64,000 nt of DNA from Hahellaceae bacterium. Its GTDB lineage: Bacteria > Pseudomonadota > Gammaproteobacteria > Pseudomonadales > Oleiphilaceae. This document shows positions 1 through 64,000 of the stretch, one piece after another. The stretch covers positions 124,001 through 188,000 of the forward strand of contig JADGDV010000001.1 of NCBI GenBank assembly GCA_016744695.1, given 5' to 3'. The notes beneath the pieces are model-generated. The model made no database searches. It was given only the letters and a program-made list of their open reading frames with translations, and was not told where the DNA came from. Position 1 is the stretch's first letter; each line of letters opens with the position of its first letter. Made by a program: the position numbers and the translations under genes.

Positions 1-778
1 GTACTTCATAGCGGTGTACTCGTTTTATAGCCTCCATTACACTTAAATCTAAAACAAAATCACCACTACTTTGAGTAATTGTGGCATTAACCAGATAACC
101 CTCACCATTTAATACAATGCCAATTGTCCCCCTCCCTTCCCTTACTGCTTTTCTTGGAGTAATTAGCTTCTCTGTAATTTGTTGCATCATTCGTTTCAAA
201 TAAAGATTCTGCATCTTCAATTTATCAGATTTGTTCTCACTAAAAACCTGCTTACTTTTTGTTTCACTGAGCTGGTCACTTTTATCAGGTTTAGGCTCTT
301 TATTTTCTTGTTGTTTATTCTTTGGCTGATCATTTACCACAACCTGCTTTTTCTTTTTAATTTCAGGCTTACTATCTTCTATTGCCTCTTTTTTCTTTTC
401 TTTTGCTTTTTCGCCCAAGGTATCAGAACTATCTTCGCCGACCAGTTCATCGGGTTTATATTTATTCACTTCACGGTCTGTATTATTTGACGAAGAAAAT
501 GTGTCTGCATTGTGCATAGGTAGATGTTGTTCTTGCTCAACAGGCTCTACTTTGTCTTGTTTATTCTTTTGGGGTTTAGGGGCTGGTTTTTCTTTAGGCA
601 GAGGATTTGGCTGTGGGGGCTCGGGAGGCTGTTGCAGTGTCACTTGAACCGTTGTACTTTCTAAAGGGTCTGGCTTGAAGAGTTCTTTAACATCCACCCA
701 CCACCAAGCAATGGCATGCAGTAAGATACTGACAACCAGCAATATCGAGAAAATGATCTTAGACTGCCGATTCAGCAT
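1..778 (-). CDS. TonB family energy transducer (partial, runs off left edge)
   Basis: Own translation from ATG at 778: MLNRQSKIIFSILLVVSILLHAIAWWW (TM anchor), Pro/Lys/Glu-rich linker (PPEPPQPNPLPKEKPAPKPQK), then TonB C-terminal-like GTIGIVLNGEGYLVNATITQSSGDFVLDLSVMEAIKRVHRYEV. Not in the ORF track because it is open at the edge. Confidence 0.85.
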   Translation of the reverse strand, partial: MLNRQSKIIFSILLVVSILLHAIAWWWVDVKELFKPDPLESTTVQVTLQQPPEPPQPNPLPKEKPAPKPQKNKQDKVEPVEQEQHLPMHNADTFSSSNNTDREVNKYKPDELVGEDSSDTLGEKAKEKKKEAIEDSKPEIKKKKQVVVNDQPKNKQQENKEPKPDKSDQLSETKSKQVFSENKSDKLKMQNLYLKRMMQQITEKLITPRKAVREGRGTIGIVLNGEGYLVNATITQSSGDFVLDLSVMEAIKRVHRYEV

Positions 779-911
779 GGAATGAAGCTGCTCTTATTCA
801 ATTTCTTATCAAATGTTAACGTGATAACGTATCACCCCAGCTCTATTATTAAATGGAACGCAAAAGCGTTCATTTACTTATTTTTTATTATGATTAACTA
901 TAGGCTTTCTA

Positions 912-1097
912 ATGTCTAACGTCGTGCAATTCAAACGCCCGTCTCTTAAAGAAGAACACAAAGGAAACACGCTGTGCAAAAGCGGCTTCCATAAGTGGGT
1001 TATTATTACTGAAAAGCAGTTTGATGTTAAGCAAGGTAAACTAGTGACTAGCTATCAATGCAGCAGATGTGGCAAAAATAAAGTTAAAGCTATTTAG
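912..1097 (+). CDS. Small zinc-ribbon-like hypothetical protein
   Basis: 61 aa; C-x4-H ... CSRCGKNK Cys pattern. Confidence 0.6.
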   Translation: MSNVVQFKRPSLKEEHKGNTLCKSGFHKWVIITEKQFDVKQGKLVTSYQCSRCGKNKVKAI

Positions 1098-1100
1098 CTG

Positions 1101-1817
1101 CTAAGCTTTAACCTCAGGCCACTTTAACAACCATGGCTGTGAATACTGCTGAATAACGTCTTTAAAAATCGGGCTTATAAAATGTTCACCTATTGAAGGC
1201 AAGCTTGTAAAGCGGTAGCTCTGTTGACCAAACTCAAATGCTAAAGCAAAGGCATGTAAATAGCCTCTATCCCACTGACCGGCTGTTTCAGCGCTATATA
1301 TGCTATCTCCCATAACAGGGGCACCAATACTTTTTAATGCCACTCTTATCTGGTGAGTTTTGCCGGTTTTAGGGCGCATTAGATAAAGGCGCTTCCCGGG
1401 CTCAAGTGAGGTCGAAACAAACTGAGTGATAGCAGGGTTTTCCGTCGTTTTACATAGCTTCCATGAACGTCGTCGAGAACGCTCCATGTCACCCTTTATT
1501 AAACCTTGTTTCTTGGTAGGTTTACGATCTGAAATAGCTAGATAATACTTTTCTACAAGGCGCTCTCTGAAAAGCCTTGATAACTCCCTGTTACTCTCTT
1601 CTGTTCTGGCTAAAATAAGTAATCCAGACGTCAATTTATCTAATCGATGTACAGGATAAAGCTCCTTAAAGCCTAAAGCCGCTTTAACACGCTCAACAAT
1701 ACCGAGCACGTCATCTTCAGTATGAAATGATATACCTGGCATTTTATCTATAATAACAAACCAGTCATTACACTCTATTAACTTGAAGTCGTCATAGTGT
1801 GGCTCTTGTGAAGACAT
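1101..1817 (-). CDS. RluA-family pseudouridine synthase
   Basis: PVHRLDKLTSGLLILA motif and RPKTGKTHQIRVALKSIGAPVMGD. Confidence 0.9.
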   Translation of the reverse strand: MSSQEPHYDDFKLIECNDWFVIIDKMPGISFHTEDDVLGIVERVKAALGFKELYPVHRLDKLTSGLLILARTEESNRELSRLFRERLVEKYYLAISDRKPTKKQGLIKGDMERSRRRSWKLCKTTENPAITQFVSTSLEPGKRLYLMRPKTGKTHQIRVALKSIGAPVMGDSIYSAETAGQWDRGYLHAFALAFEFGQQSYRFTSLPSIGEHFISPIFKDVIQQYSQPWLLKWPEVKA

Positions 1818-1822
1818 AAAAC

Positions 1823-3814
1823 TTACTCACTCACGGTAAAAATACGGCGAACTTCATCACGTTTAAGCATCAGTCTATCTTTAGCTAAATTGACTGGAAA
1901 CAGTGACAAATCTTTAATAAAATCTAGTGTCATGGTGACCTTAGACATACCTTTATACATATTAAGGTAGGTACCCACCATAGCAAAAATAGAACGGGAT
2001 AAATGTAAATAGCCGCTTTCCATAACCAAACCTAGCTGATAGGTATTTGACATTAAATGCATCGCTGCCTGCAATCGACTATGAAGCCCTTCGGAGCCTT
2101 CTTTATATAGCGTTCTTACTATTTTTTTACTCAGCGGCGTCACATTCTTTTTCAATAAGGTTTCTTCCAGAGCCAGTTTTATTTCATCAATGCGTTTAGC
2201 ATTTTCTTCTGGCTCGGTACTCATCTCAACCAGCACTTGTGCCAAACGCTCTGTATCACCGGCTAATACCGATATAAGGTAATCCCATATAAGCGCCCAC
2301 TTACCTTTCATATCAACTGCATTACCCCAGTCAATTAAATACAACTGAGCATCTGCGCCTACCATTATGTTGCCTGGGTGAAGGTCACCATGAAATTCCT
2401 GATGGACAACAAGGTGTTCAAGAATGGTGAAGATAAAATTTTCTGCTACCTTTCTCTGAAAGCGTTTGCGTTTTTTCCCGTGAAGCTCAGCAACAGCTTG
2501 CTTTATCGCCATTGCGTCTTCCAAATACTCCATTTCAAGTATTCGGGTAGATGAAAAGTAAAGCTCCGGTACATGCCATACTTGAGACTTTTGAGCACGC
2601 TCTACAAACCGCTGCTGAATAAGAGCTTCATCTTCAAAGTTAAGCTCTTGCTCAAAACCTTTAGTAAACTCTTTCATCTGGTCTGACATAGCAGATAAAA
2701 ATGGCAGTAATTTAGAGTGAGGCGCCCAATACTGACTACTCATAAGCATTAATTCGATCGCTAAGGTTCCCATTTGAAACTCTCGCTCAATATTATGCCG
2801 AGCAACCTTTATCACCACCGGTACTAAAATCTCTACACCATTTTTTATAATGGGTTTCTTTGCAAGGTAAACAGAACCAATAGAGCCAGACTTTAAGGGC
2901 TTTTCAATATCAAAGTTAAAGTAGACTTCTTGTGGAGGTTTACCATGCACTTCCATAAAAGCCTGCATCACATCTTCAGGCAACATAGGCTCTACATCTT
3001 CCTGAAAAACAGCTAACTCAGAGGCAATTTCTTTCGGCAATAAATCAGCATTAGCCGCCGCGACCTGAGCCATCTTTATAAATAGAGGGCCAAACTCCCG
3101 AACCATCTTTGCAATTATTTCTGCTTGCCCAGAGAAGTCTTTAGGGTCTGTTTGTAAAAAAGGTTTAATATAACGAATCGCCTTTATCTGGCGACGCAGA
3201 ATCTTTAAGTCGCCCCTCAACACCTCTACTTTTTGAATCATATCCGTGGCAGCAAGTTGGTTAATCTTACGAATATGCTTAACTTTATTAATTAACTCAA
3301 CTAATAAAGGTTCATAGGTTCTTAGCACCAAACGAACAATATCAAGGTTAAGCTCAACCAAACCTTTTAATTCAGGTGCGCTAATAAGCTCATGGAAAAA
3401 CGACCAGAATTCATCCAGAATAACATCGGGTATTTCAACAGGACTACGCGCAACTACCTGCTTTACAAGAAAACGAATCAGGTTTTCGGTAGACTCTTCA
3501 TTAGGAAGTAATTTGTACTTTCTAAGATACGTTGTAAATAAACGTGAATGCTCAGAAAGAGGATGCTGATAGAGCACCACAAATAAATTATCAAGATCCT
3601 CCGCAAGCATTTCTCGACTTACATCTTCTTCTTGTATAAATAACTGAGCCAATGGCCAGAATGCTTTAGGGAGCTTCACGGTGCTAACAGCAAAGCCACC
3701 CGCTCCTCGTAGCACACTATCAGTTCGGTGCTTAAGTACGGGTAAATTGAGTTCTACTATTTTCTTACTTTCTATCTCAGTCATACCGATTTTACTGACT
3801 CTCTCAACTAGCAC
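1823..3814 (-). CDS. AarF/UbiB (ABC1) atypical kinase family protein
   Basis: KSGSIGSVYLAK, VIKVARHNIEREF, EFHGDLHPGNIMV, YLIDWGNAV kinase-like motifs. Confidence 0.88.
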   Translation of the reverse strand: MLVERVSKIGMTEIESKKIVELNLPVLKHRTDSVLRGAGGFAVSTVKLPKAFWPLAQLFIQEEDVSREMLAEDLDNLFVVLYQHPLSEHSRLFTTYLRKYKLLPNEESTENLIRFLVKQVVARSPVEIPDVILDEFWSFFHELISAPELKGLVELNLDIVRLVLRTYEPLLVELINKVKHIRKINQLAATDMIQKVEVLRGDLKILRRQIKAIRYIKPFLQTDPKDFSGQAEIIAKMVREFGPLFIKMAQVAAANADLLPKEIASELAVFQEDVEPMLPEDVMQAFMEVHGKPPQEVYFNFDIEKPLKSGSIGSVYLAKKPIIKNGVEILVPVVIKVARHNIEREFQMGTLAIELMLMSSQYWAPHSKLLPFLSAMSDQMKEFTKGFEQELNFEDEALIQQRFVERAQKSQVWHVPELYFSSTRILEMEYLEDAMAIKQAVAELHGKKRKRFQRKVAENFIFTILEHLVVHQEFHGDLHPGNIMVGADAQLYLIDWGNAVDMKGKWALIWDYLISVLAGDTERLAQVLVEMSTEPEENAKRIDEIKLALEETLLKKNVTPLSKKIVRTLYKEGSEGLHSRLQAAMHLMSNTYQLGLVMESGYLHLSRSIFAMVGTYLNMYKGMSKVTMTLDFIKDLSLFPVNLAKDRLMLKRDEVRRIFTVSE

Positions 3815-4007
3815 CTAACGTCAACATAGGGCTTTAATGATATTATTATATTAATATGAGGCTAATGAGATGCCAAAACTACTTATTAAGGCTACAAAAC
3901 TAATAGCATTCTATTATGTAAGCTAAAGATTATCAGTACCATTTTTCATATTCTCAGAAATATAACCAAAATATCTTCAAAGTGTATTATAAAAGGCGAT
4001 AGTAACC

Positions 4008-4787
4008 TTGATTAACGACGAGTCAGAAAGTAGTAAGCAAGAGATACTAGATATCATCTATCAAGACCAACATATCATCGTCATTAACAAACCTTCTGGT
4101 TTGCTGGTTCACAAAAGCCCAATAGATAAACACGAAACACGCTATGCAATGAAAATATTGCGTAATCAGATTGGTCAGTGGGTTTACCCTGTACACCGCC
4201 TAGATAAGCCAACATCTGGATTACTACTATTTGCGCTATCTCCCGAAATAGCTAAAAAGCTTGGCGAACAATTTGAAAACAATACAGTTAAGAAAACCTA
4301 TATCGCTATGGTAAGGGGTCATACACCTCTAGGGGGCATTATCCGACATGCACTTAAAGAAACGGCTATGTTCAAGCATCAAAAGAAAATGGTAGAACAA
4401 AGGGAACCCCAAGAAGCTCTCACCCTATATAAGCGCTTAGCCACTATAGAGCTTCCCTATACTGTTGACCGCTACCCGAGCACTCGCTACTCACTCATCG
4501 CGGCATACCCAAGAACAGGGCGTACACACCAGATAAGAAAACACTTAAAACATATAAGTCATCCAATTATCGGCGATGCAAAGCATGGAAAAGGCAAGCA
4601 CAATCGGGTTTTTGAAGAAAAACACGGAATTCATCGATTATTACTCGCGGCAACAGAAATTAGCTTTACACACCCTATAACGGAAGAAAGAATGAATCTA
4701 AAAGCCACACTAGAAAACGACTTTAACTCGCTCATATCCATATTGGAGTGGGCCGACAAAACACAAATAAAAAATATAATTACTTAA
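4008..4787 (+). CDS. truC: tRNA pseudouridine(65) synthase TruC-like (TTG start)
   Basis: IIVINKPSGLLVHKS, YPVHRLDKPTSGLLLFA, PRTGRTHQIRKHLKHISHPIIGD. Confidence 0.82.
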   Translation: MINDESESSKQEILDIIYQDQHIIVINKPSGLLVHKSPIDKHETRYAMKILRNQIGQWVYPVHRLDKPTSGLLLFALSPEIAKKLGEQFENNTVKKTYIAMVRGHTPLGGIIRHALKETAMFKHQKKMVEQREPQEALTLYKRLATIELPYTVDRYPSTRYSLIAAYPRTGRTHQIRKHLKHISHPIIGDAKHGKGKHNRVFEEKHGIHRLLLAATEISFTHPITEERMNLKATLENDFNSLISILEWADKTQIKNIIT

Positions 4788-4796
4788 AAAGTAATG

Positions 4797-5735
4797 CTAA
4801 GACAAAGTTTTCTCGGCTACATCAACAATCAAGCGTCTTAGCCATTTATGTCCGGCATTATGATGTAGTAAAGGGCTCCACGCCATCTTCAAGTCAAATG
4901 CAGGGATAGAAAAAGGGGGCTCTTTTGCTACCAATTTTGGGTTATCCCTCTTTAAACGCGCAGCCCTACTTGGCAAAGTAGCTATAAGGTCATTTTGCTG
5001 AGCCAATAACATCGCAACCTGATAGTGACGCGTAAATACGCTAATCTTACGTTTTTCACCTATTTCATTTAAGGCTTCATCAACCCACCCTAAACGCTGA
5101 ACATCTTTAGGATTCATACCCACCCCAACACCAAAGCCTGTTTTACTAACCCAAATATGACTGGCGGCTAAATAATTTTGAAGGGTAAAGTTGTTTGATA
5201 TTTCGTTGTCCACATTCATCAAGCATGAAAATGTATCATTCCAAATCGTTTTTTGGTGAAATGACTGAGGTAATGTTTCAAAGCGGTTAATAGCCATATC
5301 AACACGCCCCTGCTCCACATCCTCAAATGAAACATCGCTAGGCGTTAGTATATCCAGCGTTACGTTTGGCGCTCTTTGGCGCACAGCACTTAGTACATCA
5401 GGTATGAGTGTAGATTCTGCATAGTCACTCGCCATAATTCGAAAAACACGACTACTATCCAAATCAAAACCTCTATCTGGCTGAATTACTTTTTCAATGT
5501 TAAATAAAATTTCGCGAACAGCAGGTTTTAGCTCAAGGGCTAATTCAGTGGCAGCCATTCCTTCAGAAGTACGAACAAGCAGAGGATCTTTAAAGAGGAG
5601 ACGCAAACGTTTTAGACCATTGCTCATGGCTGGCTGGGTAATGCCTAAATGGCTGGCGGCTTTGGTGACGTTTTGCTCACGTAGCAATACGTCTAGATGG
5701 ATTAGTAAATTTAGATCTACTCTGCTGATATCCAT
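4797..5735 (-). CDS. LysR-family transcriptional regulator
   Basis: N-terminal wHTH DLNLLIHLDVLLREQNVTKAASHLGITQPAMSNGLKRLR. Confidence 0.92.
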   Translation of the reverse strand: MDISRVDLNLLIHLDVLLREQNVTKAASHLGITQPAMSNGLKRLRLLFKDPLLVRTSEGMAATELALELKPAVREILFNIEKVIQPDRGFDLDSSRVFRIMASDYAESTLIPDVLSAVRQRAPNVTLDILTPSDVSFEDVEQGRVDMAINRFETLPQSFHQKTIWNDTFSCLMNVDNEISNNFTLQNYLAASHIWVSKTGFGVGVGMNPKDVQRLGWVDEALNEIGEKRKISVFTRHYQVAMLLAQQNDLIATLPSRAARLKRDNPKLVAKEPPFSIPAFDLKMAWSPLLHHNAGHKWLRRLIVDVAEKTLS

Positions 5736-5833
5736 TAATACACGGCACCTTAAATAATTATTCAGTGCACATTACCATTCACGTGATATATAGTAAATAA
5801 ATTACCCATACACGAATTTAATAGGCAGGCAAT

Positions 5834-5870
5834 AAAAAAGGCCAAACACATAATGTGTTTGGCCTTTTTT
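5834..5870. terminator. Bidirectional-looking intrinsic terminator downstream of aceA
   Basis: aaaaaaggccaaacaca-taa-tgtgtttggcctttttt: 17-bp perfect stem, 3-nt loop, U-tract on either strand. Confidence 0.9.
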
Positions 5871-5930
5871 TAACACTACCGATCAGCAATTTCTGATCGG
5901 TTAACTCAATTCAATACTATTTTACTAGTA

Positions 5931-7526
5931 CTAGCTGAATTGGTTAGATGTGTTTTTAGCACCACCCGCTTTAAGAGCACGCTCACCAGCAAAGTATTCT
6001 TTGTGGTCATCGCCCATGTCTGAACCAGACATGTTCTGATGCTTAACACAAGCGATACCCTGACGGATCTCTTTACGCTGTACGCCAGCAACATAACCTA
6101 ACATGCCCTGCTCACCGAAGTACTCTTTAGCCAAGTTATCAACAGACAATGCAGTCGTGTGATAAGTAGGTAGAGTGATCAAGTGATGGAATACGTTAGC
6201 TTCACGAGCAGTATCTGCTTGGAAAGTCTTAATACGTGCATCAGCAGTAGCAGATAATTCTGAATCATCATACTTAGCTTGCATAAGCTCATCACGATTG
6301 TATGCAGAAACATCTTCACCCGCTTCAACCATTGCGTCAAATGCTTGCTGACGGAAGTTTAAAGTCCAGTTGAACGAAGGAGAGTTGTTATAAACAAGCT
6401 TCGCGTTTGGATGCACTTTACGAACGTCATCCATCATTCCAGCAATTTCGCTTACTGTTGGTACTGCAGTTTCGATCCAAAGTAGATCAGCGCCTGCATT
6501 TAGAGCACCAATACAATCGAATACGCAACGCTCATGACCAGTACCTTGACGGAACTGATATAGACCAGAAGGTAAACGCTTAGGACGAACTAGCTTGCCA
6601 CCACGATTAAATACAACATCGCCTTCAGCCATGTCAGCTACGTCGATTTCTTCAACATCTAAGTAAGAGTTATAGATATCACCAGAATCGCCTGGCTCGC
6701 TAACAACAGCGATTTCTTTAGTAAGACCAGCACCTTCAGAGTCTGTACGTGCACAGATAAGACCGTTGTCGATACCTAGCTCAAGGAAAGCGTGACGCAA
6801 TGCACGAATCTTAGAGTGGAAGTCAGCATGAGGAACAGTTACTTTACCGTCCTGGTGACCACATTGCTTTTCATCAGCAACTTGGTTTTCGATCTGTAGG
6901 CAACAAGCACCTGCTTCGATCATCTGCTTAGCCATTAGGTAAGTCGCTTCAGCGTTACCAAAACCAGCATCGATATCTGCAACTATTGGCACAACGTGAG
7001 TCACGTGACCATCAATAGCCGCTTGAACTTTAGCAACTTCTGCAGAATCGCCAGCTTCAGTAGCCGCGTCTAGAGCACGGAAAAGACCGCCTAGTTCACG
7101 TGCATCAGCTTGACGTAGGAATGTGTATAGCTCTTTAACCAACGCTGCAACAGAAGTTTTCTCGTGCATAGACTGATCAGGAAGTGGACCGAAATCAGAA
7201 CGTAAAGCAGCAACCATCCAACCAGAAAGGTACAAGTAACGACGGTCAGTTTTTCCACCGAAGTGCTTCTTGATTGAAATCATTTTTTGTTGGCCAACAA
7301 AACCGTGCCAGCAACCTAGAGACTGTGTGTATTTAGTCTTGTCTGCGTCGAATGCAGCCATGTCAGCATTCATGATATCAGCAGTGTATTGCGCTATATC
7401 AAGACCAGTCTTGAATTTGTTTTGAGCGCGCATGCGTGCAATTGACTCTGGGTTGATTGCTGCCCAGCTATCACCATTAGCTTCTACTACTGCTGCAACC
7501 GATTTGATATCGTCTTGATATGACAT
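5931..7526 (-). CDS. aceA: Isocitrate lyase (long, about 530 aa type)
   Basis: Full-length ICL/PEP mutase superfamily protein; VADIDAGFGNAEATYLMAKQMIEAGACCLQIENQVADEKQCGHQDGK. Confidence 0.95.
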   Translation of the reverse strand: MSYQDDIKSVAAVVEANGDSWAAINPESIARMRAQNKFKTGLDIAQYTADIMNADMAAFDADKTKYTQSLGCWHGFVGQQKMISIKKHFGGKTDRRYLYLSGWMVAALRSDFGPLPDQSMHEKTSVAALVKELYTFLRQADARELGGLFRALDAATEAGDSAEVAKVQAAIDGHVTHVVPIVADIDAGFGNAEATYLMAKQMIEAGACCLQIENQVADEKQCGHQDGKVTVPHADFHSKIRALRHAFLELGIDNGLICARTDSEGAGLTKEIAVVSEPGDSGDIYNSYLDVEEIDVADMAEGDVVFNRGGKLVRPKRLPSGLYQFRQGTGHERCVFDCIGALNAGADLLWIETAVPTVSEIAGMMDDVRKVHPNAKLVYNNSPSFNWTLNFRQQAFDAMVEAGEDVSAYNRDELMQAKYDDSELSATADARIKTFQADTAREANVFHHLITLPTYHTTALSVDNLAKEYFGEQGMLGYVAGVQRKEIRQGIACVKHQNMSGSDMGDDHKEYFAGERALKAGGAKNTSNQFS

Positions 7527-7847
7527 AGGTCAATCCTTCATTTTTAGTGTAAATAGAGCTAGCCGTTTTAGTGGCTAGTTACCGGTGTAATCATTTCAGG
7601 TGGGCATTCTAATGAAAAACAGACAATAAATGAAATATATAGAAAATATATCCACTATAAGTCTTGTGAATATTAGTGATTACCCATAGCAGTATTTATG
7701 AGTTAACGAAAAACCACACATAAAGTAATAGATTAAGATAACTTTATAACCGCATGTTTTTATGGAGAAGTTAATAAAAACGAAGGATAGTTAACGAGAC
7801 ATCAGTCACTATTTATAGTAATACTAGGTCACACAAGTTAATAATTT

Positions 7848-8579
7848 TTAACAAGAAATTCTTTCATCTAATGCTGATAAGGTTGCCTCTTTAGCCATTT
7901 TATAGGCGTCTTTTCCCTGCTCCATAGAGTTAGGACCTACTCTTGGCAAGCCTTGAATAACGAGTGTTTGCATATTGTCTCTTTGCGGGATATTCAAGGC
8001 AGCACTGTTCTTTCGTCGCCAAGGTGATCTTGAAGCAATATGATGATAAAAAACCCGCTCACCTTCAGCGAGCCCCAACATGCCCGGACGATCTTTTATT
8101 CCACCATCAAGATAATATCGCTTACCCACCCTTACAGGTTGAAAAAGAAACGGAAAAGCACAAGAAGCAGAAACAACCGACTGAATAGAACCTTGCGTTA
8201 AGGTGTGAGTTTTTAATGTTAAAAGATCAAATGCGGAAATTTCAATAGGAACACGACATGCCTGAAGAGACTCTACCTTACAAATATCCGACACCATTTG
8301 CCTGAACAACCGCCCTTTAAGTAAACCCAATCCAATTGACGGGTCCCAAAAGTCATTCTTGCTTAGCTCAAATAAGCGCTCCTTGAGCTCCTCAGATGAA
8401 CAACCCGAAGCCCAACACGCACCTACTAATGCACCCGCACTTGATCCTGTTATTTTTGCAGGCAACACACCCTCATGCTCTAACGCAGAGAGCATCCCAC
8501 AATGTGCAAAGAAACTAAAGAAACCTGAGGACATACTAAGCGTGAAAGGTTCAGACTGAAGCCATTGACGAAGGGTCAT
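7848..8579 (-). CDS. Patatin-like phospholipase
   Basis: GSSAGALVGACWASG nucleophile elbow (GxSxG) and YYLDGGIKDRPG (DGG). Confidence 0.88.
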   Translation of the reverse strand: MTLRQWLQSEPFTLSMSSGFFSFFAHCGMLSALEHEGVLPAKITGSSAGALVGACWASGCSSEELKERLFELSKNDFWDPSIGLGLLKGRLFRQMVSDICKVESLQACRVPIEISAFDLLTLKTHTLTQGSIQSVVSASCAFPFLFQPVRVGKRYYLDGGIKDRPGMLGLAEGERVFYHHIASRSPWRRKNSAALNIPQRDNMQTLVIQGLPRVGPNSMEQGKDAYKMAKEATLSALDERISC

Positions 8580-8598
8580 TTTATTCCTTAAAAACGAA

Positions 8599-8627
8599 AA
8601 AAGGCGAAGCCTAATGGCGTCGCCTTT
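8599..8627 (-). terminator. Intrinsic terminator of the cold-shock gene
   Basis: Minus-strand read AAAGGCGACGCCATTAGGCTTCGCCTTTTTT: GC stem plus T-tract. Confidence 0.75.
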
Positions 8628-8678
8628 CTTATAGTTCTCAAACCCTTAAAGGGTCAAGAGAATCAATAGCAGTATAAA

Positions 8679-8885
8679 TTATACAGCTACGATGTTCTCA
8701 GCTTGAGGACCTTTCTGACCTTGAGTTACAGTGAACTCAACTTTTTGACCTTCAGTCAAAGTTTTGAAACCAGAGCTGTTGATAGCGCTGAAGTGAGCAA
8801 AAACGTCTGGACCAGACTCTTGCTCAATAAAACCAAAACCTTTAGATTCGTTAAACCACTTAACTGTACCAGTAACTGTAGACAT
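8679..8885 (-). CDS. Cold-shock protein (CspA family)
   Basis: [30 protein letters not shown], 68 aa. Confidence 0.96.
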
Positions 8886-9143
8886 AATAATATCCTATTA
8901 TTCAATATGTAATTAAAAACTTTAACTCAATACGAGCATAAAGTTAGATTGGCTGAAATGTGTTGCTATTACTTATGAAAACAGGACGAGCTACTAAAAC
9001 GAGACATCGAAATGGTTGTGCATAAATATAGGTCGTACTTTCAAGCTGGGTTTCATTATATACATATTCCTTATGTAGTCAACCCTTTTTATTTACCACT
9101 CTAAGTCGTTCTTTACATAGCTATTCCATCCTTCGCCATTTTA

Positions 9144-10013
9144 ATGTATAAGAGCGCTATGAAAACTCCAAAAAGAATACAACCACTAATTGAAGACGGC
9201 ATAGTCGACGAAGTTGTGCGCCAACTTATGAGCGGTAAAGAAGCCACTGTTTATGTTGTGCGTTGCGGCTCAGAGATTCGCTGCGCTAAAGTTTACAAAG
9301 AAGCTGCCAAGCGTAGCTTTAAGCAAGCCGTGCAATATCAGGAAGGCCGAAAAGTACGAAATAGCCGTCGCGCACGCGCCATGGAAAAGAACTCCAAATT
9401 TGGCCGCAAGCAGCAGGAAGACATTTGGCACAACGCTGAAGTCGATGCTCTTTATAAGCTAGCCAGTGCAGGTGTGCGTGTACCACAGCCCTACGGATGC
9501 TTTGATGGCGTATTAATTATGGAGCTCGTTACCGATGATTCTGGTGAAGTAGCCCCTCGCCTTAATGATGTATCCATGTCAGCTGAACAAGCACGAGAAG
9601 ATCACACGATTGTCATGCAATACGTTCAACGAATGCTTTGCGTGGGTATCGTACATGGCGATCTCTCAGAATTTAATGTATTAGTCGATGACTATGGCCC
9701 CGTTATTATAGATCTACCCCAAGCCGTTGATGCCGCGGCAAATAACCATGCAGAAACCATGCTTGCCCGTGACATTAACAACATGACCGCCTATTACGGA
9801 CAATACGCCCCCGAATTACTAGAGAGCAAGTACGCAAAAGAAATGTGGGCCTTATACGAGGAAGGTGATCTTACGCCTGAAACAGAGCTAACAGGATTTT
9901 TTGCAGAAGATACACAAGAAGCTGACGTAGACTCTGTGGTTCAAGAGATTAAAGCCGCGTTTGCAGAAGAGCAAGAACGCAAAGAACGCATAAGAGATGC
10001 AGAAGAACTGTAG
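9144..10013 (+). CDS. RIO-type serine/threonine kinase
   Basis: MSGKEATVYVV, IVHGDLSEFNVLV, VIIDLPQAVD; PA4780-type bacterial RIO kinase. Confidence 0.9.
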   Translation: MYKSAMKTPKRIQPLIEDGIVDEVVRQLMSGKEATVYVVRCGSEIRCAKVYKEAAKRSFKQAVQYQEGRKVRNSRRARAMEKNSKFGRKQQEDIWHNAEVDALYKLASAGVRVPQPYGCFDGVLIMELVTDDSGEVAPRLNDVSMSAEQAREDHTIVMQYVQRMLCVGIVHGDLSEFNVLVDDYGPVIIDLPQAVDAAANNHAETMLARDINNMTAYYGQYAPELLESKYAKEMWALYEEGDLTPETELTGFFAEDTQEADVDSVVQEIKAAFAEEQERKERIRDAEEL

Positions 10014-10019
10014 CTAAAA

Positions 10020-10478
10020 CTACAGTTCCTCAACCTCATGTACGTTTTCAGCTTCATCATCATAAGTAAAAGCGCCCAAAAAGGTCGTATACTTATCTTT
10101 TTCAACACCTGAAAGTTTTGCACTGTATTCATATTCGAAGAGTAATATGATCCAGGTAATATTTTCTAACTTCTTCTTCCTTGCTTTGCTCATTAACACA
10201 TCAATATAAGACGATGAAAACGAACATTCCCCTGCTGCTTTTTTAACACTGACAGTGCCAGCCTGTGCACCATTAGTTTCCATGTTTTCAGGGTTGAAAT
10301 AGTTAAGATTATAACCTTCAGACCAGGTATTTACTGCTCTAGTATTTTTCTTACTGAACGTTTCTTCAAAATACTCATCTGGAATATCCTCGTATGGGTG
10401 TTGAGAAACCCATACAGAAACCTTCTTTTTCTTGGTAAAGTCATGTCCCTTAGATTCTTTAGGATGCATTAGTTTCAT
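10020..10478 (-). CDS. Imm22/DUF4284-like hypothetical protein (possible immunity protein)
   Basis: KVSVWVSQHPYEDIPDEYFEETF ... CSFSSSYIDVL ... YTTFLGAFTYDDE, recalling the N-terminal VSVW and C-terminal FLGxFxY pattern of Imm22; from memory, not searched. Confidence 0.5.
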   Translation of the reverse strand: MKLMHPKESKGHDFTKKKKVSVWVSQHPYEDIPDEYFEETFSKKNTRAVNTWSEGYNLNYFNPENMETNGAQAGTVSVKKAAGECSFSSSYIDVLMSKARKKKLENITWIILLFEYEYSAKLSGVEKDKYTTFLGAFTYDDEAENVHEVEEL

Positions 10479-10653
10479 CTCCAGACTCTAGACTCTCTTC
10501 CGCTCCGGAACGCGGAGCAGCACCCTCTTCAAGCGCTAACTTCTCTCTTTCAGCTTTTGAAATATATTTAGGTTTGTTTTTTAAACGATTTTTAGCGTTA
10601 GATCTTTTGGTCCACTTTTTAATCGTATCTTTAACTTTCTTTTTTCTATTCAC
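10459..10653 (-). CDS. Small basic DUF2986-like protein
   Basis: MNRKKKVKDTIKKWTKRSNAKNRLKNKPKYISKAEREKLA matches the remembered DUF2986 pattern. Confidence 0.65.
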   Translation of the reverse strand: MNRKKKVKDTIKKWTKRSNAKNRLKNKPKYISKAEREKLALEEGAAPRSGAEESLESGDETNAS

Positions 10654-10660
10654 GTTAAAA

Positions 10661-11239
10661 CTACTCTTCTAGCATCTGAACATTATTACTAGGAATATCT
10701 TTAATAAAATAAGCCAAACCCAATCGGTTCAGATATTCCATCCGACCCACAGTAGATGGATCAAGATCAGATAAACTTAATTTATTTCGACTGTATATTT
10801 CACGTAAATACTGAATATAGGTATTTTCATCATCGAGCAACATCGTCGCGCCCCCTACATCTGTTTTTACGTTTTCATTTAACTCTTCAGGCAGAGAAAC
10901 AGCCAAAACAACCGCATTCTCATCAACGCCAAAGTGAGTTTTACGCGCTTCTACTTTTTGGCAAGCCCAGTAATAAGCCAACTCTTTACTTTGCGTTAAA
11001 TACACAGGCTCTTTTCGCTCGGTATAAGAGTTCCCAATAGTCGCCATCGCATTCTTGGTCATCTTATTTAACTCTGCATCACCTGACCCTTTTAAACCCT
11101 GCTCAAGAATAACGCTTGCCAAACCTGATGTTGTACCGTGATACCAGCATTCGCCGATAATAAATCCATCAGCAGATAATCTTTCACTAGCATCTTGTAA
11201 GTAACTTGGAGCTTCAAATTTTGTCATATTCTTTGCCAT
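10661..11239 (-). CDS. Hypothetical protein with ADP-ribosyltransferase-fold-like signature
   Basis: CWYHGTTSGLASVILEQGLKGSG ... EPVYLTQSKELAYYWACQK ... NAVVLAVSLPEE; HGT plus vyLt...A..yA arrangement as in ART/KptA-like folds. Confidence 0.5.
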   Translation of the reverse strand: MAKNMTKFEAPSYLQDASERLSADGFIIGECWYHGTTSGLASVILEQGLKGSGDAELNKMTKNAMATIGNSYTERKEPVYLTQSKELAYYWACQKVEARKTHFGVDENAVVLAVSLPEELNENVKTDVGGATMLLDDENTYIQYLREIYSRNKLSLSDLDPSTVGRMEYLNRLGLAYFIKDIPSNNVQMLEE

Positions 11240-11375
11240 AGTATGCAGTCGTTGTTTACGATATTAAGAAAGTTGATAATGTAAGCGTTCAAGAAAGGAT
11301 TATAACAGGCTTATAGAAGGTTGTTTACGACCACTAATAAATCAGTGGTCGTAATTTACAGCTTATTTACTTTTT

Positions 11376-13433
11376 CTAGCTAGACTTCCAGGTTTTGCGG
11401 GCCTCTAAAGCTAATTCTCTAACCTTATCGATATCTGCATCTGTATAAGCACCGTTTACACCCGAAATTGCGGCAAGCTTCATTCCATGCTTAATACCCA
11501 AACGGTATATCTCTTTAACTTTCTCCCACTCAGTGTTTCGACCGATAGTGAAGACCTCAAAACGTCCTTCAAGTGCCAGTACAATGGTTTCTGCCATGCA
11601 GGCAAACACAACGTTGTCAGGCAACTGAATACTTCTCATATCTAACTTACCCGGCACCTCAATTTCACCAGACTCAATAACCAATACGTCAGGACGCTTA
11701 GCTACTTCATTGGCGGGTAAATCAAGTGGGCGAGCAACATCGGTAATAACACACCCAGGCTTAACCTTCATGATATCCAGTATTTTCTTACCAGCACCCG
11801 AGGTAGACGTTACCACAACATCCATATCACCTAACTGGTCATCCGGGTTAGTCGTGATGAATACATTCGCATCTGGTGTATCTTCAAGAATTGAATTTTT
11901 AAGCTTTGTTAACGTTTTTTCATTTCGACCAGCAAGATACACCTCATCGAAAGCCATCGCTAATAAGCGAGCCGACACAGAACCTATAGACCCTGTAGCG
12001 CCAATAACCATTGATTTAGCCGGGATTCTCTTACCTTCTTCTGCTTTAACTAACTTGAGTCGCTTCATCGCATCAGCAGCAGCCCATAAAGCACCTGAAG
12101 CACTATAACTATTACCTGTAGTAATAGGCAGACTTGATCTTTTTGCAACAGTAACGCCCGCATCACCAACAACCTTAGTGAATGCGCCTAAACCTAAAAT
12201 CTGTGCACCTAACTTTTCAGCCATTTTTGATGCAGCAAGAAGTCGCTTATACGTAAACTCAGGGCTATGAGATAGCATTTCTTTGGGTGTACCACCAACA
12301 GTAATCAACCAGCCTTCAGCCTCAGCACCACAAGGTGACTTAATGCCTTTAACCTCTGAATAAATCATAGGCGGAGCATGCGCTATAGCCTTTTCAACCG
12401 CGTTCATTAATTGCGTATGGGCAAAGCGCTTAGGTATTGGCGTAACATTTCGAATATACTCCTGAGAAAGCGGATGTATAACGAATGCAAACCGTTTAAT
12501 ATTTCTAAACTCACCCGTTGGATGCAATAAGCGAGGCTTAATATCCAATTCTTTTATAATATCTTCAATATCTGCACAAGCTAACTCGTCAGCAGGAATA
12601 TCTGATGCTGCGAGAATCATTGCCTCAAGTACACTAACACCCACCATCTGGTCAAACACACTCGGTGAGACATCGATAGCTAAATTGACTTTTACTTCTT
12701 TGAAAAATTCAAAATCTTCATCGGTTACAAAAGAAGTAATGACTGTTTTATCAGCCAAATTTTCTAAGTTACCGTATTTTCTCAAGTCTGAACATTTACC
12801 CACTACCACATGAGAGTCTTTCATTGCCTTGCCAACTAAGTGTTTTTTCACTTTAGGTAACGAAGGTATATGACGCTTTTCAGTATCAATAGGCGAGACT
12901 TTATTGAGGTTATAACGACCTCTTGCATAAAGCTCTAAAGCTGAAATAGATTTCAAAAATGTAGGTAAACCACTTTGAATAACAGAATCAGCAAACTTAA
13001 GGTTTGGTGTATATTCTGACATCAGCATAGCCATTTCATAGTTGGCCATACCTGACAAAAATAATACTTTGTTATTGTTAAAATAGTGCCCTAATTCCTT
13101 TTGGGTATGTCTAATAGCAGAACATTGAAGCAAACGGCGAACCCTTGCCCCAGTGGTAACAGGCACACGAGTAACAACCCGTGTTAACTTCTGTGTTTCA
13201 GGGCTTTCAAATTTATACTCCCCCACATGAAGATCGTCCGTTACCATACCAACGCCCATTGCATCGCATTTGCTTTGCAATCGCTGGAGTTGCTCCCAGG
13301 CTTCAGTTTTGTTGCCATTAGTACCAATTCGCTTAACGGTAAAATCCTGATCAAGAAAATTAGTCTTAAACTCGTAATCTTGCTCGGAGGAGCCCAAGCT
13401 AATGTTGATTATTTTCTTCATAGTCTGATCCAT
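11376..13433 (-). CDS. Acyl-ACP-reductase-like / Rossmann-fold dehydrogenase (start probably M20 of the ORF-track model)
   Basis: FAFVIHPLSQEYIRN, AEGWLITVGGTPKEML, TTGNSYSASGALWAA, MVIGATGSIGSVSARLLA; architecture resembles cyanobacterial acyl-ACP reductase with an N-terminal extension. AAGGA upstream of ATG at 13433. Confidence 0.7.
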   Translation of the reverse strand: MDQTMKKIINISLGSSEQDYEFKTNFLDQDFTVKRIGTNGNKTEAWEQLQRLQSKCDAMGVGMVTDDLHVGEYKFESPETQKLTRVVTRVPVTTGARVRRLLQCSAIRHTQKELGHYFNNNKVLFLSGMANYEMAMLMSEYTPNLKFADSVIQSGLPTFLKSISALELYARGRYNLNKVSPIDTEKRHIPSLPKVKKHLVGKAMKDSHVVVGKCSDLRKYGNLENLADKTVITSFVTDEDFEFFKEVKVNLAIDVSPSVFDQMVGVSVLEAMILAASDIPADELACADIEDIIKELDIKPRLLHPTGEFRNIKRFAFVIHPLSQEYIRNVTPIPKRFAHTQLMNAVEKAIAHAPPMIYSEVKGIKSPCGAEAEGWLITVGGTPKEMLSHSPEFTYKRLLAASKMAEKLGAQILGLGAFTKVVGDAGVTVAKRSSLPITTGNSYSASGALWAAADAMKRLKLVKAEEGKRIPAKSMVIGATGSIGSVSARLLAMAFDEVYLAGRNEKTLTKLKNSILEDTPDANVFITTNPDDQLGDMDVVVTSTSGAGKKILDIMKVKPGCVITDVARPLDLPANEVAKRPDVLVIESGEIEVPGKLDMRSIQLPDNVVFACMAETIVLALEGRFEVFTIGRNTEWEKVKEIYRLGIKHGMKLAAISGVNGAYTDADIDKVRELALEARKTWKSS

Positions 13434-13479
13434 TGTTCCTTGCTGTCGTTTGTGCAGTACAGTGTATTTTTTAACACGA

Positions 13480-13530
13480 CTCTTTTGCATAACAAGGCCT
13501 TAAAGAAGACAGCTCCGTTATGCAAAAGAG
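13480..13530. repeat. 14-bp perfect inverted repeat upstream of the acyl-ACP-reductase-like gene
   Basis: CTCTTTTGCATAAC (13480-13493) / GTTATGCAAAAGAG (13517-13530), 23-nt spacer. Confidence 0.9.
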
Positions 13531-13600
13531 ATGATTAGCTATTTATCGTTTTCGTTACTGCTAATTCTAGATACTACTTTTGTTTTTACCAGTTCAGGTA

Positions 13601-15289
13601 TTAAGACTGTTGAGATTCCCAAACAAAACGTACTTTTGACTCACGGAACTTGTCGCACAATGGACCGTATTTTTTCTCAACTTCATTACGCTTAATTTTC
13701 ATAGTTGGTGTCAACATACCATTTTCTGGTGTCCACACATCGTCAACAACAAAAATTCGATCGATAATTTCATGATGCTCAAGCTCTTTATTAACACTCA
13801 TCGCTGTTTTCATGATGTCATCTTCAATTTCCTGAGCGGCTTCAGGCAATCGTGACTTAGCGTCTTCAGTTAACTCTATTAATACGATCGGCTGAGAATG
13901 ACCAGAACCTGCTACACAAATTTGTTCAATATTTGTATTTCTATGCAGTAAGCCTTCTAACTTGTTAGGCTGAACAAACTTTCCTTTTGAAGTTTTAAAT
14001 ACATCTTTTACTCGGCCAGTAATCGTTAAGTAACCATCACTATCAATCTCACCACGGTCACCAGTATGTAACCAACCATCTATAATAGTTTCTGCCGTTT
14101 TCTCTGGCTCTAAATAGTAGCCTTTCATTAGTGAAGGAGAACGTACAATAATTTCGCCCTCTTCTGTAATGCGCACTTCATTATGAGGAAGAGACTTAAT
14201 TGAACCTACTGAACCAATCTTCACAGCACCCGGCATATTGATAGCTGGACCATAAGCTAGGTTCTCAGTCATACCATAACCTTCATTGATATCGATACCA
14301 ATTTTGGCATACCACTCAAGTAGACTCTTAGCAATTGGTGAAGCGCCAGATACAACAATACGTGCTTTATTTAAACCAAGTGCTTTCTTAATCTTACAGC
14401 GAACAATACGGTTAAGCAGAGGAACACGAAGTAATTTGTTTAATTTTTCTTCAGGCATTTTTGCAGAGATTTGCTGCTGAAACTTCTTCCATAAACGTGG
14501 AACAGCAAAGAATACGGTAGGTAATGTATCTTGTAAGTTCTGAGCAAATGTATCAAGTGACTCTACAAATGTAACCGTTGCCCCACCATACGTTGAACAA
14601 CCCAACACCATGAAACGCTCAGCAATATGAGAAAGAGGCAAGAAAGATAGAAAACGATCCTGACGACCTACAGGCAGAGTATCGGCCGCATTTTGAGCAC
14701 CAAAGCTAAAGCTACCATAGGTGTGCATTACACCTTTAGGGTTACCAGTAGTGCCTGATGTATAAATGAGTGTCATTAAATCATCCATACCGTGTACTGG
14801 CTGAGCCGTTGTAGGCTCATACTTGGCTAGTAAGTTACCCCATTGATGTTCAATTTGCATATCAATCGGATATGGCATACCAATACGAATAACATTAGCA
14901 GGAATACCTGATTCCATATCTTTAGCGCCATCTAATTTACCAATAATGATCGCTTTTGATTCACTGTGATTTATCACGTATTCAATCGATTCAGGTGACT
15001 GCATCGGATACAGTGGAACACTAATTAAACTGGCTAACTGAATTGCGTAATCAGTAATGAACCATTCAGCCGAGTTCTTCGCAAGAATAGCAACACGATC
15101 ACCCTTCTCAAGCCCTAAACCCAATAAAGCAGACGCCATCCGTCGGGCCTGATCATCAACTTCTTTCCATGTAAACTCTTTATATTCACCATCGATAGGC
15201 TGGCGTAAAAAGACAGAATTTGGTGACGCTTTGACCCAGTTCTGAACTTTTTCAAGAGGAGTTAGATAAACCGCATTATTGTTAGTCAT
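13601..15289 (-). CDS. AMP-binding long-chain acyl-CoA (or acyl-ACP) synthetase
   Basis: TLIYTSGTTGNPKGVMHTY, EGYGMTEN, GWLHTGDRGEIDSDGYLTITGRVKDVFKTSKGKF. Confidence 0.93.
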   Translation of the reverse strand: MTNNNAVYLTPLEKVQNWVKASPNSVFLRQPIDGEYKEFTWKEVDDQARRMASALLGLGLEKGDRVAILAKNSAEWFITDYAIQLASLISVPLYPMQSPESIEYVINHSESKAIIIGKLDGAKDMESGIPANVIRIGMPYPIDMQIEHQWGNLLAKYEPTTAQPVHGMDDLMTLIYTSGTTGNPKGVMHTYGSFSFGAQNAADTLPVGRQDRFLSFLPLSHIAERFMVLGCSTYGGATVTFVESLDTFAQNLQDTLPTVFFAVPRLWKKFQQQISAKMPEEKLNKLLRVPLLNRIVRCKIKKALGLNKARIVVSGASPIAKSLLEWYAKIGIDINEGYGMTENLAYGPAINMPGAVKIGSVGSIKSLPHNEVRITEEGEIIVRSPSLMKGYYLEPEKTAETIIDGWLHTGDRGEIDSDGYLTITGRVKDVFKTSKGKFVQPNKLEGLLHRNTNIEQICVAGSGHSQPIVLIELTEDAKSRLPEAAQEIEDDIMKTAMSVNKELEHHEIIDRIFVVDDVWTPENGMLTPTMKIKRNEVEKKYGPLCDKFRESKVRFVWESQQS

Positions 15290-15476
15290 TGGTAGTCCTA
15301 TATTGTGCTATTAAGCCTTATTGTTTTAATACCCGTTTTTTAATAAACGTTTGGTATATGCATATTTTAGAAGAGCTATTCTAATGAAGTGAAGATACGA
15401 AGTATTGACTCAAAAGTACAGTTATTGACAGCAAACGCCAAAATATAAAAAGAATTAAGTCTTATTTAGAATTTAA

Positions 15477-16502
15477 CTACTTGGAGGGTTTGGGGTTATT
15501 TAAATAAAGCTGCTGGAATTCTTTAGGTGTACAGCCTTGCCAGCGCTTAAAAGCACGTTGAAAAGCACTCTGCTCTGAAAAGCCTAGTTTAATCGAGATT
15601 GTCATTAGAGACTGCCCCGCCTTTAAGGAATCCATAGCCACATTTCGCTTTACCTCAGAATATAAAGCCTTCAAGGTATAACCATGTTTATGTAACTGTC
15701 GTTGCAAGGTCCTAGGGCTAATAGACAAATTATTACTCACATGATCAAGAGACAACACATCAGGTAATGCGCTCACCAATATTTGGCTAACTTTTTCGAC
15801 AACCCCTACCTGAATTTGAGCAACGAGCTTTTTACGGGCTAAACCTTCATAAAACTCACGCAAGTCACGATCAGGAGTAAGCAAAGTAAGAGATAACGTG
15901 GATTTATTGCATATAATTTGGTCAATAGGTTGATCAAATAAAACAGGGCACCCCAAAAGGGATTCAATATACTTAATATCTCGCCCATTTAAGCTGTGCT
16001 TGAAATTAACCTGTATAAAAACATCGCTATCTGAATTCAAAACGTAGTTATTTATAAAGCTTGTACGTCTAGCGAACACCTCCTCAACAAGGTGAGTGGT
16101 AACTGAAACGTCTGATTTCCATTTAACATAAAGTTCATCGCCAACCGTAACAAGCTCAAAGTGATCAAAATTACGAACAAGGCTTGAATATCGTAACTGA
16201 TACCTTAAAACATCCGCAACCGTTTCGCAGGTACTAGCAAGTAAACCAAAATCACTCCCTACATCAGGGGTAGAGTCAGCACCAAAAGAAAAACCAAGAT
16301 AGACATCACCGGTTATATCTTCGCCCAATTCATAAATTCGGTTATAGACAGTAGAAGAGAAAAAGAAGTCTGGATTGTTGAGATCGACCTCATTCGTCCC
16401 AATTTTCCATAAAAGATCATCGCGAGAGTAGCCTTTTTTGGCTATGTGGTTAACCAAGCCACGCACCATTTTGCTAACAATTTTGGTTTGATCTAAATGC
16501 AT
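15477..16502 (-). CDS. AraC-family transcriptional regulator
   Basis: C-terminal HTH: LSISPRTLQRQLHKHGYTLKALYSEVKRNVA...GFSEQSAFQRAFKRWQGCTPKEFQ. Confidence 0.9.
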   Translation of the reverse strand: MHLDQTKIVSKMVRGLVNHIAKKGYSRDDLLWKIGTNEVDLNNPDFFFSSTVYNRIYELGEDITGDVYLGFSFGADSTPDVGSDFGLLASTCETVADVLRYQLRYSSLVRNFDHFELVTVGDELYVKWKSDVSVTTHLVEEVFARRTSFINNYVLNSDSDVFIQVNFKHSLNGRDIKYIESLLGCPVLFDQPIDQIICNKSTLSLTLLTPDRDLREFYEGLARKKLVAQIQVGVVEKVSQILVSALPDVLSLDHVSNNLSISPRTLQRQLHKHGYTLKALYSEVKRNVAMDSLKAGQSLMTISIKLGFSEQSAFQRAFKRWQGCTPKEFQQLYLNNPKPSK

Positions 16503-16744
16503 TATATTTACAGCTCTGACACTTTAATAATTATGATTACACTCTACTATAAGGTGAAGATGTTATTGCCACCAACGTCACAAATGTAACTTTTTGTTAC
16601 TCGTTATTTTTAATCCATTCAAACAATGCTTCATGATAGATTGTTAGACTTGAGGTAGGTTAATGTAAACTGTCACCCGTTCACTTGTAATAGCTGAAAG
16701 TATTTTAGTCGTTTCAGCAGGTTAATTATTGAAGCAGGATTATT

Positions 16745-17122
16745 TTGTCACATTCTAAAGTCTCAACAACCAAACTATTATTATTTACTACGGGATGGAT
16801 AAGCCTTGCTCTTGGCCTGATCGGTATTTTTCTACCTATATTACCCACCACCCCCTTTGTATTATTAGCAGCCTGGTGCTTTTCCCGTTCATCGCTCAAA
16901 TTCCATAACTGGCTCATTAACCATAAGTACTTAGGGCCTATCGTTAAGACATGGGAATCTAAAGAAGGTATTCCCCCTCAGGCCTGCTATAAGGCTATTG
17001 CTATGACCTGGCTAGGAATGATCATATCAATGCTCATTGTAGCTAAACTATGGGCTGTTATTTTGCTGTGTAGTATTGGTTTAGCAGTGTCTATACATTT
17101 GTTACGAATGAGAGAATCATAG
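16745..17122 (+). CDS. YbaN/DUF454 family membrane protein (TTG start)
   Basis: GWISLALGLIGIFLPILPTTPFVLLAAWCFSRSS, LINHKYLGPIVKTWE. Confidence 0.85.
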   Translation: MSHSKVSTTKLLLFTTGWISLALGLIGIFLPILPTTPFVLLAAWCFSRSSLKFHNWLINHKYLGPIVKTWESKEGIPPQACYKAIAMTWLGMIISMLIVAKLWAVILLCSIGLAVSIHLLRMRES

Positions 17123-17131
17123 GAAACACGA

Positions 17132-18871
17132 ATGAAGTTTAAATTATTTTTCACTGCATGCTTATTTTTCAGCTCCCATTGTTTTGCCACTTCAGGTCTG
17201 GAAACAAGAGACCCTGAAGCGGCTACCGGCACAACCAAAAAGTCATTAGTAAACGCTAATAAATTTATGGTGAGTGCCGCGAACCCTTATGCGGTTAAGG
17301 CAGGTTATCGCGTACTTAAAGCCGGAGGCAGTGCCGTGGACGCAGCGATTGCCGTTCAAATGGTTTTAACCCTAGTGGAGCCTCAGTCTTCAGGTATTGG
17401 AGGGGGCGCCTTTATACTGCATTGGGATAAAAGTAAAAAATCTATAACCAGTTGGGATGGTCGAGAAACGGCACCAGCCTCGGCTAAGGGTGACTTATTT
17501 GTAGATGAGAACGGTAAACTGTTGAACTGGTGGGATGCGCTGGCTGGTGGGCGTTCCGTTGGGACCCCTGGTGTCATCGCCGCTTTATCAAAAGCGCATA
17601 AAGCACAAGGTAAACTACCTTGGGCCTCTTTATTCAAAGACGCTATCGAGCTTTCTGAAAAAGGGTTTATTGTTTCAGAGCGTTTGCACCAATTAATTGC
17701 AAAGAAAACCAACCCCTCATTAGGGCATTATGCTGAAGCCAAGGAATACTTCTTTCCTAATGGCCAACCGTTGCAAGCCGGCGTACTGCATAAAAACCCC
17801 AAATTAGCATCAACCCTTAAGCTAATAGCAAAACAAGGCCTTCAAGCTTTTTATCAAGGAGACATTGCTGACGATATTATTAATACAGTGCAGAATGCTA
17901 AAGATAACCCAGGTTTATTAACAAAGGCTGACCTTAAAGCGTATGAGTCAATAGAAAGAAAGCCCGTTTGTTCTTTGTATCACCAATATGAGATTTGCGG
18001 AATGGGAGCTCCCACTTCAGGAGGTATCACGCTGATACAAATTCTGTCGCTATTAGAGCCGTTTAAGCTGAATAGCTATCAACCTATGGATTTGGACGCT
18101 ATACATTTATTAAGCCAAGCATCACGCCTAGCCTACGCAGACCGCGACTTATATATTGCTGATAATGATTTTGTAGACGTGCCTACGGCAGAACTGTTAA
18201 GTAAGAACTATTTAAAGCAGCGCTCTACGTTGATAAAACCCGATAACGATATGGGCAAAGCGCAAGCAGGGTCAATCCCTCAGGCTTTGTCGCTGTCTGC
18301 AGGTAACACATTAGCTCAACCATCCACCTCTCATATTTCAATTGTAGATAGTGAGGGCAATGCCGTTTCAATGACCACAAGTATTGAAATGGCATTCGGT
18401 TCCACCTTAATGGTGAGGGGTTTCTTACTTAACAATCAGTTAACTGACTTTTCATTTTCAGAGAATATCAATGGAAAGCCGGTCGCTAACCGAGTAGAAG
18501 GTAAAAAGCGGCCGCGCAGCTCAATGGCCCCCAGCATGGTATTTAATGAAGATAAGCAATTAATGATGGTTATCGGCTCCCCTGGCGGCAGCCGAATTAT
18601 AAATTATGTTGCTAAAACGGTTATTGGAGTGTTGGATTGGGGGTTGAACATTCAACAAGCTATTGACCTACCGAATAGTTCTAATCGTAATGGAGATACA
18701 GATCTTGAGCTAGGAACCAATACAACGCAATTAAACGCAGGCTTAGTAAAGAAAGGTCACACGGTAAAAGTGAGAGAATTAAATAGCGGCCTACATGGCA
18801 TAGTCATTACTGCAGAAGGTTTAGAAGGTGGTGCAGACTCTCGTCGTGAAGGTATTGTAATGGGCGAATAA
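17132..18871 (+). CDS. ggt: Gamma-glutamyltransferase
   Basis: Signal peptide, AGGSAVDAAIAVQMVLTLVEPQSSGIGGGAFILHW, STSHISIVDSEGNAVSMTTS nucleophile Thr region, GSPGGSRIINYV. Confidence 0.95.
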   Translation: MKFKLFFTACLFFSSHCFATSGLETRDPEAATGTTKKSLVNANKFMVSAANPYAVKAGYRVLKAGGSAVDAAIAVQMVLTLVEPQSSGIGGGAFILHWDKSKKSITSWDGRETAPASAKGDLFVDENGKLLNWWDALAGGRSVGTPGVIAALSKAHKAQGKLPWASLFKDAIELSEKGFIVSERLHQLIAKKTNPSLGHYAEAKEYFFPNGQPLQAGVLHKNPKLASTLKLIAKQGLQAFYQGDIADDIINTVQNAKDNPGLLTKADLKAYESIERKPVCSLYHQYEICGMGAPTSGGITLIQILSLLEPFKLNSYQPMDLDAIHLLSQASRLAYADRDLYIADNDFVDVPTAELLSKNYLKQRSTLIKPDNDMGKAQAGSIPQALSLSAGNTLAQPSTSHISIVDSEGNAVSMTTSIEMAFGSTLMVRGFLLNNQLTDFSFSENINGKPVANRVEGKKRPRSSMAPSMVFNEDKQLMMVIGSPGGSRIINYVAKTVIGVLDWGLNIQQAIDLPNSSNRNGDTDLELGTNTTQLNAGLVKKGHTVKVRELNSGLHGIVITAEGLEGGADSRREGIVMGE

Positions 18872-18937
18872 AGGCTCATTTTTACATAGCCAATAGAGGT
18901 AACTCCCTATTGGCTACCATTAACATCGAACAAATCA

Positions 18938-19363
18938 CTAATCATGTTTTAGTATTGCGTCTATATTTTGCTGTAAAATTTCAGCGTTAAAATATTTATT
19001 ACTCTTTGAGTCAAACACAATTCCGTTGTAACTCAACAAATACAACAGTGCTGTATACAGCGCAATAACCGTCTCGTTAGGATTCACACCCAATCGAAAC
19101 TGTATTACCAAAGTATCCTTTGGCTTAATATCTTTGTTGGGCGGTAATATAAAAGACACTTCCTCAAAAGAAAGTTTAAGAATTTCAACGCCATCTTTTA
19201 CACTATTAACTGTGGCGGGTAAAAAACCAGAATGAGTGCCAAGGTCAACATCACTATTATAGGTTATAGGTACATCTAATTTTTTAGCGACTTCGTTTAA
19301 ATGCTCCGTTCTAAGTGGCGCATCTAAAGGTAAAAGTAAAAAAAGACTCATAGACATGTTCAA
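18938..19363 (-). CDS. Hypothetical protein
   Basis: 141-aa ORF, downstream of the ABC exporter genes, same strand. Confidence 0.6.
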   Translation of the reverse strand: MNMSMSLFLLLPLDAPLRTEHLNEVAKKLDVPITYNSDVDLGTHSGFLPATVNSVKDGVEILKLSFEEVSFILPPNKDIKPKDTLVIQFRLGVNPNETVIALYTALLYLLSYNGIVFDSKSNKYFNAEILQQNIDAILKHD

Positions 19364-19408
19364 TAATCCTTCGTATTAATAGTTTGATTTATCTTATCTG
19401 TACGGGTG

Positions 19409-20995
19409 CTACAACTGGCGCCTTAACCACACAAGTATTCCACCAGCAGCGATAAGTAATGGAATAAGAAAAAGAATTGAGGCAACCATGCGTATCTGTT
19501 TGCTTGTTAAGTCTAAACGCTCAACTTTGATTTCTTTTTGATCAAGAAAAACATGATAATCCAATTCAGATAACCAATTCACAAGATTAAGCCCCATCGC
19601 CGCGTTACTATATTGGTTGAGATAAGCATTCGTCAGAAAATCAGCATCTGTAAAAACAATAATGCGTGTATCTGATAGTTCATCTGCCTTTTTTTCTTCA
19701 AAAATGACATATGAAATAGGTACAGGGCCAGGTGTATCGACCTCCGCATCAAATCGTACATCTAAGGTTCTATTAGTCTCCCCCCAACTCTTGTCTTTAC
19801 TCGCTGTCATCACAATAGGGGCCAGCTTAATTGAGGGTCGACGTTCTTTCAGCACAGAAATAGAACGAGGGCGAACATAAAAGGTATAATCTAATCCCTC
19901 AGTTATCGCTTTATGGAGCATATAGTTCTTGGTTGCAGGACTACCCACATCATCCCCCACGTGACTATTCAAATCTATCACGATATCGGTTCCAATATTC
20001 ACTCCCCAATAGTTGAGAATACTATTTAAAGACGGGTTAGTACGCTCTTCTATCTCCGTTAAAGGTTTATCAGGCGTTGTAACAATAACGTTTTCAATAA
20101 GAAATAAGGCATTACCTCCCCGACTCAAATACGCTTGAATCAATGCTTGTTCTTTATTTGTTAAATCTTTACGAGGCCCTGCAACAATAAGCACATCACA
20201 GTCTTCGGGAATACGCTCTTTAAGGCCTAACATCAGTAATTGGCTAGTCATGTTGTTAGCGTCTAATAGCTTTGCAAATGAACTATATCCCTGGTTATCT
20301 TCATTTAATATTGAATATTCTCCATGCCCCGTCAAAAAATAAATACGCCGCGTTTCCCTTGCGGTACGTACAATACCATTGGTTACTTGCTCCTCGGTTA
20401 ACGATGAGTGAGTAAAATCAACATCCCTACGCTCCTCCCCTGAACGAATAATCAGCTTCCTTTCTTGGCCACTAATAACGCTACCGAATTGAGCGGCATA
20501 GCTAATATTCTCTACCGGGTCGATGATTTCTGTCGTAATTTTTCCATTAGAGACTCGTTCGTATTCTTTTAACAGATCTTCCAAATATTTGGGCGGAAAA
20601 CCAACATAAAGCGCCGTTAATTGGACTGGGGCACTTAAGCCTTTCATGAACTCAATAGAACCAACCGCAAGAGTGTGTTGATTATCCCTGGTGACATCCC
20701 ATCTCAAAGACAAGGAATAAGCCAAATAATTAACCCCGAAAGTAAAAGCTGAAACAAAGATGACGATGGCAATAATAATCCCTGCCCCCTTCCATTGAGC
20801 AGGATGCAAACCGCCTTGAGATAATTTAATTTTAAGAATGAAGCAGGAGAATAATAAAATAAAGCCTAATAATGACAATGTGACACTTAAAACATCGACA
20901 CCTTGCTCTATATAAATAGAAACACCACCCCATATGAGGAAGAGCATTCCTAATGCGAATAAAGTAGATATTTTATTAATAGGGTTAATATTCAT
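19409..20995 (-). CDS. GldG-type ABC exporter auxiliary protein
   Basis: IYFLTGHGEYSIL, VLIVAGPRKDLTNKEQALIQAYLSRGGNALFLIE, C-terminal TM and basic tail. Confidence 0.85.
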   Translation of the reverse strand: MNINPINKISTLFALGMLFLIWGGVSIYIEQGVDVLSVTLSLLGFILLFSCFILKIKLSQGGLHPAQWKGAGIIIAIVIFVSAFTFGVNYLAYSLSLRWDVTRDNQHTLAVGSIEFMKGLSAPVQLTALYVGFPPKYLEDLLKEYERVSNGKITTEIIDPVENISYAAQFGSVISGQERKLIIRSGEERRDVDFTHSSLTEEQVTNGIVRTARETRRIYFLTGHGEYSILNEDNQGYSSFAKLLDANNMTSQLLMLGLKERIPEDCDVLIVAGPRKDLTNKEQALIQAYLSRGGNALFLIENVIVTTPDKPLTEIEERTNPSLNSILNYWGVNIGTDIVIDLNSHVGDDVGSPATKNYMLHKAITEGLDYTFYVRPRSISVLKERRPSIKLAPIVMTASKDKSWGETNRTLDVRFDAEVDTPGPVPISYVIFEEKKADELSDTRIIVFTDADFLTNAYLNQYSNAAMGLNLVNWLSELDYHVFLDQKEIKVERLDLTSKQIRMVASILFLIPLLIAAGGILVWLRRQL

Positions 20996-21706
20996 TTATT
21001 TCAACAATCTATTTTCAATGCTCAAACGGGTTAAGACAATACAAATTAAAATGCCACTCAAATAGTAAGTGATATCTCCCAGCGTAATAATGCCAACCGC
21101 AAAGTTGGCTAAATGGTTCATGGCACTCAGTTGTTGAATAAATAACTCGGCAGAGCCACTAAAATACGTCGCGAAAACAGTGGCTAAATATTGAGAAAAT
21201 AATAAAGCATAAGAAACCATGGCAGCAATAATTTGGTTTCGAGTCCATGATGAAGCCATCATACCAATGGCAATAAATAAGGCCCCTTCAAGCCAAATGC
21301 CCAAATAACCCGCAAAAATAGTCATTAGGTCTGGGTTCCCAAAATACTCAATAACACCGTAATAAACAAAAGTAACCAATATTAAAATAGAGAAGAACGC
21401 TAAAACGCCTAAATATTTACCTAAAACAATAGAGGTATTCGTCAGTGGCGAAGTCATAAGAAACTCTATTGTTCCCGTTGATTTCTCCTCAGAAAACATC
21501 TTCATGGTCATCAGCGGCACGATAAAAATAAACATAAACTCCATTACATGAAAAATATCTCTTAAAGATACCTCCTTGTTCTGATCAATGATCATAAAAA
21601 AGAATACGTTTAATATTGAAACCGTAAGGATAAGGAGCATATAGGCAACGGGAGACTTGAAATAACTCATCAACTCTTTTTTTGCGATGAAATAGGTTTT
21701 ATTCAT
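20996..21706 (-). CDS. ABC transporter permease (GldF-like)
   Basis: ELMSYFKSPVAYMLL, MKMFSEEKSTGTIEFLMTSPLTNTSIVLGKYLG. Confidence 0.88.
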   Translation of the reverse strand: MNKTYFIAKKELMSYFKSPVAYMLLILTVSILNVFFFMIIDQNKEVSLRDIFHVMEFMFIFIVPLMTMKMFSEEKSTGTIEFLMTSPLTNTSIVLGKYLGVLAFFSILILVTFVYYGVIEYFGNPDLMTIFAGYLGIWLEGALFIAIGMMASSWTRNQIIAAMVSYALLFSQYLATVFATYFSGSAELFIQQLSAMNHLANFAVGIITLGDITYYLSGILICIVLTRLSIENRLLK

Positions 21707-22463
21707 TGATATTCACTGTTTGTTCACAATGCTCTGGTTCGCAGTGGTAGCGCAAAAAAACATCTTCTAGCGTTATTAAATTAGATTCATCTGGGCTATG
21801 AGATTTCAAAAGTGAGTCAAGTGATTCATCTACAATGATTTCACCTGATTTAATCATCAACACACGTTGAGCTATCTGTTCAATTTCAGACAGTATATGC
21901 GTACTAATAATAACCGTTCGCTGATTATTTAGGTTTTTTATCAGGTTTCGTAATTGAAGGTTTTGTATTGGATCAAGACCACTTGTAGGTTCATCTAAAA
22001 TAAGAATTTTAGGCTCGTGAATAATCGCCTGAGCAATACCTACCCTTTGCTTGTACCCTTTAGATAGCGTTGCAATCGTCTTATTAACAACCCCTTCAAG
22101 CTGGCACTCTTCTAATACATTATTTAATCGGTCACGACGTTTTTGTGAAGGCACACCTTTAATTTCTGCTGCAAATTTCAGGTAGTCTTTAACCGTCATA
22201 TTCATATAGAGTGGCGGGGTTTCAGGCAAATAACCAATTTTTTGACGCACCGCTAAAGAGTGCTTACTAACGTCATCACCATCAATTAAAACAGTACCGG
22301 ATGATGCGGGGAGATAAGACGTAAGAATACGCATTAATGTGGTTTTTCCTGCGCCATTTTGACCCAGAAAACCTACAATTTCACCTTTCTTTATGTCAAA
22401 GGATACACCGTTCAAGGCCTGAAAATTGCCAAAGTGCTTTGTTATATTTTTAGTGGTAATCAA
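21699..22463 (-). CDS. ABC transporter ATP-binding protein (GldA-like); probable TTG start inside the ORF-track model
   Basis: GFLGQNGAGKTTLMRIL, TLSKGYKQRVGIAQAIIHEPKILILDEPTSGLDP; homology begins at LITTKNITKHFG. Confidence 0.88.
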   Translation of the reverse strand: MITTKNITKHFGNFQALNGVSFDIKKGEIVGFLGQNGAGKTTLMRILTSYLPASSGTVLIDGDDVSKHSLAVRQKIGYLPETPPLYMNMTVKDYLKFAAEIKGVPSQKRRDRLNNVLEECQLEGVVNKTIATLSKGYKQRVGIAQAIIHEPKILILDEPTSGLDPIQNLQLRNLIKNLNNQRTVIISTHILSEIEQIAQRVLMIKSGEIIVDESLDSLLKSHSPDESNLITLEDVFLRYHCEPEHCEQTVNINE

Positions 22464-22637
22464 ACTATAAAGCCAACATAAGTTATCGATAAGGTGAATA
22501 CATGTTGACATCGGAGGTACTAAATAGATAGCCCTCATATTGAGCCTGCTCAAAACTGGCGAAAAACAAACCTATAAAACAAATTTTAAAAAGAACCAAC
22601 CATTAAACATAGCTAGTTCTTCAAAAGATAAATATGC

Positions 22638-23750
22638 TTAACTCAATGTCATCAATGATTCTTTCGTATACGGTTTTATTTCATCTAATGCATTGTCTTG
22701 TACTTTATGCAGCCATTCTGGGTCTACTAACAAAGCCCGACCTACAGCCACTAAATCAAATTCGCCCTTGTTCATTCTGTCAACGAGGCTGTCGATACCT
22801 GTTGGGTTTGCAGTACTTCTCATATCGAAATTACCATCCCCTACAAAATCACCATCAAGACCTACACTGCCGACGGTCATTGTTGGTTTGCCTGTCAATT
22901 CTTTCGTCCATCCTGCTAGGTTCAATTTAGAGTTTTCAAACTCAGGATCCCAGAATCGACGCGTACTCGCATGAAATATATCAACACCCGCTTCACTTAG
23001 AGGCATTAAAAACGCTTTTAACTCCTCAGGTGTTTGCGCTAATTTTGCATTGTAATCTTGCTGCTTCCACTGAGAAAAGCGGAATACAATAGAGAACGTT
23101 TCGCCTACTGCGGCGCGTACGGCTTTAACCACTTCAACGCCAAATCGCACTCTGTTTTCAAGCGAGCCGCCGTACTCATCATCACGTTGATTAGTCCCTT
23201 CCCAAAAGAACTGATCAATCAGATAACCATGAGCACCATGAATCTCAACCCCATCAAAACCACAGTTTTTAGCATTGAGTGCGGCTTGAGCAAATGCTTC
23301 AATAACTTCGTTTATATCTTCTTTGCTCATTGCAACGCCGGTTTCTTTACCGGGTTTAAATAAACCAGATGGACTGTAACCAGGCACGTCTTTATCTGGC
23401 CCAACGCCTGCTTTACGTACGGCGCCGACATGCCAGATTTGTGGGATTATCTTTCCCCCACCCGCATGTACTTCGTCTACAACATTTTTCCAGCCTGCCA
23501 GTGCTTTTTCGCCATGCATAGCAGGCACTCTTTCATAGCCATTAGATGCTTTATGTGGAATGGTCGTGCCTTCGGTAATAATCAGCCCAACACCCGCTTC
23601 GGCGCGTCTTCGGTAGTAGTCTGCCACATGAGGGCCGGGAATATAATCAGGCGAGAAGGTACGAGTCATCGGCGCCATTGCCACTCGATTTTTTAACGTT
23701 AACGACTTATTAGTAAAGGGCGAAAAAAGTACACCTAATGGATTATTCAT
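22638..23750 (-). CDS. NADH:flavin oxidoreductase (old yellow enzyme family)
   Basis: FSPFTNKSLTLKNRVAMAPMTR, GFDGVEIHGAHGYLIDQFFW, NQRDDEYGGSLENRVRF. Confidence 0.94.
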   Translation of the reverse strand: MNNPLGVLFSPFTNKSLTLKNRVAMAPMTRTFSPDYIPGPHVADYYRRRAEAGVGLIITEGTTIPHKASNGYERVPAMHGEKALAGWKNVVDEVHAGGGKIIPQIWHVGAVRKAGVGPDKDVPGYSPSGLFKPGKETGVAMSKEDINEVIEAFAQAALNAKNCGFDGVEIHGAHGYLIDQFFWEGTNQRDDEYGGSLENRVRFGVEVVKAVRAAVGETFSIVFRFSQWKQQDYNAKLAQTPEELKAFLMPLSEAGVDIFHASTRRFWDPEFENSKLNLAGWTKELTGKPTMTVGSVGLDGDFVGDGNFDMRSTANPTGIDSLVDRMNKGEFDLVAVGRALLVDPEWLHKVQDNALDEIKPYTKESLMTLS

Positions 23751-23888
23751 TCAAAACTCCGGCAATTTATGAATCGCTACGTTAATTCAGTCAGAAGCTT
23801 AGTGAAGTTTTATAACAACATACTCACTAAGGTCTATCGTTTACAATATTAATGAGTTTACTGACCACCAAACAATAAATCGAATTGA

Positions 23889-23935
23889 TTATATTTATAG
23901 AGCTATTAATAATATTAATAGCTCTATAAATATAA
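23889..23935. repeat. 47-bp AT-rich perfect palindrome (23-bp arms, 1-nt centre)
   Basis: ttatatttatagagctattaata-a-tattaatagctctataaatataa. Confidence 0.92.
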
Positions 23936-24042
23936 CGATGCAGAAGTCTAAGACTGATAAAAGTAACTTGATATAGCCACTTGTACTTATCTCTATGTCT
24001 ATATTGATCGCCAAGCGGGCATGCCGTTCATATTAATCTACT

Positions 24043-24684
24043 TTATTTCTTTAACAGCCAAACCATCTCAGTTGCTACGACTTTACCTTTCAAGCCTCCT
24101 TCAACATCACTACTCTCAACGAGTTGTAAGTCAAAAGTAGAGTCATAATGACGTTTTACTTCTTCTCTGCTAATAGAAAACGGAGGCCCAGGCATAAGGC
24201 TTTGATCATAGTCATAGCAGATCATCAGCTTAGGTGCTGCAGAGGTGATGTTGATCAAGTGTGCGGTATATTTAGCACGCATATCTTCAGGTAATGCAAC
24301 CAATGCTGCTCGATCATAAACCGCATCCACGGTTTCAATTATATTGGCTGTTAAATCAAAAAAATCACCTACAAATATATCTATGTTTTCTCCATGATAA
24401 CGCCGTATCGAACCTATATCTGAAATCGTAGGTTTAATGCTAAGCTCATCAAATAATTCGTTAACAGCAAACTCACTTAACTCTGCTCCACTAACGTGAC
24501 ACCCTTGATTCAGCAACCACGCTATATCTCGAGTCTTGCCACATAGAGGCAAAAACACACGACGACCTTCTACCAAATTCAATTTATGAAAATGCTTAAC
24601 AAGCTGAGTATTTGTTTGCCCCTCATGAAAGGCAATCTCACCTAACTCCCACCTCTGATGCCAAAACGACGCGTCCATAGCCAC
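24043..24684 (-). CDS. tpm: Thiopurine S-methyltransferase family protein
   Basis: FWHQRWELGEIAFHEGQTNTQLVKHFHKL, VFLPLCGKTRDIAWLLNQGCHVSGAELSE. Confidence 0.93.
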   Translation of the reverse strand: MAMDASFWHQRWELGEIAFHEGQTNTQLVKHFHKLNLVEGRRVFLPLCGKTRDIAWLLNQGCHVSGAELSEFAVNELFDELSIKPTISDIGSIRRYHGENIDIFVGDFFDLTANIIETVDAVYDRAALVALPEDMRAKYTAHLINITSAAPKLMICYDYDQSLMPGPPFSISREEVKRHYDSTFDLQLVESSDVEGGLKGKVVATEMVWLLKK

Positions 24685-24802
24685 TTCTCAATAGTTAAAT
24701 ATAATAATCATATATCAAAATTAAAAAGGTCGCATTATACATGCGGTTTAATGCATACTTTGACCTTAGTCGGGCGCTAAACACTATAAATATGAGATCA
24801 AA

Positions 24803-25270
24803 ATGACCCCTGGAATCATTACAGCCAAGAAGAATAAAGTTCCCCATAAGGTGCATGAGTACCATCATGATGAATCAGCTGAATCCTATGGGCTCGAAGC
24901 CGCTGAGAAAATGGGTGTGCCAGAGGACAGGGTTTTCAAAACCTTGGTGGTATCGCTCGATAGTAAAGAGCTAGCGGTAGGTGTAATTCCTGTTTCATCA
25001 ATGCTGAGTATGAAACTCATCGCAAAGGCTGTTGGTGCAAAAAAAGCGGTCATGGCAGACAAGTCTGATGTTGAGCGTTCAACAGGGTATGTTCTAGGAG
25101 GCGTAAGTCCACTTGGGCAAAAGAGACGACTTAGAACCATCATTGATTCATCCGCCAAGAATTATTCTACTGTTTACGTTAGCGCTGGCCGCAGGGGATT
25201 AGAAATAGAATTGAGTCCTGATGATTTATCAGCATTAACTCGTGGGATCATTACTGAGATATGTCAGTAA
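24803..25270 (+). CDS. ybaK: Cys-tRNA(Pro) deacylase YbaK
   Basis: Short YbaK/EbsC domain; VFKTLVVSL, RSTGYVLGGVSPLGQKRRL, SAGRRGLEIELSPDDL. Confidence 0.92.
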   Translation: MTPGIITAKKNKVPHKVHEYHHDESAESYGLEAAEKMGVPEDRVFKTLVVSLDSKELAVGVIPVSSMLSMKLIAKAVGAKKAVMADKSDVERSTGYVLGGVSPLGQKRRLRTIIDSSAKNYSTVYVSAGRRGLEIELSPDDLSALTRGIITEICQ

Positions 25271-25292
25271 GCCAAGCCCTACTCACTTGTTA

Positions 25293-26036
25293 CTAACGTA
25301 GGTATTTGTTCCGTATATTTTCATAAGTGCCATCTACTTTCATCTGATCCAGTGCCGCTTGCAGTTTTTTTGCGTTAGATGGATCACTATTTATATTGAT
25401 GGCCAAGTAATATTCATATCTGTCATCAAGAACGGTTACTTTTTCTAAATCTTTAAATGTTCTATCAAGTTGTTGCATAGAAAAAGCAGCCTCTAGCTCC
25501 AATGCTGAAACTAAATCAATTCGGTTTAGTAATAGTTTTTTCCAGTTTTGATCGATAGAGCTAACCATATCGACCTTAAACCCCTGTTTTTGCAAGTATT
25601 CTGAAGAAGCGAACTCATATACCCCGCCTACCGTATACTTTTTAGCATCGCTTAAGTTTGTTGCTTTAATATCATTTCTAGACGCTAGCTTCCAAAGCCA
25701 AATCGTACGTTGTGCCAGTGGCCCCACCCATTGAAATTTCTTTTCGCGTTCATCTGATCGCGTCATGCTAAAAACCATTACGTCATCCTGATTTTCAAGG
25801 AAATTATATGCTCTGGCCCAAGGTATCAAAGAAATATCATTTTTTATTGTAAGGTCTGTTCGGTTAAACATTTCCCGAACAATTTCTGAACAGAAACCAA
25901 CAGCAACGCCTTTTTTATTACCATAGTTGTAAGGGGGCATTTGCTCTGTAAACACCTTATAATTATCAGCCTTAACCGTCATAGACACGCTTAAAAACAT
26001 TATAACTATGGCAAAGATGTGCGATTGAATACGCAT
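25293..26036 (-). CDS. Periplasmic substrate-binding protein (SBP_bac_3-like), no adjacent permease
   Basis: Signal peptide; EQMPPYNYGNKKGVAVGFCSEIVREMF. Confidence 0.82.
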   Translation of the reverse strand: MRIQSHIFAIVIMFLSVSMTVKADNYKVFTEQMPPYNYGNKKGVAVGFCSEIVREMFNRTDLTIKNDISLIPWARAYNFLENQDDVMVFSMTRSDEREKKFQWVGPLAQRTIWLWKLASRNDIKATNLSDAKKYTVGGVYEFASSEYLQKQGFKVDMVSSIDQNWKKLLLNRIDLVSALELEAAFSMQQLDRTFKDLEKVTVLDDRYEYYLAININSDPSNAKKLQAALDQMKVDGTYENIRNKYLR

Positions 26037-26405
26037 AAATTTTGTAATGTAACGATCTCTCTATATTATTTAAAATATTAACGATCACTTGTTTGTTTTT
26101 AAGTATAGTCCTAATTTCACATATTGAATGTATACGTCTTAATTAGGCTAGAGTAAACATAAAAAACACTTATGATGCTTTCCATTTACAAAGCCAATAA
26201 AGCAAACCCATTAACAAAGTTTTCATTTCAGTAACGTTAGTAATGGCCTTTATTACAGTGAACCCTTCTATCGTTGAGGAGATGTCTAGAGAGACAGCAC
26301 TGGATAATAATATCCGGAAATTGATAGCTGGCAGAATAAACGGGGTATTTGAAGACCCCAATGTATTAATGATGGAAGCCAAAAAGTTAGGCGTAGATGA
26401 CCAAG

Positions 26406-27119
26406 TTAATATGGGGAAGTACGTCTTGAAGTATTGGAAATAGAGGCGACCTCTTCAGGTGTTAAATGTCGCCATTGCCCGATTTCAAGGTCTAAAGCCA
26501 CATCACCAATTTGCTGCCGATGCAAATTAACAACCCGGTTACCCACCGCCCTAAGCATCCTTTTCACCTGATGAAACCGACCTTCTGTAATCGTTAAAAG
26601 CACATTTTTTTCACTAACAATTTCAACCTTCGCGGGACGTGTGAGTGATTCAACACCTTGCAACTGAACCCCCTTCTCAAGTTTAAATATTGCTTCAGCT
26701 GATATGGGGTCACGCAAACCCACACGATAAACTTTTTCGCACTGTTTTTTTGGATGGATAATATCGTAAGACCAACGGCCATCATCAGTCGCTAAAACAA
26801 GTCCGGTAGTATCCACATCTAAACGCCCTACCACATGTAGGTCAAATGCTCTATCTACCTCAATATAACGAAATATAGACGGGTAACCCTCATCAACATT
26901 TGAGCAGATCGTATTCAAAGGTTTGTGAAGCATAATATAACGAGAAGGCCGAGGTGTAAGAACACGCGCACCAATAGTCACGCAATTGTTTTCGTGCACC
27001 TGAGTGGCTTCGTTTTTAAACACTTTTCCATCTACCCTAACCTGCCCTTCTCGTACAAGTATGATGGCTTCTGGCCGTATTATATCGGTGCTTTTACATA
27101 TAAATTTATCGAGACGCAT
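26406..27119 (-). CDS. rsuA: 16S rRNA pseudouridine synthase (RsuA family)
   Basis: S4-like N-terminus MRLDKFICKSTD, VGRLDVDTTGLVLATDDG, EGRFHQVKRMLRAVGNRV. Confidence 0.9.
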   Translation of the reverse strand: MRLDKFICKSTDIIRPEAIILVREGQVRVDGKVFKNEATQVHENNCVTIGARVLTPRPSRYIMLHKPLNTICSNVDEGYPSIFRYIEVDRAFDLHVVGRLDVDTTGLVLATDDGRWSYDIIHPKKQCEKVYRVGLRDPISAEAIFKLEKGVQLQGVESLTRPAKVEIVSEKNVLLTITEGRFHQVKRMLRAVGNRVVNLHRQQIGDVALDLEIGQWRHLTPEEVASISNTSRRTSPY

Positions 27120-27125
27120 AGCAGA

Positions 27126-27431
27126 CTAGAATTTTATTTTACCAATGAGAATATCTTTAAACATAACCCAGTCTCCCATCAAACTGTAAATAGGATACGT
27201 AAATGTAGCGGGCCTGTTTTTTTCAAACAAATAATGCCCTACCCAAGCAAAGCCATAACCTATTACCGGCACAAAGAAAAACAACGACCATCGCGCAGAA
27301 AACGCAATATAAAGAACTAACAATACGACGATAACAGATCCAAAAAAATGTAGCCGACGGCACGTCTGGTTCTCATGCTGGCTCAGATAAAAAGGATAAA
27401 ATTCAGAGAAATTTTTATACTCTTTTGCCAT
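27126..27431 (-). CDS. DUF962 / Mpo1-like membrane protein
   Basis: FYPFYLSQHENQTCRRLHFFGSVIVV, AWVGHYLFEKNRPATFTYPIYSLMGDWVMF. Confidence 0.88.
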   Translation of the reverse strand: MAKEYKNFSEFYPFYLSQHENQTCRRLHFFGSVIVVLLVLYIAFSARWSLFFFVPVIGYGFAWVGHYLFEKNRPATFTYPIYSLMGDWVMFKDILIGKIKF

Positions 27432-27518
27432 AACTTACTACTCACCATTAAAATTTAAATCATATTTATTTTGCATTAAATATATCACAGATAAATATTT
27501 CAACCATCTATGGTTTTT

Positions 27519-27998
27519 CTATCTAATATACCTTTGTAGATGTTTTATCACTAATGCCAAAACCGCAAATAGAAAGATTTTAAAATTAACTTCTGATGCT
27601 TTATGTATGTTTAGAAAAAATGGGCTTTGTGTCGCTTCCTCACCTTGTTGTTGCATCACTAAAATCTCGGGGATGAAATAGAATGAAAAAAGCAGCCCTG
27701 TAGATATAATAAAAAGCGCTGCAATCCCCGACAAAATATCTCGCTCGCCCTTTATCAATCTATAGCCCTCGTAAATAACAACGACCAATGCAGTCAACGA
27801 GGCGGCATAAGATAGCCTCACAAAGTTCTCTGTCATTATCAAGCCTTCTTGAAAGTGACTTAATACAGGCTCGCCAAAAATATCCTCGGTATTGAAAATA
27901 ACTGGCGCCACAACCGCTCCCGCAAAAAGGGAGGCCCCCATAACCACAGCTAAGAAGATAAGATAAAGCATGGTAAATATTCTAAATGTTTTTGACAT
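27519..27998 (-). CDS. DUF4149-like membrane protein
   Basis: Four predicted hydrophobic segments; ASLFAGAVVAPVIFNTE. Confidence 0.65.
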   Translation of the reverse strand: MSKTFRIFTMLYLIFLAVVMGASLFAGAVVAPVIFNTEDIFGEPVLSHFQEGLIMTENFVRLSYAASLTALVVVIYEGYRLIKGERDILSGIAALFIISTGLLFSFYFIPEILVMQQQGEEATQSPFFLNIHKASEVNFKIFLFAVLALVIKHLQRYIR

Positions 27999-28096
27999 CG
28001 TAACCTCATAGATTGATGGGGCCAGAATAACATTTCGATATTTTGATTGGAATGTAAAGAAAGATTAGTTAAGCGCTGGGGCGTGCTGAGCAGTAA

Positions 28097-28127
28097 ATTC
28101 AAGCATAGCAACAAGCTATGCTTGAAT
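28097..28127 (-). terminator. Hairpin at 3' end of VOC gene
   Basis: attcaagcatagc / gctatgcttgaat, 13-bp perfect stem, 5-nt loop, immediately after the stop; short T run. Confidence 0.6.
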
Positions 28128-28135
28128 AGGCAGTA

Positions 28136-28507
28136 TTAACCAAAGTAATTAAAAGCGATTTTGTTGCCATCTAAATCACGAAAGTAAGCACCATAAAAAA
28201 CGTCAGGAATACGCTGCCCTGGTTCACCTTCACAGGTTGCACCTAAAGCGATTGCCTTATGATACAGTTCATCACACATTTCTTTTGAACCCGGAGCAAT
28301 AGCCAGCATATTGCCGTTACCACAATGTTGCACTTCTTCGTCATACGGAATACAAATAGAAAGCATGGGCTCTTTCATACTTTTACCAATGAATATAATG
28401 CGATCCATTTTCATCAGGGTTTTCGCGCCAATGGGTGCTAGCAGCTCATTATAGAAGGCTTCTGATTTTTCTAAATCGGTTACACCGATCGTTGCATAGC
28501 TAAGCAT
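28136..28507 (-). CDS. VOC/glyoxalase family protein
   Basis: YATIGVTDLEKSEAFYNELLAPIGAK, YGAYFRDLDGNKIAFNYFG. Confidence 0.9.
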   Translation of the reverse strand: MLSYATIGVTDLEKSEAFYNELLAPIGAKTLMKMDRIIFIGKSMKEPMLSICIPYDEEVQHCGNGNMLAIAPGSKEMCDELYHKAIALGATCEGEPGQRIPDVFYGAYFRDLDGNKIAFNYFG

Positions 28508-28663
28508 CTTAATTCCTTTTTTAATATGAGTGTGGTTTATATAACATGCATGTTTGACTACAACAGCTTAGTTAAATCATGTCAATATGCTTTCTTACTC
28601 ATCAGTAACCTTATACGAAATACAGGTTTTATCTCCATAGTAATTGCTTTAGGAATTACACGC

Positions 28664-29275
28664 TCAGCCTGAGCCTCTAGCTTTAGGTAATGACAAGCCC
28701 CATTTCATTGCAGCAAAACGCGCAACAATTGCCGCACTGGCCGAAATAATAATTTGCAGCGGCTCGCCTAAGCCTAAATAGTGCGTAAGCAACATGGTCG
28801 CGCCACCTATAATCGCAGCCGAGGCATAAAAATCGGTTCTTAGTACCATCGGTATTTCTCGCAACAACAGATCTCGAATTACACCACCCCCTGTTGCCGT
28901 CATGGCACTAATCATTAACACTCCAACCCAACCTAAACCATGATCAATCGCTTTAGACGCACCAATGGCAGCAAATACCCCAAGACCCAGCGCATCAGCA
29001 ATTCTTACCCATTCAAAATGTCGTTCCACTCGATTAGAGAAAAAGAACACAACTAGCCCAGCACTTAAACAGGTTAATAAATAAGTCTCATTAATGAATG
29101 CCGCTGGCGGATTAACGCCAAGCAGTAAATCTCTCATAATCCCCCCACCCACTCCAGTGGCCACCGACAGCACCATTATTCCCAATATATCGAGCTTATA
29201 TTTTGCTGCATCAAAACCACCTGAAAGTGCAAAAACAAATACACCAAACAGATCAAAACAGACTAGCCAATCCAT
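28664..29275 (-). CDS. Trimeric intracellular cation channel family (UPF0126/YicG-like)
   Basis: Two repeats: GVGGGIMRDLLLG and ATGGGVIRDLLLREIP. Confidence 0.92.
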   Translation of the reverse strand: MDWLVCFDLFGVFVFALSGGFDAAKYKLDILGIMVLSVATGVGGGIMRDLLLGVNPPAAFINETYLLTCLSAGLVVFFFSNRVERHFEWVRIADALGLGVFAAIGASKAIDHGLGWVGVLMISAMTATGGGVIRDLLLREIPMVLRTDFYASAAIIGGATMLLTHYLGLGEPLQIIISASAAIVARFAAMKWGLSLPKARGSG

Positions 29276-29351
29276 AAAGAACCTTTATTTACCATCATAA
29301 TGAACATACTATTACTTTTACGATTATAAACGTCAGCTTAGGCAATGAAGA

Positions 29352-29903
29352 ATGATTAATACAGTTCAAGCACTTAATAACCAATTACAGAGCACCGTTA
29401 AAAACTGGGTGAATGAAGTATCTCTAGCACAGGAGAGCGGATCATCTATTGATAAGCTAAAGATGTCGGCGGCACTTAAACTGCTGACCCAGTTTGTTGG
29501 GAAATCTATTCCTTTTGCCTCACGTAATGGCTTCAAAGTTATTGATTATAGGCCTGGCTACGTTAAAGCTTACATCCCATTCAAACCGAATAAAAACCAC
29601 TTTAATGCAATGTACGCAGGGGCGTTATTTACAGTGGCGGAATTACCTGGAGGCATTATCTCAGTTTTGAGTTTTGATGATCGCTTCTTCCCTATTTTAA
29701 AAGACCTCAAAATAGAGTTCATTAAAATGGCGAAAACCGATGTAACCGTTGAGTTTGAAATATCGGAGAACAAACTTAAACAGTTAGAAAGTAATACGAT
29801 TAAAGAGGGCCGATGCGCTTTTGTATTGGAAGGCGAAATCAAAAATATGTCAGGCGAAGTGGTTGCGAAAAGTTATGCTAACTACCAAGTTCGGTTACGC
29901 TAG
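29352..29903 (+). CDS. DUF4442 / hotdog-fold thioesterase-like protein
   Basis: YVKAYIPFKPNKNHFNAMYAGALFTVAELPGG hotdog-like core. Confidence 0.78.
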   Translation: MINTVQALNNQLQSTVKNWVNEVSLAQESGSSIDKLKMSAALKLLTQFVGKSIPFASRNGFKVIDYRPGYVKAYIPFKPNKNHFNAMYAGALFTVAELPGGIISVLSFDDRFFPILKDLKIEFIKMAKTDVTVEFEISENKLKQLESNTIKEGRCAFVLEGEIKNMSGEVVAKSYANYQVRLR

Positions 29904-29943
29904 AATTTTAAGTTCCGCATTCAACATTTAAAGAACGGAACCA

Positions 29944-30324
29944 ATGAATAATATGACTGATAATATTGAGTTTATTTATAATCAGAATTATTTACTAACA
30001 AAGATATCCGACACTTAAATCAATGTTGAACGGGCTCAAGACATACTTGAGAAAATTAGCCAGGAGTGTTCAAGATTACAATGTAATAAAGTTTTCTTGG
30101 ATGAAAGATCCGTGAATGTACGCGAAGTTCACACACATGAGATTATGAAATTAAGTCATAACATAAAACAAATGGGGCTTAATAAAATTCATATAGCTTT
30201 CTGGAGTCAAGACCACCTTATCAATAAAGACTCAAACCTACTGAGTGCATTTACGTTTAATACAGAGTATGTGATTAAGCATTTCTCAGATAAAGAACAA
30301 GCGATGAATTGGCTAAAAAGCTAG
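29944..30324 (+). pseudogene. Small STAS/SpoIIAA-like gene interrupted by in-frame TAA at 30016-30018
   Basis: ATG at 29944 gives MNNMTDNIEFIYNQNYLLTKISDT*, then same-frame INVERAQDILEKISQECSRLQCNKVFLDERSVNVREVHTHEIMKL...EQAMNWLKS to 30324. Confidence 0.7.
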
Positions 30325-30390
30325 CGCTAATAATGTGTTATGCCACCATTTAAAACAATAAAGTAAAGCTAATTCAGAGGATCAAGTACT

Positions 30391-30939
30391 CTATCCCCTT
30401 GATCCCTTCAGTAACTCCGCCACAATCACTTTCAATAAGAACGTCTCTCTTTCAATCGAAAGCCCTTTCTTATCGCTATTAGCAATCACCTCTTCGTTAT
30501 GAGCAATGGCCACATGAATATTCATCCATATCGGCGTCATACCATTACTCACTTCATGAGACTCAAAGCTCGTCTCACCTAATGCGTCATCAATATCACA
30601 CACATAGCAATGTGAGATCATATGAATAATATCCGCATCAGATTTATACCACGGGCGATACTCATCATAGCGTGCAAAGGCTTTTACATTGCGTATGCCT
30701 TGCGCCCCCGTCTCTTCCTGTAGCTCACGAATCAGGCCTGTAACTTCATCCTCCCCCTCGTCAATGCCACCACCAGGCAAGCTATAGTCGTGATAGCGCT
30801 GTGTATATAAAAGTAAAATATCCTCATCTTTAATCACAATGCCACGTGCAGCGTGGCGCTCAATGACCGTAAGCTCACTAGCTAAAGAAATATCGTCAGG
30901 AGACACATCAGGGTGAAAAGCCGTTTTTAAAAGTCGCAT
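30391..30939 (-). CDS. NUDIX hydrolase
   Basis: GGGIDEGEDEVTGLIRELQEETGAQ Nudix box. Confidence 0.93.
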   Translation of the reverse strand: MRLLKTAFHPDVSPDDISLASELTVIERHAARGIVIKDEDILLLYTQRYHDYSLPGGGIDEGEDEVTGLIRELQEETGAQGIRNVKAFARYDEYRPWYKSDADIIHMISHCYVCDIDDALGETSFESHEVSNGMTPIWMNIHVAIAHNEEVIANSDKKGLSIERETFLLKVIVAELLKGSRG

Positions 30940-30956
30940 AAATTTAAACCTACGAG

Positions 30957-31847
30957 CTAAACTGCTACCACTTCACCACAAATACTTGGCTTAGGATTTT
31001 CACCACAATATACATCAAAACGATTCGCATTTTGCTGAATGTTTTGTCGTAAATAGACATCACTATTTAAATAAACAGGGCCTTTAAACACTACATCTAC
31101 TTGTAGCTTTTTATCAACGCCACCGGCTTGCTGAATAGCAGCCGAATATTCGATAGCTTCTGCTAACACACCAAATCCGTGGGCGATATCACGCTTAAAA
31201 CCAAATAATTTGGCTGCCAAGGGAGACATATGAATGGGGTTATAATCACCGGTAATCTTTGCATATTTTTTGCCCCGATTATTAGGGACTTTCCAACTGC
31301 CTGTTTTCTCAGGGCTCTTTAGACTATCTAACTCAAAGCTCTTTTCTTCACTTGGGTTTGTTTTCCCACCAAAACGTCCTGCTTGAAAATAGATACTAAT
31401 TTCATCCCACACCTTTTCACCGTTGATGGTTGCTACAGTGATGAAATCAAACTCTAGACCTTTTTCAACTAATCGATACGATGCAATTTCAGAATGTAAA
31501 TCCATAACCGCATCAACAGAGATCGCTTTATATTGAGTAATTCTGTTTTTCAAATGTACCGAACCCAGTAAACGAATAGGAAACGCTTTATGGCTCAGCA
31601 TATTCATATGCATGCTACCCGCCATTACATGAGGGTATAATATAGGTAGATTTGGTTTTTTTTCTAAGTTAAGCGTGGCTAAATAATCGTTTAAAGCCTT
31701 TTGATCAGCTTTAGCTCCGGTCCAGGTTGCTTTAATAACAGGTAATCCACCCGCCGTATTAAAACCTTTACGAGGTAATACAAGCGCACGAAACATGGCA
31801 GGGCCATTCTTAGGTTTAGAGCTGTAATTTTGCTGTATATCAGACAT
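30957..31847 (-). CDS. MaoC-like acyl dehydratase
   Basis: YAKITGDYNPIHMSPLAAKLFGFKRDIAHGFGVLA hydratase 2 motif. Confidence 0.9.
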   Translation of the reverse strand: MSDIQQNYSSKPKNGPAMFRALVLPRKGFNTAGGLPVIKATWTGAKADQKALNDYLATLNLEKKPNLPILYPHVMAGSMHMNMLSHKAFPIRLLGSVHLKNRITQYKAISVDAVMDLHSEIASYRLVEKGLEFDFITVATINGEKVWDEISIYFQAGRFGGKTNPSEEKSFELDSLKSPEKTGSWKVPNNRGKKYAKITGDYNPIHMSPLAAKLFGFKRDIAHGFGVLAEAIEYSAAIQQAGGVDKKLQVDVVFKGPVYLNSDVYLRQNIQQNANRFDVYCGENPKPSICGEVVAV

Positions 31848-31952
31848 TTAAGGGCCACTTTATTCGTTTATAAATGAGATAACGCTAGTTTAATGGGTTT
31901 CACCCACGAATCAATGGGCTTTATTAAGTAGAATGTTTGAGGTGTTAGGCAC

Positions 31953-32321
31953 TTACTCTTTAACCCAGCTCCATGCATCCTGCAACCGGCTTGTTTCAAA
32001 GTGCTTTTCGCTAATACCTGCTAATTTACCAAAAGGGCTATCTGCTGCGACAAGCCAACCCAAAACACGGCTTTCAGAAACAATGGCAAGCTTGTTCATG
32101 TGTTTTAGGTTTTTGAATGTCCATTTTAGATCATCGTAAGCCGCATCAACACAATAATTAATTTTTCCATCCAACAAAACCAATATGTTAATTTCACCAT
32201 GATCTTCTATAAGCTTATCGAAAATCTCTATCCATTTATTTTCTTCTTCAGAATCAATTTTTCCAGATACTTCAACACCTATAGTCGCGCCTTCACTTCT
32301 TGGTAATTTTTTAATCATCAA
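31953..32321 (-). CDS. STAS/SEC14-like (SpoIIAA-like, PF11964-type) protein
   Basis: VEVSGKIDSEEENKWIEIFDKLIEDHGEINILVLL, KHFETSRLQDAWSWVKE. Confidence 0.82.
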   Translation of the reverse strand: MMIKKLPRSEGATIGVEVSGKIDSEEENKWIEIFDKLIEDHGEINILVLLDGKINYCVDAAYDDLKWTFKNLKHMNKLAIVSESRVLGWLVAADSPFGKLAGISEKHFETSRLQDAWSWVKE

Positions 32322-32366
32322 TCTCTCTCCTTCTCATTGGATAGTAAATATTTAACTGGATATGAA

Positions 32367-32615
32367 TTACTGCCCCATTATTTTTAGAGCTACATATGGT
32401 GCAATAGTAAATACAAATGTAAATGTTTTATAACTTGCCAGATAATTAAAATAGCAAAGGGGTAATTCTTTTTCCGGAAGGCCAAACAATCTACTATGAA
32501 TAGACGTAATAAACGGTCTCATTAAGACCAGCATTATTCCAGCGAAGACTAACATACCCATATTTAAAATAGATGCCCATCCAAGTAGCTCAGTAAGTTG
32601 TGAAAGTGTGATCAT
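32367..32615 (-). CDS. Small membrane protein (DUF6868-like)
   Basis: 82 aa; ILNMGMLVFAGIMLVLMRPFITSIHSRLFGL ... FNYLASYKTFTFVFTIAPYVAL. Confidence 0.7.
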   Translation of the reverse strand: MITLSQLTELLGWASILNMGMLVFAGIMLVLMRPFITSIHSRLFGLPEKELPLCYFNYLASYKTFTFVFTIAPYVALKIMGQ

Positions 32616-32777
32616 AGTATGTTCCTCGGTTAGTGATTTGAGTGCTTAACGAGGCTATCGAAAAACTCAGCCAGTCTTTTGTTGTTTATAATTTAACCTT
32701 AAACAGACGCTTCTACGTGAATTATAGGTCTATTTTCCTTTTCTAATACTAATTGAGGTGAAAATACTAATGTAAAT

Positions 32778-32903
32778 TTACTGTTTAGCCTGAATTTCAA
32801 TAAAGTCAGGGTCAACCCAGATAGCTTGTATACTAATAAAATCAATACCGCCCTTATCTAGGTTTGATAAACTCTTTTTAGGGTCAAAATCATATCTATA
32901 CAT
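32778..32903 (-). pseudogene. Truncated BrnT-like toxin remnant
   Basis: MYRYDFDPKKSLSNLDKGGIDFISIQAIWVDPDFIEIQAKQ* matches the N-terminal half of BrnT (FDWDPxKxxxNxxKHGI..); stops where the catalytic core should continue. Confidence 0.65.
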
Positions 32904-33100
32904 AGTAAAAAACATACCTTTATTGACCTTTCTACAAGCTTGATAGTGACTATTATTCATGTAATTCAAGAGGTAATGGGATATAAGGATTTGATAACAA
33001 CAATATTCTATAATCGAGTCACCTCTCAGTACCGCTCGTATCACTCGGATTCACTTTCGATCAAAGCTAAATTTTATTTATTCAAATTTGAATGCTACCA

Positions 33101-33120
33101 TACTGTATAAACAAACAGTA
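33101..33120 (+). promoter_or_regulatory. LexA (SOS) box upstream of umuDC
   Basis: tactgtataaacaaacagta, CTGT-N8-ACAG and very close to E. coli consensus TACTGTATATAAAAACAGTA, 19 bp before umuD start. Confidence 0.93.
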
Positions 33121-33138
33121 TAAAGAAGGTTTTTCACT

Positions 33139-33564
33139 GTGACATTCATTCCACTATCGAAATCAAATAACTCTATACCGCTCTTCAGTGCTAGCGTGGT
33201 CGCTGGTTTTCCAAGCCCTGCTGATGACTATATCGAGAAAGGTTTGAGCCTTGATGAGCTGTTAATACCTCACCCTTCGTCTACTTACTTAGTGCGTGCA
33301 CAAGGTGACTCGATGAAAGGCTGTGGAATTTTTAACAACGATGTATTAATCGTTGATCGCTCACTCACAGCCGAGCATCGAGATATTGTGATCGCCGCAC
33401 TTGATGGCGAGTTGACCTGTAAGTTTCTGGATGTGGTTCAGCAACGCTTAGTGTCTGCGAACCCTCAATTCCCTCCTATTTCAATTCCAGAAAGTAGTGA
33501 TTTTGTGATTGAAGGGGTCGTCTCAGCGTCCATCCGTTTTCATAAACCATGCTCGCGTTGGTAG
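33139..33564 (+). CDS. umuD: UmuD-like S24 peptidase / translesion polymerase V subunit
   Basis: GFPSPADDYIEKGLSLDELLI cleavage region; VRAQGDSMKGCGIFNNDVLIVDRS Ser active site. Confidence 0.95.
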   Translation: MTFIPLSKSNNSIPLFSASVVAGFPSPADDYIEKGLSLDELLIPHPSSTYLVRAQGDSMKGCGIFNNDVLIVDRSLTAEHRDIVIAALDGELTCKFLDVVQQRLVSANPQFPPISIPESSDFVIEGVVSASIRFHKPCSRW

Positions 33565-34802
33565 ATTGCAACTCGTTTTTTGCGAGTTGCGAGCAAGTCT
33601 TCAGACCGGACTTACGCGGTAAGCCTGTTATTGTTTTATCGAACAATGACGGCTGCATTGTCGCACGATCAAAGGAGGCTAAAGCGCTCGGTATTCCTGA
33701 TTTAGAACCCTACTTTAAACTCAAGCACCAGCTAGAAAAAAGTGGAGTTCATGTATTTTCAAGTAACTACGAGCTTTACGGTGACCTCTCTAATCGAGTG
33801 ATGCAAACGCTAGAGGGTTTTTCACCACACCTAGAAATTTACTCAATAGATGAAGCATTTCTATCACTGGCTGGAATAAAAGGGGATTTACGCGACTATG
33901 GCCACAGCATGCGCAAAGCAGTACAACAGTGTGTCGGCCTGCCCGTAGGAGTAGGCATTGCCCCCACAAAAACCTTGGCCAAACTGGCTAGCTATATTGC
34001 AAAGAAATCAGCTCGCTGCGAGTTTGTATGCGTTATTGAGCGACTTGATCAATGGCACAGGGTTTTTGCAAAAATTCCGGTTCAGCAGGTATGGGGCATT
34101 GGTGGCCGCTTAACAAAACGGCTGGCGGATCAGCGCATTTTCTCTGTGCTGGATTTGATGAAGCAAGATCCTCGATATATGAAAAGACATTATAACGTGA
34201 ATGTCGCTCGCACGGTTGAGGAGCTAAACGGAGTGGCTTGTTATGGTTTAGATCAACAACCGCCCCCTAAACAACAGATATTTTCCACTCGCTCCTTTGG
34301 GCAACATATCACTGATTGTGCCGCCTTGGAGCAGTCGGTCAGTCAGTATGCCAGTCGTGCTTGCGTCAAACTAAGAAAGCAACAACACTTGGTTAAAACA
34401 ATTATGGTATTTGCAGCTTCAGGTCACTTTGTTGATAGACCTTATAGTCGTAGCCAAGTGATCCCGTTGCCGATGGCGACTAACGATACGCGACAGGTTA
34501 TAACCGCCGTGCGCAAGTCGGTAAATGAGGTGATTTATCGGGAAGGGGTCAAGTTTGCTCGGGCAGGCGTAGGCTTAATTGAATTACAGCCTGAACGCCC
34601 TGAACAATTGGATGTATTCACCCCTGTGCAGCCATTGCGCTCTAAAGCACTCATGACGGTAATGGATGAAATTAACCAACGACACACCCCCGTCTACTTT
34701 GCTAGCCAAGGGGTTACCCCCCAGTGGTCAATGCAGCGCATGTTAAAGTCGCCTAGCTACACAACTCAATGGCATGACTTACCTTGTGTGTCGATGAAGT
34801 AA
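33549..34802 (+). CDS. umuC: UmuC-like Y-family DNA polymerase V catalytic subunit
   Basis: LALVDCNSFFASCEQVFRPDLRGKPVIVLSNNDGCIVARS, IYSIDEAFL; overlaps umuD by 16 nt. Confidence 0.96.
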   Translation: MLALVDCNSFFASCEQVFRPDLRGKPVIVLSNNDGCIVARSKEAKALGIPDLEPYFKLKHQLEKSGVHVFSSNYELYGDLSNRVMQTLEGFSPHLEIYSIDEAFLSLAGIKGDLRDYGHSMRKAVQQCVGLPVGVGIAPTKTLAKLASYIAKKSARCEFVCVIERLDQWHRVFAKIPVQQVWGIGGRLTKRLADQRIFSVLDLMKQDPRYMKRHYNVNVARTVEELNGVACYGLDQQPPPKQQIFSTRSFGQHITDCAALEQSVSQYASRACVKLRKQQHLVKTIMVFAASGHFVDRPYSRSQVIPLPMATNDTRQVITAVRKSVNEVIYREGVKFARAGVGLIELQPERPEQLDVFTPVQPLRSKALMTVMDEINQRHTPVYFASQGVTPQWSMQRMLKSPSYTTQWHDLPCVSMK

Positions 34803-34843
34803 AGCACTTCGGCCTCACCCTTAAGATCAAGAGAATTTAAAAT

Positions 34844-35728
34844 TTAGTGCTTTAGTATTTCAACAAACTTAGTGGCTAAAGTATGTACATCACCAGGCCA
34901 GCGAGCCGATAAATAATTACCATCCTGAACAACCCAGGCAGGTTTTGAATTATTAATTCGATCCCGTACTACACCTGATGTTTTAAGAGTGTAGTTTGGC
35001 GTATTTTTAGGCACATCAAGAAAATCATTCTCACTTTCTAATACGCGCTTAACCTCTTGTTCAACCCCTCTATAGCCTGTTGGTTCACCAGCAAATTCAA
35101 TGTAGGTGCGATAGTAGTCAGGGTCCCAAAACCGTGCAAAATATTTAGTTAATTGCCATGCTGAGCTTTCTAATTTCCATGTTAATGCCGTAGTTTTCTT
35201 ACCGTATAAAACGGATTTATTAGTTGTTTTTGAAATAGCTCTTGCCGCTAAAACAACCCCATGACAAACAGCCGCAATGGGTTTATGTTGGCCCGTCTCA
35301 CTGCTTGGTTCAAAGAAGTCTGCTACAAAGTCTTGTAAGGTTTGGTCTTCTAAATATTGTTTAATACGAGGGGCGTGACCACCGGGTAAAATTAAACCGG
35401 CATAATCCCCTACTCTAAGATCTTTATATTTACAGGGCGCCTTAAAATTTTCATCTAGTAGCAACGCCTTATAAGCTTTTCTTGCAAAAGAATCTGCTCG
35501 TAGCAGCAACCCAATAAAACGGACTTTCTTTAGTAAGGGAATCCAGCCCCAAGGGTCTAGTCCCTCACCGCTAATCATCATTTCATCAGGCTTAGCGACC
35601 TTTCCATCTACCGTTGAAAATACCACATAAAATCCTGCGGCTTTGACTATTTTCCATGTAATCGCTACCTCACTGGGGTCAAAATCGTGGTTAGGTAACG
35701 GCATGATTACGCGTTTATTGGTCATGTT
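34844..35728 (-). CDS. DJ-1/PfpI (HchA-like) family protein
   Basis: GLILPGGHAPRIKQYL, IAAVCHGVVLAAR nucleophile elbow; likely start MTNKRV inside the ORF-track model. Confidence 0.88.
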   Translation of the reverse strand, partial: NMTNKRVIMPLPNHDFDPSEVAITWKIVKAAGFYVVFSTVDGKVAKPDEMMISGEGLDPWGWIPLLKKVRFIGLLLRADSFARKAYKALLLDENFKAPCKYKDLRVGDYAGLILPGGHAPRIKQYLEDQTLQDFVADFFEPSSETGQHKPIAAVCHGVVLAARAISKTTNKSVLYGKKTTALTWKLESSAWQLTKYFARFWDPDYYRTYIEFAGEPTGYRGVEQEVKRVLESENDFLDVPKNTPNYTLKTSGVVRDRINNSKPAWVVQDGNYLSARWPGDVHTLATKFVEILKH

Positions 35729-35852
35729 ACTATCTCTTTTTTTTAGGTATTGGCCATACAAAAAGGGGACGGAGGGGTTATAAAGTGGGCAATAAGTTTA
35801 AAAAATAAGTTGGTTAATAAATAATCCCTCCGTCCCCGTTGATTTATTCCAC

Positions 35853-37241
35853 CTATTTCTCTACAGCGTTGCTAGGATCACCTTTGTAACCCAAAGCCTT
35901 CCAGTCTAGCCTCCCTTTTGTTGAATGGCAGTCGACGCACTGAAGTGACTGCTCCTTTGGTACGACTAGGTGATTAATTTTCCAATACATTATTGTTTGA
36001 GTAAAACTGTAGTGACCACTATATGGCATACCCACTATGGCCATGCCGTCCTCAATAGCACGATTCCAGTCAAAGTGTTCCCAATAGCCGTTAAATACCT
36101 TTGGGACAACAAGGTAATTATTCTCTACATCATAAGGCTGCTTACCTTGCATAATTTTGAAGGGATAGATCTTGGCATTCTTATCCGTAAGGCTACCTAA
36201 AGGTTTGGTCAGATAAGTGGTTTTTTGAGGCTCAATTTTGTCCCCTAAAACGTATCGATCAGAATTCCCGTTATACCATGCATATACCGGTATCAAGTTT
36301 TTACCCCAGCGAAACTCTCCCGTTGTTTTTGCATAGGTTTCCATACCATACTTATCTTTAGTGGCCTTTTTATCTTTACCGGCCATCGACCAGTCCCACC
36401 ATATTTTTGTTGGGTTATCTCTGGCAAATGTGGGAATGTGGCATGTCTGGCAGGCCACGACTTTTGTATGTTTTTTCAGTGTTGGATTCTTATGTGATGT
36501 AGCACTGTGGCAATCACTACATTCAACACGTTTTCCTTCGCCTATAGATACTGACATGGCCTGACCAGAAATATCATGATTTGTTGTTTGATGGCAGAAT
36601 TCGCAGTTGGCGTTAGCGCCATCAATTCCCATGTGCACGTCATAGGTTCGGCTTGGCTTTATAAGAGATGAATCGAGGTCTCCATGCTTGATGTGATCAC
36701 CACCACCGCCATAGAAGTGGCATGAACCGCAAGTTTGTCTGCTCGTCCGACCTACGCTCTGCGCTACCTTAACAAGGTCAACTCCAATAGCGGGTATACC
36801 TGCTCCATTTAGCTGTTTCTTATACGTCCCCGTTGTATCATGGCAAACAAGGCAATCAACATTTTCAATGTTTCCGAAATCAAACGATGCATCCTTCCAA
36901 CCATACCCTGCATGGCAGCTTGTACAGCGTGGCCAATTCGAAGGCACAGCGAGACAGAAGTTATTAATGCCGTTTTTTTTGCCTACCTCAATGCTCTTTT
37001 TGTGATCAGGCATGCGTTGCGTGGTAGACCATGTCCAATGCTTATGTTTTATAAACTCCTTTGCTTCCCATTCGTGGCACCTCAAACAGGTCTTAGTAAC
37101 GTCAGTTCCGTGGGTTAAGGGGCCCCTAATACGATGAGTATGGCTGCCTTCTGCTATGGCGCTGCCCGCGAACATAGTCGCGAATATGGCCCCAAGATAA
37201 AAAGTAAACGAACATATGAAGTATTTCAATTTTAGCCCCAA
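35853..37241 (-). CDS. Octaheme c-type cytochrome (tetrathionate reductase family-like)
   Basis: Signal peptide and eight CxxCH motifs: CLRCH, CTSCH, CLVCH, CGSCH, CEFCH, CSDCH, CQTCH, CVDCH. Confidence 0.9.
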   Translation of the reverse strand: MGLKLKYFICSFTFYLGAIFATMFAGSAIAEGSHTHRIRGPLTHGTDVTKTCLRCHEWEAKEFIKHKHWTWSTTQRMPDHKKSIEVGKKNGINNFCLAVPSNWPRCTSCHAGYGWKDASFDFGNIENVDCLVCHDTTGTYKKQLNGAGIPAIGVDLVKVAQSVGRTSRQTCGSCHFYGGGGDHIKHGDLDSSLIKPSRTYDVHMGIDGANANCEFCHQTTNHDISGQAMSVSIGEGKRVECSDCHSATSHKNPTLKKHTKVVACQTCHIPTFARDNPTKIWWDWSMAGKDKKATKDKYGMETYAKTTGEFRWGKNLIPVYAWYNGNSDRYVLGDKIEPQKTTYLTKPLGSLTDKNAKIYPFKIMQGKQPYDVENNYLVVPKVFNGYWEHFDWNRAIEDGMAIVGMPYSGHYSFTQTIMYWKINHLVVPKEQSLQCVDCHSTKGRLDWKALGYKGDPSNAVEK

Positions 37242-37322
37242 AACACACCTTGCCTATCAATTGACACTTAGAAGTAACTTGTACTGTGTTGTATTCTAAT
37301 ATTAACTCAGCTCTACTATTCT

Positions 37323-38075
37323 TTAAGGACTTAAAGTAACTTTAATAAACCACATGAGAGCAATCCCCATCGTAAACGAAATAAAATGAATTAGATTTTT
37401 CATCAAATTTTCATGTTTGTTTATCTCAGGAACCAGATCTGATGCTCCAATATAAATAAAGTTGCCAGCGGCAAGCGGTATCAAAAAACTGATATCCATT
37501 TTAAATGATACGAAATATGCAGTAATCCCTCCCAAGAGGAATGTAAGAGCAGATAACACATTAAATAGTAGTGCTGTTTTTTTCTTCCAACCACCATGAA
37601 TAAGAACCGCAAAGTCACCTAGTTCCTGAGGGATTTCGTGAGCGGCCGCAGCAAGCCAAGCCATAATACCAAGTTGGATGTCGATTAAGAAAGTGCCAGC
37701 TATGGCTAGGCCGCCAATATAGTTATGCAACCCATCACCCAATAAAATCAAATAAGTAAGAGGCTTCTTGCATTCAGCGTCTGATCGATGGCAATGATGC
37801 CAATGCAGTAGTTGTTCAAGCGCGAAAAATAACATGAACCCGAGAAGAATCCACAAATAAAAGGTATCATCTCCTTCGAAGGTAGCCAGTCCTGCCGGAA
37901 TCATATGCAAAAAAGCGCCACCTATTAATGACCCCGCAGCAAAAGCCACTAAGGGAAGTGTGATTTTTTCCAATGTCTCTTCTTTTAGAACCAAAGTAAC
38001 ACTACCGACTAGCGCAAGAGCACTCATCAGGAGGCTACTAGAGATTATCCACTCTAATGCACTCACTACGATCAT
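37323..38075 (-). CDS. ZIP family metal transporter
   Basis: GDGLHNYIGGLAIAGTFL and AAAHEIPQELGDFAVLIHGGW metal-binding TM motifs. Confidence 0.93.
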   Translation of the reverse strand: MIVVSALEWIISSSLLMSALALVGSVTLVLKEETLEKITLPLVAFAAGSLIGGAFLHMIPAGLATFEGDDTFYLWILLGFMLFFALEQLLHWHHCHRSDAECKKPLTYLILLGDGLHNYIGGLAIAGTFLIDIQLGIMAWLAAAAHEIPQELGDFAVLIHGGWKKKTALLFNVLSALTFLLGGITAYFVSFKMDISFLIPLAAGNFIYIGASDLVPEINKHENLMKNLIHFISFTMGIALMWFIKVTLSP

Positions 38076-38282
38076 TCCTGTTTACATTTACTTACAAGCC
38101 TAACGGTGTTATATAAAATTAGCTAGTTGGCCTGGGGGGTTGTCTAAGCAGCCAACTTCCTATTCGCCACAACGAAATAATTAAGAGATTATATCAACAG
38201 AAATTGGCAATGCTCTTCCTCACTTTTATCTGCTAATATGGTTTTACGTTTACAACTCAACTTAATATAAGAAACTATTTCA

Positions 38283-39473
38283 ATGGCGTACAAATTAGAA
38301 GTACGAAAACTGTATAAAATATTTGGTGATTCACCCAAAGCGGCCCTCAAACTTCTGGAACAAAATATTGAAAAGGATCAAATTTTTGATCGCACTGGCC
38401 AAACAGTGGGTGTTCACGACGTTAGTTTAGGTGTTGAAGAAGGCGAAATTTTCGTCGTGATGGGTCTATCTGGTTCAGGCAAGTCAACACTAGTACGGCT
38501 TCTCAATCGACTTATCGAACCAACCCAAGGACAAGTCCTGATTGATGGCGAAGACATCACTTCTATGGACGAAAAACCTCTACGTGATATACGCCGAAAC
38601 AAAATCAGCATGGTTTTTCAGTCCTTTGCGTTAATGCCACACCTGAACGTCCTCGACAATGCCGCGTTTGGTTTATTACTGGCCGGAGAACCACAACAGC
38701 AGCGCCAAGAAAAAGCACGGGCGGCACTGACTCAAGTAGGACTCGAAACCCACGTCAATAGCTACCCTGACGAACTTTCAGGTGGTATGCAACAGAGGGT
38801 TGGTTTAGCGCGTGCACTTGCCAATAACCCTGACATCATGCTGATGGATGAAGCGTTTTCTGCCTTAGACCCGTTGATAAGAACCGAAATGCAGGATGAA
38901 CTTGTACGACTGCAATCTGTTCATCAACGAACCATTGTTTTCATTTCCCACGACCTCGACGAAGCAATGCGTATCGGAGATCGTATTGCCATTATGCAGG
39001 GTGGCGTAGTCGTGCAAGTGGGCACGCCAGACGAAATTCTGAAAACGCCTGCGAATGATTACGTTCGCTCGTTCTTCAAAGGCGTTGATGTGTCGTATGT
39101 ATTCACTGCTGGTGATATCGCCCGTCGTACCCAGGTCACAATGATTAAAAAGGGCTCCAGCGAAGGTTTATTGTCTGGTTTACAGCTACTTAAAGATAAT
39201 GATCGCGATTTTGGCTACGTCATCGACAAAGAAAATCGCTTTATCGGTGTGGTATCGGCTGACTCTCTTTACCGAGTTATTCATCAGAATGAAAAGCTTA
39301 ACCAGGCTATATTGTCAGACATAGAACCGATTGCCGAAGACACATCAATCAATGAAATTATAGGCGCCGTTGCTCAGGCTCCGTGCGCGGTTCCCGTTAT
39401 ATCTGACCAACATAAATATTTGGGCTGTATCAGTAAAGCACTGCTGCTCGAAACGCTAGATAGAGAGGCATAA
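38283..39473 (+). CDS. proV: Glycine betaine/L-proline ABC transporter ATP-binding protein
   Basis: [59 protein letters not shown]-terminal CBS-like region. Confidence 0.96.
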
Positions 39474-39478
39474 GCATT

Positions 39479-40579
39479 ATGGCAGTAGACAGCGCTAATC
39501 CTTGGGAAGTAACGCAAGCTGAGCCAGCAGCGGAACAGACTAACTCAAGTACCACAGAACAGGCAGATGCATCGCCATGGGGCAGTCCAGCAAGCCCCGA
39601 ACAGGCCAGCCCTGAAAGTTACATGTCAGCCGGTAACCTCACCGACGACACGCCATTCTCGATGCTGCACCCATTTCAAGAAGCTTGGATTCCTTTGAAT
39701 CATTGGATCGATATTATTGTTCAATGGGTCGTCGGTAATTTCCGTCCCTTCTTCAGTGCGATAAAAGCCCCTGTTGATGTGGCACTAACGGCCATTGATA
39801 CATCACTGAACTCAATCCCGCCATTCTTGATGATTCTGGTCATGGGCCTTATCGCTTGGCAGCTTGCAGGCAAACGCTTGGGGATCGGCACCGTTACTGG
39901 GCTGTTCTTTCTAGGGGCTATTGGTGTTTGGCAAGAAGCGATGACCACCCTATCTCTGGTCCTTACCTCGGTATTATTTTGCATGGCCATTGGTATTCCA
40001 ACCGGCATTGGCATGGCGCGCAGTGAGCGTATAGGTAAAATTGTTAGACCGCTTCTTGACACCATGCAAACCACCCCTGCTTTCGTCTATTTAGTACCCG
40101 TTGTGATGCTGTTTGGTATCGGTAATGTTCCCGGTGTTGTCGTCACTATTATCTTTGCCGTACCGCCGGTTATTCGACTGACCAACTTGGGAATTCGTCA
40201 GGTTCCTGAAGACCTCATCGAAGCTGCCAACTCATTTGGTGCCAGCTCTCGGCAACTACTTTATAAAGTACAACTTCCCCTAGCAATGCCAACCATTCTC
40301 GCAGGCGTCAACCAGACACTGATGCTAAGCCTTTCGATGGTTGTTATCGCATCCATGATTTCAGTAGGCGGTCTTGGCTTGATGGTGCTCAGGGGGATTG
40401 GCCGACTAGATATTGGCCTAGCCACCGTAGGCGGCATTGGCATCGTTATACTGGCAATTATTTTGGACAGAATGACTCAAGCACTCGGCAGAGACGCCCG
40501 AGTGCGTGGAACTCGTCACTGGTATCAATCAGGACCGATCGGGCTGCTATTAAGCCTAAAAAGTAATAAAAACAACTAA
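39479..40579 (+). CDS. proW: Glycine betaine/L-proline ABC transporter permease
   Basis: Hydrophilic N-terminus then permease; [61 protein letters not shown]. Confidence 0.95.
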
Positions 40580-40586
40580 CTTTAAA

Positions 40587-41588
40587 TTGGAGAAAACAAT
40601 GTTACCAAAACATCTCGCTCTCGCTTCTTTTCTAGCGACCAGTATTTCATTCACTGCACAGGCTGCTGACCTGCCCGGTAAAAATATAAAAGTTCAAGCC
40701 GTACAGAGCCCGATTGCTGCAGAGAACTTTCAGACAGAGATTATTAACGAAGCCCTAAATGTTTTGGGCTACGACGTACAACCAACCAAAGAAGTCGACT
40801 ACAGCGCTGGCTATGTTTCTATCGCCAATGGTGATGCAACCTATATGACGACCAATTGGTTCCCATTGCATAACACCATGTATGAGAATGCTGGTGGTGA
40901 CGAAGCATTTTATCGCAAAGGTTTCTACATTAACGGTGCCGCTCAAGGCTACTTAGTTGATAAAAAGACCGCCGATAAATATGGCATCACGAACCTGGGT
41001 GATTTCAAAGATCCGAAAATTGCCAAGCTGTTTGATACCAACAATGACGGTCTAGCAGATTTGACAGGTTGTCAGGCTGGTTGGGGCTGTGAAGGCGTGA
41101 TTGAATTTCAGCTAGATGCATTTAATTTACGAGACAAGATTAATCACAACCAGGGTCAATATTCCGCCATTATTTCCGATACCATTGCCCGCTTTAATGA
41201 TGGAAAACCAGTTTTTTACTACACATGGACACCGTATTGGGTATCAGGAAAGCTGATACCAGGTAAGGATGTCATATGGTTAGAAGTGCCCTTTTCGGCT
41301 AACCCAAACGGCTCCGATACCAAATTACCTAATGGTAAAAATTATGGTTTCGACATTAATAGTGAACGCATTGTGGCAAACCGAAAATTTGCAGAGCAAA
41401 ACCCTGCCGCAGCCAAATTATTCGAAATTGCCAAAATTTCTATCAATGACGTTAGTGCAGAAAACATGCTAATTTCTAATGGCGAAAATTCACAGAAGCA
41501 AATTCTGAAACATGTATCAAACTGGATAAAAGCCAATCAAGCCCTATTTGATAGCTGGATTACAGAAGCCAAGAAAGCCGCAAAATAA
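40587..41588 (+). CDS. proX: Glycine betaine/L-proline periplasmic binding protein
   Basis: Signal peptide; DLTGCQAGWGCE, FYYTWTPYWVSGKLIPGKDVIWLEVPFS. Confidence 0.95.
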   Translation: MEKTMLPKHLALASFLATSISFTAQAADLPGKNIKVQAVQSPIAAENFQTEIINEALNVLGYDVQPTKEVDYSAGYVSIANGDATYMTTNWFPLHNTMYENAGGDEAFYRKGFYINGAAQGYLVDKKTADKYGITNLGDFKDPKIAKLFDTNNDGLADLTGCQAGWGCEGVIEFQLDAFNLRDKINHNQGQYSAIISDTIARFNDGKPVFYYTWTPYWVSGKLIPGKDVIWLEVPFSANPNGSDTKLPNGKNYGFDINSERIVANRKFAEQNPAAAKLFEIAKISINDVSAENMLISNGENSQKQILKHVSNWIKANQALFDSWITEAKKAAK

Positions 41589-41711
41589 AGGCAAAAAGGT
41601 AGGGTTTGTAGCCCTACCTAAGCCAGCAAGTCAGGACTCTTTAAGCTGGTTTCTCTGTTGCCTTTGAATTGGTGCTGCTGATTTTAAGGTAACGGAATTT
41701 TGTGATTACAA

Positions 41712-42902
41712 TCAAACACTCTCACCAGCAGCATGCCCCGAGCTCCAGGACCAAGCAAAATTATACCCCCCGAGCCAACCCGTCACATCCAGCACTTCAC
41801 CCACAAAATAAACCCCATCAACAAGGTTAGACATCATCGTTTTAGATGAAACCTGTGTTGTATCAACGCCCCCAATAGTTACCTCGGCAGTTCTATAGCC
41901 TTCAGTGCCTGATGGAATGATTTTCCACTCACTAAGTTGCTCTGAAATGCGTTTTAATTCTGGTGCGGTATATTGCTTCATGGGTTTCGAGGCGAACCAA
42001 CTTTCACAAAACAAGTTTGCCATTTTTTTAGTGAATACTTCAGATAGCACTGTGCGTAATTCTGTATTGGGGCGAGTACTTTGTTGTTCATTAAGCCATG
42101 CTTCTGTATTACGGTCTGGCAGTAAATTAATTTCGACGACACCCCCTTCTTTCCAGAATGAGGATATTTGTAATATAGCGGGTCCACTAATACCACGATG
42201 GGTAAATAGAATATTTTCTCTAAAGCTTGTGCCATTACAAGAGACACTCGCATCAACTGAACTACCAGAGAGCGATTCACATAATGATTTTAGCTGATTG
42301 GTGATTACAAAAGGCACTAAGCCTGCTCGGGTGCTGAATATATCATGCCCAAACTGGCGGGCAATATCATAACCAAAGCCTGTTGCCCCCATAGTGGGTA
42401 TAGATAACCCACCCGTTGCAATCACCAATGACTCACAAGATAAGTCGCTGAATGAAGCGCGCTTTACTGCAAAGCCATTATCAACGTTAGATATTTTATC
42501 AACAGTGCTATTTAACTGAATGGTCACACCCGCATCAGCACATTCATTCAATAACATTTCGAGGATATCGCTCGACTTATTATCGCAAAATAACTGACCT
42601 AGTTTTTTTTCATGATAAGGAATAGCATGTTTATCAACTAACGCAATGAAATCCCATTGGGTGTAACGCGCTAAGGCTGATTTACAAAAGTGTGAATTAC
42701 GCGATAAAAAATTTTCAGGCTCTGTATACATATTAGTAAAATTACAACGCCCTCCTCCAGACATTAATATTTTCTTGCCTGGTTTATTGGCATGATCAAG
42801 TACCAGTACTTTTCTGCCTCGATTACCTGCAGTAATTGCACACATTAACCCTGCTGCACCGGCACCAATTATAATCACATCGTAATGAGACAACACCAAC
42901 AC
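41712..42902 (-). CDS. HI0933/YhiN-family FAD-dependent oxidoreductase
   Basis: DVIIIGAGAAGLMCAITAGNRGRKVLVLDHANKPGKKILMSGGGRCNFTN; DVTGWLGGYNFAWSWSSGHAAG. Confidence 0.93.
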   Translation of the reverse strand: MLVLSHYDVIIIGAGAAGLMCAITAGNRGRKVLVLDHANKPGKKILMSGGGRCNFTNMYTEPENFLSRNSHFCKSALARYTQWDFIALVDKHAIPYHEKKLGQLFCDNKSSDILEMLLNECADAGVTIQLNSTVDKISNVDNGFAVKRASFSDLSCESLVIATGGLSIPTMGATGFGYDIARQFGHDIFSTRAGLVPFVITNQLKSLCESLSGSSVDASVSCNGTSFRENILFTHRGISGPAILQISSFWKEGGVVEINLLPDRNTEAWLNEQQSTRPNTELRTVLSEVFTKKMANLFCESWFASKPMKQYTAPELKRISEQLSEWKIIPSGTEGYRTAEVTIGGVDTTQVSSKTMMSNLVDGVYFVGEVLDVTGWLGGYNFAWSWSSGHAAGESV

Positions 42903-42963
42903 TCCTCTTTAATTATTAACAACAAACCGATCGATAATGTACTAATGCTTTCGTCCTAAAGTA

Positions 42964-43836
42964 TTAATGTTTCATTAGTTGATACCAATCGGGCTCGGCT
43001 GATAGTTGTTGTTTCTCATCATAAGAAATACGGTGAGTACCGTGGCAACGTGCACAGGCGATAACGGCTAACGTACCTAACTCTCGTCCTTGGTCTTTGA
43101 GCGTGCCCGTTTTCAAGCTTTCTTCTAAAAGGCCTAAGGTAGTATTAATACTTTCATCAGGGTAAGTTCTTGGGTCGTGTTGATGACAATTTGAACAAAT
43201 GGCGCCCAGTGTATTAATGCCTTCTTTCAAATCAGATAACGATGACAAAGCGACGTCGGTTAAACCGTCTCCCGACGCTATTTTAATTTGGTTTACTTGT
43301 CTTGTTAGCTGGTCCATATGGTCAATTAAAGAAACCGTTGGGCTCATAGTCATACCTGAAAAATCTGGCGCTCTATATAGAGTTGCTACTGTAGAACGGT
43401 AATCAATATGACAAGCAGTACAAGATTCCGATAACTCAGTCAGTACACCTGAAACTTCTTTAAGTTGTTTATTCTTTACAATGTTTTGTAACGCACCAAT
43501 AGCCTCAGTGTTTAGCTTTGAATCCCACTCTGGCACCATCTCGCCAATTTTCGCATAATGCTCACTTAGTCTGGCAGTCCATTGGTTAAGCAACGCTTCA
43601 TTATTAGTATCTGCATAATACTGTACCGCTTGCATCTCACGTCGTAGTTTAAACATGTTATGTAGCCAAACCTGCCGTTTGTTCTCAGGCTTGTACCATT
43701 GCGCTAATGAGGCGGGTGGTAACTTAACCATACTCACTTTATCATTGTGTTTATAAGTGAGATTTATAACGATTGCGATAATGAGGCACTGAAGAGCAAT
43801 AAATAGAGCCCAACGTATTAGGGATGCTTTTTTCAA
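42964..43836 (-). CDS. Membrane-anchored multiheme cytochrome c-like protein (three CxxCH)
   Basis: N-terminal TM; CTACH, CSNCH, CARCH. Confidence 0.85.
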   Translation of the reverse strand: MKKASLIRWALFIALQCLIIAIVINLTYKHNDKVSMVKLPPASLAQWYKPENKRQVWLHNMFKLRREMQAVQYYADTNNEALLNQWTARLSEHYAKIGEMVPEWDSKLNTEAIGALQNIVKNKQLKEVSGVLTELSESCTACHIDYRSTVATLYRAPDFSGMTMSPTVSLIDHMDQLTRQVNQIKIASGDGLTDVALSSLSDLKEGINTLGAICSNCHQHDPRTYPDESINTTLGLLEESLKTGTLKDQGRELGTLAVIACARCHGTHRISYDEKQQLSAEPDWYQLMKH

Positions 43837-44055
43837 AAGAACGATTTCCTGTTGATGACGATAGATTGAATTATTATCAAATTGATTTTACAGCATGCAA
43901 ACCATTTAATTAAGTGAAGATACCTTCTCGATTCACATGGTTTAACCTCATTTGCATGGCATTATGAACTTCAGCACTTATTTCTGCCTGGTTAGAATCA
44001 ATTTTATTCGTACACTTCACTTAAAATAACTGGTGCGTTAATCTCAGGAGCAACC

Positions 44056-44265
44056 GTGTTAACACGTAACCAAACCACGGAAACAACCGCTAAGGCATTA
44101 GGTACCATTGCCAATGGCGATAACGATGACGTGGTGGGTTTTACAAGAGGCTTTCTCTACGCAGGCGCCAACAGCATTGTATCAAGTCTTTGGAAAATAG
44201 ATGATGAAGCTACGGGTATTCTCATAGTTCAGTTTTATCAAAATTTAGCACAAACGGATAAGCGG
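44056..44265 (+). pseudogene. CHAT-domain protein remnant (fragment 1)
   Basis: AKALGTIANGDNDDVVGFTRGFLYAGANSIVSSLWKIDDEATGILIVQFYQNLAQTDKR, a CHAT C-terminal core; homology then stops and the ORF continues as non-coding-like sequence. Confidence 0.78.
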
Positions 44266-44307
44266 GTGGTGGTGATTTCATTCCACAATCAATATCTTGC
44301 ACATTTA

Positions 44308-45225
44308 TTATGTCCTGCCTCTGCGTTTCCAGATTCGTCCATCAATGGCTGATAAGCCCAGCGCAATTAACCCGATCCCCACAAAATGAACTGCCTCCAA
44401 AGACTCGCTGAGAAAAAATGAACCCAGTAATATAGCCGAAACAGGTATAAGCAATGTGACCAATAGCAGGTTAGTTGCACCCGCTGTTTCTAATATTTTG
44501 AAATAAAGAACATAAGCGATAGCTGTCGAGAATACAGCAAGCCCAACGATGGCGGCCCATGTCGCTAAGCGGGGCCCAGCAATATCGAGAGGGCCATCTA
44601 AAGTTAGAGTTATGGGTATCAACACGAGTGCAGAAGCAGTAACCTGGCCAGCCGCTATAATAATAGGGTTTATAGCCATCGTTTTAAATCGGCGTCCATA
44701 TACGCCTGCAAATGCATAACACACAGTAGCGGCAATAATGGCTGCTTGCGCTAACAAGTTGCCACCTCCATCGATAGCTGGCAGCCCGATCATTACAACA
44801 ACGCCTATAAACCCCGTTACCACTCCCGCAAATTTCAATGAAGTAATGCGTTCATCAGGTAGCAATATTCCTGCAACGACCACTGTAAATATAGGTGTTG
44901 CTGCGTTAAGAATTGATGCGAGTCCAGATGCAATTTGAGTTTGCCCCCACACGATAAGAACAAAAGGGATAACATTATTCAGCAAGCCCATCCCCAAAAA
45001 GGCGACCCAAACCCCCACGCTCTTCGGCGGGCGCAGTCCCATTACAAAAGCAATACACCATAACGTTATAGCAGCGAGCCCGACTCTGAGTGAAACAATA
45101 GTCAATGGAGGCAAATCGGCAACAGCCACACCAACGAAAAAAAATGATCCCCCCCATAGAACGGATAATACAATAAGCATTACCCACTCACGGGCGCCCA
45201 TTGAGGTGTTTATAGATGAAGTCAT
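44308..45225 (-). CDS. EamA/DMT family transporter
   Basis: Ten-TM EamA repeats; LWGGSFFFVGVAV, GLASILNAATPIFTVVVAGI. Confidence 0.93.
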   Translation of the reverse strand: MTSSINTSMGAREWVMLIVLSVLWGGSFFFVGVAVADLPPLTIVSLRVGLAAITLWCIAFVMGLRPPKSVGVWVAFLGMGLLNNVIPFVLIVWGQTQIASGLASILNAATPIFTVVVAGILLPDERITSLKFAGVVTGFIGVVVMIGLPAIDGGGNLLAQAAIIAATVCYAFAGVYGRRFKTMAINPIIIAAGQVTASALVLIPITLTLDGPLDIAGPRLATWAAIVGLAVFSTAIAYVLYFKILETAGATNLLLVTLLIPVSAILLGSFFLSESLEAVHFVGIGLIALGLSAIDGRIWKRRGRT

Positions 45226-45410
45226 AGTGGCACATTCTCATGTCAAATTGATTAGGGAGAAGTTTAGCGTGAGCCTTAAACACAAACTATCCGATTCTTG
45301 CACTTTAAAATTTTTTTATGTTATTTCTATAGTATTAGCAAGAAACGGATGGAAACAACCACAAAAATAAGTTTTCATAGGGTTATCAATTTCAAATCTA
45401 AGGTCATATC

Positions 45411-46469
45411 ATGCCGCAGCCATCTGAGCAGGACATGCGAACAGCGATAACGACAAAAGATAAGTCTCGCGACGGAGACTTTTTTTATGGTGTTATCACA
45501 ACAGGTGAATTTTGCCAGCCCTCTTGCTCTTCCAGCTCAGTGAAACCAGAAAATATTATATTTTTTCAAAGCATAGAAGAAGCCATGAGTGCCGGATTTC
45601 GCCCCTGTAAACGCTGTCAATTTACGAAGGAAATATCAGGGCTTACTCGATTAATTGATATTGCAAGCCATATTGAAGCACATGCCGATGAGCAGCTCAC
45701 ACTAGCCAGCTTGGCAAATATTGCAGGCCTGTCTCCCTCCAGGCTACAACGAATATTCAAAGAATCCTTTGGTATTTCACCCAAAGTTTATCAAGATGCT
45801 GTGCGAATGCGACACTTCAAACAATCATTAAAAAAAGGTGATAATGTAACAGACGCTATTTTCTCATCTGGCTTTGGCTCCGTTAGTCGAGTTTACGGCG
45901 AAGCGACTCGTAATATGGGCATGACCCCCAAAGCTTACCGGGCAGGAGGCGCTGGAGAGTTCATATCCTACGCTTGCCGCAACACAGCGCTTGGTCTAAT
46001 GGCGATGGCTGCTACGGATAAAGGTGTGTGCTTCGTACAGTTTGGAGAAGATGAAGCAACTTTGGTCATCAAGCTAACAACGGAATTTCCTAATGCTAAA
46101 TTGATAACTTCAACGGCTCAGAAAGCGCCCGAGCTTGATGCTTGGATAAAAGCACTAGATCAGCATATTAGCAAAGGGGCTCCTAGGCCTGACTTGTCTC
46201 TTGATATGAGAGGTACGGCTTTTCAAATGAAGGTTTGGCAATTTTTATTAAGCATTCGAGAAGGTGATGTACTCAGTTACAGTGAGTTGGCCGCACAAAT
46301 AGACAAACCTAAAGCAGTTCGAGCCGTTGCTTCAGCCTGTGCAAAAAACCGTATTGGTGTGCTGATTCCCTGCCACCGTGTATTAAGAGGAGATGGTAGT
46401 CTAGGAGGATACCGCTGGGGATTAGATCGTAAACGGGCATTGTTAAATGCAGAAAGAGCAGAACACTAA
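45411..46469 (+). CDS. ada: Bifunctional Ada regulator / methylated-DNA-[protein]-cysteine S-methyltransferase
   Basis: FYGVITTGEFCQPSCSSSSVKPENIIFF, AraC HTH, IPCHRVLRGDGSLGGYRWG. Confidence 0.95.
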   Translation: MPQPSEQDMRTAITTKDKSRDGDFFYGVITTGEFCQPSCSSSSVKPENIIFFQSIEEAMSAGFRPCKRCQFTKEISGLTRLIDIASHIEAHADEQLTLASLANIAGLSPSRLQRIFKESFGISPKVYQDAVRMRHFKQSLKKGDNVTDAIFSSGFGSVSRVYGEATRNMGMTPKAYRAGGAGEFISYACRNTALGLMAMAATDKGVCFVQFGEDEATLVIKLTTEFPNAKLITSTAQKAPELDAWIKALDQHISKGAPRPDLSLDMRGTAFQMKVWQFLLSIREGDVLSYSELAAQIDKPKAVRAVASACAKNRIGVLIPCHRVLRGDGSLGGYRWGLDRKRALLNAERAEH

Positions 46470-46514
46470 ATAACGTATCAATCTATGAAACTAACAGCAC
46501 AATATTTTCTTATG

Positions 46515-46557
46515 AAAATACCTGACAAGCCCTTCGCGGGGCACTATCAGGTATTTT
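46515..46557 (+). terminator. Intrinsic terminator after ada
   Basis: aaaatacctgacaagcccttcgcggggcactatcaggtatttt stem-loop with T-tract. Confidence 0.8.
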
Positions 46558-46567
46558 ACATTTATTA

Positions 46568-46813
46568 TTAAAGCAGCTTTTCTGACATTATACCCACGCC
46601 TGAAGCCCAACCATTCAATAGTTTTTTCACTTTTTCAATATCTAGTTGCTGTTTGTCGTCTCGTAGGTTTTCACCTACTCCCTGTCGTACTCCTTTTGCT
46701 ATTTTCTCTCCTGTTGCAGAGTCTGAGACCAATGCATCTACATACACTACAACGACGTCATCTCGGTTACCCATAGCAAGTGACGCGCCAGAAAAGACTG
46801 CGGCAATTGGCAC
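46568..46813 (-). pseudogene. DUF3313-like lipoprotein C-terminal remnant
   Basis: DDVVVVYVDALVSDSATGEKIAKGVRQGVGENLRDD; no signal/lipobox N-terminus, lies in a decay zone. Confidence 0.4.
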
Positions 46814-46890
46814 TACTTCATAAGCCTTTAACCCTTCCAGTGGTGTTGCACACCTGTAATCGCTATTTTATTAAGGGTCTCTAGCTTAAC

Positions 46891-47466
46891 TTAATCAGTG
46901 GTGCGAGGCTCTGGAAAAAATGTAACTTCCGTTACCATCGCTTTCTTATAGGTGCCTTTTTTCAGTGAGGGTTTGGTCCATGAGAACGGCGTACCAAAGG
47001 CCCAAGTCCAGCCCACTGACATATGTGGATAGGTTCTGTCCGATCCCCATGCATCGTAATACTTCATCTGAGATTCCACTGGTAAGTGAACACCCTGAAC
47101 TGCAGCGACTTCGTTTGGCGTACCGGTTCGCCCACCTTCCGAACTAGTACCGTTATCACCGGTAATATAGATGATCAAAGTGTTATCGAGTTTACCCAAG
47201 TCTTCAACTGTTTGGATAACGCGCCCTATTTCATGATCAGTATAAGCAACATAAGCAGCAAATACATCGGCCTGTTTAATGAACAGCTTCTTTTCGAGGT
47301 CTGAGAGCTGACCCCATGCCTTGATCAGACCCTTTGGCCACGGCGTTAGCTTAGCAAAGATAGTCTCACGCATCTTGTGCCAGCCTTCGTCGAACAATTT
47401 CATCTTACTAATTTTTTCGATCCATTCTGGTGTGGGATGGTGCGGTGCATGTGTTGCGCCCCATCC
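46891..47466 (-). pseudogene. Arylsulfatase internal fragment
   Basis: Frame opens after TAG at 47467-47469: GWGATHAPHHPTPEWIEKISKMKLFDEGWHKMRE...YTDHEIGRVIQTVEDLGKLDNTLIIYITGDNGTSSEGG...GWTWAFGTPFSWTKPSLKKGTYK; lacks CxPxR N-terminal catalytic region and the C-terminal part. Confidence 0.85.
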
Positions 47467-47544
47467 CTAGCAGCGAACTCAACTATCTACCCCTCGCGAA
47501 CCTGCATGATCGCAAACAGTACTTACTTCAACAGCGAGCAGTAA

Positions 47545-47715
47545 AACTTCTGCCTAGCTGCACTTGCCCAAAGTCTAAAAGGTAGTACTACAGTTAAACG
47601 TGGCCAAGCCACTGAAACACTGATAAAAAAGTTCTACCAAGGCATAAGCACCCATTCTTACGCCGAAGCACTGCGAGATGCACAGCTATCACTTCAGAAA
47701 GACGAATATAAATAG
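47545..47715 (+). pseudogene. CHAT-domain protein C-terminal remnant (fragment 2)
   Basis: Own translation after in-frame TAA: NFCLAALAQSLKGSTTVKRGQATETLIKKFYQGISTHSYAEALRDAQLSLQKDEYK*; typical CHAT C-terminus (LxxxFYxx...AEALRxAQLxL). Confidence 0.65.
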
Positions 47716-47805
47716 ATAGGCATACTCTTCAGTTATTAGTATCTTTTATAAACTACGACGTTCAAAATATATGTCCTTTTTGACTACCAGCCATACTGGA
47801 TTTTA

Positions 47806-48426
47806 ATGGAAATTTCGACGCTATTGGTTTTTATACCCACTTTCTTTTTCGTGTCCATTACGCCCGGCATGTGTATGACGCTTGCCCTTACCATGGGTAT
47901 GCGTTTTGGCTTACGAAAAACACTTTGGATGATGCTAGGCGAGTTAGTAGGTGTTGGGCTCGTAGCATCCCTTTCGGCTGTAGGTGTGGCGGCATTAATG
48001 CTGACCTACCCTGCGCTATTTGTCGTTTTAAAATATGCCGGAGGTGCCTACCTCATCTATCTTGGTATTCAGATGTGGCAGTCTAAAGGAAAAATGGCCT
48101 TAAATTTGGCTGATGATAACCCTGCAATAATGAGTAAAAAAGCATTCATCATACAGGGTTTTATTACGGCCATAGCCAACCCTAAGGGGTGGGCGTTTTT
48201 TATTGCTTTGTTACCCCCATTTTTAAACTATTCACAGCCGCTTGCCGCACAGCTAGTTCAGCTTATATTTCTAATCCTGTTACTCGAATTTATCTGCCTG
48301 CTCATATACGCGGGAGGGGGTAAGTCACTGCGTTCATTTATGGCTAAGTCAGGTAATTTAGAACACCTAAACCGTATAGCCGGTACACTATTAATTGGTG
48401 TGGGTCTTTGGTTGGCGGCTAGCTGA
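47806..48426 (+). CDS. LysE/RhtB family amino-acid exporter
   Basis: FVSITPGMCMTLALTMGMRFGLRKTLWMMLGELVG, YLIYLGIQMWQSKGK. Confidence 0.92.
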   Translation: MEISTLLVFIPTFFFVSITPGMCMTLALTMGMRFGLRKTLWMMLGELVGVGLVASLSAVGVAALMLTYPALFVVLKYAGGAYLIYLGIQMWQSKGKMALNLADDNPAIMSKKAFIIQGFITAIANPKGWAFFIALLPPFLNYSQPLAAQLVQLIFLILLLEFICLLIYAGGGKSLRSFMAKSGNLEHLNRIAGTLLIGVGLWLAAS

Positions 48427-48435
48427 ACACTTAAA

Positions 48436-49365
48436 CTAAAGGGAGGCCAGCAAATCATTCACTGCAAACGCAAACGTTTGAGGAGAATCTTCTTGTAAAA
48501 AATGGCCACCGGTAAGCGTCTGGTGATTCAAACCTTCGCTACCAGGTATTCTTCCTCTCATATATTTATCGCCCCCCCGTGTTATAGGGTCTCCATTACT
48601 GAAGGTCGTAAGGAACGGTTTTTCCCATTTTTCCAATACTTTCCAGGCAGAACGGTTTGCCTCAGTTGCAGGATTGTCTTCAGTGAGGGGCACCAGCTTA
48701 GGAAATGCTCTTGTAGCAGCCTTATATTTACTGGATGGGAAAGGTGCATCGTATGCTTTTCGTTCACTTCCAGATAGTTTTTTAAACGTACCCAGATCTA
48801 TAATGCGACTAATAGGGAACCAAGGGCTATAAAGTGCGAATGTTTTCCATGCATGAAAAGCCATAGGTACTTTTTGTTCGCCAGTAGGCAGCATGCCGTT
48901 ACCTACCACAATGGCTTTAAACCGATCTGCATTTTCGGCAGCCAATCGTAAACCAATTAACGAGCCCCAGTCTTGGCACACTAGCGTAATGTTTTGCAGA
49001 TCAAGTTTATCAATGAAAGTTTGCATCCAATCCATGTGCTGCTGATATGAGAAACACTTAATATCAACAGGTTTGTCAGATTTGCCGAAGCCAACTAAAT
49101 CAGGGGCAATCACCCTATGCCCTGCTGCGGCACATATAGGAATCATATTACGATATAAATAAGACCAACTTGGCTCACCATGCAACATCAAAATAGGGTC
49201 TGCCTCTTTTGGGCCCTCGTCTACAAAGTGCATTTGTAAACCTTTTGACGTACCTGCACCCACTTCAGTTCCCTCATCAACTTTAATATACTGTGGTTGA
49301 AACGGGTAACCAATTAATCGTTCGAAGCATTTCTCTGGTGTGCGGAGGTAGTTAATCATGTGCAT
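48436..49365 (-). CDS. Haloalkane dehalogenase-like alpha/beta hydrolase
   Basis: MLHGEPSWSYLYRNMIP, LVCQDWGSLIGLRLA (Asp nucleophile), GGHFLQED. Confidence 0.88.
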   Translation of the reverse strand: MHMINYLRTPEKCFERLIGYPFQPQYIKVDEGTEVGAGTSKGLQMHFVDEGPKEADPILMLHGEPSWSYLYRNMIPICAAAGHRVIAPDLVGFGKSDKPVDIKCFSYQQHMDWMQTFIDKLDLQNITLVCQDWGSLIGLRLAAENADRFKAIVVGNGMLPTGEQKVPMAFHAWKTFALYSPWFPISRIIDLGTFKKLSGSERKAYDAPFPSSKYKAATRAFPKLVPLTEDNPATEANRSAWKVLEKWEKPFLTTFSNGDPITRGGDKYMRGRIPGSEGLNHQTLTGGHFLQEDSPQTFAFAVNDLLASL

Positions 49366-49522
49366 TAGTATCCTTTAAATATTCTGCTAGTAACTAGCAG
49401 TGTAGCTATCTATTTTCTTTCTTCCATACTCACTTAATGAGCAATTACTCATCTATTTGGGCTCATCAAGCCAAACATCATTGACATTCTTTCGCTGTTT
49501 TGCAAAAGTCCCTTTCTTTGCT

Positions 49523-49755
49523 TTCAGGTGCCCCTCATTTTTGCAAGATCTACGTCTCGCAAGACAAAGGGGGGAGAATCGGGAAATCGGTTAAAATCCG
49601 ATACGTGCCCAGCGCTGTAAAGGTGATTGCTCAACCCTCTTTCGTTAAAAAACGTTTTAAAAAATGAAAGAAAGCCACTGGCATCGATATTATTAATTTA
49701 ATATTCGCCGGGAAGGTGGTTGAACAAGTTGAACCTCAGTCAGAAGACCGGCCTG
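49523..49755 (+). promoter_or_regulatory. Cobalamin (AdoCbl-type) riboswitch upstream of bluB
   Basis: Conserved elements in order: ttcaGGTGCCCC ... ggggagaatcgggaaatcGGTtaaaatCCGatacgtgcccaGCGCTGTAA ... GCCACTGgcatcg ... cgccGGGAAGGtggttg ... GTCAGAAGACCGGCCTG. Confidence 0.93.
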
Positions 49756-49813
49756 TAAGCCTATTGAGTGGTTTGGACAGACACACTCTCACTTTTCCGA
49801 CAAGGGGAATACT

Positions 49814-50560
49814 ATGGAAAAGCCTGAAGACTTACACCAAGACGATATTTTTTTTAATGAAGACGAACGCCAAGGGCTCTACAAAACCGTTTTTAACCGA
49901 CGTGATGTTCGTGGACAGTTTAAGCCAGACCCCATTCCAGATGACGTACTCAGCCGTATTCTTTACGCTGCTCACCATGCGCCATCGGTTGGTTTTATGC
50001 AGCCTTGGAACTTTGTAGTTGTTCGTTCAGATGAGGTAAAAAATCGCGTTCATAGTGCCTTCGTCGAAGCGAATGAGGATGCAGCAAACCAATTTGACTC
50101 AGAGAAAAGTAAAAAATACCGTTCACTTAAACTCGAAGGTATTCTCGAATCACCTATTAATATTTGTATTACCTGCGACCGCTCACGAACCGGCCCAGTA
50201 GTCATTGGCAGAACATCCATTAAAACTATGGACCTTTACAGTAGTGTTTGTGCTGTTCAGAATTTCTGGCTAGCCGCTAGGGCTGAAGGCGTAGGGGTTG
50301 GTTGGGTCAGCATTATTCAGCAAAAAGCGCTACAAGAAGCCTTAGGTATTCCTAAAAACATTGTACCTATTGCCTACCTTTGTGTGGGCTATGTGTCTCA
50401 TTTTTACGACAAACCAGAGTTAGAGACAGCAGGCTGGTTAAAAAGAACACCCTTAGATGATCTTCTCTACTTTGACCAGTGGGGAAATACTAAAACCAGT
50501 GAAGAAGAGAGCTTGGTTTCACAGGTTATTGATGATAGAGAATTCCCTGACCAATGGTAA
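49814..50560 (+). CDS. bluB: 5,6-dimethylbenzimidazole synthase
   Basis: FNRRDVRGQFKPDPIPDDVLSRILYAAHHAPSVGFMQPWNFVVV, TCDRSRTGPVVIGRTSIKTMDLYSSVCAVQNFWLAARAEGVGVGWVSI. Confidence 0.95.
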   Translation: MEKPEDLHQDDIFFNEDERQGLYKTVFNRRDVRGQFKPDPIPDDVLSRILYAAHHAPSVGFMQPWNFVVVRSDEVKNRVHSAFVEANEDAANQFDSEKSKKYRSLKLEGILESPINICITCDRSRTGPVVIGRTSIKTMDLYSSVCAVQNFWLAARAEGVGVGWVSIIQQKALQEALGIPKNIVPIAYLCVGYVSHFYDKPELETAGWLKRTPLDDLLYFDQWGNTKTSEEESLVSQVIDDREFPDQW

Positions 50561-50599
50561 AGTAGAAAACTAACTTATTAACTTCAGAGCAATGTAAAG

Positions 50600-51346
50600 A
50601 TGATTAAATACATTTTAATATTATTTATGGTTTTCACTCCCCTAAAGCTTGCTGCTGAAGAATTTAACGTTTTTATTCAAGGGCCACACACTTCAACCTA
50701 CTTAGACACTTTAGGAGAACTAAGAGGGAAAAATCATGGTGGCCGACAAGCTTTTTTAGTTGAGCTGGTACAGTTCATGTTAGCTGACCAAAAACTTCCT
50801 GCCACCATTCAATATTGGGATCAATCAATTGACGAAGATGAGCTATCCGTTCTATTTGGCTTAAATCGCTCCTCTTTAGAGGAGGCTCAATGGGTCGGCC
50901 CTTTACTGTCTGATAGCGTATATTTTCTTGAGCGTAAATCAAAAAACGCACCCATTGCAAACCTTGATGAAGCACGAAAAGTGAAGTCAATTTGTGTGGT
51001 TAGAGGAACATCCCACGCGCTGTGGCTAGAAGAACTGGCGTTCACTAATATTCGGCAGGAGTCATCCTATAACCAGTGCTGGGAGCTATTAATGAATGGA
51101 GAAGTGGGCTTAACAACCATAAGCGTTGCGATTCTCCCTACCATTCGCGCCTTGGAGTCTGCAATTTCTGATGATGTATTACTTAGCAATGTAAAACTTC
51201 GTGATAATGAGTTCTATCTAAAATTCCACAAAAACACCCCCTTAAAAACAATTAATACATGGCAAAGCACCTTGGGTCATCTTAAAAAGTCAGGGGCACA
51301 CCACAGCTTAATTCATCATTATTACTGTCTTCAGGATTGTTTTTAA
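50600..51346 (+). CDS. Periplasmic substrate-binding-like protein, no adjacent permease
   Basis: Signal peptide; SBP_bac_3-like length and layout, LNRSSLEEAQWVGPLLSDSVYFLERK. Confidence 0.7.
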   Translation: MIKYILILFMVFTPLKLAAEEFNVFIQGPHTSTYLDTLGELRGKNHGGRQAFLVELVQFMLADQKLPATIQYWDQSIDEDELSVLFGLNRSSLEEAQWVGPLLSDSVYFLERKSKNAPIANLDEARKVKSICVVRGTSHALWLEELAFTNIRQESSYNQCWELLMNGEVGLTTISVAILPTIRALESAISDDVLLSNVKLRDNEFYLKFHKNTPLKTINTWQSTLGHLKKSGAHHSLIHHYYCLQDCF

Positions 51347-51497
51347 TACCAACACTGAGTACCAGAAGCTTATTTAACACTAATTGATGTATGTATAATG
51401 AGGAACGAAAACAAAAAGCCACCTCAAATGAGATGGCTTAATTTTGGATAATTATTCTAAGTGTTGGCGACATTGATATGTCGCAGACTTAATAGAA

Positions 51498-52067
51498 TTA
51501 AGACTTCTTTTGACGTCGAGCGAAGCCTAAACCGGTAAGACCTAGACCCAGTAGAGCCAAGGTCACGGGCTCAGGTACTGGCACCGGTGCTGAAATATCT
51601 CTAACCAAAGCAACAGCGATATTTCGGTCAACATTAGAAGCTGTCCATTGCGCTCCTGATTGTTGCTGAGAGTACAACAACATATTTGCGCCTCGCTCCT
51701 CGAGCTCATTTGTATATGTATTAATCCATGAATGCTTGTCACGAACCTCCGCCACATTATACTGACCATTACCATCTAAATCACTCCCGTATAATGCAGT
51801 CGAGAAATTGATGCAATCTACCCAATCTCGTCCTCCTCCCGCAGAACAAATCTCATCCTGAGTCTGGCCAAACAAACTTTGGAAAGCTCTCGCATCAGTA
51901 TCTCCGTCAGCGAAAGTCATCGTCTCCTGGTACCACACAGGCTCATCACGTCCCCAAGTTCCAGGTCCACCTAACGGGAAAAAATCCGTAAATAAACTAG
52001 CCATTTCTTCATTCGAAGCAAGTCTGTATCCATTGTTACTAGCTAGTGCCTCATTAATCGAATTAGG
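51498..52067 (-). pseudogene. PEP-CTERM sorting-signal protein, N-terminally truncated
   Basis: C-terminus VPEPVTLALLGLGLTGLGFARRQKKS. Same frame upstream of the called ATG reads DKPNSINEALASNNGYRLASNEEMASLFTDFFP (GxRxAxxxExxxLF pattern of these proteins) and is closed by TGA, with no signal peptide. Confidence 0.65.
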
Positions 52068-52139
52068 TTTATCGTTAGTTATGGATTCTCAATTAATGTC
52101 GTGTCATCGCCCTTAGCTGAATGCAGACAAGTAACATCT

Positions 52140-52202
52140 TGTAGGGTGTGCCGTGCGCACCGTTTGTTTAAACATTTATCGGTGCGCACGGCACACCCTA
52201 CA
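52140..52202. repeat. REP-like 23-bp perfect inverted repeat
   Basis: TGTAGGGTGTGCCGTGCGCACCG (52140-52162) / CGGTGCGCACGGCACACCCTACA (52180-52202), 17-nt loop. Confidence 0.9.
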
Positions 52203-52441
52203 TCGCATTCAACAAGAAGGATCAGACTCAATATAGCCGCAGAGCCCTATCTTTAATGACTCCTAAGTGGCATTAGCGGCATCTCAATAACGTCCGATTT
52301 TGAACAAGATCTTGGGTATTTTCGTTAAGCAAAAAACTATCGCTTTAGGTCAACTCCTAGCGCTTCACTACCTTTTAGAACGTTAGATAACCGCTTACCC
52401 ACCACTGAAAGTGATACCTTAGCCTTTTGATATAAAACTGT

Positions 52442-53782
52442 TCACAGGGGTGATCTGCGTTCTGTTTGCGGGAGTACAGGGCAAATTTTTGAAATCTGTT
52501 TCAAAATAGATACCGCCGCTGGCACATGCAGCCCGAAAAGAGCCTTGCCGGTATTCAGGAAGGTAACAGATATGTCACGGGACGGGTCAGCCCAACTGAG
52601 CATATTAGTAAACCCCATGTGACCGAAAGCTTTTCCGGTATGAGGGCCATAAAGCAGGCCAAATGGGCTGTTCCCAAGCATCATTCCTGCACTATATCGC
52701 ATCGGTAATAATATGACCCGATCCATACCAAAGTCACAGACGGGGCGTATGGCTTCGCGAACAGTTTCAGGTTTGAAAACCTGAACACCATTGAGCGTTC
52801 CCCCGTTTAGAAGTAATTCAAAAAACATCGATGTGTCTCGCGTCGATGCGACGACATTCGCAGAAGGAATAACGGACTTTAAAAAACGAGGATCATTTGA
52901 AAACTTGACCACATCTTTCATAGGGTGACCAAATGCTCGTTTCATATAGGCTTTGAAAGGGAAATTATCTGAATATCCTGTCGAGTAATTCAGTGCTATT
53001 TTATGCAGGTTATCGGCAGAAACGCCGTAATCGAGATATTGCATTCCTAATGGTTTTACAATCACTTCCTGTAAATAATCGGCTATATTTTTGCCTGTAA
53101 CCCGTTGAATAATTTCAGCAAAAAGGTGTCCTCCACTTACAGCATGATACTGCAAAGGTTTTCCGGCAGGATATTGTAGTCTGGCATCGCAAAGCAACTC
53201 TATTACAGCCTGATGATCGAACCATGTTTCAAATGGCGTGTCGTTGAGAGCTGTCGGAAACCCTCCCTGATGGGAGAGAAGTTGGTGGATGGTAATATGC
53301 TCTTTTTTATGCCTGCCGAACTCCGGAATATAAGTCGCAATAGGTTCATGCAGATCGATATGGCCTTTCTCAGCCAACAAATGAACTAGCATGGCCGTTA
53401 TTGCCTTGGACGCTGAAAAAAGCCCAATGGGTGTATCCGTATTCATCAGTATTTTTTCGGTTTCCGGCCCCTCTTGAGGACCATTACCTCTTGAATGTCC
53501 AATTGCACGACTCAGAACTACTCGCCCATGCTTACGCAAGCAGAGGGTAATACAGGGATGATTTCCCTTGCGATACATGTGTCTTACGCTGCCCCATAGT
53601 GCATTGACTTGTGCGGTCGTCATTCCAACCTCGTGGGGATCACACTCTGCGTCAGAATCCCATGTTTCAACACTTTCCAGGTCTTTGGGTATCGCAATTG
53701 TATTTAGTAAAGAAGAAAAAGATGGAAGGCGAGACAAGGTGACTCCTTTTGAATATAGCCTGGCTCTACAGCCAAAAAACAA
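52442..53782 (-). CDS. Beta-lactamase-family serine hydrolase (esterase-like)
   Basis: IGLFSASKAITAMLVHLLAEKG (SxxK), LQYHAVSGGHLFAEIIQRVTG (YxxS/N region), GHMGFTNMLSW. Confidence 0.9.
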   Translation of the reverse strand: MFFGCRARLYSKGVTLSRLPSFSSLLNTIAIPKDLESVETWDSDAECDPHEVGMTTAQVNALWGSVRHMYRKGNHPCITLCLRKHGRVVLSRAIGHSRGNGPQEGPETEKILMNTDTPIGLFSASKAITAMLVHLLAEKGHIDLHEPIATYIPEFGRHKKEHITIHQLLSHQGGFPTALNDTPFETWFDHQAVIELLCDARLQYPAGKPLQYHAVSGGHLFAEIIQRVTGKNIADYLQEVIVKPLGMQYLDYGVSADNLHKIALNYSTGYSDNFPFKAYMKRAFGHPMKDVVKFSNDPRFLKSVIPSANVVASTRDTSMFFELLLNGGTLNGVQVFKPETVREAIRPVCDFGMDRVILLPMRYSAGMMLGNSPFGLLYGPHTGKAFGHMGFTNMLSWADPSRDISVTFLNTGKALFGLHVPAAVSILKQISKICPVLPQTERRSPL

Positions 53783-54010
53783 TAACTTATGTAAACTTCA
53801 GTTAACTACCTCATCAGACTGAACCTACATAATATACAAGTGTTCTTTTTTATATTAATATAAAAAAGATACTATAACCCATATTTAAAGAATATTTTTA
53901 TTAAATAGCTATAAATAGGAACCACTTAACAGAGTAATAAAACACACTCGTACACAATAGAGTTCTGGATTAATCAATTGCGTAATTAAATACGCTAAAG
54001 GGGTATTATC

Positions 54011-54373
54011 ATGGGAACCACAAATAATTCTGGATCTACAAAACCATTTTTACGCTTCTATCATTCAGAAGCTCTGAGAGACAAAACAAATACTGTTCTG
54101 TCTGCACTTGAGGAAGATCCAGAGCATAAAAAACATGGTAACCATGTAGCAGGCTTAGTCTCAGAGCTTGTGGAAGCAGGTATGGAGTACTACTTTCTAA
54201 CACCGGTCAAAGAAGCAGACATCGGTTTTGTTGCAGAAAAATCCGCTAAATTGGGCATTGCAAGTGCAGTTAAGCTCATTAACTCTGTAAGCAAAAAATA
54301 TATAACCCGCATGGACCATGGTCAGCTTTTAGTGGTTTCAACTCATATTCAATCGTTGACTATCGCTGAATAA
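54011..54373 (+). CDS. Conserved hypothetical protein
   Basis: 120-aa ORF with good intergenic spacing and a downstream terminator. Confidence 0.7.
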   Translation: MGTTNNSGSTKPFLRFYHSEALRDKTNTVLSALEEDPEHKKHGNHVAGLVSELVEAGMEYYFLTPVKEADIGFVAEKSAKLGIASAVKLINSVSKKYITRMDHGQLLVVSTHIQSLTIAE

Positions 54374-54380
54374 CGTTTCC

Positions 54381-54419
54381 TTAGTAAGTATAAATAAAGC
54401 ACTTATTTATACTTACTAA
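54381..54419. terminator. Bidirectional terminator between convergent genes
   Basis: ttagtaagtataaataa / ttatttatacttactaa: 17-bp perfect stem, 5-nt loop; contains the TAG stop (54416-54418) of the minus-strand gene. Confidence 0.75.
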
Positions 54420-55498
54420 TAAGTCTTAGTTTCACCAAACCCTAACACTCGAAATTCATCACTATTCATTTCATACTCTCTTAACGCAGTAGCTAAGTCT
54501 TTCACAGGTTTATTAATACCCTCATGTGTTAACTGAAAGGTACCAAAATGCATTGATAAACTATTCGATGAATGTAAATCAATATGCGCCTTTACTGCCT
54601 CTTCAGGGTTCAAATGAATATCTTTCATAAACCAACGCGGCTCGTATGCACCAATAGGTAACAACGAAAGGTAGAATTCACCAAACTGCTCATAAGCATC
54701 ACTAAAATGAGGCCCATAACCTGTATCACCCGCAAAATAAATGGGGCCCATAGAGGTTTGCATTACAAACGACCCCCAAAGCGTTTTCATTTGGTCAGAG
54801 ATACCCCGCCCGGAACGATGCCTACTTTCTACAAAGTTAAAGCGAACGCCACCCTGTTCAATACTTTGCCCCCAATCAAGATCCTTATAACGGGTTAAAC
54901 CCTCCTCGGAAAATAACCCGCCATTACCAAATCCTGCCAGAATCAAAGGCTCACTAGCCTGCTGACGTTGATACAATTTTTTTAACGCTTCAATATCTAA
55001 ATGGTCATAATGATTATGGCTAATTATCACGACATCAATGAGCGGCAACTCCTCAAAAGCCACCCCCGGCAAACGCACTCGTTTAGGACCAGCCCAAGGG
55101 AAAGGGCTTACTCGATCAGAGTAAACAGGGTCTGTGAGAATATTGAGATTATCAACTTGAATTAAAAAGCTTGAATGATTAATAAATGTAACGCGTAAAG
55201 CTTCACTACGCGCCACAACATCACCAACCACATTAGGGTCATTCTCAACCCAGCCAGGCCATGACTGTTTGTAGAACATAAACCCAGAAAAGAACGTAAT
55301 AATATCCCAGGGAGATTTATCACTTTTAAGAAGGTTTGAAAATTTACTTCCATCAAAATGCTTGCTCACCGCACCATTATAAACAGGCGCCGATGTATAA
55401 GTGTTTATCCCAAAAGCAATAATAAAAACGGACGAAGCCACTATTATCGCTTTGTTAAAAATAACTCTCTTAAGCCAGTTATTTTTTATAACCCCCAT
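54416..55498 (-). CDS. MBL-fold metallohydrolase (NAPE-PLD/UlaG-like)
   Basis: VVIISHNHYDHLDIEALKKL, YFAGDTGYGPHF, SMHFGTFQLTHE. Confidence 0.92.
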   Translation of the reverse strand: MGVIKNNWLKRVIFNKAIIVASSVFIIAFGINTYTSAPVYNGAVSKHFDGSKFSNLLKSDKSPWDIITFFSGFMFYKQSWPGWVENDPNVVGDVVARSEALRVTFINHSSFLIQVDNLNILTDPVYSDRVSPFPWAGPKRVRLPGVAFEELPLIDVVIISHNHYDHLDIEALKKLYQRQQASEPLILAGFGNGGLFSEEGLTRYKDLDWGQSIEQGGVRFNFVESRHRSGRGISDQMKTLWGSFVMQTSMGPIYFAGDTGYGPHFSDAYEQFGEFYLSLLPIGAYEPRWFMKDIHLNPEEAVKAHIDLHSSNSLSMHFGTFQLTHEGINKPVKDLATALREYEMNSDEFRVLGFGETKTY

Positions 55499-55503
55499 TA
55501 TTT

Positions 55504-56364
55504 TTATTCCGCCAATCCGTAACGTTGTCTCGCTTTTTTACGGAACACATTTGCTTCAGTAGAAGATAAGATATTGTTCAATTCCTCTATCTGCCGTTTG
55601 GCTTGCTTATACTTTGGTGAAATTGCCGTATAAAAAGGAATTTTTTCTAAACACCCAGCCTTACGAATATTATATTTATTTGGATGATCATTTAAAAAAT
55701 TCTGTACCACCACGGAGTCTTCAATAAATAAATCAAACCTAGAACGCTTTAACATGCCTATTAATGAATAAAGTGGGGAGGATGTAGATATTAAAAAGAT
55801 GTTCTCATTTTCGTTTGGCTTATTAATCATGCTATCTACAGGCTCTCCATAACCATAACCTTTAATCGCGCCTATCTCTCTACCTGACAGGGAGTTTCGG
55901 TCAGTATAATTAAAAGTATCGGTCTCATTGGAGAAAAAACACATCTGATAAGACCCTGCCGGAGTGTGAGTCAGATGAAAATCGGGCACTTCTGATTCAG
56001 TTGCGGTAACCAAACCATCAACTTGCCCATTTTGAGCCATATTAATTGCGCGAGCCCAGGGGGCAATAGTCACCTTAAGCTCGATATTATGAAGTAAAAA
56101 TAGTTCTTTTAAATATTCAACAATAAAACCAGGCTCGTCCTTGTCATCACATACATATGGGCACCAGTTTGTAGATGCTAGATGGAGTACCTTCGCTTTT
56201 TTAACGCTGTCATCTTCAACGACAAAATCTTGTTCAATGGCATATAGAGTGGAGGGACTACAGAGAAAGAGCAGAAAAAATAATAAAATAAAGTGCAAGA
56301 AGCACCGTTGGGCGAGCTTTATTTTGTTCACAATGGCCTTAAGGGGGCGCTTTAAACTTAACAT
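55504..56364 (-). CDS. Periplasmic substrate-binding protein (SBP_bac_3-like), no adjacent permease
   Basis: Hydrophobic N-terminus; STNWCPYVCDDKDEPGFIVEYLKELFLLHNIELKVTIAPWARAI. Confidence 0.85.
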   Translation of the reverse strand: MLSLKRPLKAIVNKIKLAQRCFLHFILLFFLLFLCSPSTLYAIEQDFVVEDDSVKKAKVLHLASTNWCPYVCDDKDEPGFIVEYLKELFLLHNIELKVTIAPWARAINMAQNGQVDGLVTATESEVPDFHLTHTPAGSYQMCFFSNETDTFNYTDRNSLSGREIGAIKGYGYGEPVDSMINKPNENENIFLISTSSPLYSLIGMLKRSRFDLFIEDSVVVQNFLNDHPNKYNIRKAGCLEKIPFYTAISPKYKQAKRQIEELNNILSSTEANVFRKKARQRYGLAE

Positions 56365-56409
56365 GCTCGTCCTTCTAGTAAATACACATTATTCCCAACT
56401 TAAAAATAA

Positions 56410-56946
56410 CTACCTATCACAACACTTCTTATATTTTTTACCACTACCGCACGGGCAAGGGTCATTTCGACCCACCTTAATTTGATTATTAGCATCAAGT
56501 TCACCATCAAAGTAATACCACTGATCAGCTATTTTTTCAAATCGAGATACTTCATGCATACAGCTAATACTTTTGTCATTAGTATGACCTGCATTGTTAT
56601 CTGAACGCCTTTGTCGATAAAACGCATTAAACTCAACAGTGCCAAATGAACCCTCTTGATCATTTTTTACAACATCCAAACTTAACCATTCTGTCTCTTT
56701 AGCTGACTGCAAAAGATCATTTCGATTCAACAAAGCTTGCTTGGATGGATGCCATGTTTGAATCAAATAATCAGCGTCTCCCAAAGTATAGGCACTATAT
56801 CGAGAGCGCATCAACTGTTCACAATAATCAGGTTTGGTATCGCCTTGTATAAAGGGCTTACAGCATACTGAAAATAACTTACGCGCTACTTTCCCATTAG
56901 CACCCGGCTCCATACGACCACAAGGGCATTCAATTTCATTATTCAT
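56410..56946 (-). CDS. YchJ-family protein with SEC-C motif
   Basis: [10 protein letters not shown]-terminus, [25 protein letters not shown]-terminal [20 protein letters not shown]. Confidence 0.95.
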
Positions 56947-58205
56947 GGGTTAGCACTCTCAGAAGTTTGTTTTGAAAAGTAAATCGTGACAGGTATAAGT
57001 GCAAGAAACCCTAATACGCCAGCCGTGATAAAGAGTAATTCATAACCGACAAGCGTTGCAATAAAGCCGCTAAGCGCGCCTACAACACCTGACATAACCA
57101 CCTGAATGCAGGCTTGAACCGTATAATCTGAACCTTCATGCCCTACTCTACACTGCCCCATCATCAACGCAAACAACGCTACAGTAGACATACCATCAGC
57201 CGCTTGTTCAAATATGGCAATAGCCAACACGGTGCTATGGCTAACATCCCCTATTGCCAACAGGGCATAGGCTGCAATGCCCACAGCCTGAAACAACCCG
57301 AAGATCAATAATGACCACTTTGCGCCAATACGATAATAAATTAACCCTGCAACCACAGCAGACACTAAACCCGCCGCAGAGGCCCACAATGTAAATTCGG
57401 CAACATCACTTAAGCTAAAACCACTATCAATTAATAAGGGCTTAATCATAGCTGACCCTAAAGAGTCTGCAATTTTGTAGGTAAAGAGCACAGCCAGCCA
57501 ATAAGCAATGCCTTGCTGGGAGAAAAAGCCTTTATAAGCATTCAGCCACGTCGTTTTTCTCTCGGTCTTCTTTTCCCCTAAGGTTTTATCAAGCCCTTTA
57601 TTTTGTTCTTTAAAGAGTAACGTTGGGATTAATAAAAGCATTACACTCAATGCTAATAGTTGAAATGATAGCGCCCAGCCAAGCTTATCAACCCCTAGCA
57701 GCAGTAAGCTCCCACTAATAATCATACCTAGTTTAAACCCAGATACCTGGATGCTATTTCCTAGGCCGCGCCATTGAGGCGGCAATAACTTTACAGCTAA
57801 ACCATCAGTGGCAATATCTTGGGTAGCTGCGGTCGTATTAATACATACAACCACCACAAAGAACCCCACAATTAAAGAACCAAACAAAGAATCAGGCGGG
57901 AAAAGTGAAATAATTAAGAGTAATGAAGCCAGTAATGACTGCATTAGCAATATCCAACCTCGATGATCACCTAAGCTAGATATTTCTGTTCGATCAACAA
58001 AGGGGGCCCACAAAAATTTAAGAAACCAGGGAAGCGCCAACAATTTAAGCAAGCCAATATATTCTAAAGAAACACCATATTCACGCAACAAAGTAGGTAA
58101 AGCGTGGGCTAAAAATCCTGAAGGTAAACCCTGAGAAAAATAGAGTGAAGAAAGAATAACGATAGTGAAGACAGGTAACGTGCTGTTTTTGTGTAATTTA
58201 GACAT
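56943..58205 (-). CDS. MFS transporter (AmpG-like)
   Basis: [54 protein letters not shown]; twelve-TM pattern. Confidence 0.9.
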
Positions 58206-58238
58206 TAATTAAGCATTCGTAAAATAAGTTCATGACCT

Positions 58239-59384
58239 TTAATCGCACATATTTAAAATTGTAAACTCCTCCAGGTCAAACGTTTCTTCAACGTCATTTA
58301 GTGCATCACATAAATCAGACAGTTTAGAACGCTTTATAGGGCTGATTGTCAAAGGGGGGTTTTGTAGCAACTGTTCAAGCAATTGATGAAAGTGAGTAAA
58401 CATATTTCCAAGATCTTCAAGTAGTACTTCAAGCTCTAGCACTTCCTTAATGCTTTCTTGCTCCGTTTCATAATCGACTTCACCTAAGTGAGAAAGCCAT
58501 TGAGAAAGATCGTCAGAAAGAACACCTGCTGTTGTAACCATCATCCAAGCTCTTCTGCTTACTGACCTTAAAGATATTACTACCGGCACTGTAGGTAACG
58601 TTGTTAATTCAGCCGTTGCCTTAACAAGATGAGGCAAGCGAAGTGACAAACTGTTTTGGGTCTCAAGGATTGACGATATATTTAGTCGATGATTGCTTAA
58701 TGGGCTACGAGCCCCCGTCATAACTAGTTTTGTAGCCTCACGGTAAACATCTCTAAAGTAGACACACGCATTTAACCTTAGAATAGGCAGAATTTTAGCA
58801 AAGTTTAAAGCCTTATCTACCGGACGCTTGTTTTGTTGCAATAAATCAGCAATTTCGTTCGCAACAATCAGTACTTGAGAAACCTCAGATAACTGGCCCT
58901 CTACTTTACCTGCCGGCCCCCCCGTTCCGTCAAAGCGTTCAAGGTGCTCGGATGCGATTAATTTTATCTGATCTGATAAACGAGGTATCATTTCAAGAAA
59001 ATGCTCGGGGGATTCAGAAAGACCATTACTTCCAAGGCTTCCTGACAAATCTTGAGACAAGCCTGCGACAAACAACTCTTTGGTTGTAACCACAGATAAT
59101 TTCAGCTGACCTGCCATTAAAAATGAAAACCAACTACAAAACAGTGAGCGCTCTAAAAAAGACGGGGATTTATTTGAAGCGTTTATGAATGCTTCAATAA
59201 GTGTGGGGTATTCAGATATTTGATAACACAATATGCGGAGCTTTTGATCATTCCCAAATTGCTGATTAATTGCGGCTAATTCAGTTTGCGCATCAAACAG
59301 TTGCTTAAATCCATCAAGCAAAAACTCACCCTGCTCTAACCTAAGCTGTTGAGACCCGCTATGCTTTAATACTGAATTACCCAT
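58239..59384 (-). CDS. Degenerate HD-GYP-like domain protein
   Basis: ASEHLERFDGTGGPAGKVEGQLSEVSQVLIVANEIADLL resembles HHERxDGxGYP...RIlxVAD of HD-GYP with altered metal/GYP residues. Confidence 0.65.
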   Translation of the reverse strand: MGNSVLKHSGSQQLRLEQGEFLLDGFKQLFDAQTELAAINQQFGNDQKLRILCYQISEYPTLIEAFINASNKSPSFLERSLFCSWFSFLMAGQLKLSVVTTKELFVAGLSQDLSGSLGSNGLSESPEHFLEMIPRLSDQIKLIASEHLERFDGTGGPAGKVEGQLSEVSQVLIVANEIADLLQQNKRPVDKALNFAKILPILRLNACVYFRDVYREATKLVMTGARSPLSNHRLNISSILETQNSLSLRLPHLVKATAELTTLPTVPVVISLRSVSRRAWMMVTTAGVLSDDLSQWLSHLGEVDYETEQESIKEVLELEVLLEDLGNMFTHFHQLLEQLLQNPPLTISPIKRSKLSDLCDALNDVEETFDLEEFTILNMCD

Positions 59385-59577
59385 ACATCTATTCCAACGC
59401 TGTTTCTTTTTCGCTTTTATTCTTTTTTAATGTATACATTGAATTCTAGCAGATTTTAATAAAAAACGACGACCTATAGATGCACACTTTACTTGAATAT
59501 GGTTAAAATACAGTAATTCGTATGACCGCCGGTCATTATCGTACATAAATACTAAATATCTGAACAAGGAATAAGTC

Positions 59578-60609
59578 ATGAAAGTTCTTGTAACCGGTGC
59601 CAATGGGCATATTGGCGCTAATGTTGTTCGTGCCTTAATCAATCAAGGCCATACCGTTAAAGGCTTTATCAGAAAAGCATCAAACACCCAAGGTATCGAC
59701 GGGCTTGATATTGAGCTTTGTTATGGGGATGTAATGGATGCGGCTAGTCTCGACGAGGCAGCTATCGGTTGTGATGCCATCATCCACTTGGCAGCCGTGT
59801 ATAAAACCATTGCAAAAACAGCGGATGAAATTGTGAAGCCCGCTATCGATGGTGCAAAAAATGTGTTTTCTGCGGCAAATAAAGCTGGCATTAAACGTAT
59901 CGTCTACACAAGTTCGGTGGCCTCTGTGGGCTTTTCTTATGACCCCAATGAGAAAAGAACCGGTAATGATTGGAACGATGACCCTCACAACCCTTATTAC
60001 ATCGCAAAAACAAAAAGTGAACAAGCAGCACAAGCTTTGGCTAAAGAGTACGGTATACATGTTGTGGTTATTTGCCCTGCAATCGTACTAGGCTTGCATG
60101 ATTATAGAATCACCCCTTCAAACCAAATGGTTATGGATTGGGTTAACGGCAAGGGACAAACTTACATAGGTGGCTTAAACCTCGTTGATGTAAGAGATAT
60201 TGCTGACGCACATGTGGCCGCATTAACTAAGGGTGAGAATTACCATCGCTATATTGTGGGTGGAGAAAACATTGAAGTTAAAAAAGTGGGTCTTTTAATT
60301 AAGAAGTTAACAGGTATTAAACCAATGCATTTAGGCATGAGCCGTAAGCTCACTTTAATGACGGCAAAAATTGTTGAGTCTGCCTGCAAGCTTGTTGGCG
60401 CTACCCCGCCCTTCACCTATGACTTGGTTTACGAAGTAGCAGAACGCTATGCTTATTATGACTATCAAGACACCATTGACACACTCGGTATTAAGCCAAA
60501 AAATGCTGAAGAAAGCCTTCGTGATTGCGTTCAATGGTTATTAGATAATGATAAGATAAAGCCATCAATCAAACACAAAGTGAGCGAACACTTATGCATG
60601 ACGAAGTAA
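59578..60609 (+). CDS. NAD-dependent epimerase/dehydratase (extended SDR)
   Basis: KVLVTGANGHIGANVVRALINQGH, YYIAKTKSEQAA (YxxxK). Confidence 0.93.
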   Translation: MKVLVTGANGHIGANVVRALINQGHTVKGFIRKASNTQGIDGLDIELCYGDVMDAASLDEAAIGCDAIIHLAAVYKTIAKTADEIVKPAIDGAKNVFSAANKAGIKRIVYTSSVASVGFSYDPNEKRTGNDWNDDPHNPYYIAKTKSEQAAQALAKEYGIHVVVICPAIVLGLHDYRITPSNQMVMDWVNGKGQTYIGGLNLVDVRDIADAHVAALTKGENYHRYIVGGENIEVKKVGLLIKKLTGIKPMHLGMSRKLTLMTAKIVESACKLVGATPPFTYDLVYEVAERYAYYDYQDTIDTLGIKPKNAEESLRDCVQWLLDNDKIKPSIKHKVSEHLCMTK

Positions 60610-61646
60610 AAGATTACTACGGCAAAGTTCTTCAGAACAGCGACGACCTTAAAACGAATGCTTGTTGTACTGACTCTCACCTACCGAAGTATGTAAAAAA
60701 AGCGCTGTCTCAAGTTCACGATGAAGTGATGTCGCGCTATTACGGTTGTGGGTTAATTGCGCCTGCACTACTGGAAGGCACGCGTATTCTTGATTTGGGT
60801 AGCGGCTCAGGTAGAGACTGCTACGTACTTTCTCAGTGGGTTGGTGAAAACGGGTCTGTACTGGGTGTAGACATGACTAAAGAGCAACTTGAAGTCGCTC
60901 AAAAACATGTCGATTACCATGCTGAAAAATTTGGCTATAAAAAACCAAATACTGAATTCCGCCTAGGCTATATTGAGCGCTTAAATGAACTTGATTTACC
61001 TGACAACAGTTTTGACATTATTGTATCTAACTGTGTTATCAATCTATCCCCCGATAAAGAAGCTGTTTTAAGCGAAGCGTATCGTTTACTTAAACCTGGG
61101 GGCGAGGTGTATTTTTCTGATGTGTATGCCGATCGTCGCGTTCCTCAAGAGCTAATCGATGACCCTGTTTTATACGGAGAGTGCCTGAGTGGCGCCCTGT
61201 ATTGGAATGATTTCATGAGTCTAGCCAAAAAAGCAGGGTTCAATGAGCCACGCTTAGTTGAAGACGATGTTATCACTATCGATAATGCAGACGTACAGGA
61301 TAAAATTGGCCACATTAACTTTTTCTCTGCAACTTACCGTTTATTCAAACTGCCTGAGCTAGAATCATACTGTGAAGATTATGGTCAAGCGGTCATTTAC
61401 AAAGGCACTATCCCTAATCACCCTCAAGAATTCTGGCTAGATAAGCATCATGCTATTCAGAAAGGTAAAGTGTTCCCTGTTTGTGGAAATACTTATCGCA
61501 TGCTTCACGACACGCGTTTCAACACGCATTTTGAGTTTGTTGGTAACTGGGATACCCATTACGGTATTTTCGATGGCTGTGGAACCTCACTTCCGTTTGA
61601 CCTTTGGGGAAGCACAGAAGACTCTAGTGAGGGTGGTTGCTGTTAA
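60594..61646 (+). CDS. ArsM-like (arsenite) SAM methyltransferase
   Basis: ILDLGSGSGRDCYVLSQWVGENGSVLGVDMT, IIVSNCVINLSPDKEAVLSEAYRLLKPGGEVYFSDVY, GECLSGALYWNDF; conserved-Cys layout; C-terminal GGCC. Confidence 0.82.
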   Translation: MHDEVKDYYGKVLQNSDDLKTNACCTDSHLPKYVKKALSQVHDEVMSRYYGCGLIAPALLEGTRILDLGSGSGRDCYVLSQWVGENGSVLGVDMTKEQLEVAQKHVDYHAEKFGYKKPNTEFRLGYIERLNELDLPDNSFDIIVSNCVINLSPDKEAVLSEAYRLLKPGGEVYFSDVYADRRVPQELIDDPVLYGECLSGALYWNDFMSLAKKAGFNEPRLVEDDVITIDNADVQDKIGHINFFSATYRLFKLPELESYCEDYGQAVIYKGTIPNHPQEFWLDKHHAIQKGKVFPVCGNTYRMLHDTRFNTHFEFVGNWDTHYGIFDGCGTSLPFDLWGSTEDSSEGGCC

Positions 61647-61744
61647 TCGGTAACAGGTAATTATGATTTTATAATTAAGAAAAGGCATACTAGCGCCCAT
61701 TAATTTATTACTTTTATAACCGAATACTGTGAGACCTAGCGACT

Positions 61745-62329
61745 ATGAGTGCAGAGCAAACCTTATTTAAACGTTGCGATTCTAAATGCGAACTTTGTTC
61801 ATCTGAATCGCACCTAAACATACTACCCGTTCAACCTAACTCAGACGGAAGCGCAGAAAAAAGCATTATGATCTGCGATACCTGCAACACGAAAATTGAA
61901 CAAGCAGACACCGCAGATGCAAACCACTGGCGTTGCCTAAACGACAGCATGTGGAGCCAGGTTCCAGCGGTACAAGTGATGGCTTGGCGTCAGCTTAAAC
62001 AATTATCAGATGCGGGTGAAAGCTGGGCAAATGAACTGCTTGATATGCTTTATCTTGAAGAAGATGTAAAGGCATGGGCAGAAGCCATGGAGTCTGATGA
62101 CGAAGATGACGACACAGACCCAACCTTCGACAGTAATGGTGCGATTTTAAAAGCGGGTGACACAGTAACCTTGATCAAAGACTTAGATGTGAAAGGGGCT
62201 GGTTTTACTGCAAAACGAGGCACCGCCGTAAGAAATATATCATTAACTTCAAACCCTGAGCATATAGAAGGCCGAGTAAACGGCACTCGCATTGTATTGT
62301 TAACCTGTTATTTAAAGAAATCTAACTAA
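61745..62329 (+). CDS. PhnA-domain zinc-ribbon protein
   Basis: CELCSS...ICDTCNTKI, C-terminal GDTVTLIKDLDVKGAGFTAKRGTAVRNISLTSNPEHIEGRVNGTRIVLLTCYLKK. Confidence 0.93.
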   Translation: MSAEQTLFKRCDSKCELCSSESHLNILPVQPNSDGSAEKSIMICDTCNTKIEQADTADANHWRCLNDSMWSQVPAVQVMAWRQLKQLSDAGESWANELLDMLYLEEDVKAWAEAMESDDEDDDTDPTFDSNGAILKAGDTVTLIKDLDVKGAGFTAKRGTAVRNISLTSNPEHIEGRVNGTRIVLLTCYLKKSN

Positions 62330-62332
62330 TCA

Positions 62333-64000
62333 ATGCGACATCGTAATTATGAAGTAGAACCCGGTACGGGCATGAAATGGCATGTATTTAAAATGCTTAT
62401 GCCCTACCTATTTGAATTCAAAAAACGTATTTTATTAGCCATTAGCTGCTTAGTATTAGCTAAAGTCGCTAGCGTTATTATTCCGTTTATTTTGAAGCAT
62501 ATCGTTGACGCCTTTGATGCAAAAATAGACGGATCAAGCGCCTTAATAGCGGCCCCTATCGCCTTAGTTGCTGCTTATGGTTTAGCCCGTTTCATGAACG
62601 TTGTTTTTAATGAAATTAGAGACACACTTTTCGGTCGTGTAACCGAGAGAACCATCAGAAGAATTGGCCTACAGACATTCAAGCACCTTCATAACCTAGA
62701 TCTTGATTTTCATCTAAACCGTCGCACAGGGGGGTTATCACGAGATATAGAGCGTGGAACCACAGGCATCAATATGCTGATGCGCTTTATGGTTTTTAAT
62801 ATTATTCCTACCTTGTTTGAAGTGCTCATAGTAGTAGGCATTTTATTTTATAATTATGGTTTAAGTTTTGCCCTAATCATTTTACTCTCAGTGATTGCCT
62901 ATGTAGCCTATTCGGTCGTCGCTACCGAATGGCGTACTCGATTTGTTCGCGAAGTTAACACAGCCGACTCAGCGTCTAACTCTCAAGCCATAGACAGCCT
63001 GCTCAATTACGAAACCGTTAAATACTTCACCAACGAACAGTATGAATCTGAACGCTACGACAAAAATTTAGCCTCTTGGGAGCAAGCAAAAAGAAAAAAC
63101 CGCTTAACTATGTTTGCCCTGAATGGCGGACAGGCATTTATTATTGCTATCGCTACCACTAGCATGTTGGCCCTAGCCGCGATCAAAACGGCTGAAGGCA
63201 CAATGACGATTGGTGACTTTGTTCTCATCAACGCCTTTATGATGCAGATATTTATTCCACTTAACTTTCTCGGCTTTGTGTATAGAGAAATTAAAGGCTC
63301 ACTAGCCAATATTGAAGCCATGTTTGAACTACTTCAAAGACAACCCAAAGTGCTTGATGCACCAAATGCTGACACGCTAAACAAAGAAAATGGTGATATT
63401 GAATTCAAAAATGTGTCATTCCAATACCACCCAGACAGGCCCATTATTAAAGATATTAGTTTTACCGTTAAACAAGGTGAAAAAGTCGCATTAGTAGGCG
63501 AAAGTGGTTCAGGTAAATCTACTCTGGTAAAACTGCTATTTCGTTTCTATGACAGTAACAAAGGCTCAATCTCTCTCAACGGAAAAGACATAAAAAAGGT
63601 CACACAAAACTCTCTACGAAACTCAATCGGTATCGTGCCACAAGATACCGTCCTCTTTAACGATACAATATTAGAGAACGTTCGTTATGGGCAAGTGAAT
63701 GCAAGTGATGAAGACGTGCTAAACGCCATTAGTCTTGCTCACCTAGACCACTTTATTTCAGCATTACCCAAAGGGGTTCATACCACGGTAGGCGAAAGAG
63801 GTCTTAAGCTATCGGGCGGAGAAAAACAAAGAGTCGCTATTGCCCGCACCATTCTAAAAAGCCCTCCTGTATTGGTGTTCGATGAAGCCACTTCATCGCT
63901 TGATAGCCAATCTGAACAAGCTATTCTTGAAGCCATTAAAGAAGTATCAGAAGGCTACACCAGTCTGGTAATAGCCCATAGATTATCAACCATTGTTGAT
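62333..64000 (+). CDS. Atm1/HMT1-type ABC transporter, fused permease-ATPase (partial, runs off right edge)
   Basis: Own translation from ATG 62333: MRHRNYEVEPGTGMKWHVFKMLMPYLFEFKKRIL ... [23 protein letters not shown] ... LSGGEKQRVAIARTILKSPPVLVFDEATSSLDS ... LVIAHRLSTIVD. Confidence 0.93.
   Translation, partial: MRHRNYEVEPGTGMKWHVFKMLMPYLFEFKKRILLAISCLVLAKVASVIIPFILKHIVDAFDAKIDGSSALIAAPIALVAAYGLARFMNVVFNEIRDTLFGRVTERTIRRIGLQTFKHLHNLDLDFHLNRRTGGLSRDIERGTTGINMLMRFMVFNIIPTLFEVLIVVGILFYNYGLSFALIILLSVIAYVAYSVVATEWRTRFVREVNTADSASNSQAIDSLLNYETVKYFTNEQYESERYDKNLASWEQAKRKNRLTMFALNGGQAFIIAIATTSMLALAAIKTAEGTMTIGDFVLINAFMMQIFIPLNFLGFVYREIKGSLANIEAMFELLQRQPKVLDAPNADTLNKENGDIEFKNVSFQYHPDRPIIKDISFTVKQGEKVALVGESGSGKSTLVKLLFRFYDSNKGSISLNGKDIKKVTQNSLRNSIGIVPQDTVLFNDTILENVRYGQVNASDEDVLNAISLAHLDHFISALPKGVHTTVGERGLKLSGGEKQRVAIARTILKSPPVLVFDEATSSLDSQSEQAILEAIKEVSEGYTSLVIAHRLSTIVD

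What the first reader, a model, noticed from the sequence alone, without database searches (positions are those of the whole stretch)
10020..11239. Candidate ART-fold protein / DUF2986 / Imm22-like cassette (possible toxin-immunity-like unit)
Three minus-strand genes are packed tightly: 7 nt between genes 1 and 2, and a 20-nt overlap between genes 2 and 3. Gene 1 (192 aa) carries YHGTTSGLASVILEQGLKGSG followed by VYLTQSKELAYYWA, the spacing typical of ADP-ribosyltransferase/KptA-like folds. Gene 3 (152 aa) resembles Imm22/DUF4284 immunity proteins (VSVWV...FLGAFTY). Gene 2 is a small Lys/Arg-rich DUF2986-like protein, an unusual middle partner that could bind nucleic acid. An ART-like enzyme next to an immunity-like protein without a secretion-toxin N-terminus would be a novel arrangement. 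The family calls come from motif memory.
Basis: partly seen in the sequence, partly recalled or inferred. Interest (0 to 1): 0.72.

Follow-up and report, generated by a model that had tools for sequence, protein, structure and literature searches.

The report
Enzyme-like protein paired with isocitrate lyase
The supposed toxin gene is not part of a toxin-immunity pair; it is an undescribed ADP-ribosyltransferase-fold protein that, across many marine bacteria, goes with one branch of isocitrate lyase (a key enzyme for growth on fats and acetate), which makes it a candidate regulator of that enzyme.

Summary
The three minus-strand genes are where stated, with the stated 7-nt gap and 20-nt overlap. 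Gene 2 is DUF2986 (PF11661, E 1.8e-16) and gene 3 is Imm22/DUF4284 (PF14112, E 8.4e-32). Gene 1 has no family hit, but its predicted fold is ART-like.

The toxin-immunity reading is not supported. None of 80 gene 1 loci from other genomes has DUF2986 or Imm22 within the flanks examined. Genus-mates carry Imm22 elsewhere.

Instead, gene 1 tracks isocitrate lyase (ICL). In 67 of 80 loci ICL lies directly upstream on the same strand, often with malate synthase and a LysR regulator. Among 98 relatives, the 18 genomes with gene 1 are exactly the 18 with the most window-like ICL. On an ICL tree all gene 1-associated ICLs fall in one clade (support 99); only two sequences in it lack gene 1. Genomes with an unlinked gene 1, including this one, still carry that ICL clade. 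A terminator usually separates the two genes, so co-transcription does not explain the link.

Best reading: an undescribed ART-fold family, a dedicated partner of one ICL clade, probably regulating the glyoxylate shunt. The pairing is well supported; the mechanism is inferred.

The parts
10661..11239 (-). Gene 1: ART-fold protein, 192 aa; partner of an isocitrate lyase clade (unlinked subfamily)
   Evidence: ORF; model and Foldseek; homologues and context
11132..11146 (-). Motif 1 region, W-Y-H-G-T (residues 32-36; H34), invariant in 63 aligned homologues
   Evidence: Alignment A2; weak Tpt1/KptA matches over this stretch
10994..11008 (-). Motif 2 region, P-V-Y-L-T (residues 78-82); Tyr here, Phe in most homologues
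   Evidence: Alignments A1 and A2; strand E79-82 in the model
11240..11375 (-). Intergenic region upstream of gene 1: inverted repeat ACGACCACTGATTTATTAGTGGTCGT, then a TATAAT-like sequence; gene 1 probably starts its own transcript
   Evidence: Read directly from the sequence; promoter not tested
10459..10653 (-). Gene 2: DUF2986 small basic protein, 64 aa; next to gene 1 only in this genome among those examined
   Evidence: PF11661 E 1.8e-16; scattered distribution
10020..10478 (-). Gene 3: Imm22/DUF4284-family protein, 152 aa; next to gene 1 only in this genome among those examined
   Evidence: PF14112 E 8.4e-32; elsewhere in genus-mates
5931..7526 (-). Isocitrate lyase (aceA, 531-aa type), member of the gene 1-associated clade; 3.1 kb downstream of gene 1 here
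   Evidence: NF005074 E 2.5e-300, PF00463; clade placement and diagnostic residues

Best explanation
Gene 1 belongs to an undescribed family of small, stand-alone, probably cytoplasmic ART-fold proteins (about 190 aa) that is a dedicated partner of one clade of the 531-aa type isocitrate lyase. The family has two subfamilies: one encoded directly downstream of aceA in glyoxylate-shunt loci, and one, to which the window's copy belongs, encoded elsewhere in the genome. Most likely mechanism: the protein binds NAD+ (or a similar nucleotide) in its ART cleft and controls ICL when carbon flow switches to the glyoxylate shunt, either by mono-ADP-ribosylating the lyase or by binding it as a nucleotide sensor. 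It would then be the ICL-side counterpart of AceK control of isocitrate dehydrogenase. Shown: the family, the fold prediction, the link with the ICL clade even without gene linkage, and the usual terminator between the genes. Inferred: NAD binding, catalysis, ICL as target, direction of the effect. The DUF2986 and Imm22 genes are lineage-specific neighbours, not parts of the mechanism.
For: ICL directly upstream on the same strand in 67 of 80 loci, from Vibrionaceae, Oceanospirillaceae, Cellvibrionaceae, Spongiibacteraceae, Piscirickettsiaceae, Methylococcaceae, Hahellaceae and Endozoicomonadaceae. In 98 relatives the 18 genomes with gene 1 are exactly the 18 with the most window-like ICL (84% or more; the best full-length one without gene 1 is 78%), 13 linked and 5 not. 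Class-wide sample: gene 1 in 5 of 232 genomes, all 5 among the 22 with this ICL, and the 4 others directly linked. ICL tree: gene 1-associated sequences form one clade (SH-aLRT 99) with 2 exceptions; the label needs 2 changes against 28.7 by shuffling, 0 of 500 shuffles as low. All 9 ICLs recovered from 11 genomes with unlinked gene 1 fall in that clade. Unlinked gene 1 proteins form one clade, but their ICLs lie at several places in the ICL clade (6 changes), so partners were exchanged while the pairing held. Six ICL residues (A217, H237, L243, V275, F336, A344) mark the clade. Malate synthase lies in about 42 loci and LysR in 37. ART fold in two models.
Against: No biochemical data. The motif 3 Glu of H-Y-E ARTs is not recognisable (G174-L-A-Y177 at the strand), motif 2 Tyr is Phe in most members, and whole-chain TM-scores are low (0.3-0.4), so catalysis is unproven. 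No DraG-type ADP-ribosylglycohydrolase in this genome, and only 1 of the 15 gene 1 genomes tested has a match over the cut-off, so a reversible ADP-ribosylation cycle of the nitrogenase kind lacks its known eraser (macrodomains not tested). A terminator-like hairpin separates the genes in 48 of 59 cases, so they are not a simple operon. Two genomes of one family (G131, G244) have the ICL clade without gene 1. Two gene 1 genomes (G329 of 2.1 Mb, G335 of 4.3 Mb) gave no ICL match. Co-occurrence does not identify the target.
Confidence: 0.5

Rival explanations
1. Pseudoenzyme: the ART fold has lost transferase activity and the protein acts by binding ICL (or a nucleotide) as an allosteric or assembly factor, without ADP-ribosylation.
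For: No recognisable motif 3 glutamate, motif 2 Tyr mostly Phe, no matching glycohydrolase in most gene 1 genomes tested. Strict pairing with one ICL clade and clade-specific ICL residues fit a binding partner.
Against: Polar residues H34, T36, D54, S84, R99, D127 and R166 are invariant in 63 aligned homologues, more than a scaffold would seem to need. Tpt1/KptA also works without the canonical Glu (general knowledge).
Confidence: 0.27
2. Active ART with another target of the same physiological state (isocitrate dehydrogenase, malate synthase, a small molecule or an RNA); ICL is only a marker of that metabolism.
For: Loci also carry malate synthase and LysR. In the two genomes that have the ICL clade but lack gene 1, icd follows ICL.
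Against: Presence follows an ICL clade more closely than the shunt as such: dozens of genomes with other ICL clades lack gene 1.
Confidence: 0.13
3. RNA 2'-phosphotransferase-like or nucleic-acid ART whose link with ICL is genetic hitchhiking (transfer as a pair).
For: Nearest sequence match is Tpt1/KptA; patchy distribution across families.
Against: The Tpt1 N-lobe with its Arg-His and Arg, and the Arg before HVHLS, are absent (sequences). Hitchhiking does not explain the link in genomes where gene 1 is unlinked and of the other subfamily.
Confidence: 0.06
4. One reading: gene 1 is an intracellular ART toxin, Imm22 its immunity protein, DUF2986 a nucleic-acid-binding partner.
For: Tight packing in the window; ART fold and Imm22 family are real.
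Against: The pairing is not found outside the window's own genome. Gene 1 is kept without any Imm22 gene in most genomes that have it. No delivery domain, no phage or viral copies, and one plasmid record, itself ICL-linked.
Confidence: 0.03

Closest known systems
Tpt1/KptA tRNA 2'-phosphotransferase (PF01885)
   Same: ART-fold core with YHGT...GL motif 1; best sequence-profile match and among the best Foldseek matches; no canonical motif 3 Glu
   Different: Gene 1 lacks the N-terminal lobe and the catalytic R-H-R-R tetrad, scores below the PF01885 cut-off, and has two inserts with their own invariant residues (SGD; DxG of KPDVG)
H-Y-E ADP-ribosyltransferases (PARP, DarT, ParT and similar)
   Same: Fold, motif 1 H-G-T, motif 2 position [F/Y]-L-T
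   Different: No recognisable motif 3 Glu/Asp; association with a metabolic enzyme rather than DNA, toxin or antitoxin
AceK, isocitrate dehydrogenase kinase/phosphatase
   Same: Regulator encoded with glyoxylate-shunt genes (analogy only)
   Different: Unrelated protein family; present in 15 of 98 relatives and in only 2 of the 18 gene 1 genomes; acts on isocitrate dehydrogenase
DraT/DraG control of nitrogenase reductase
   Same: Precedent (general knowledge) for an ART that regulates a metabolic enzyme in bacteria
   Different: No DraG-like glycohydrolase in most gene 1 genomes tested; no DraT match
Imm22/DUF4284 immunity proteins
   Same: Gene 3 is a member by sequence
   Different: Known partner toxins are nucleases and Ntox domains (PMC3482391), none found beside it here

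Membership tests
ADP-ribosyltransferase fold | Split beta-barrel ART fold | tested here: met
   Two AlphaFold models; the top 36 PDB matches of the first and the top 16 of the second are ART folds, Foldseek probability 1.00 for Tpt1, but TM-score only 0.3-0.4
H-Y-E class ART | Motif 1 His in HG[ST] | tested here: met
   H34-G35-T36 invariant in 63 sequences
H-Y-E class ART | Motif 2 Tyr | tested here: inconclusive
   Tyr in the window; Phe in most, Cys in one
H-Y-E class ART | Motif 3 catalytic Glu/Asp/Gln | tested here: not met
   The C-terminal strand region reads LG[LM]AY in nearly all; no conserved acidic residue there
Tpt1/KptA (PF01885) | Score over the family cut-off | tested here: not met
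   50 of 63 members match weakly, best E 0.0015; PF01885 finds no match in the window's genome
Tpt1/KptA (PF01885) | N-lobe and Arg-His-Arg-Arg tetrad | tested here: not met
   Only 32 residues precede YHGT, against about 120 in the KptA sequences compared; Glu-Pro stands where KptA has Arg before HVHLS (sequences, aligned by eye)
Imm22 (PF14112) | Pfam gathering score | tested here: met
   111 bits against 27
Imm22 (PF14112) | Encoded next to a cognate toxin | tested here: not met
   Neighbour gene 1 is not conserved beside Imm22; genus-mates have other neighbours
DUF2986 (PF11661) | Pfam gathering score | tested here: met
   60.7 bits against 21.4
Toxin-immunity or toxin-antitoxin module | Conserved co-occurrence of both partners | tested here: not met
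   0 of 80 loci
Toxin-immunity or toxin-antitoxin module | Toxicity relieved by the partner | not testable with these tools
   Needs expression in a laboratory strain
ICL-clade partner (proposed here) | Presence follows one ICL clade, linked or not | tested here: met
   exceptions listed under evidence against

The most novel reading that the evidence does not exclude
A family of ADP-ribosyltransferases dedicated to isocitrate lyase: NAD+-dependent modification of the glyoxylate-shunt entry enzyme in marine gammaproteobacteria, coevolved with a distinct ICL clade.
Probability: 0.33. Interest if true: 0.85.

Novelty: new variant of a known kind. Interest (0 to 1): 0.6.

Why it matters
Control of the isocitrate branch point is known on the dehydrogenase side (AceK phosphorylation). 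Papers found here discuss acetylation of ICL, but I found none on an ADP-ribosyltransferase acting on it or encoded with it (open-access library only). A conserved ART-fold partner of one ICL clade in oil-degrading and other marine bacteria would add an NAD-linked control point to growth on acetate, fatty acids and alkanes. It also gives a simple test: two genes, usually adjacent, one a well-characterised enzyme. It further warns that an ART fold plus an immunity-family neighbour does not make a toxin system.

Tried and rejected
Toxin-immunity cassette: rejected by the co-occurrence survey. Phage or defence origin: no hits in viral contigs, phages or PADLOC; one plasmid hit, a 1.7-Mb Vibrio replicon with ICL adjacent. 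KptA membership: cut-off and tetrad not met. Simple ICL identity threshold as the predictor of gene 1: perfect in relatives but fails class-wide (77% with gene 1, 81-83% without), so it was replaced by the ICL tree and diagnostic residues. Replacement of AceK by gene 1: no clear pattern; AceK is absent from the window's whole family in the sample. DraG-type eraser: not associated. Operon with ICL: terminator-like hairpins argue against it (48 of 59 at -12 kcal/mol or below, against 0.8 in shuffles); a first, stricter hairpin scan found only 11 of 59 because it allowed no mismatches. Literature on DUF2986: none found.

Full report
OBSERVATION. The three ORFs, their lengths, the 7-nt gap and the 20-nt overlap are as described. 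Gene 2 is DUF2986 and gene 3 is Imm22/DUF4284, both well over Pfam cut-offs. Gene 1 hits no model over a cut-off in four libraries. It lies downstream of a 704-aa acyl-ACP-reductase-like gene, and gene 3 is convergent with a PA4780-family RIO1-like kinase.

FOLD OF GENE 1. Homologues were found in 18 of 98 relatives including the window's genome, and at 167 loci in a genome collection, of which 80 were kept. An alignment of 63 sequences gave a model with pLDDT 86 and pTM 0.84. Its 36 best PDB matches are ART folds (pertussis toxin S1 E 9.4e-4; Tpt1 probability 1.00), though TM-scores are only 0.3-0.4. A second model, led by an ICL-linked homologue, gave the same picture. Sequence profiles agree weakly: 50 of 63 members match PF01885 (Tpt1/KptA), best E 0.0015, and Tpt1 structures 6e3a and 6ede match at E 0.03-0.04. 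Activity is not: H34 of YHGT is invariant, motif 2 is Phe in most members, and no conserved acidic residue stands where the motif 3 Glu is expected. Compared by eye with two real KptA proteins, the N-lobe and the Arg-His-Arg-Arg tetrad of Tpt1 are missing.

NOT A TOXIN-IMMUNITY UNIT. Neither DUF2986 nor Imm22 lies in the held flanks (up to 6 kb a side) of any of the 80 loci. Imm22 occurs in 6 of 98 relatives. In four genus-mates it sits at another place, beside ORFs that I recognise by eye as RluA-like and RecC-like. DUF2986 is scattered (14 of 98) without a common neighbour in the loci looked at. The paper that defined Imm22 lists ColD/E5, Tox-REase-4, Ntox49 and Ntox14 as partner toxins, not ARTs (PMC3482391). 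The three-gene packing is thus specific to this genome among those examined; it may well be one transcript here, but it is not a conserved module.

THE REAL PARTNER IS ISOCITRATE LYASE. In 67 of the 80 loci the 531-aa type ICL is directly upstream on the same strand, in most cases by 110-260 bp. Malate synthase (G type in 31 loci, A type in 11) and a LysR regulator (37 loci) are the next most frequent neighbours, so these are glyoxylate-shunt loci. Among 98 relatives the 18 genomes with gene 1 are exactly those with the 18 most window-like ICLs (84-100% identity). ICLs of genomes without it are 78% or less, apart from an 89% fragment at a contig end in an incomplete genome, G036. An evenly drawn class sample gave 5 of 232 genomes with gene 1, all among the 22 with this ICL, and the four besides the window's are directly linked. 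By chance such an overlap would be about 5e-6, ignoring relatedness (my calculation). The one plasmid record with gene 1 also has ICL next to it.

TREES. Gene 1-associated ICLs form one clade with SH-aLRT 99, holding only two sequences without gene 1, both from one family whose ICL is followed by isocitrate dehydrogenase instead. The label needs 2 changes on the tree, against 28.7 on average by shuffling (0 of 500 as low). Eleven positions separate the clade from other ICLs; A217, H237, V275, F336 and A344 are fixed in the clade. A217 lies five residues before the Cys of the KQCGH loop (read from the sequence). Pseudomonas aeruginosa ICL (6g1o) has the other residues at positions such as 217, 237, 336 and 344.

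LINKAGE IS NOT NEEDED. I then took 11 genomes where gene 1 is not beside ICL. Nine had an ICL, and all nine fall in the same clade with the diagnostic residues; the other two gave no ICL match. Unlinked gene 1 proteins, the window's included, form one side of the gene 1 tree (support 94). Their ICLs, however, lie at several places in the ICL clade (6 changes, at least 4 forced by well-supported branches). The window's ICL is sister to that of an Oleiphilus whose gene 1 is of the linked kind and only about 47% identical to the window's. So gene 1 copies were exchanged while the pairing with this ICL clade was kept. Hitchhiking does not explain that well; functional dependence does.

NOT A SIMPLE OPERON. 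Of 59 ICL-gene 1 spacers, 48 carry a terminator-like hairpin of -12 kcal/mol or better, against 0.8 in shuffles. Gene 1 therefore probably has its own promoter.

MECHANISM. The best-supported claim is the pairing. The most likely mechanism is control of ICL through the ART cleft, by ADP-ribosylation or by nucleotide-dependent binding. The lack of a recognisable Glu and the absence of DraG-type glycohydrolases in most gene 1 genomes tested keep the non-catalytic version close behind. AceK does not show a clear replacement pattern.

LITERATURE. Searches of the held open-access library found no report of an ART acting on, or encoded with, ICL. Only titles and abstract openings of these were looked at, except one paper searched for Imm22, so this is a limited negative.

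VERDICT. Observation confirmed; toxin-immunity interpretation not supported; a stronger and more interesting association found. Novel as a family and as a pairing; mechanism open.

Noticed in passing
window 11376-16502 (-): A 704-aa protein whose C-terminal half resembles acyl-ACP reductase and PigE (no Pfam hit over cut-off) is preceded by an AMP-binding acyl ligase and an AraC regulator: a possible fatty acyl reduction locus.
   Followed up: no
window 9144-10013 (+): PA4780-family RIO1-like protein kinase, convergent with gene 3, with only 6 bp between the stops.
   Followed up: no
L168 924-4072 (-), L169 973-4101 (-): Two small genomes (2.2-2.4 Mb) have the gene 1-type ICL clade but no gene 1; isocitrate dehydrogenase follows ICL instead.
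   Followed up: partly
L103 1090-2076 (-): The only Imm22 outside the genus among the relatives lies 12 bp from a 121-aa ORF that looks like an HNH nuclease (recognised by eye).
   Followed up: no
L102, L104, L105, L106 around 1444-1920: In genus-mates Imm22 is a solitary chromosomal gene in a similar place near RluA-like and RecC-like ORFs (recognised by eye), so it may have a housekeeping role rather than immunity.
   Followed up: partly
L003-L006: In the window's genus the unlinked gene 1 is divergently transcribed from alanine dehydrogenase; in Bermanella and Thalassolituus it has other neighbours.
   Followed up: partly
window 5931-7526 (ICL residues 217, 237, 243, 275, 336, 344): A well-supported ICL subtype with fixed residue changes cuts across bacterial families.
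   Followed up: partly
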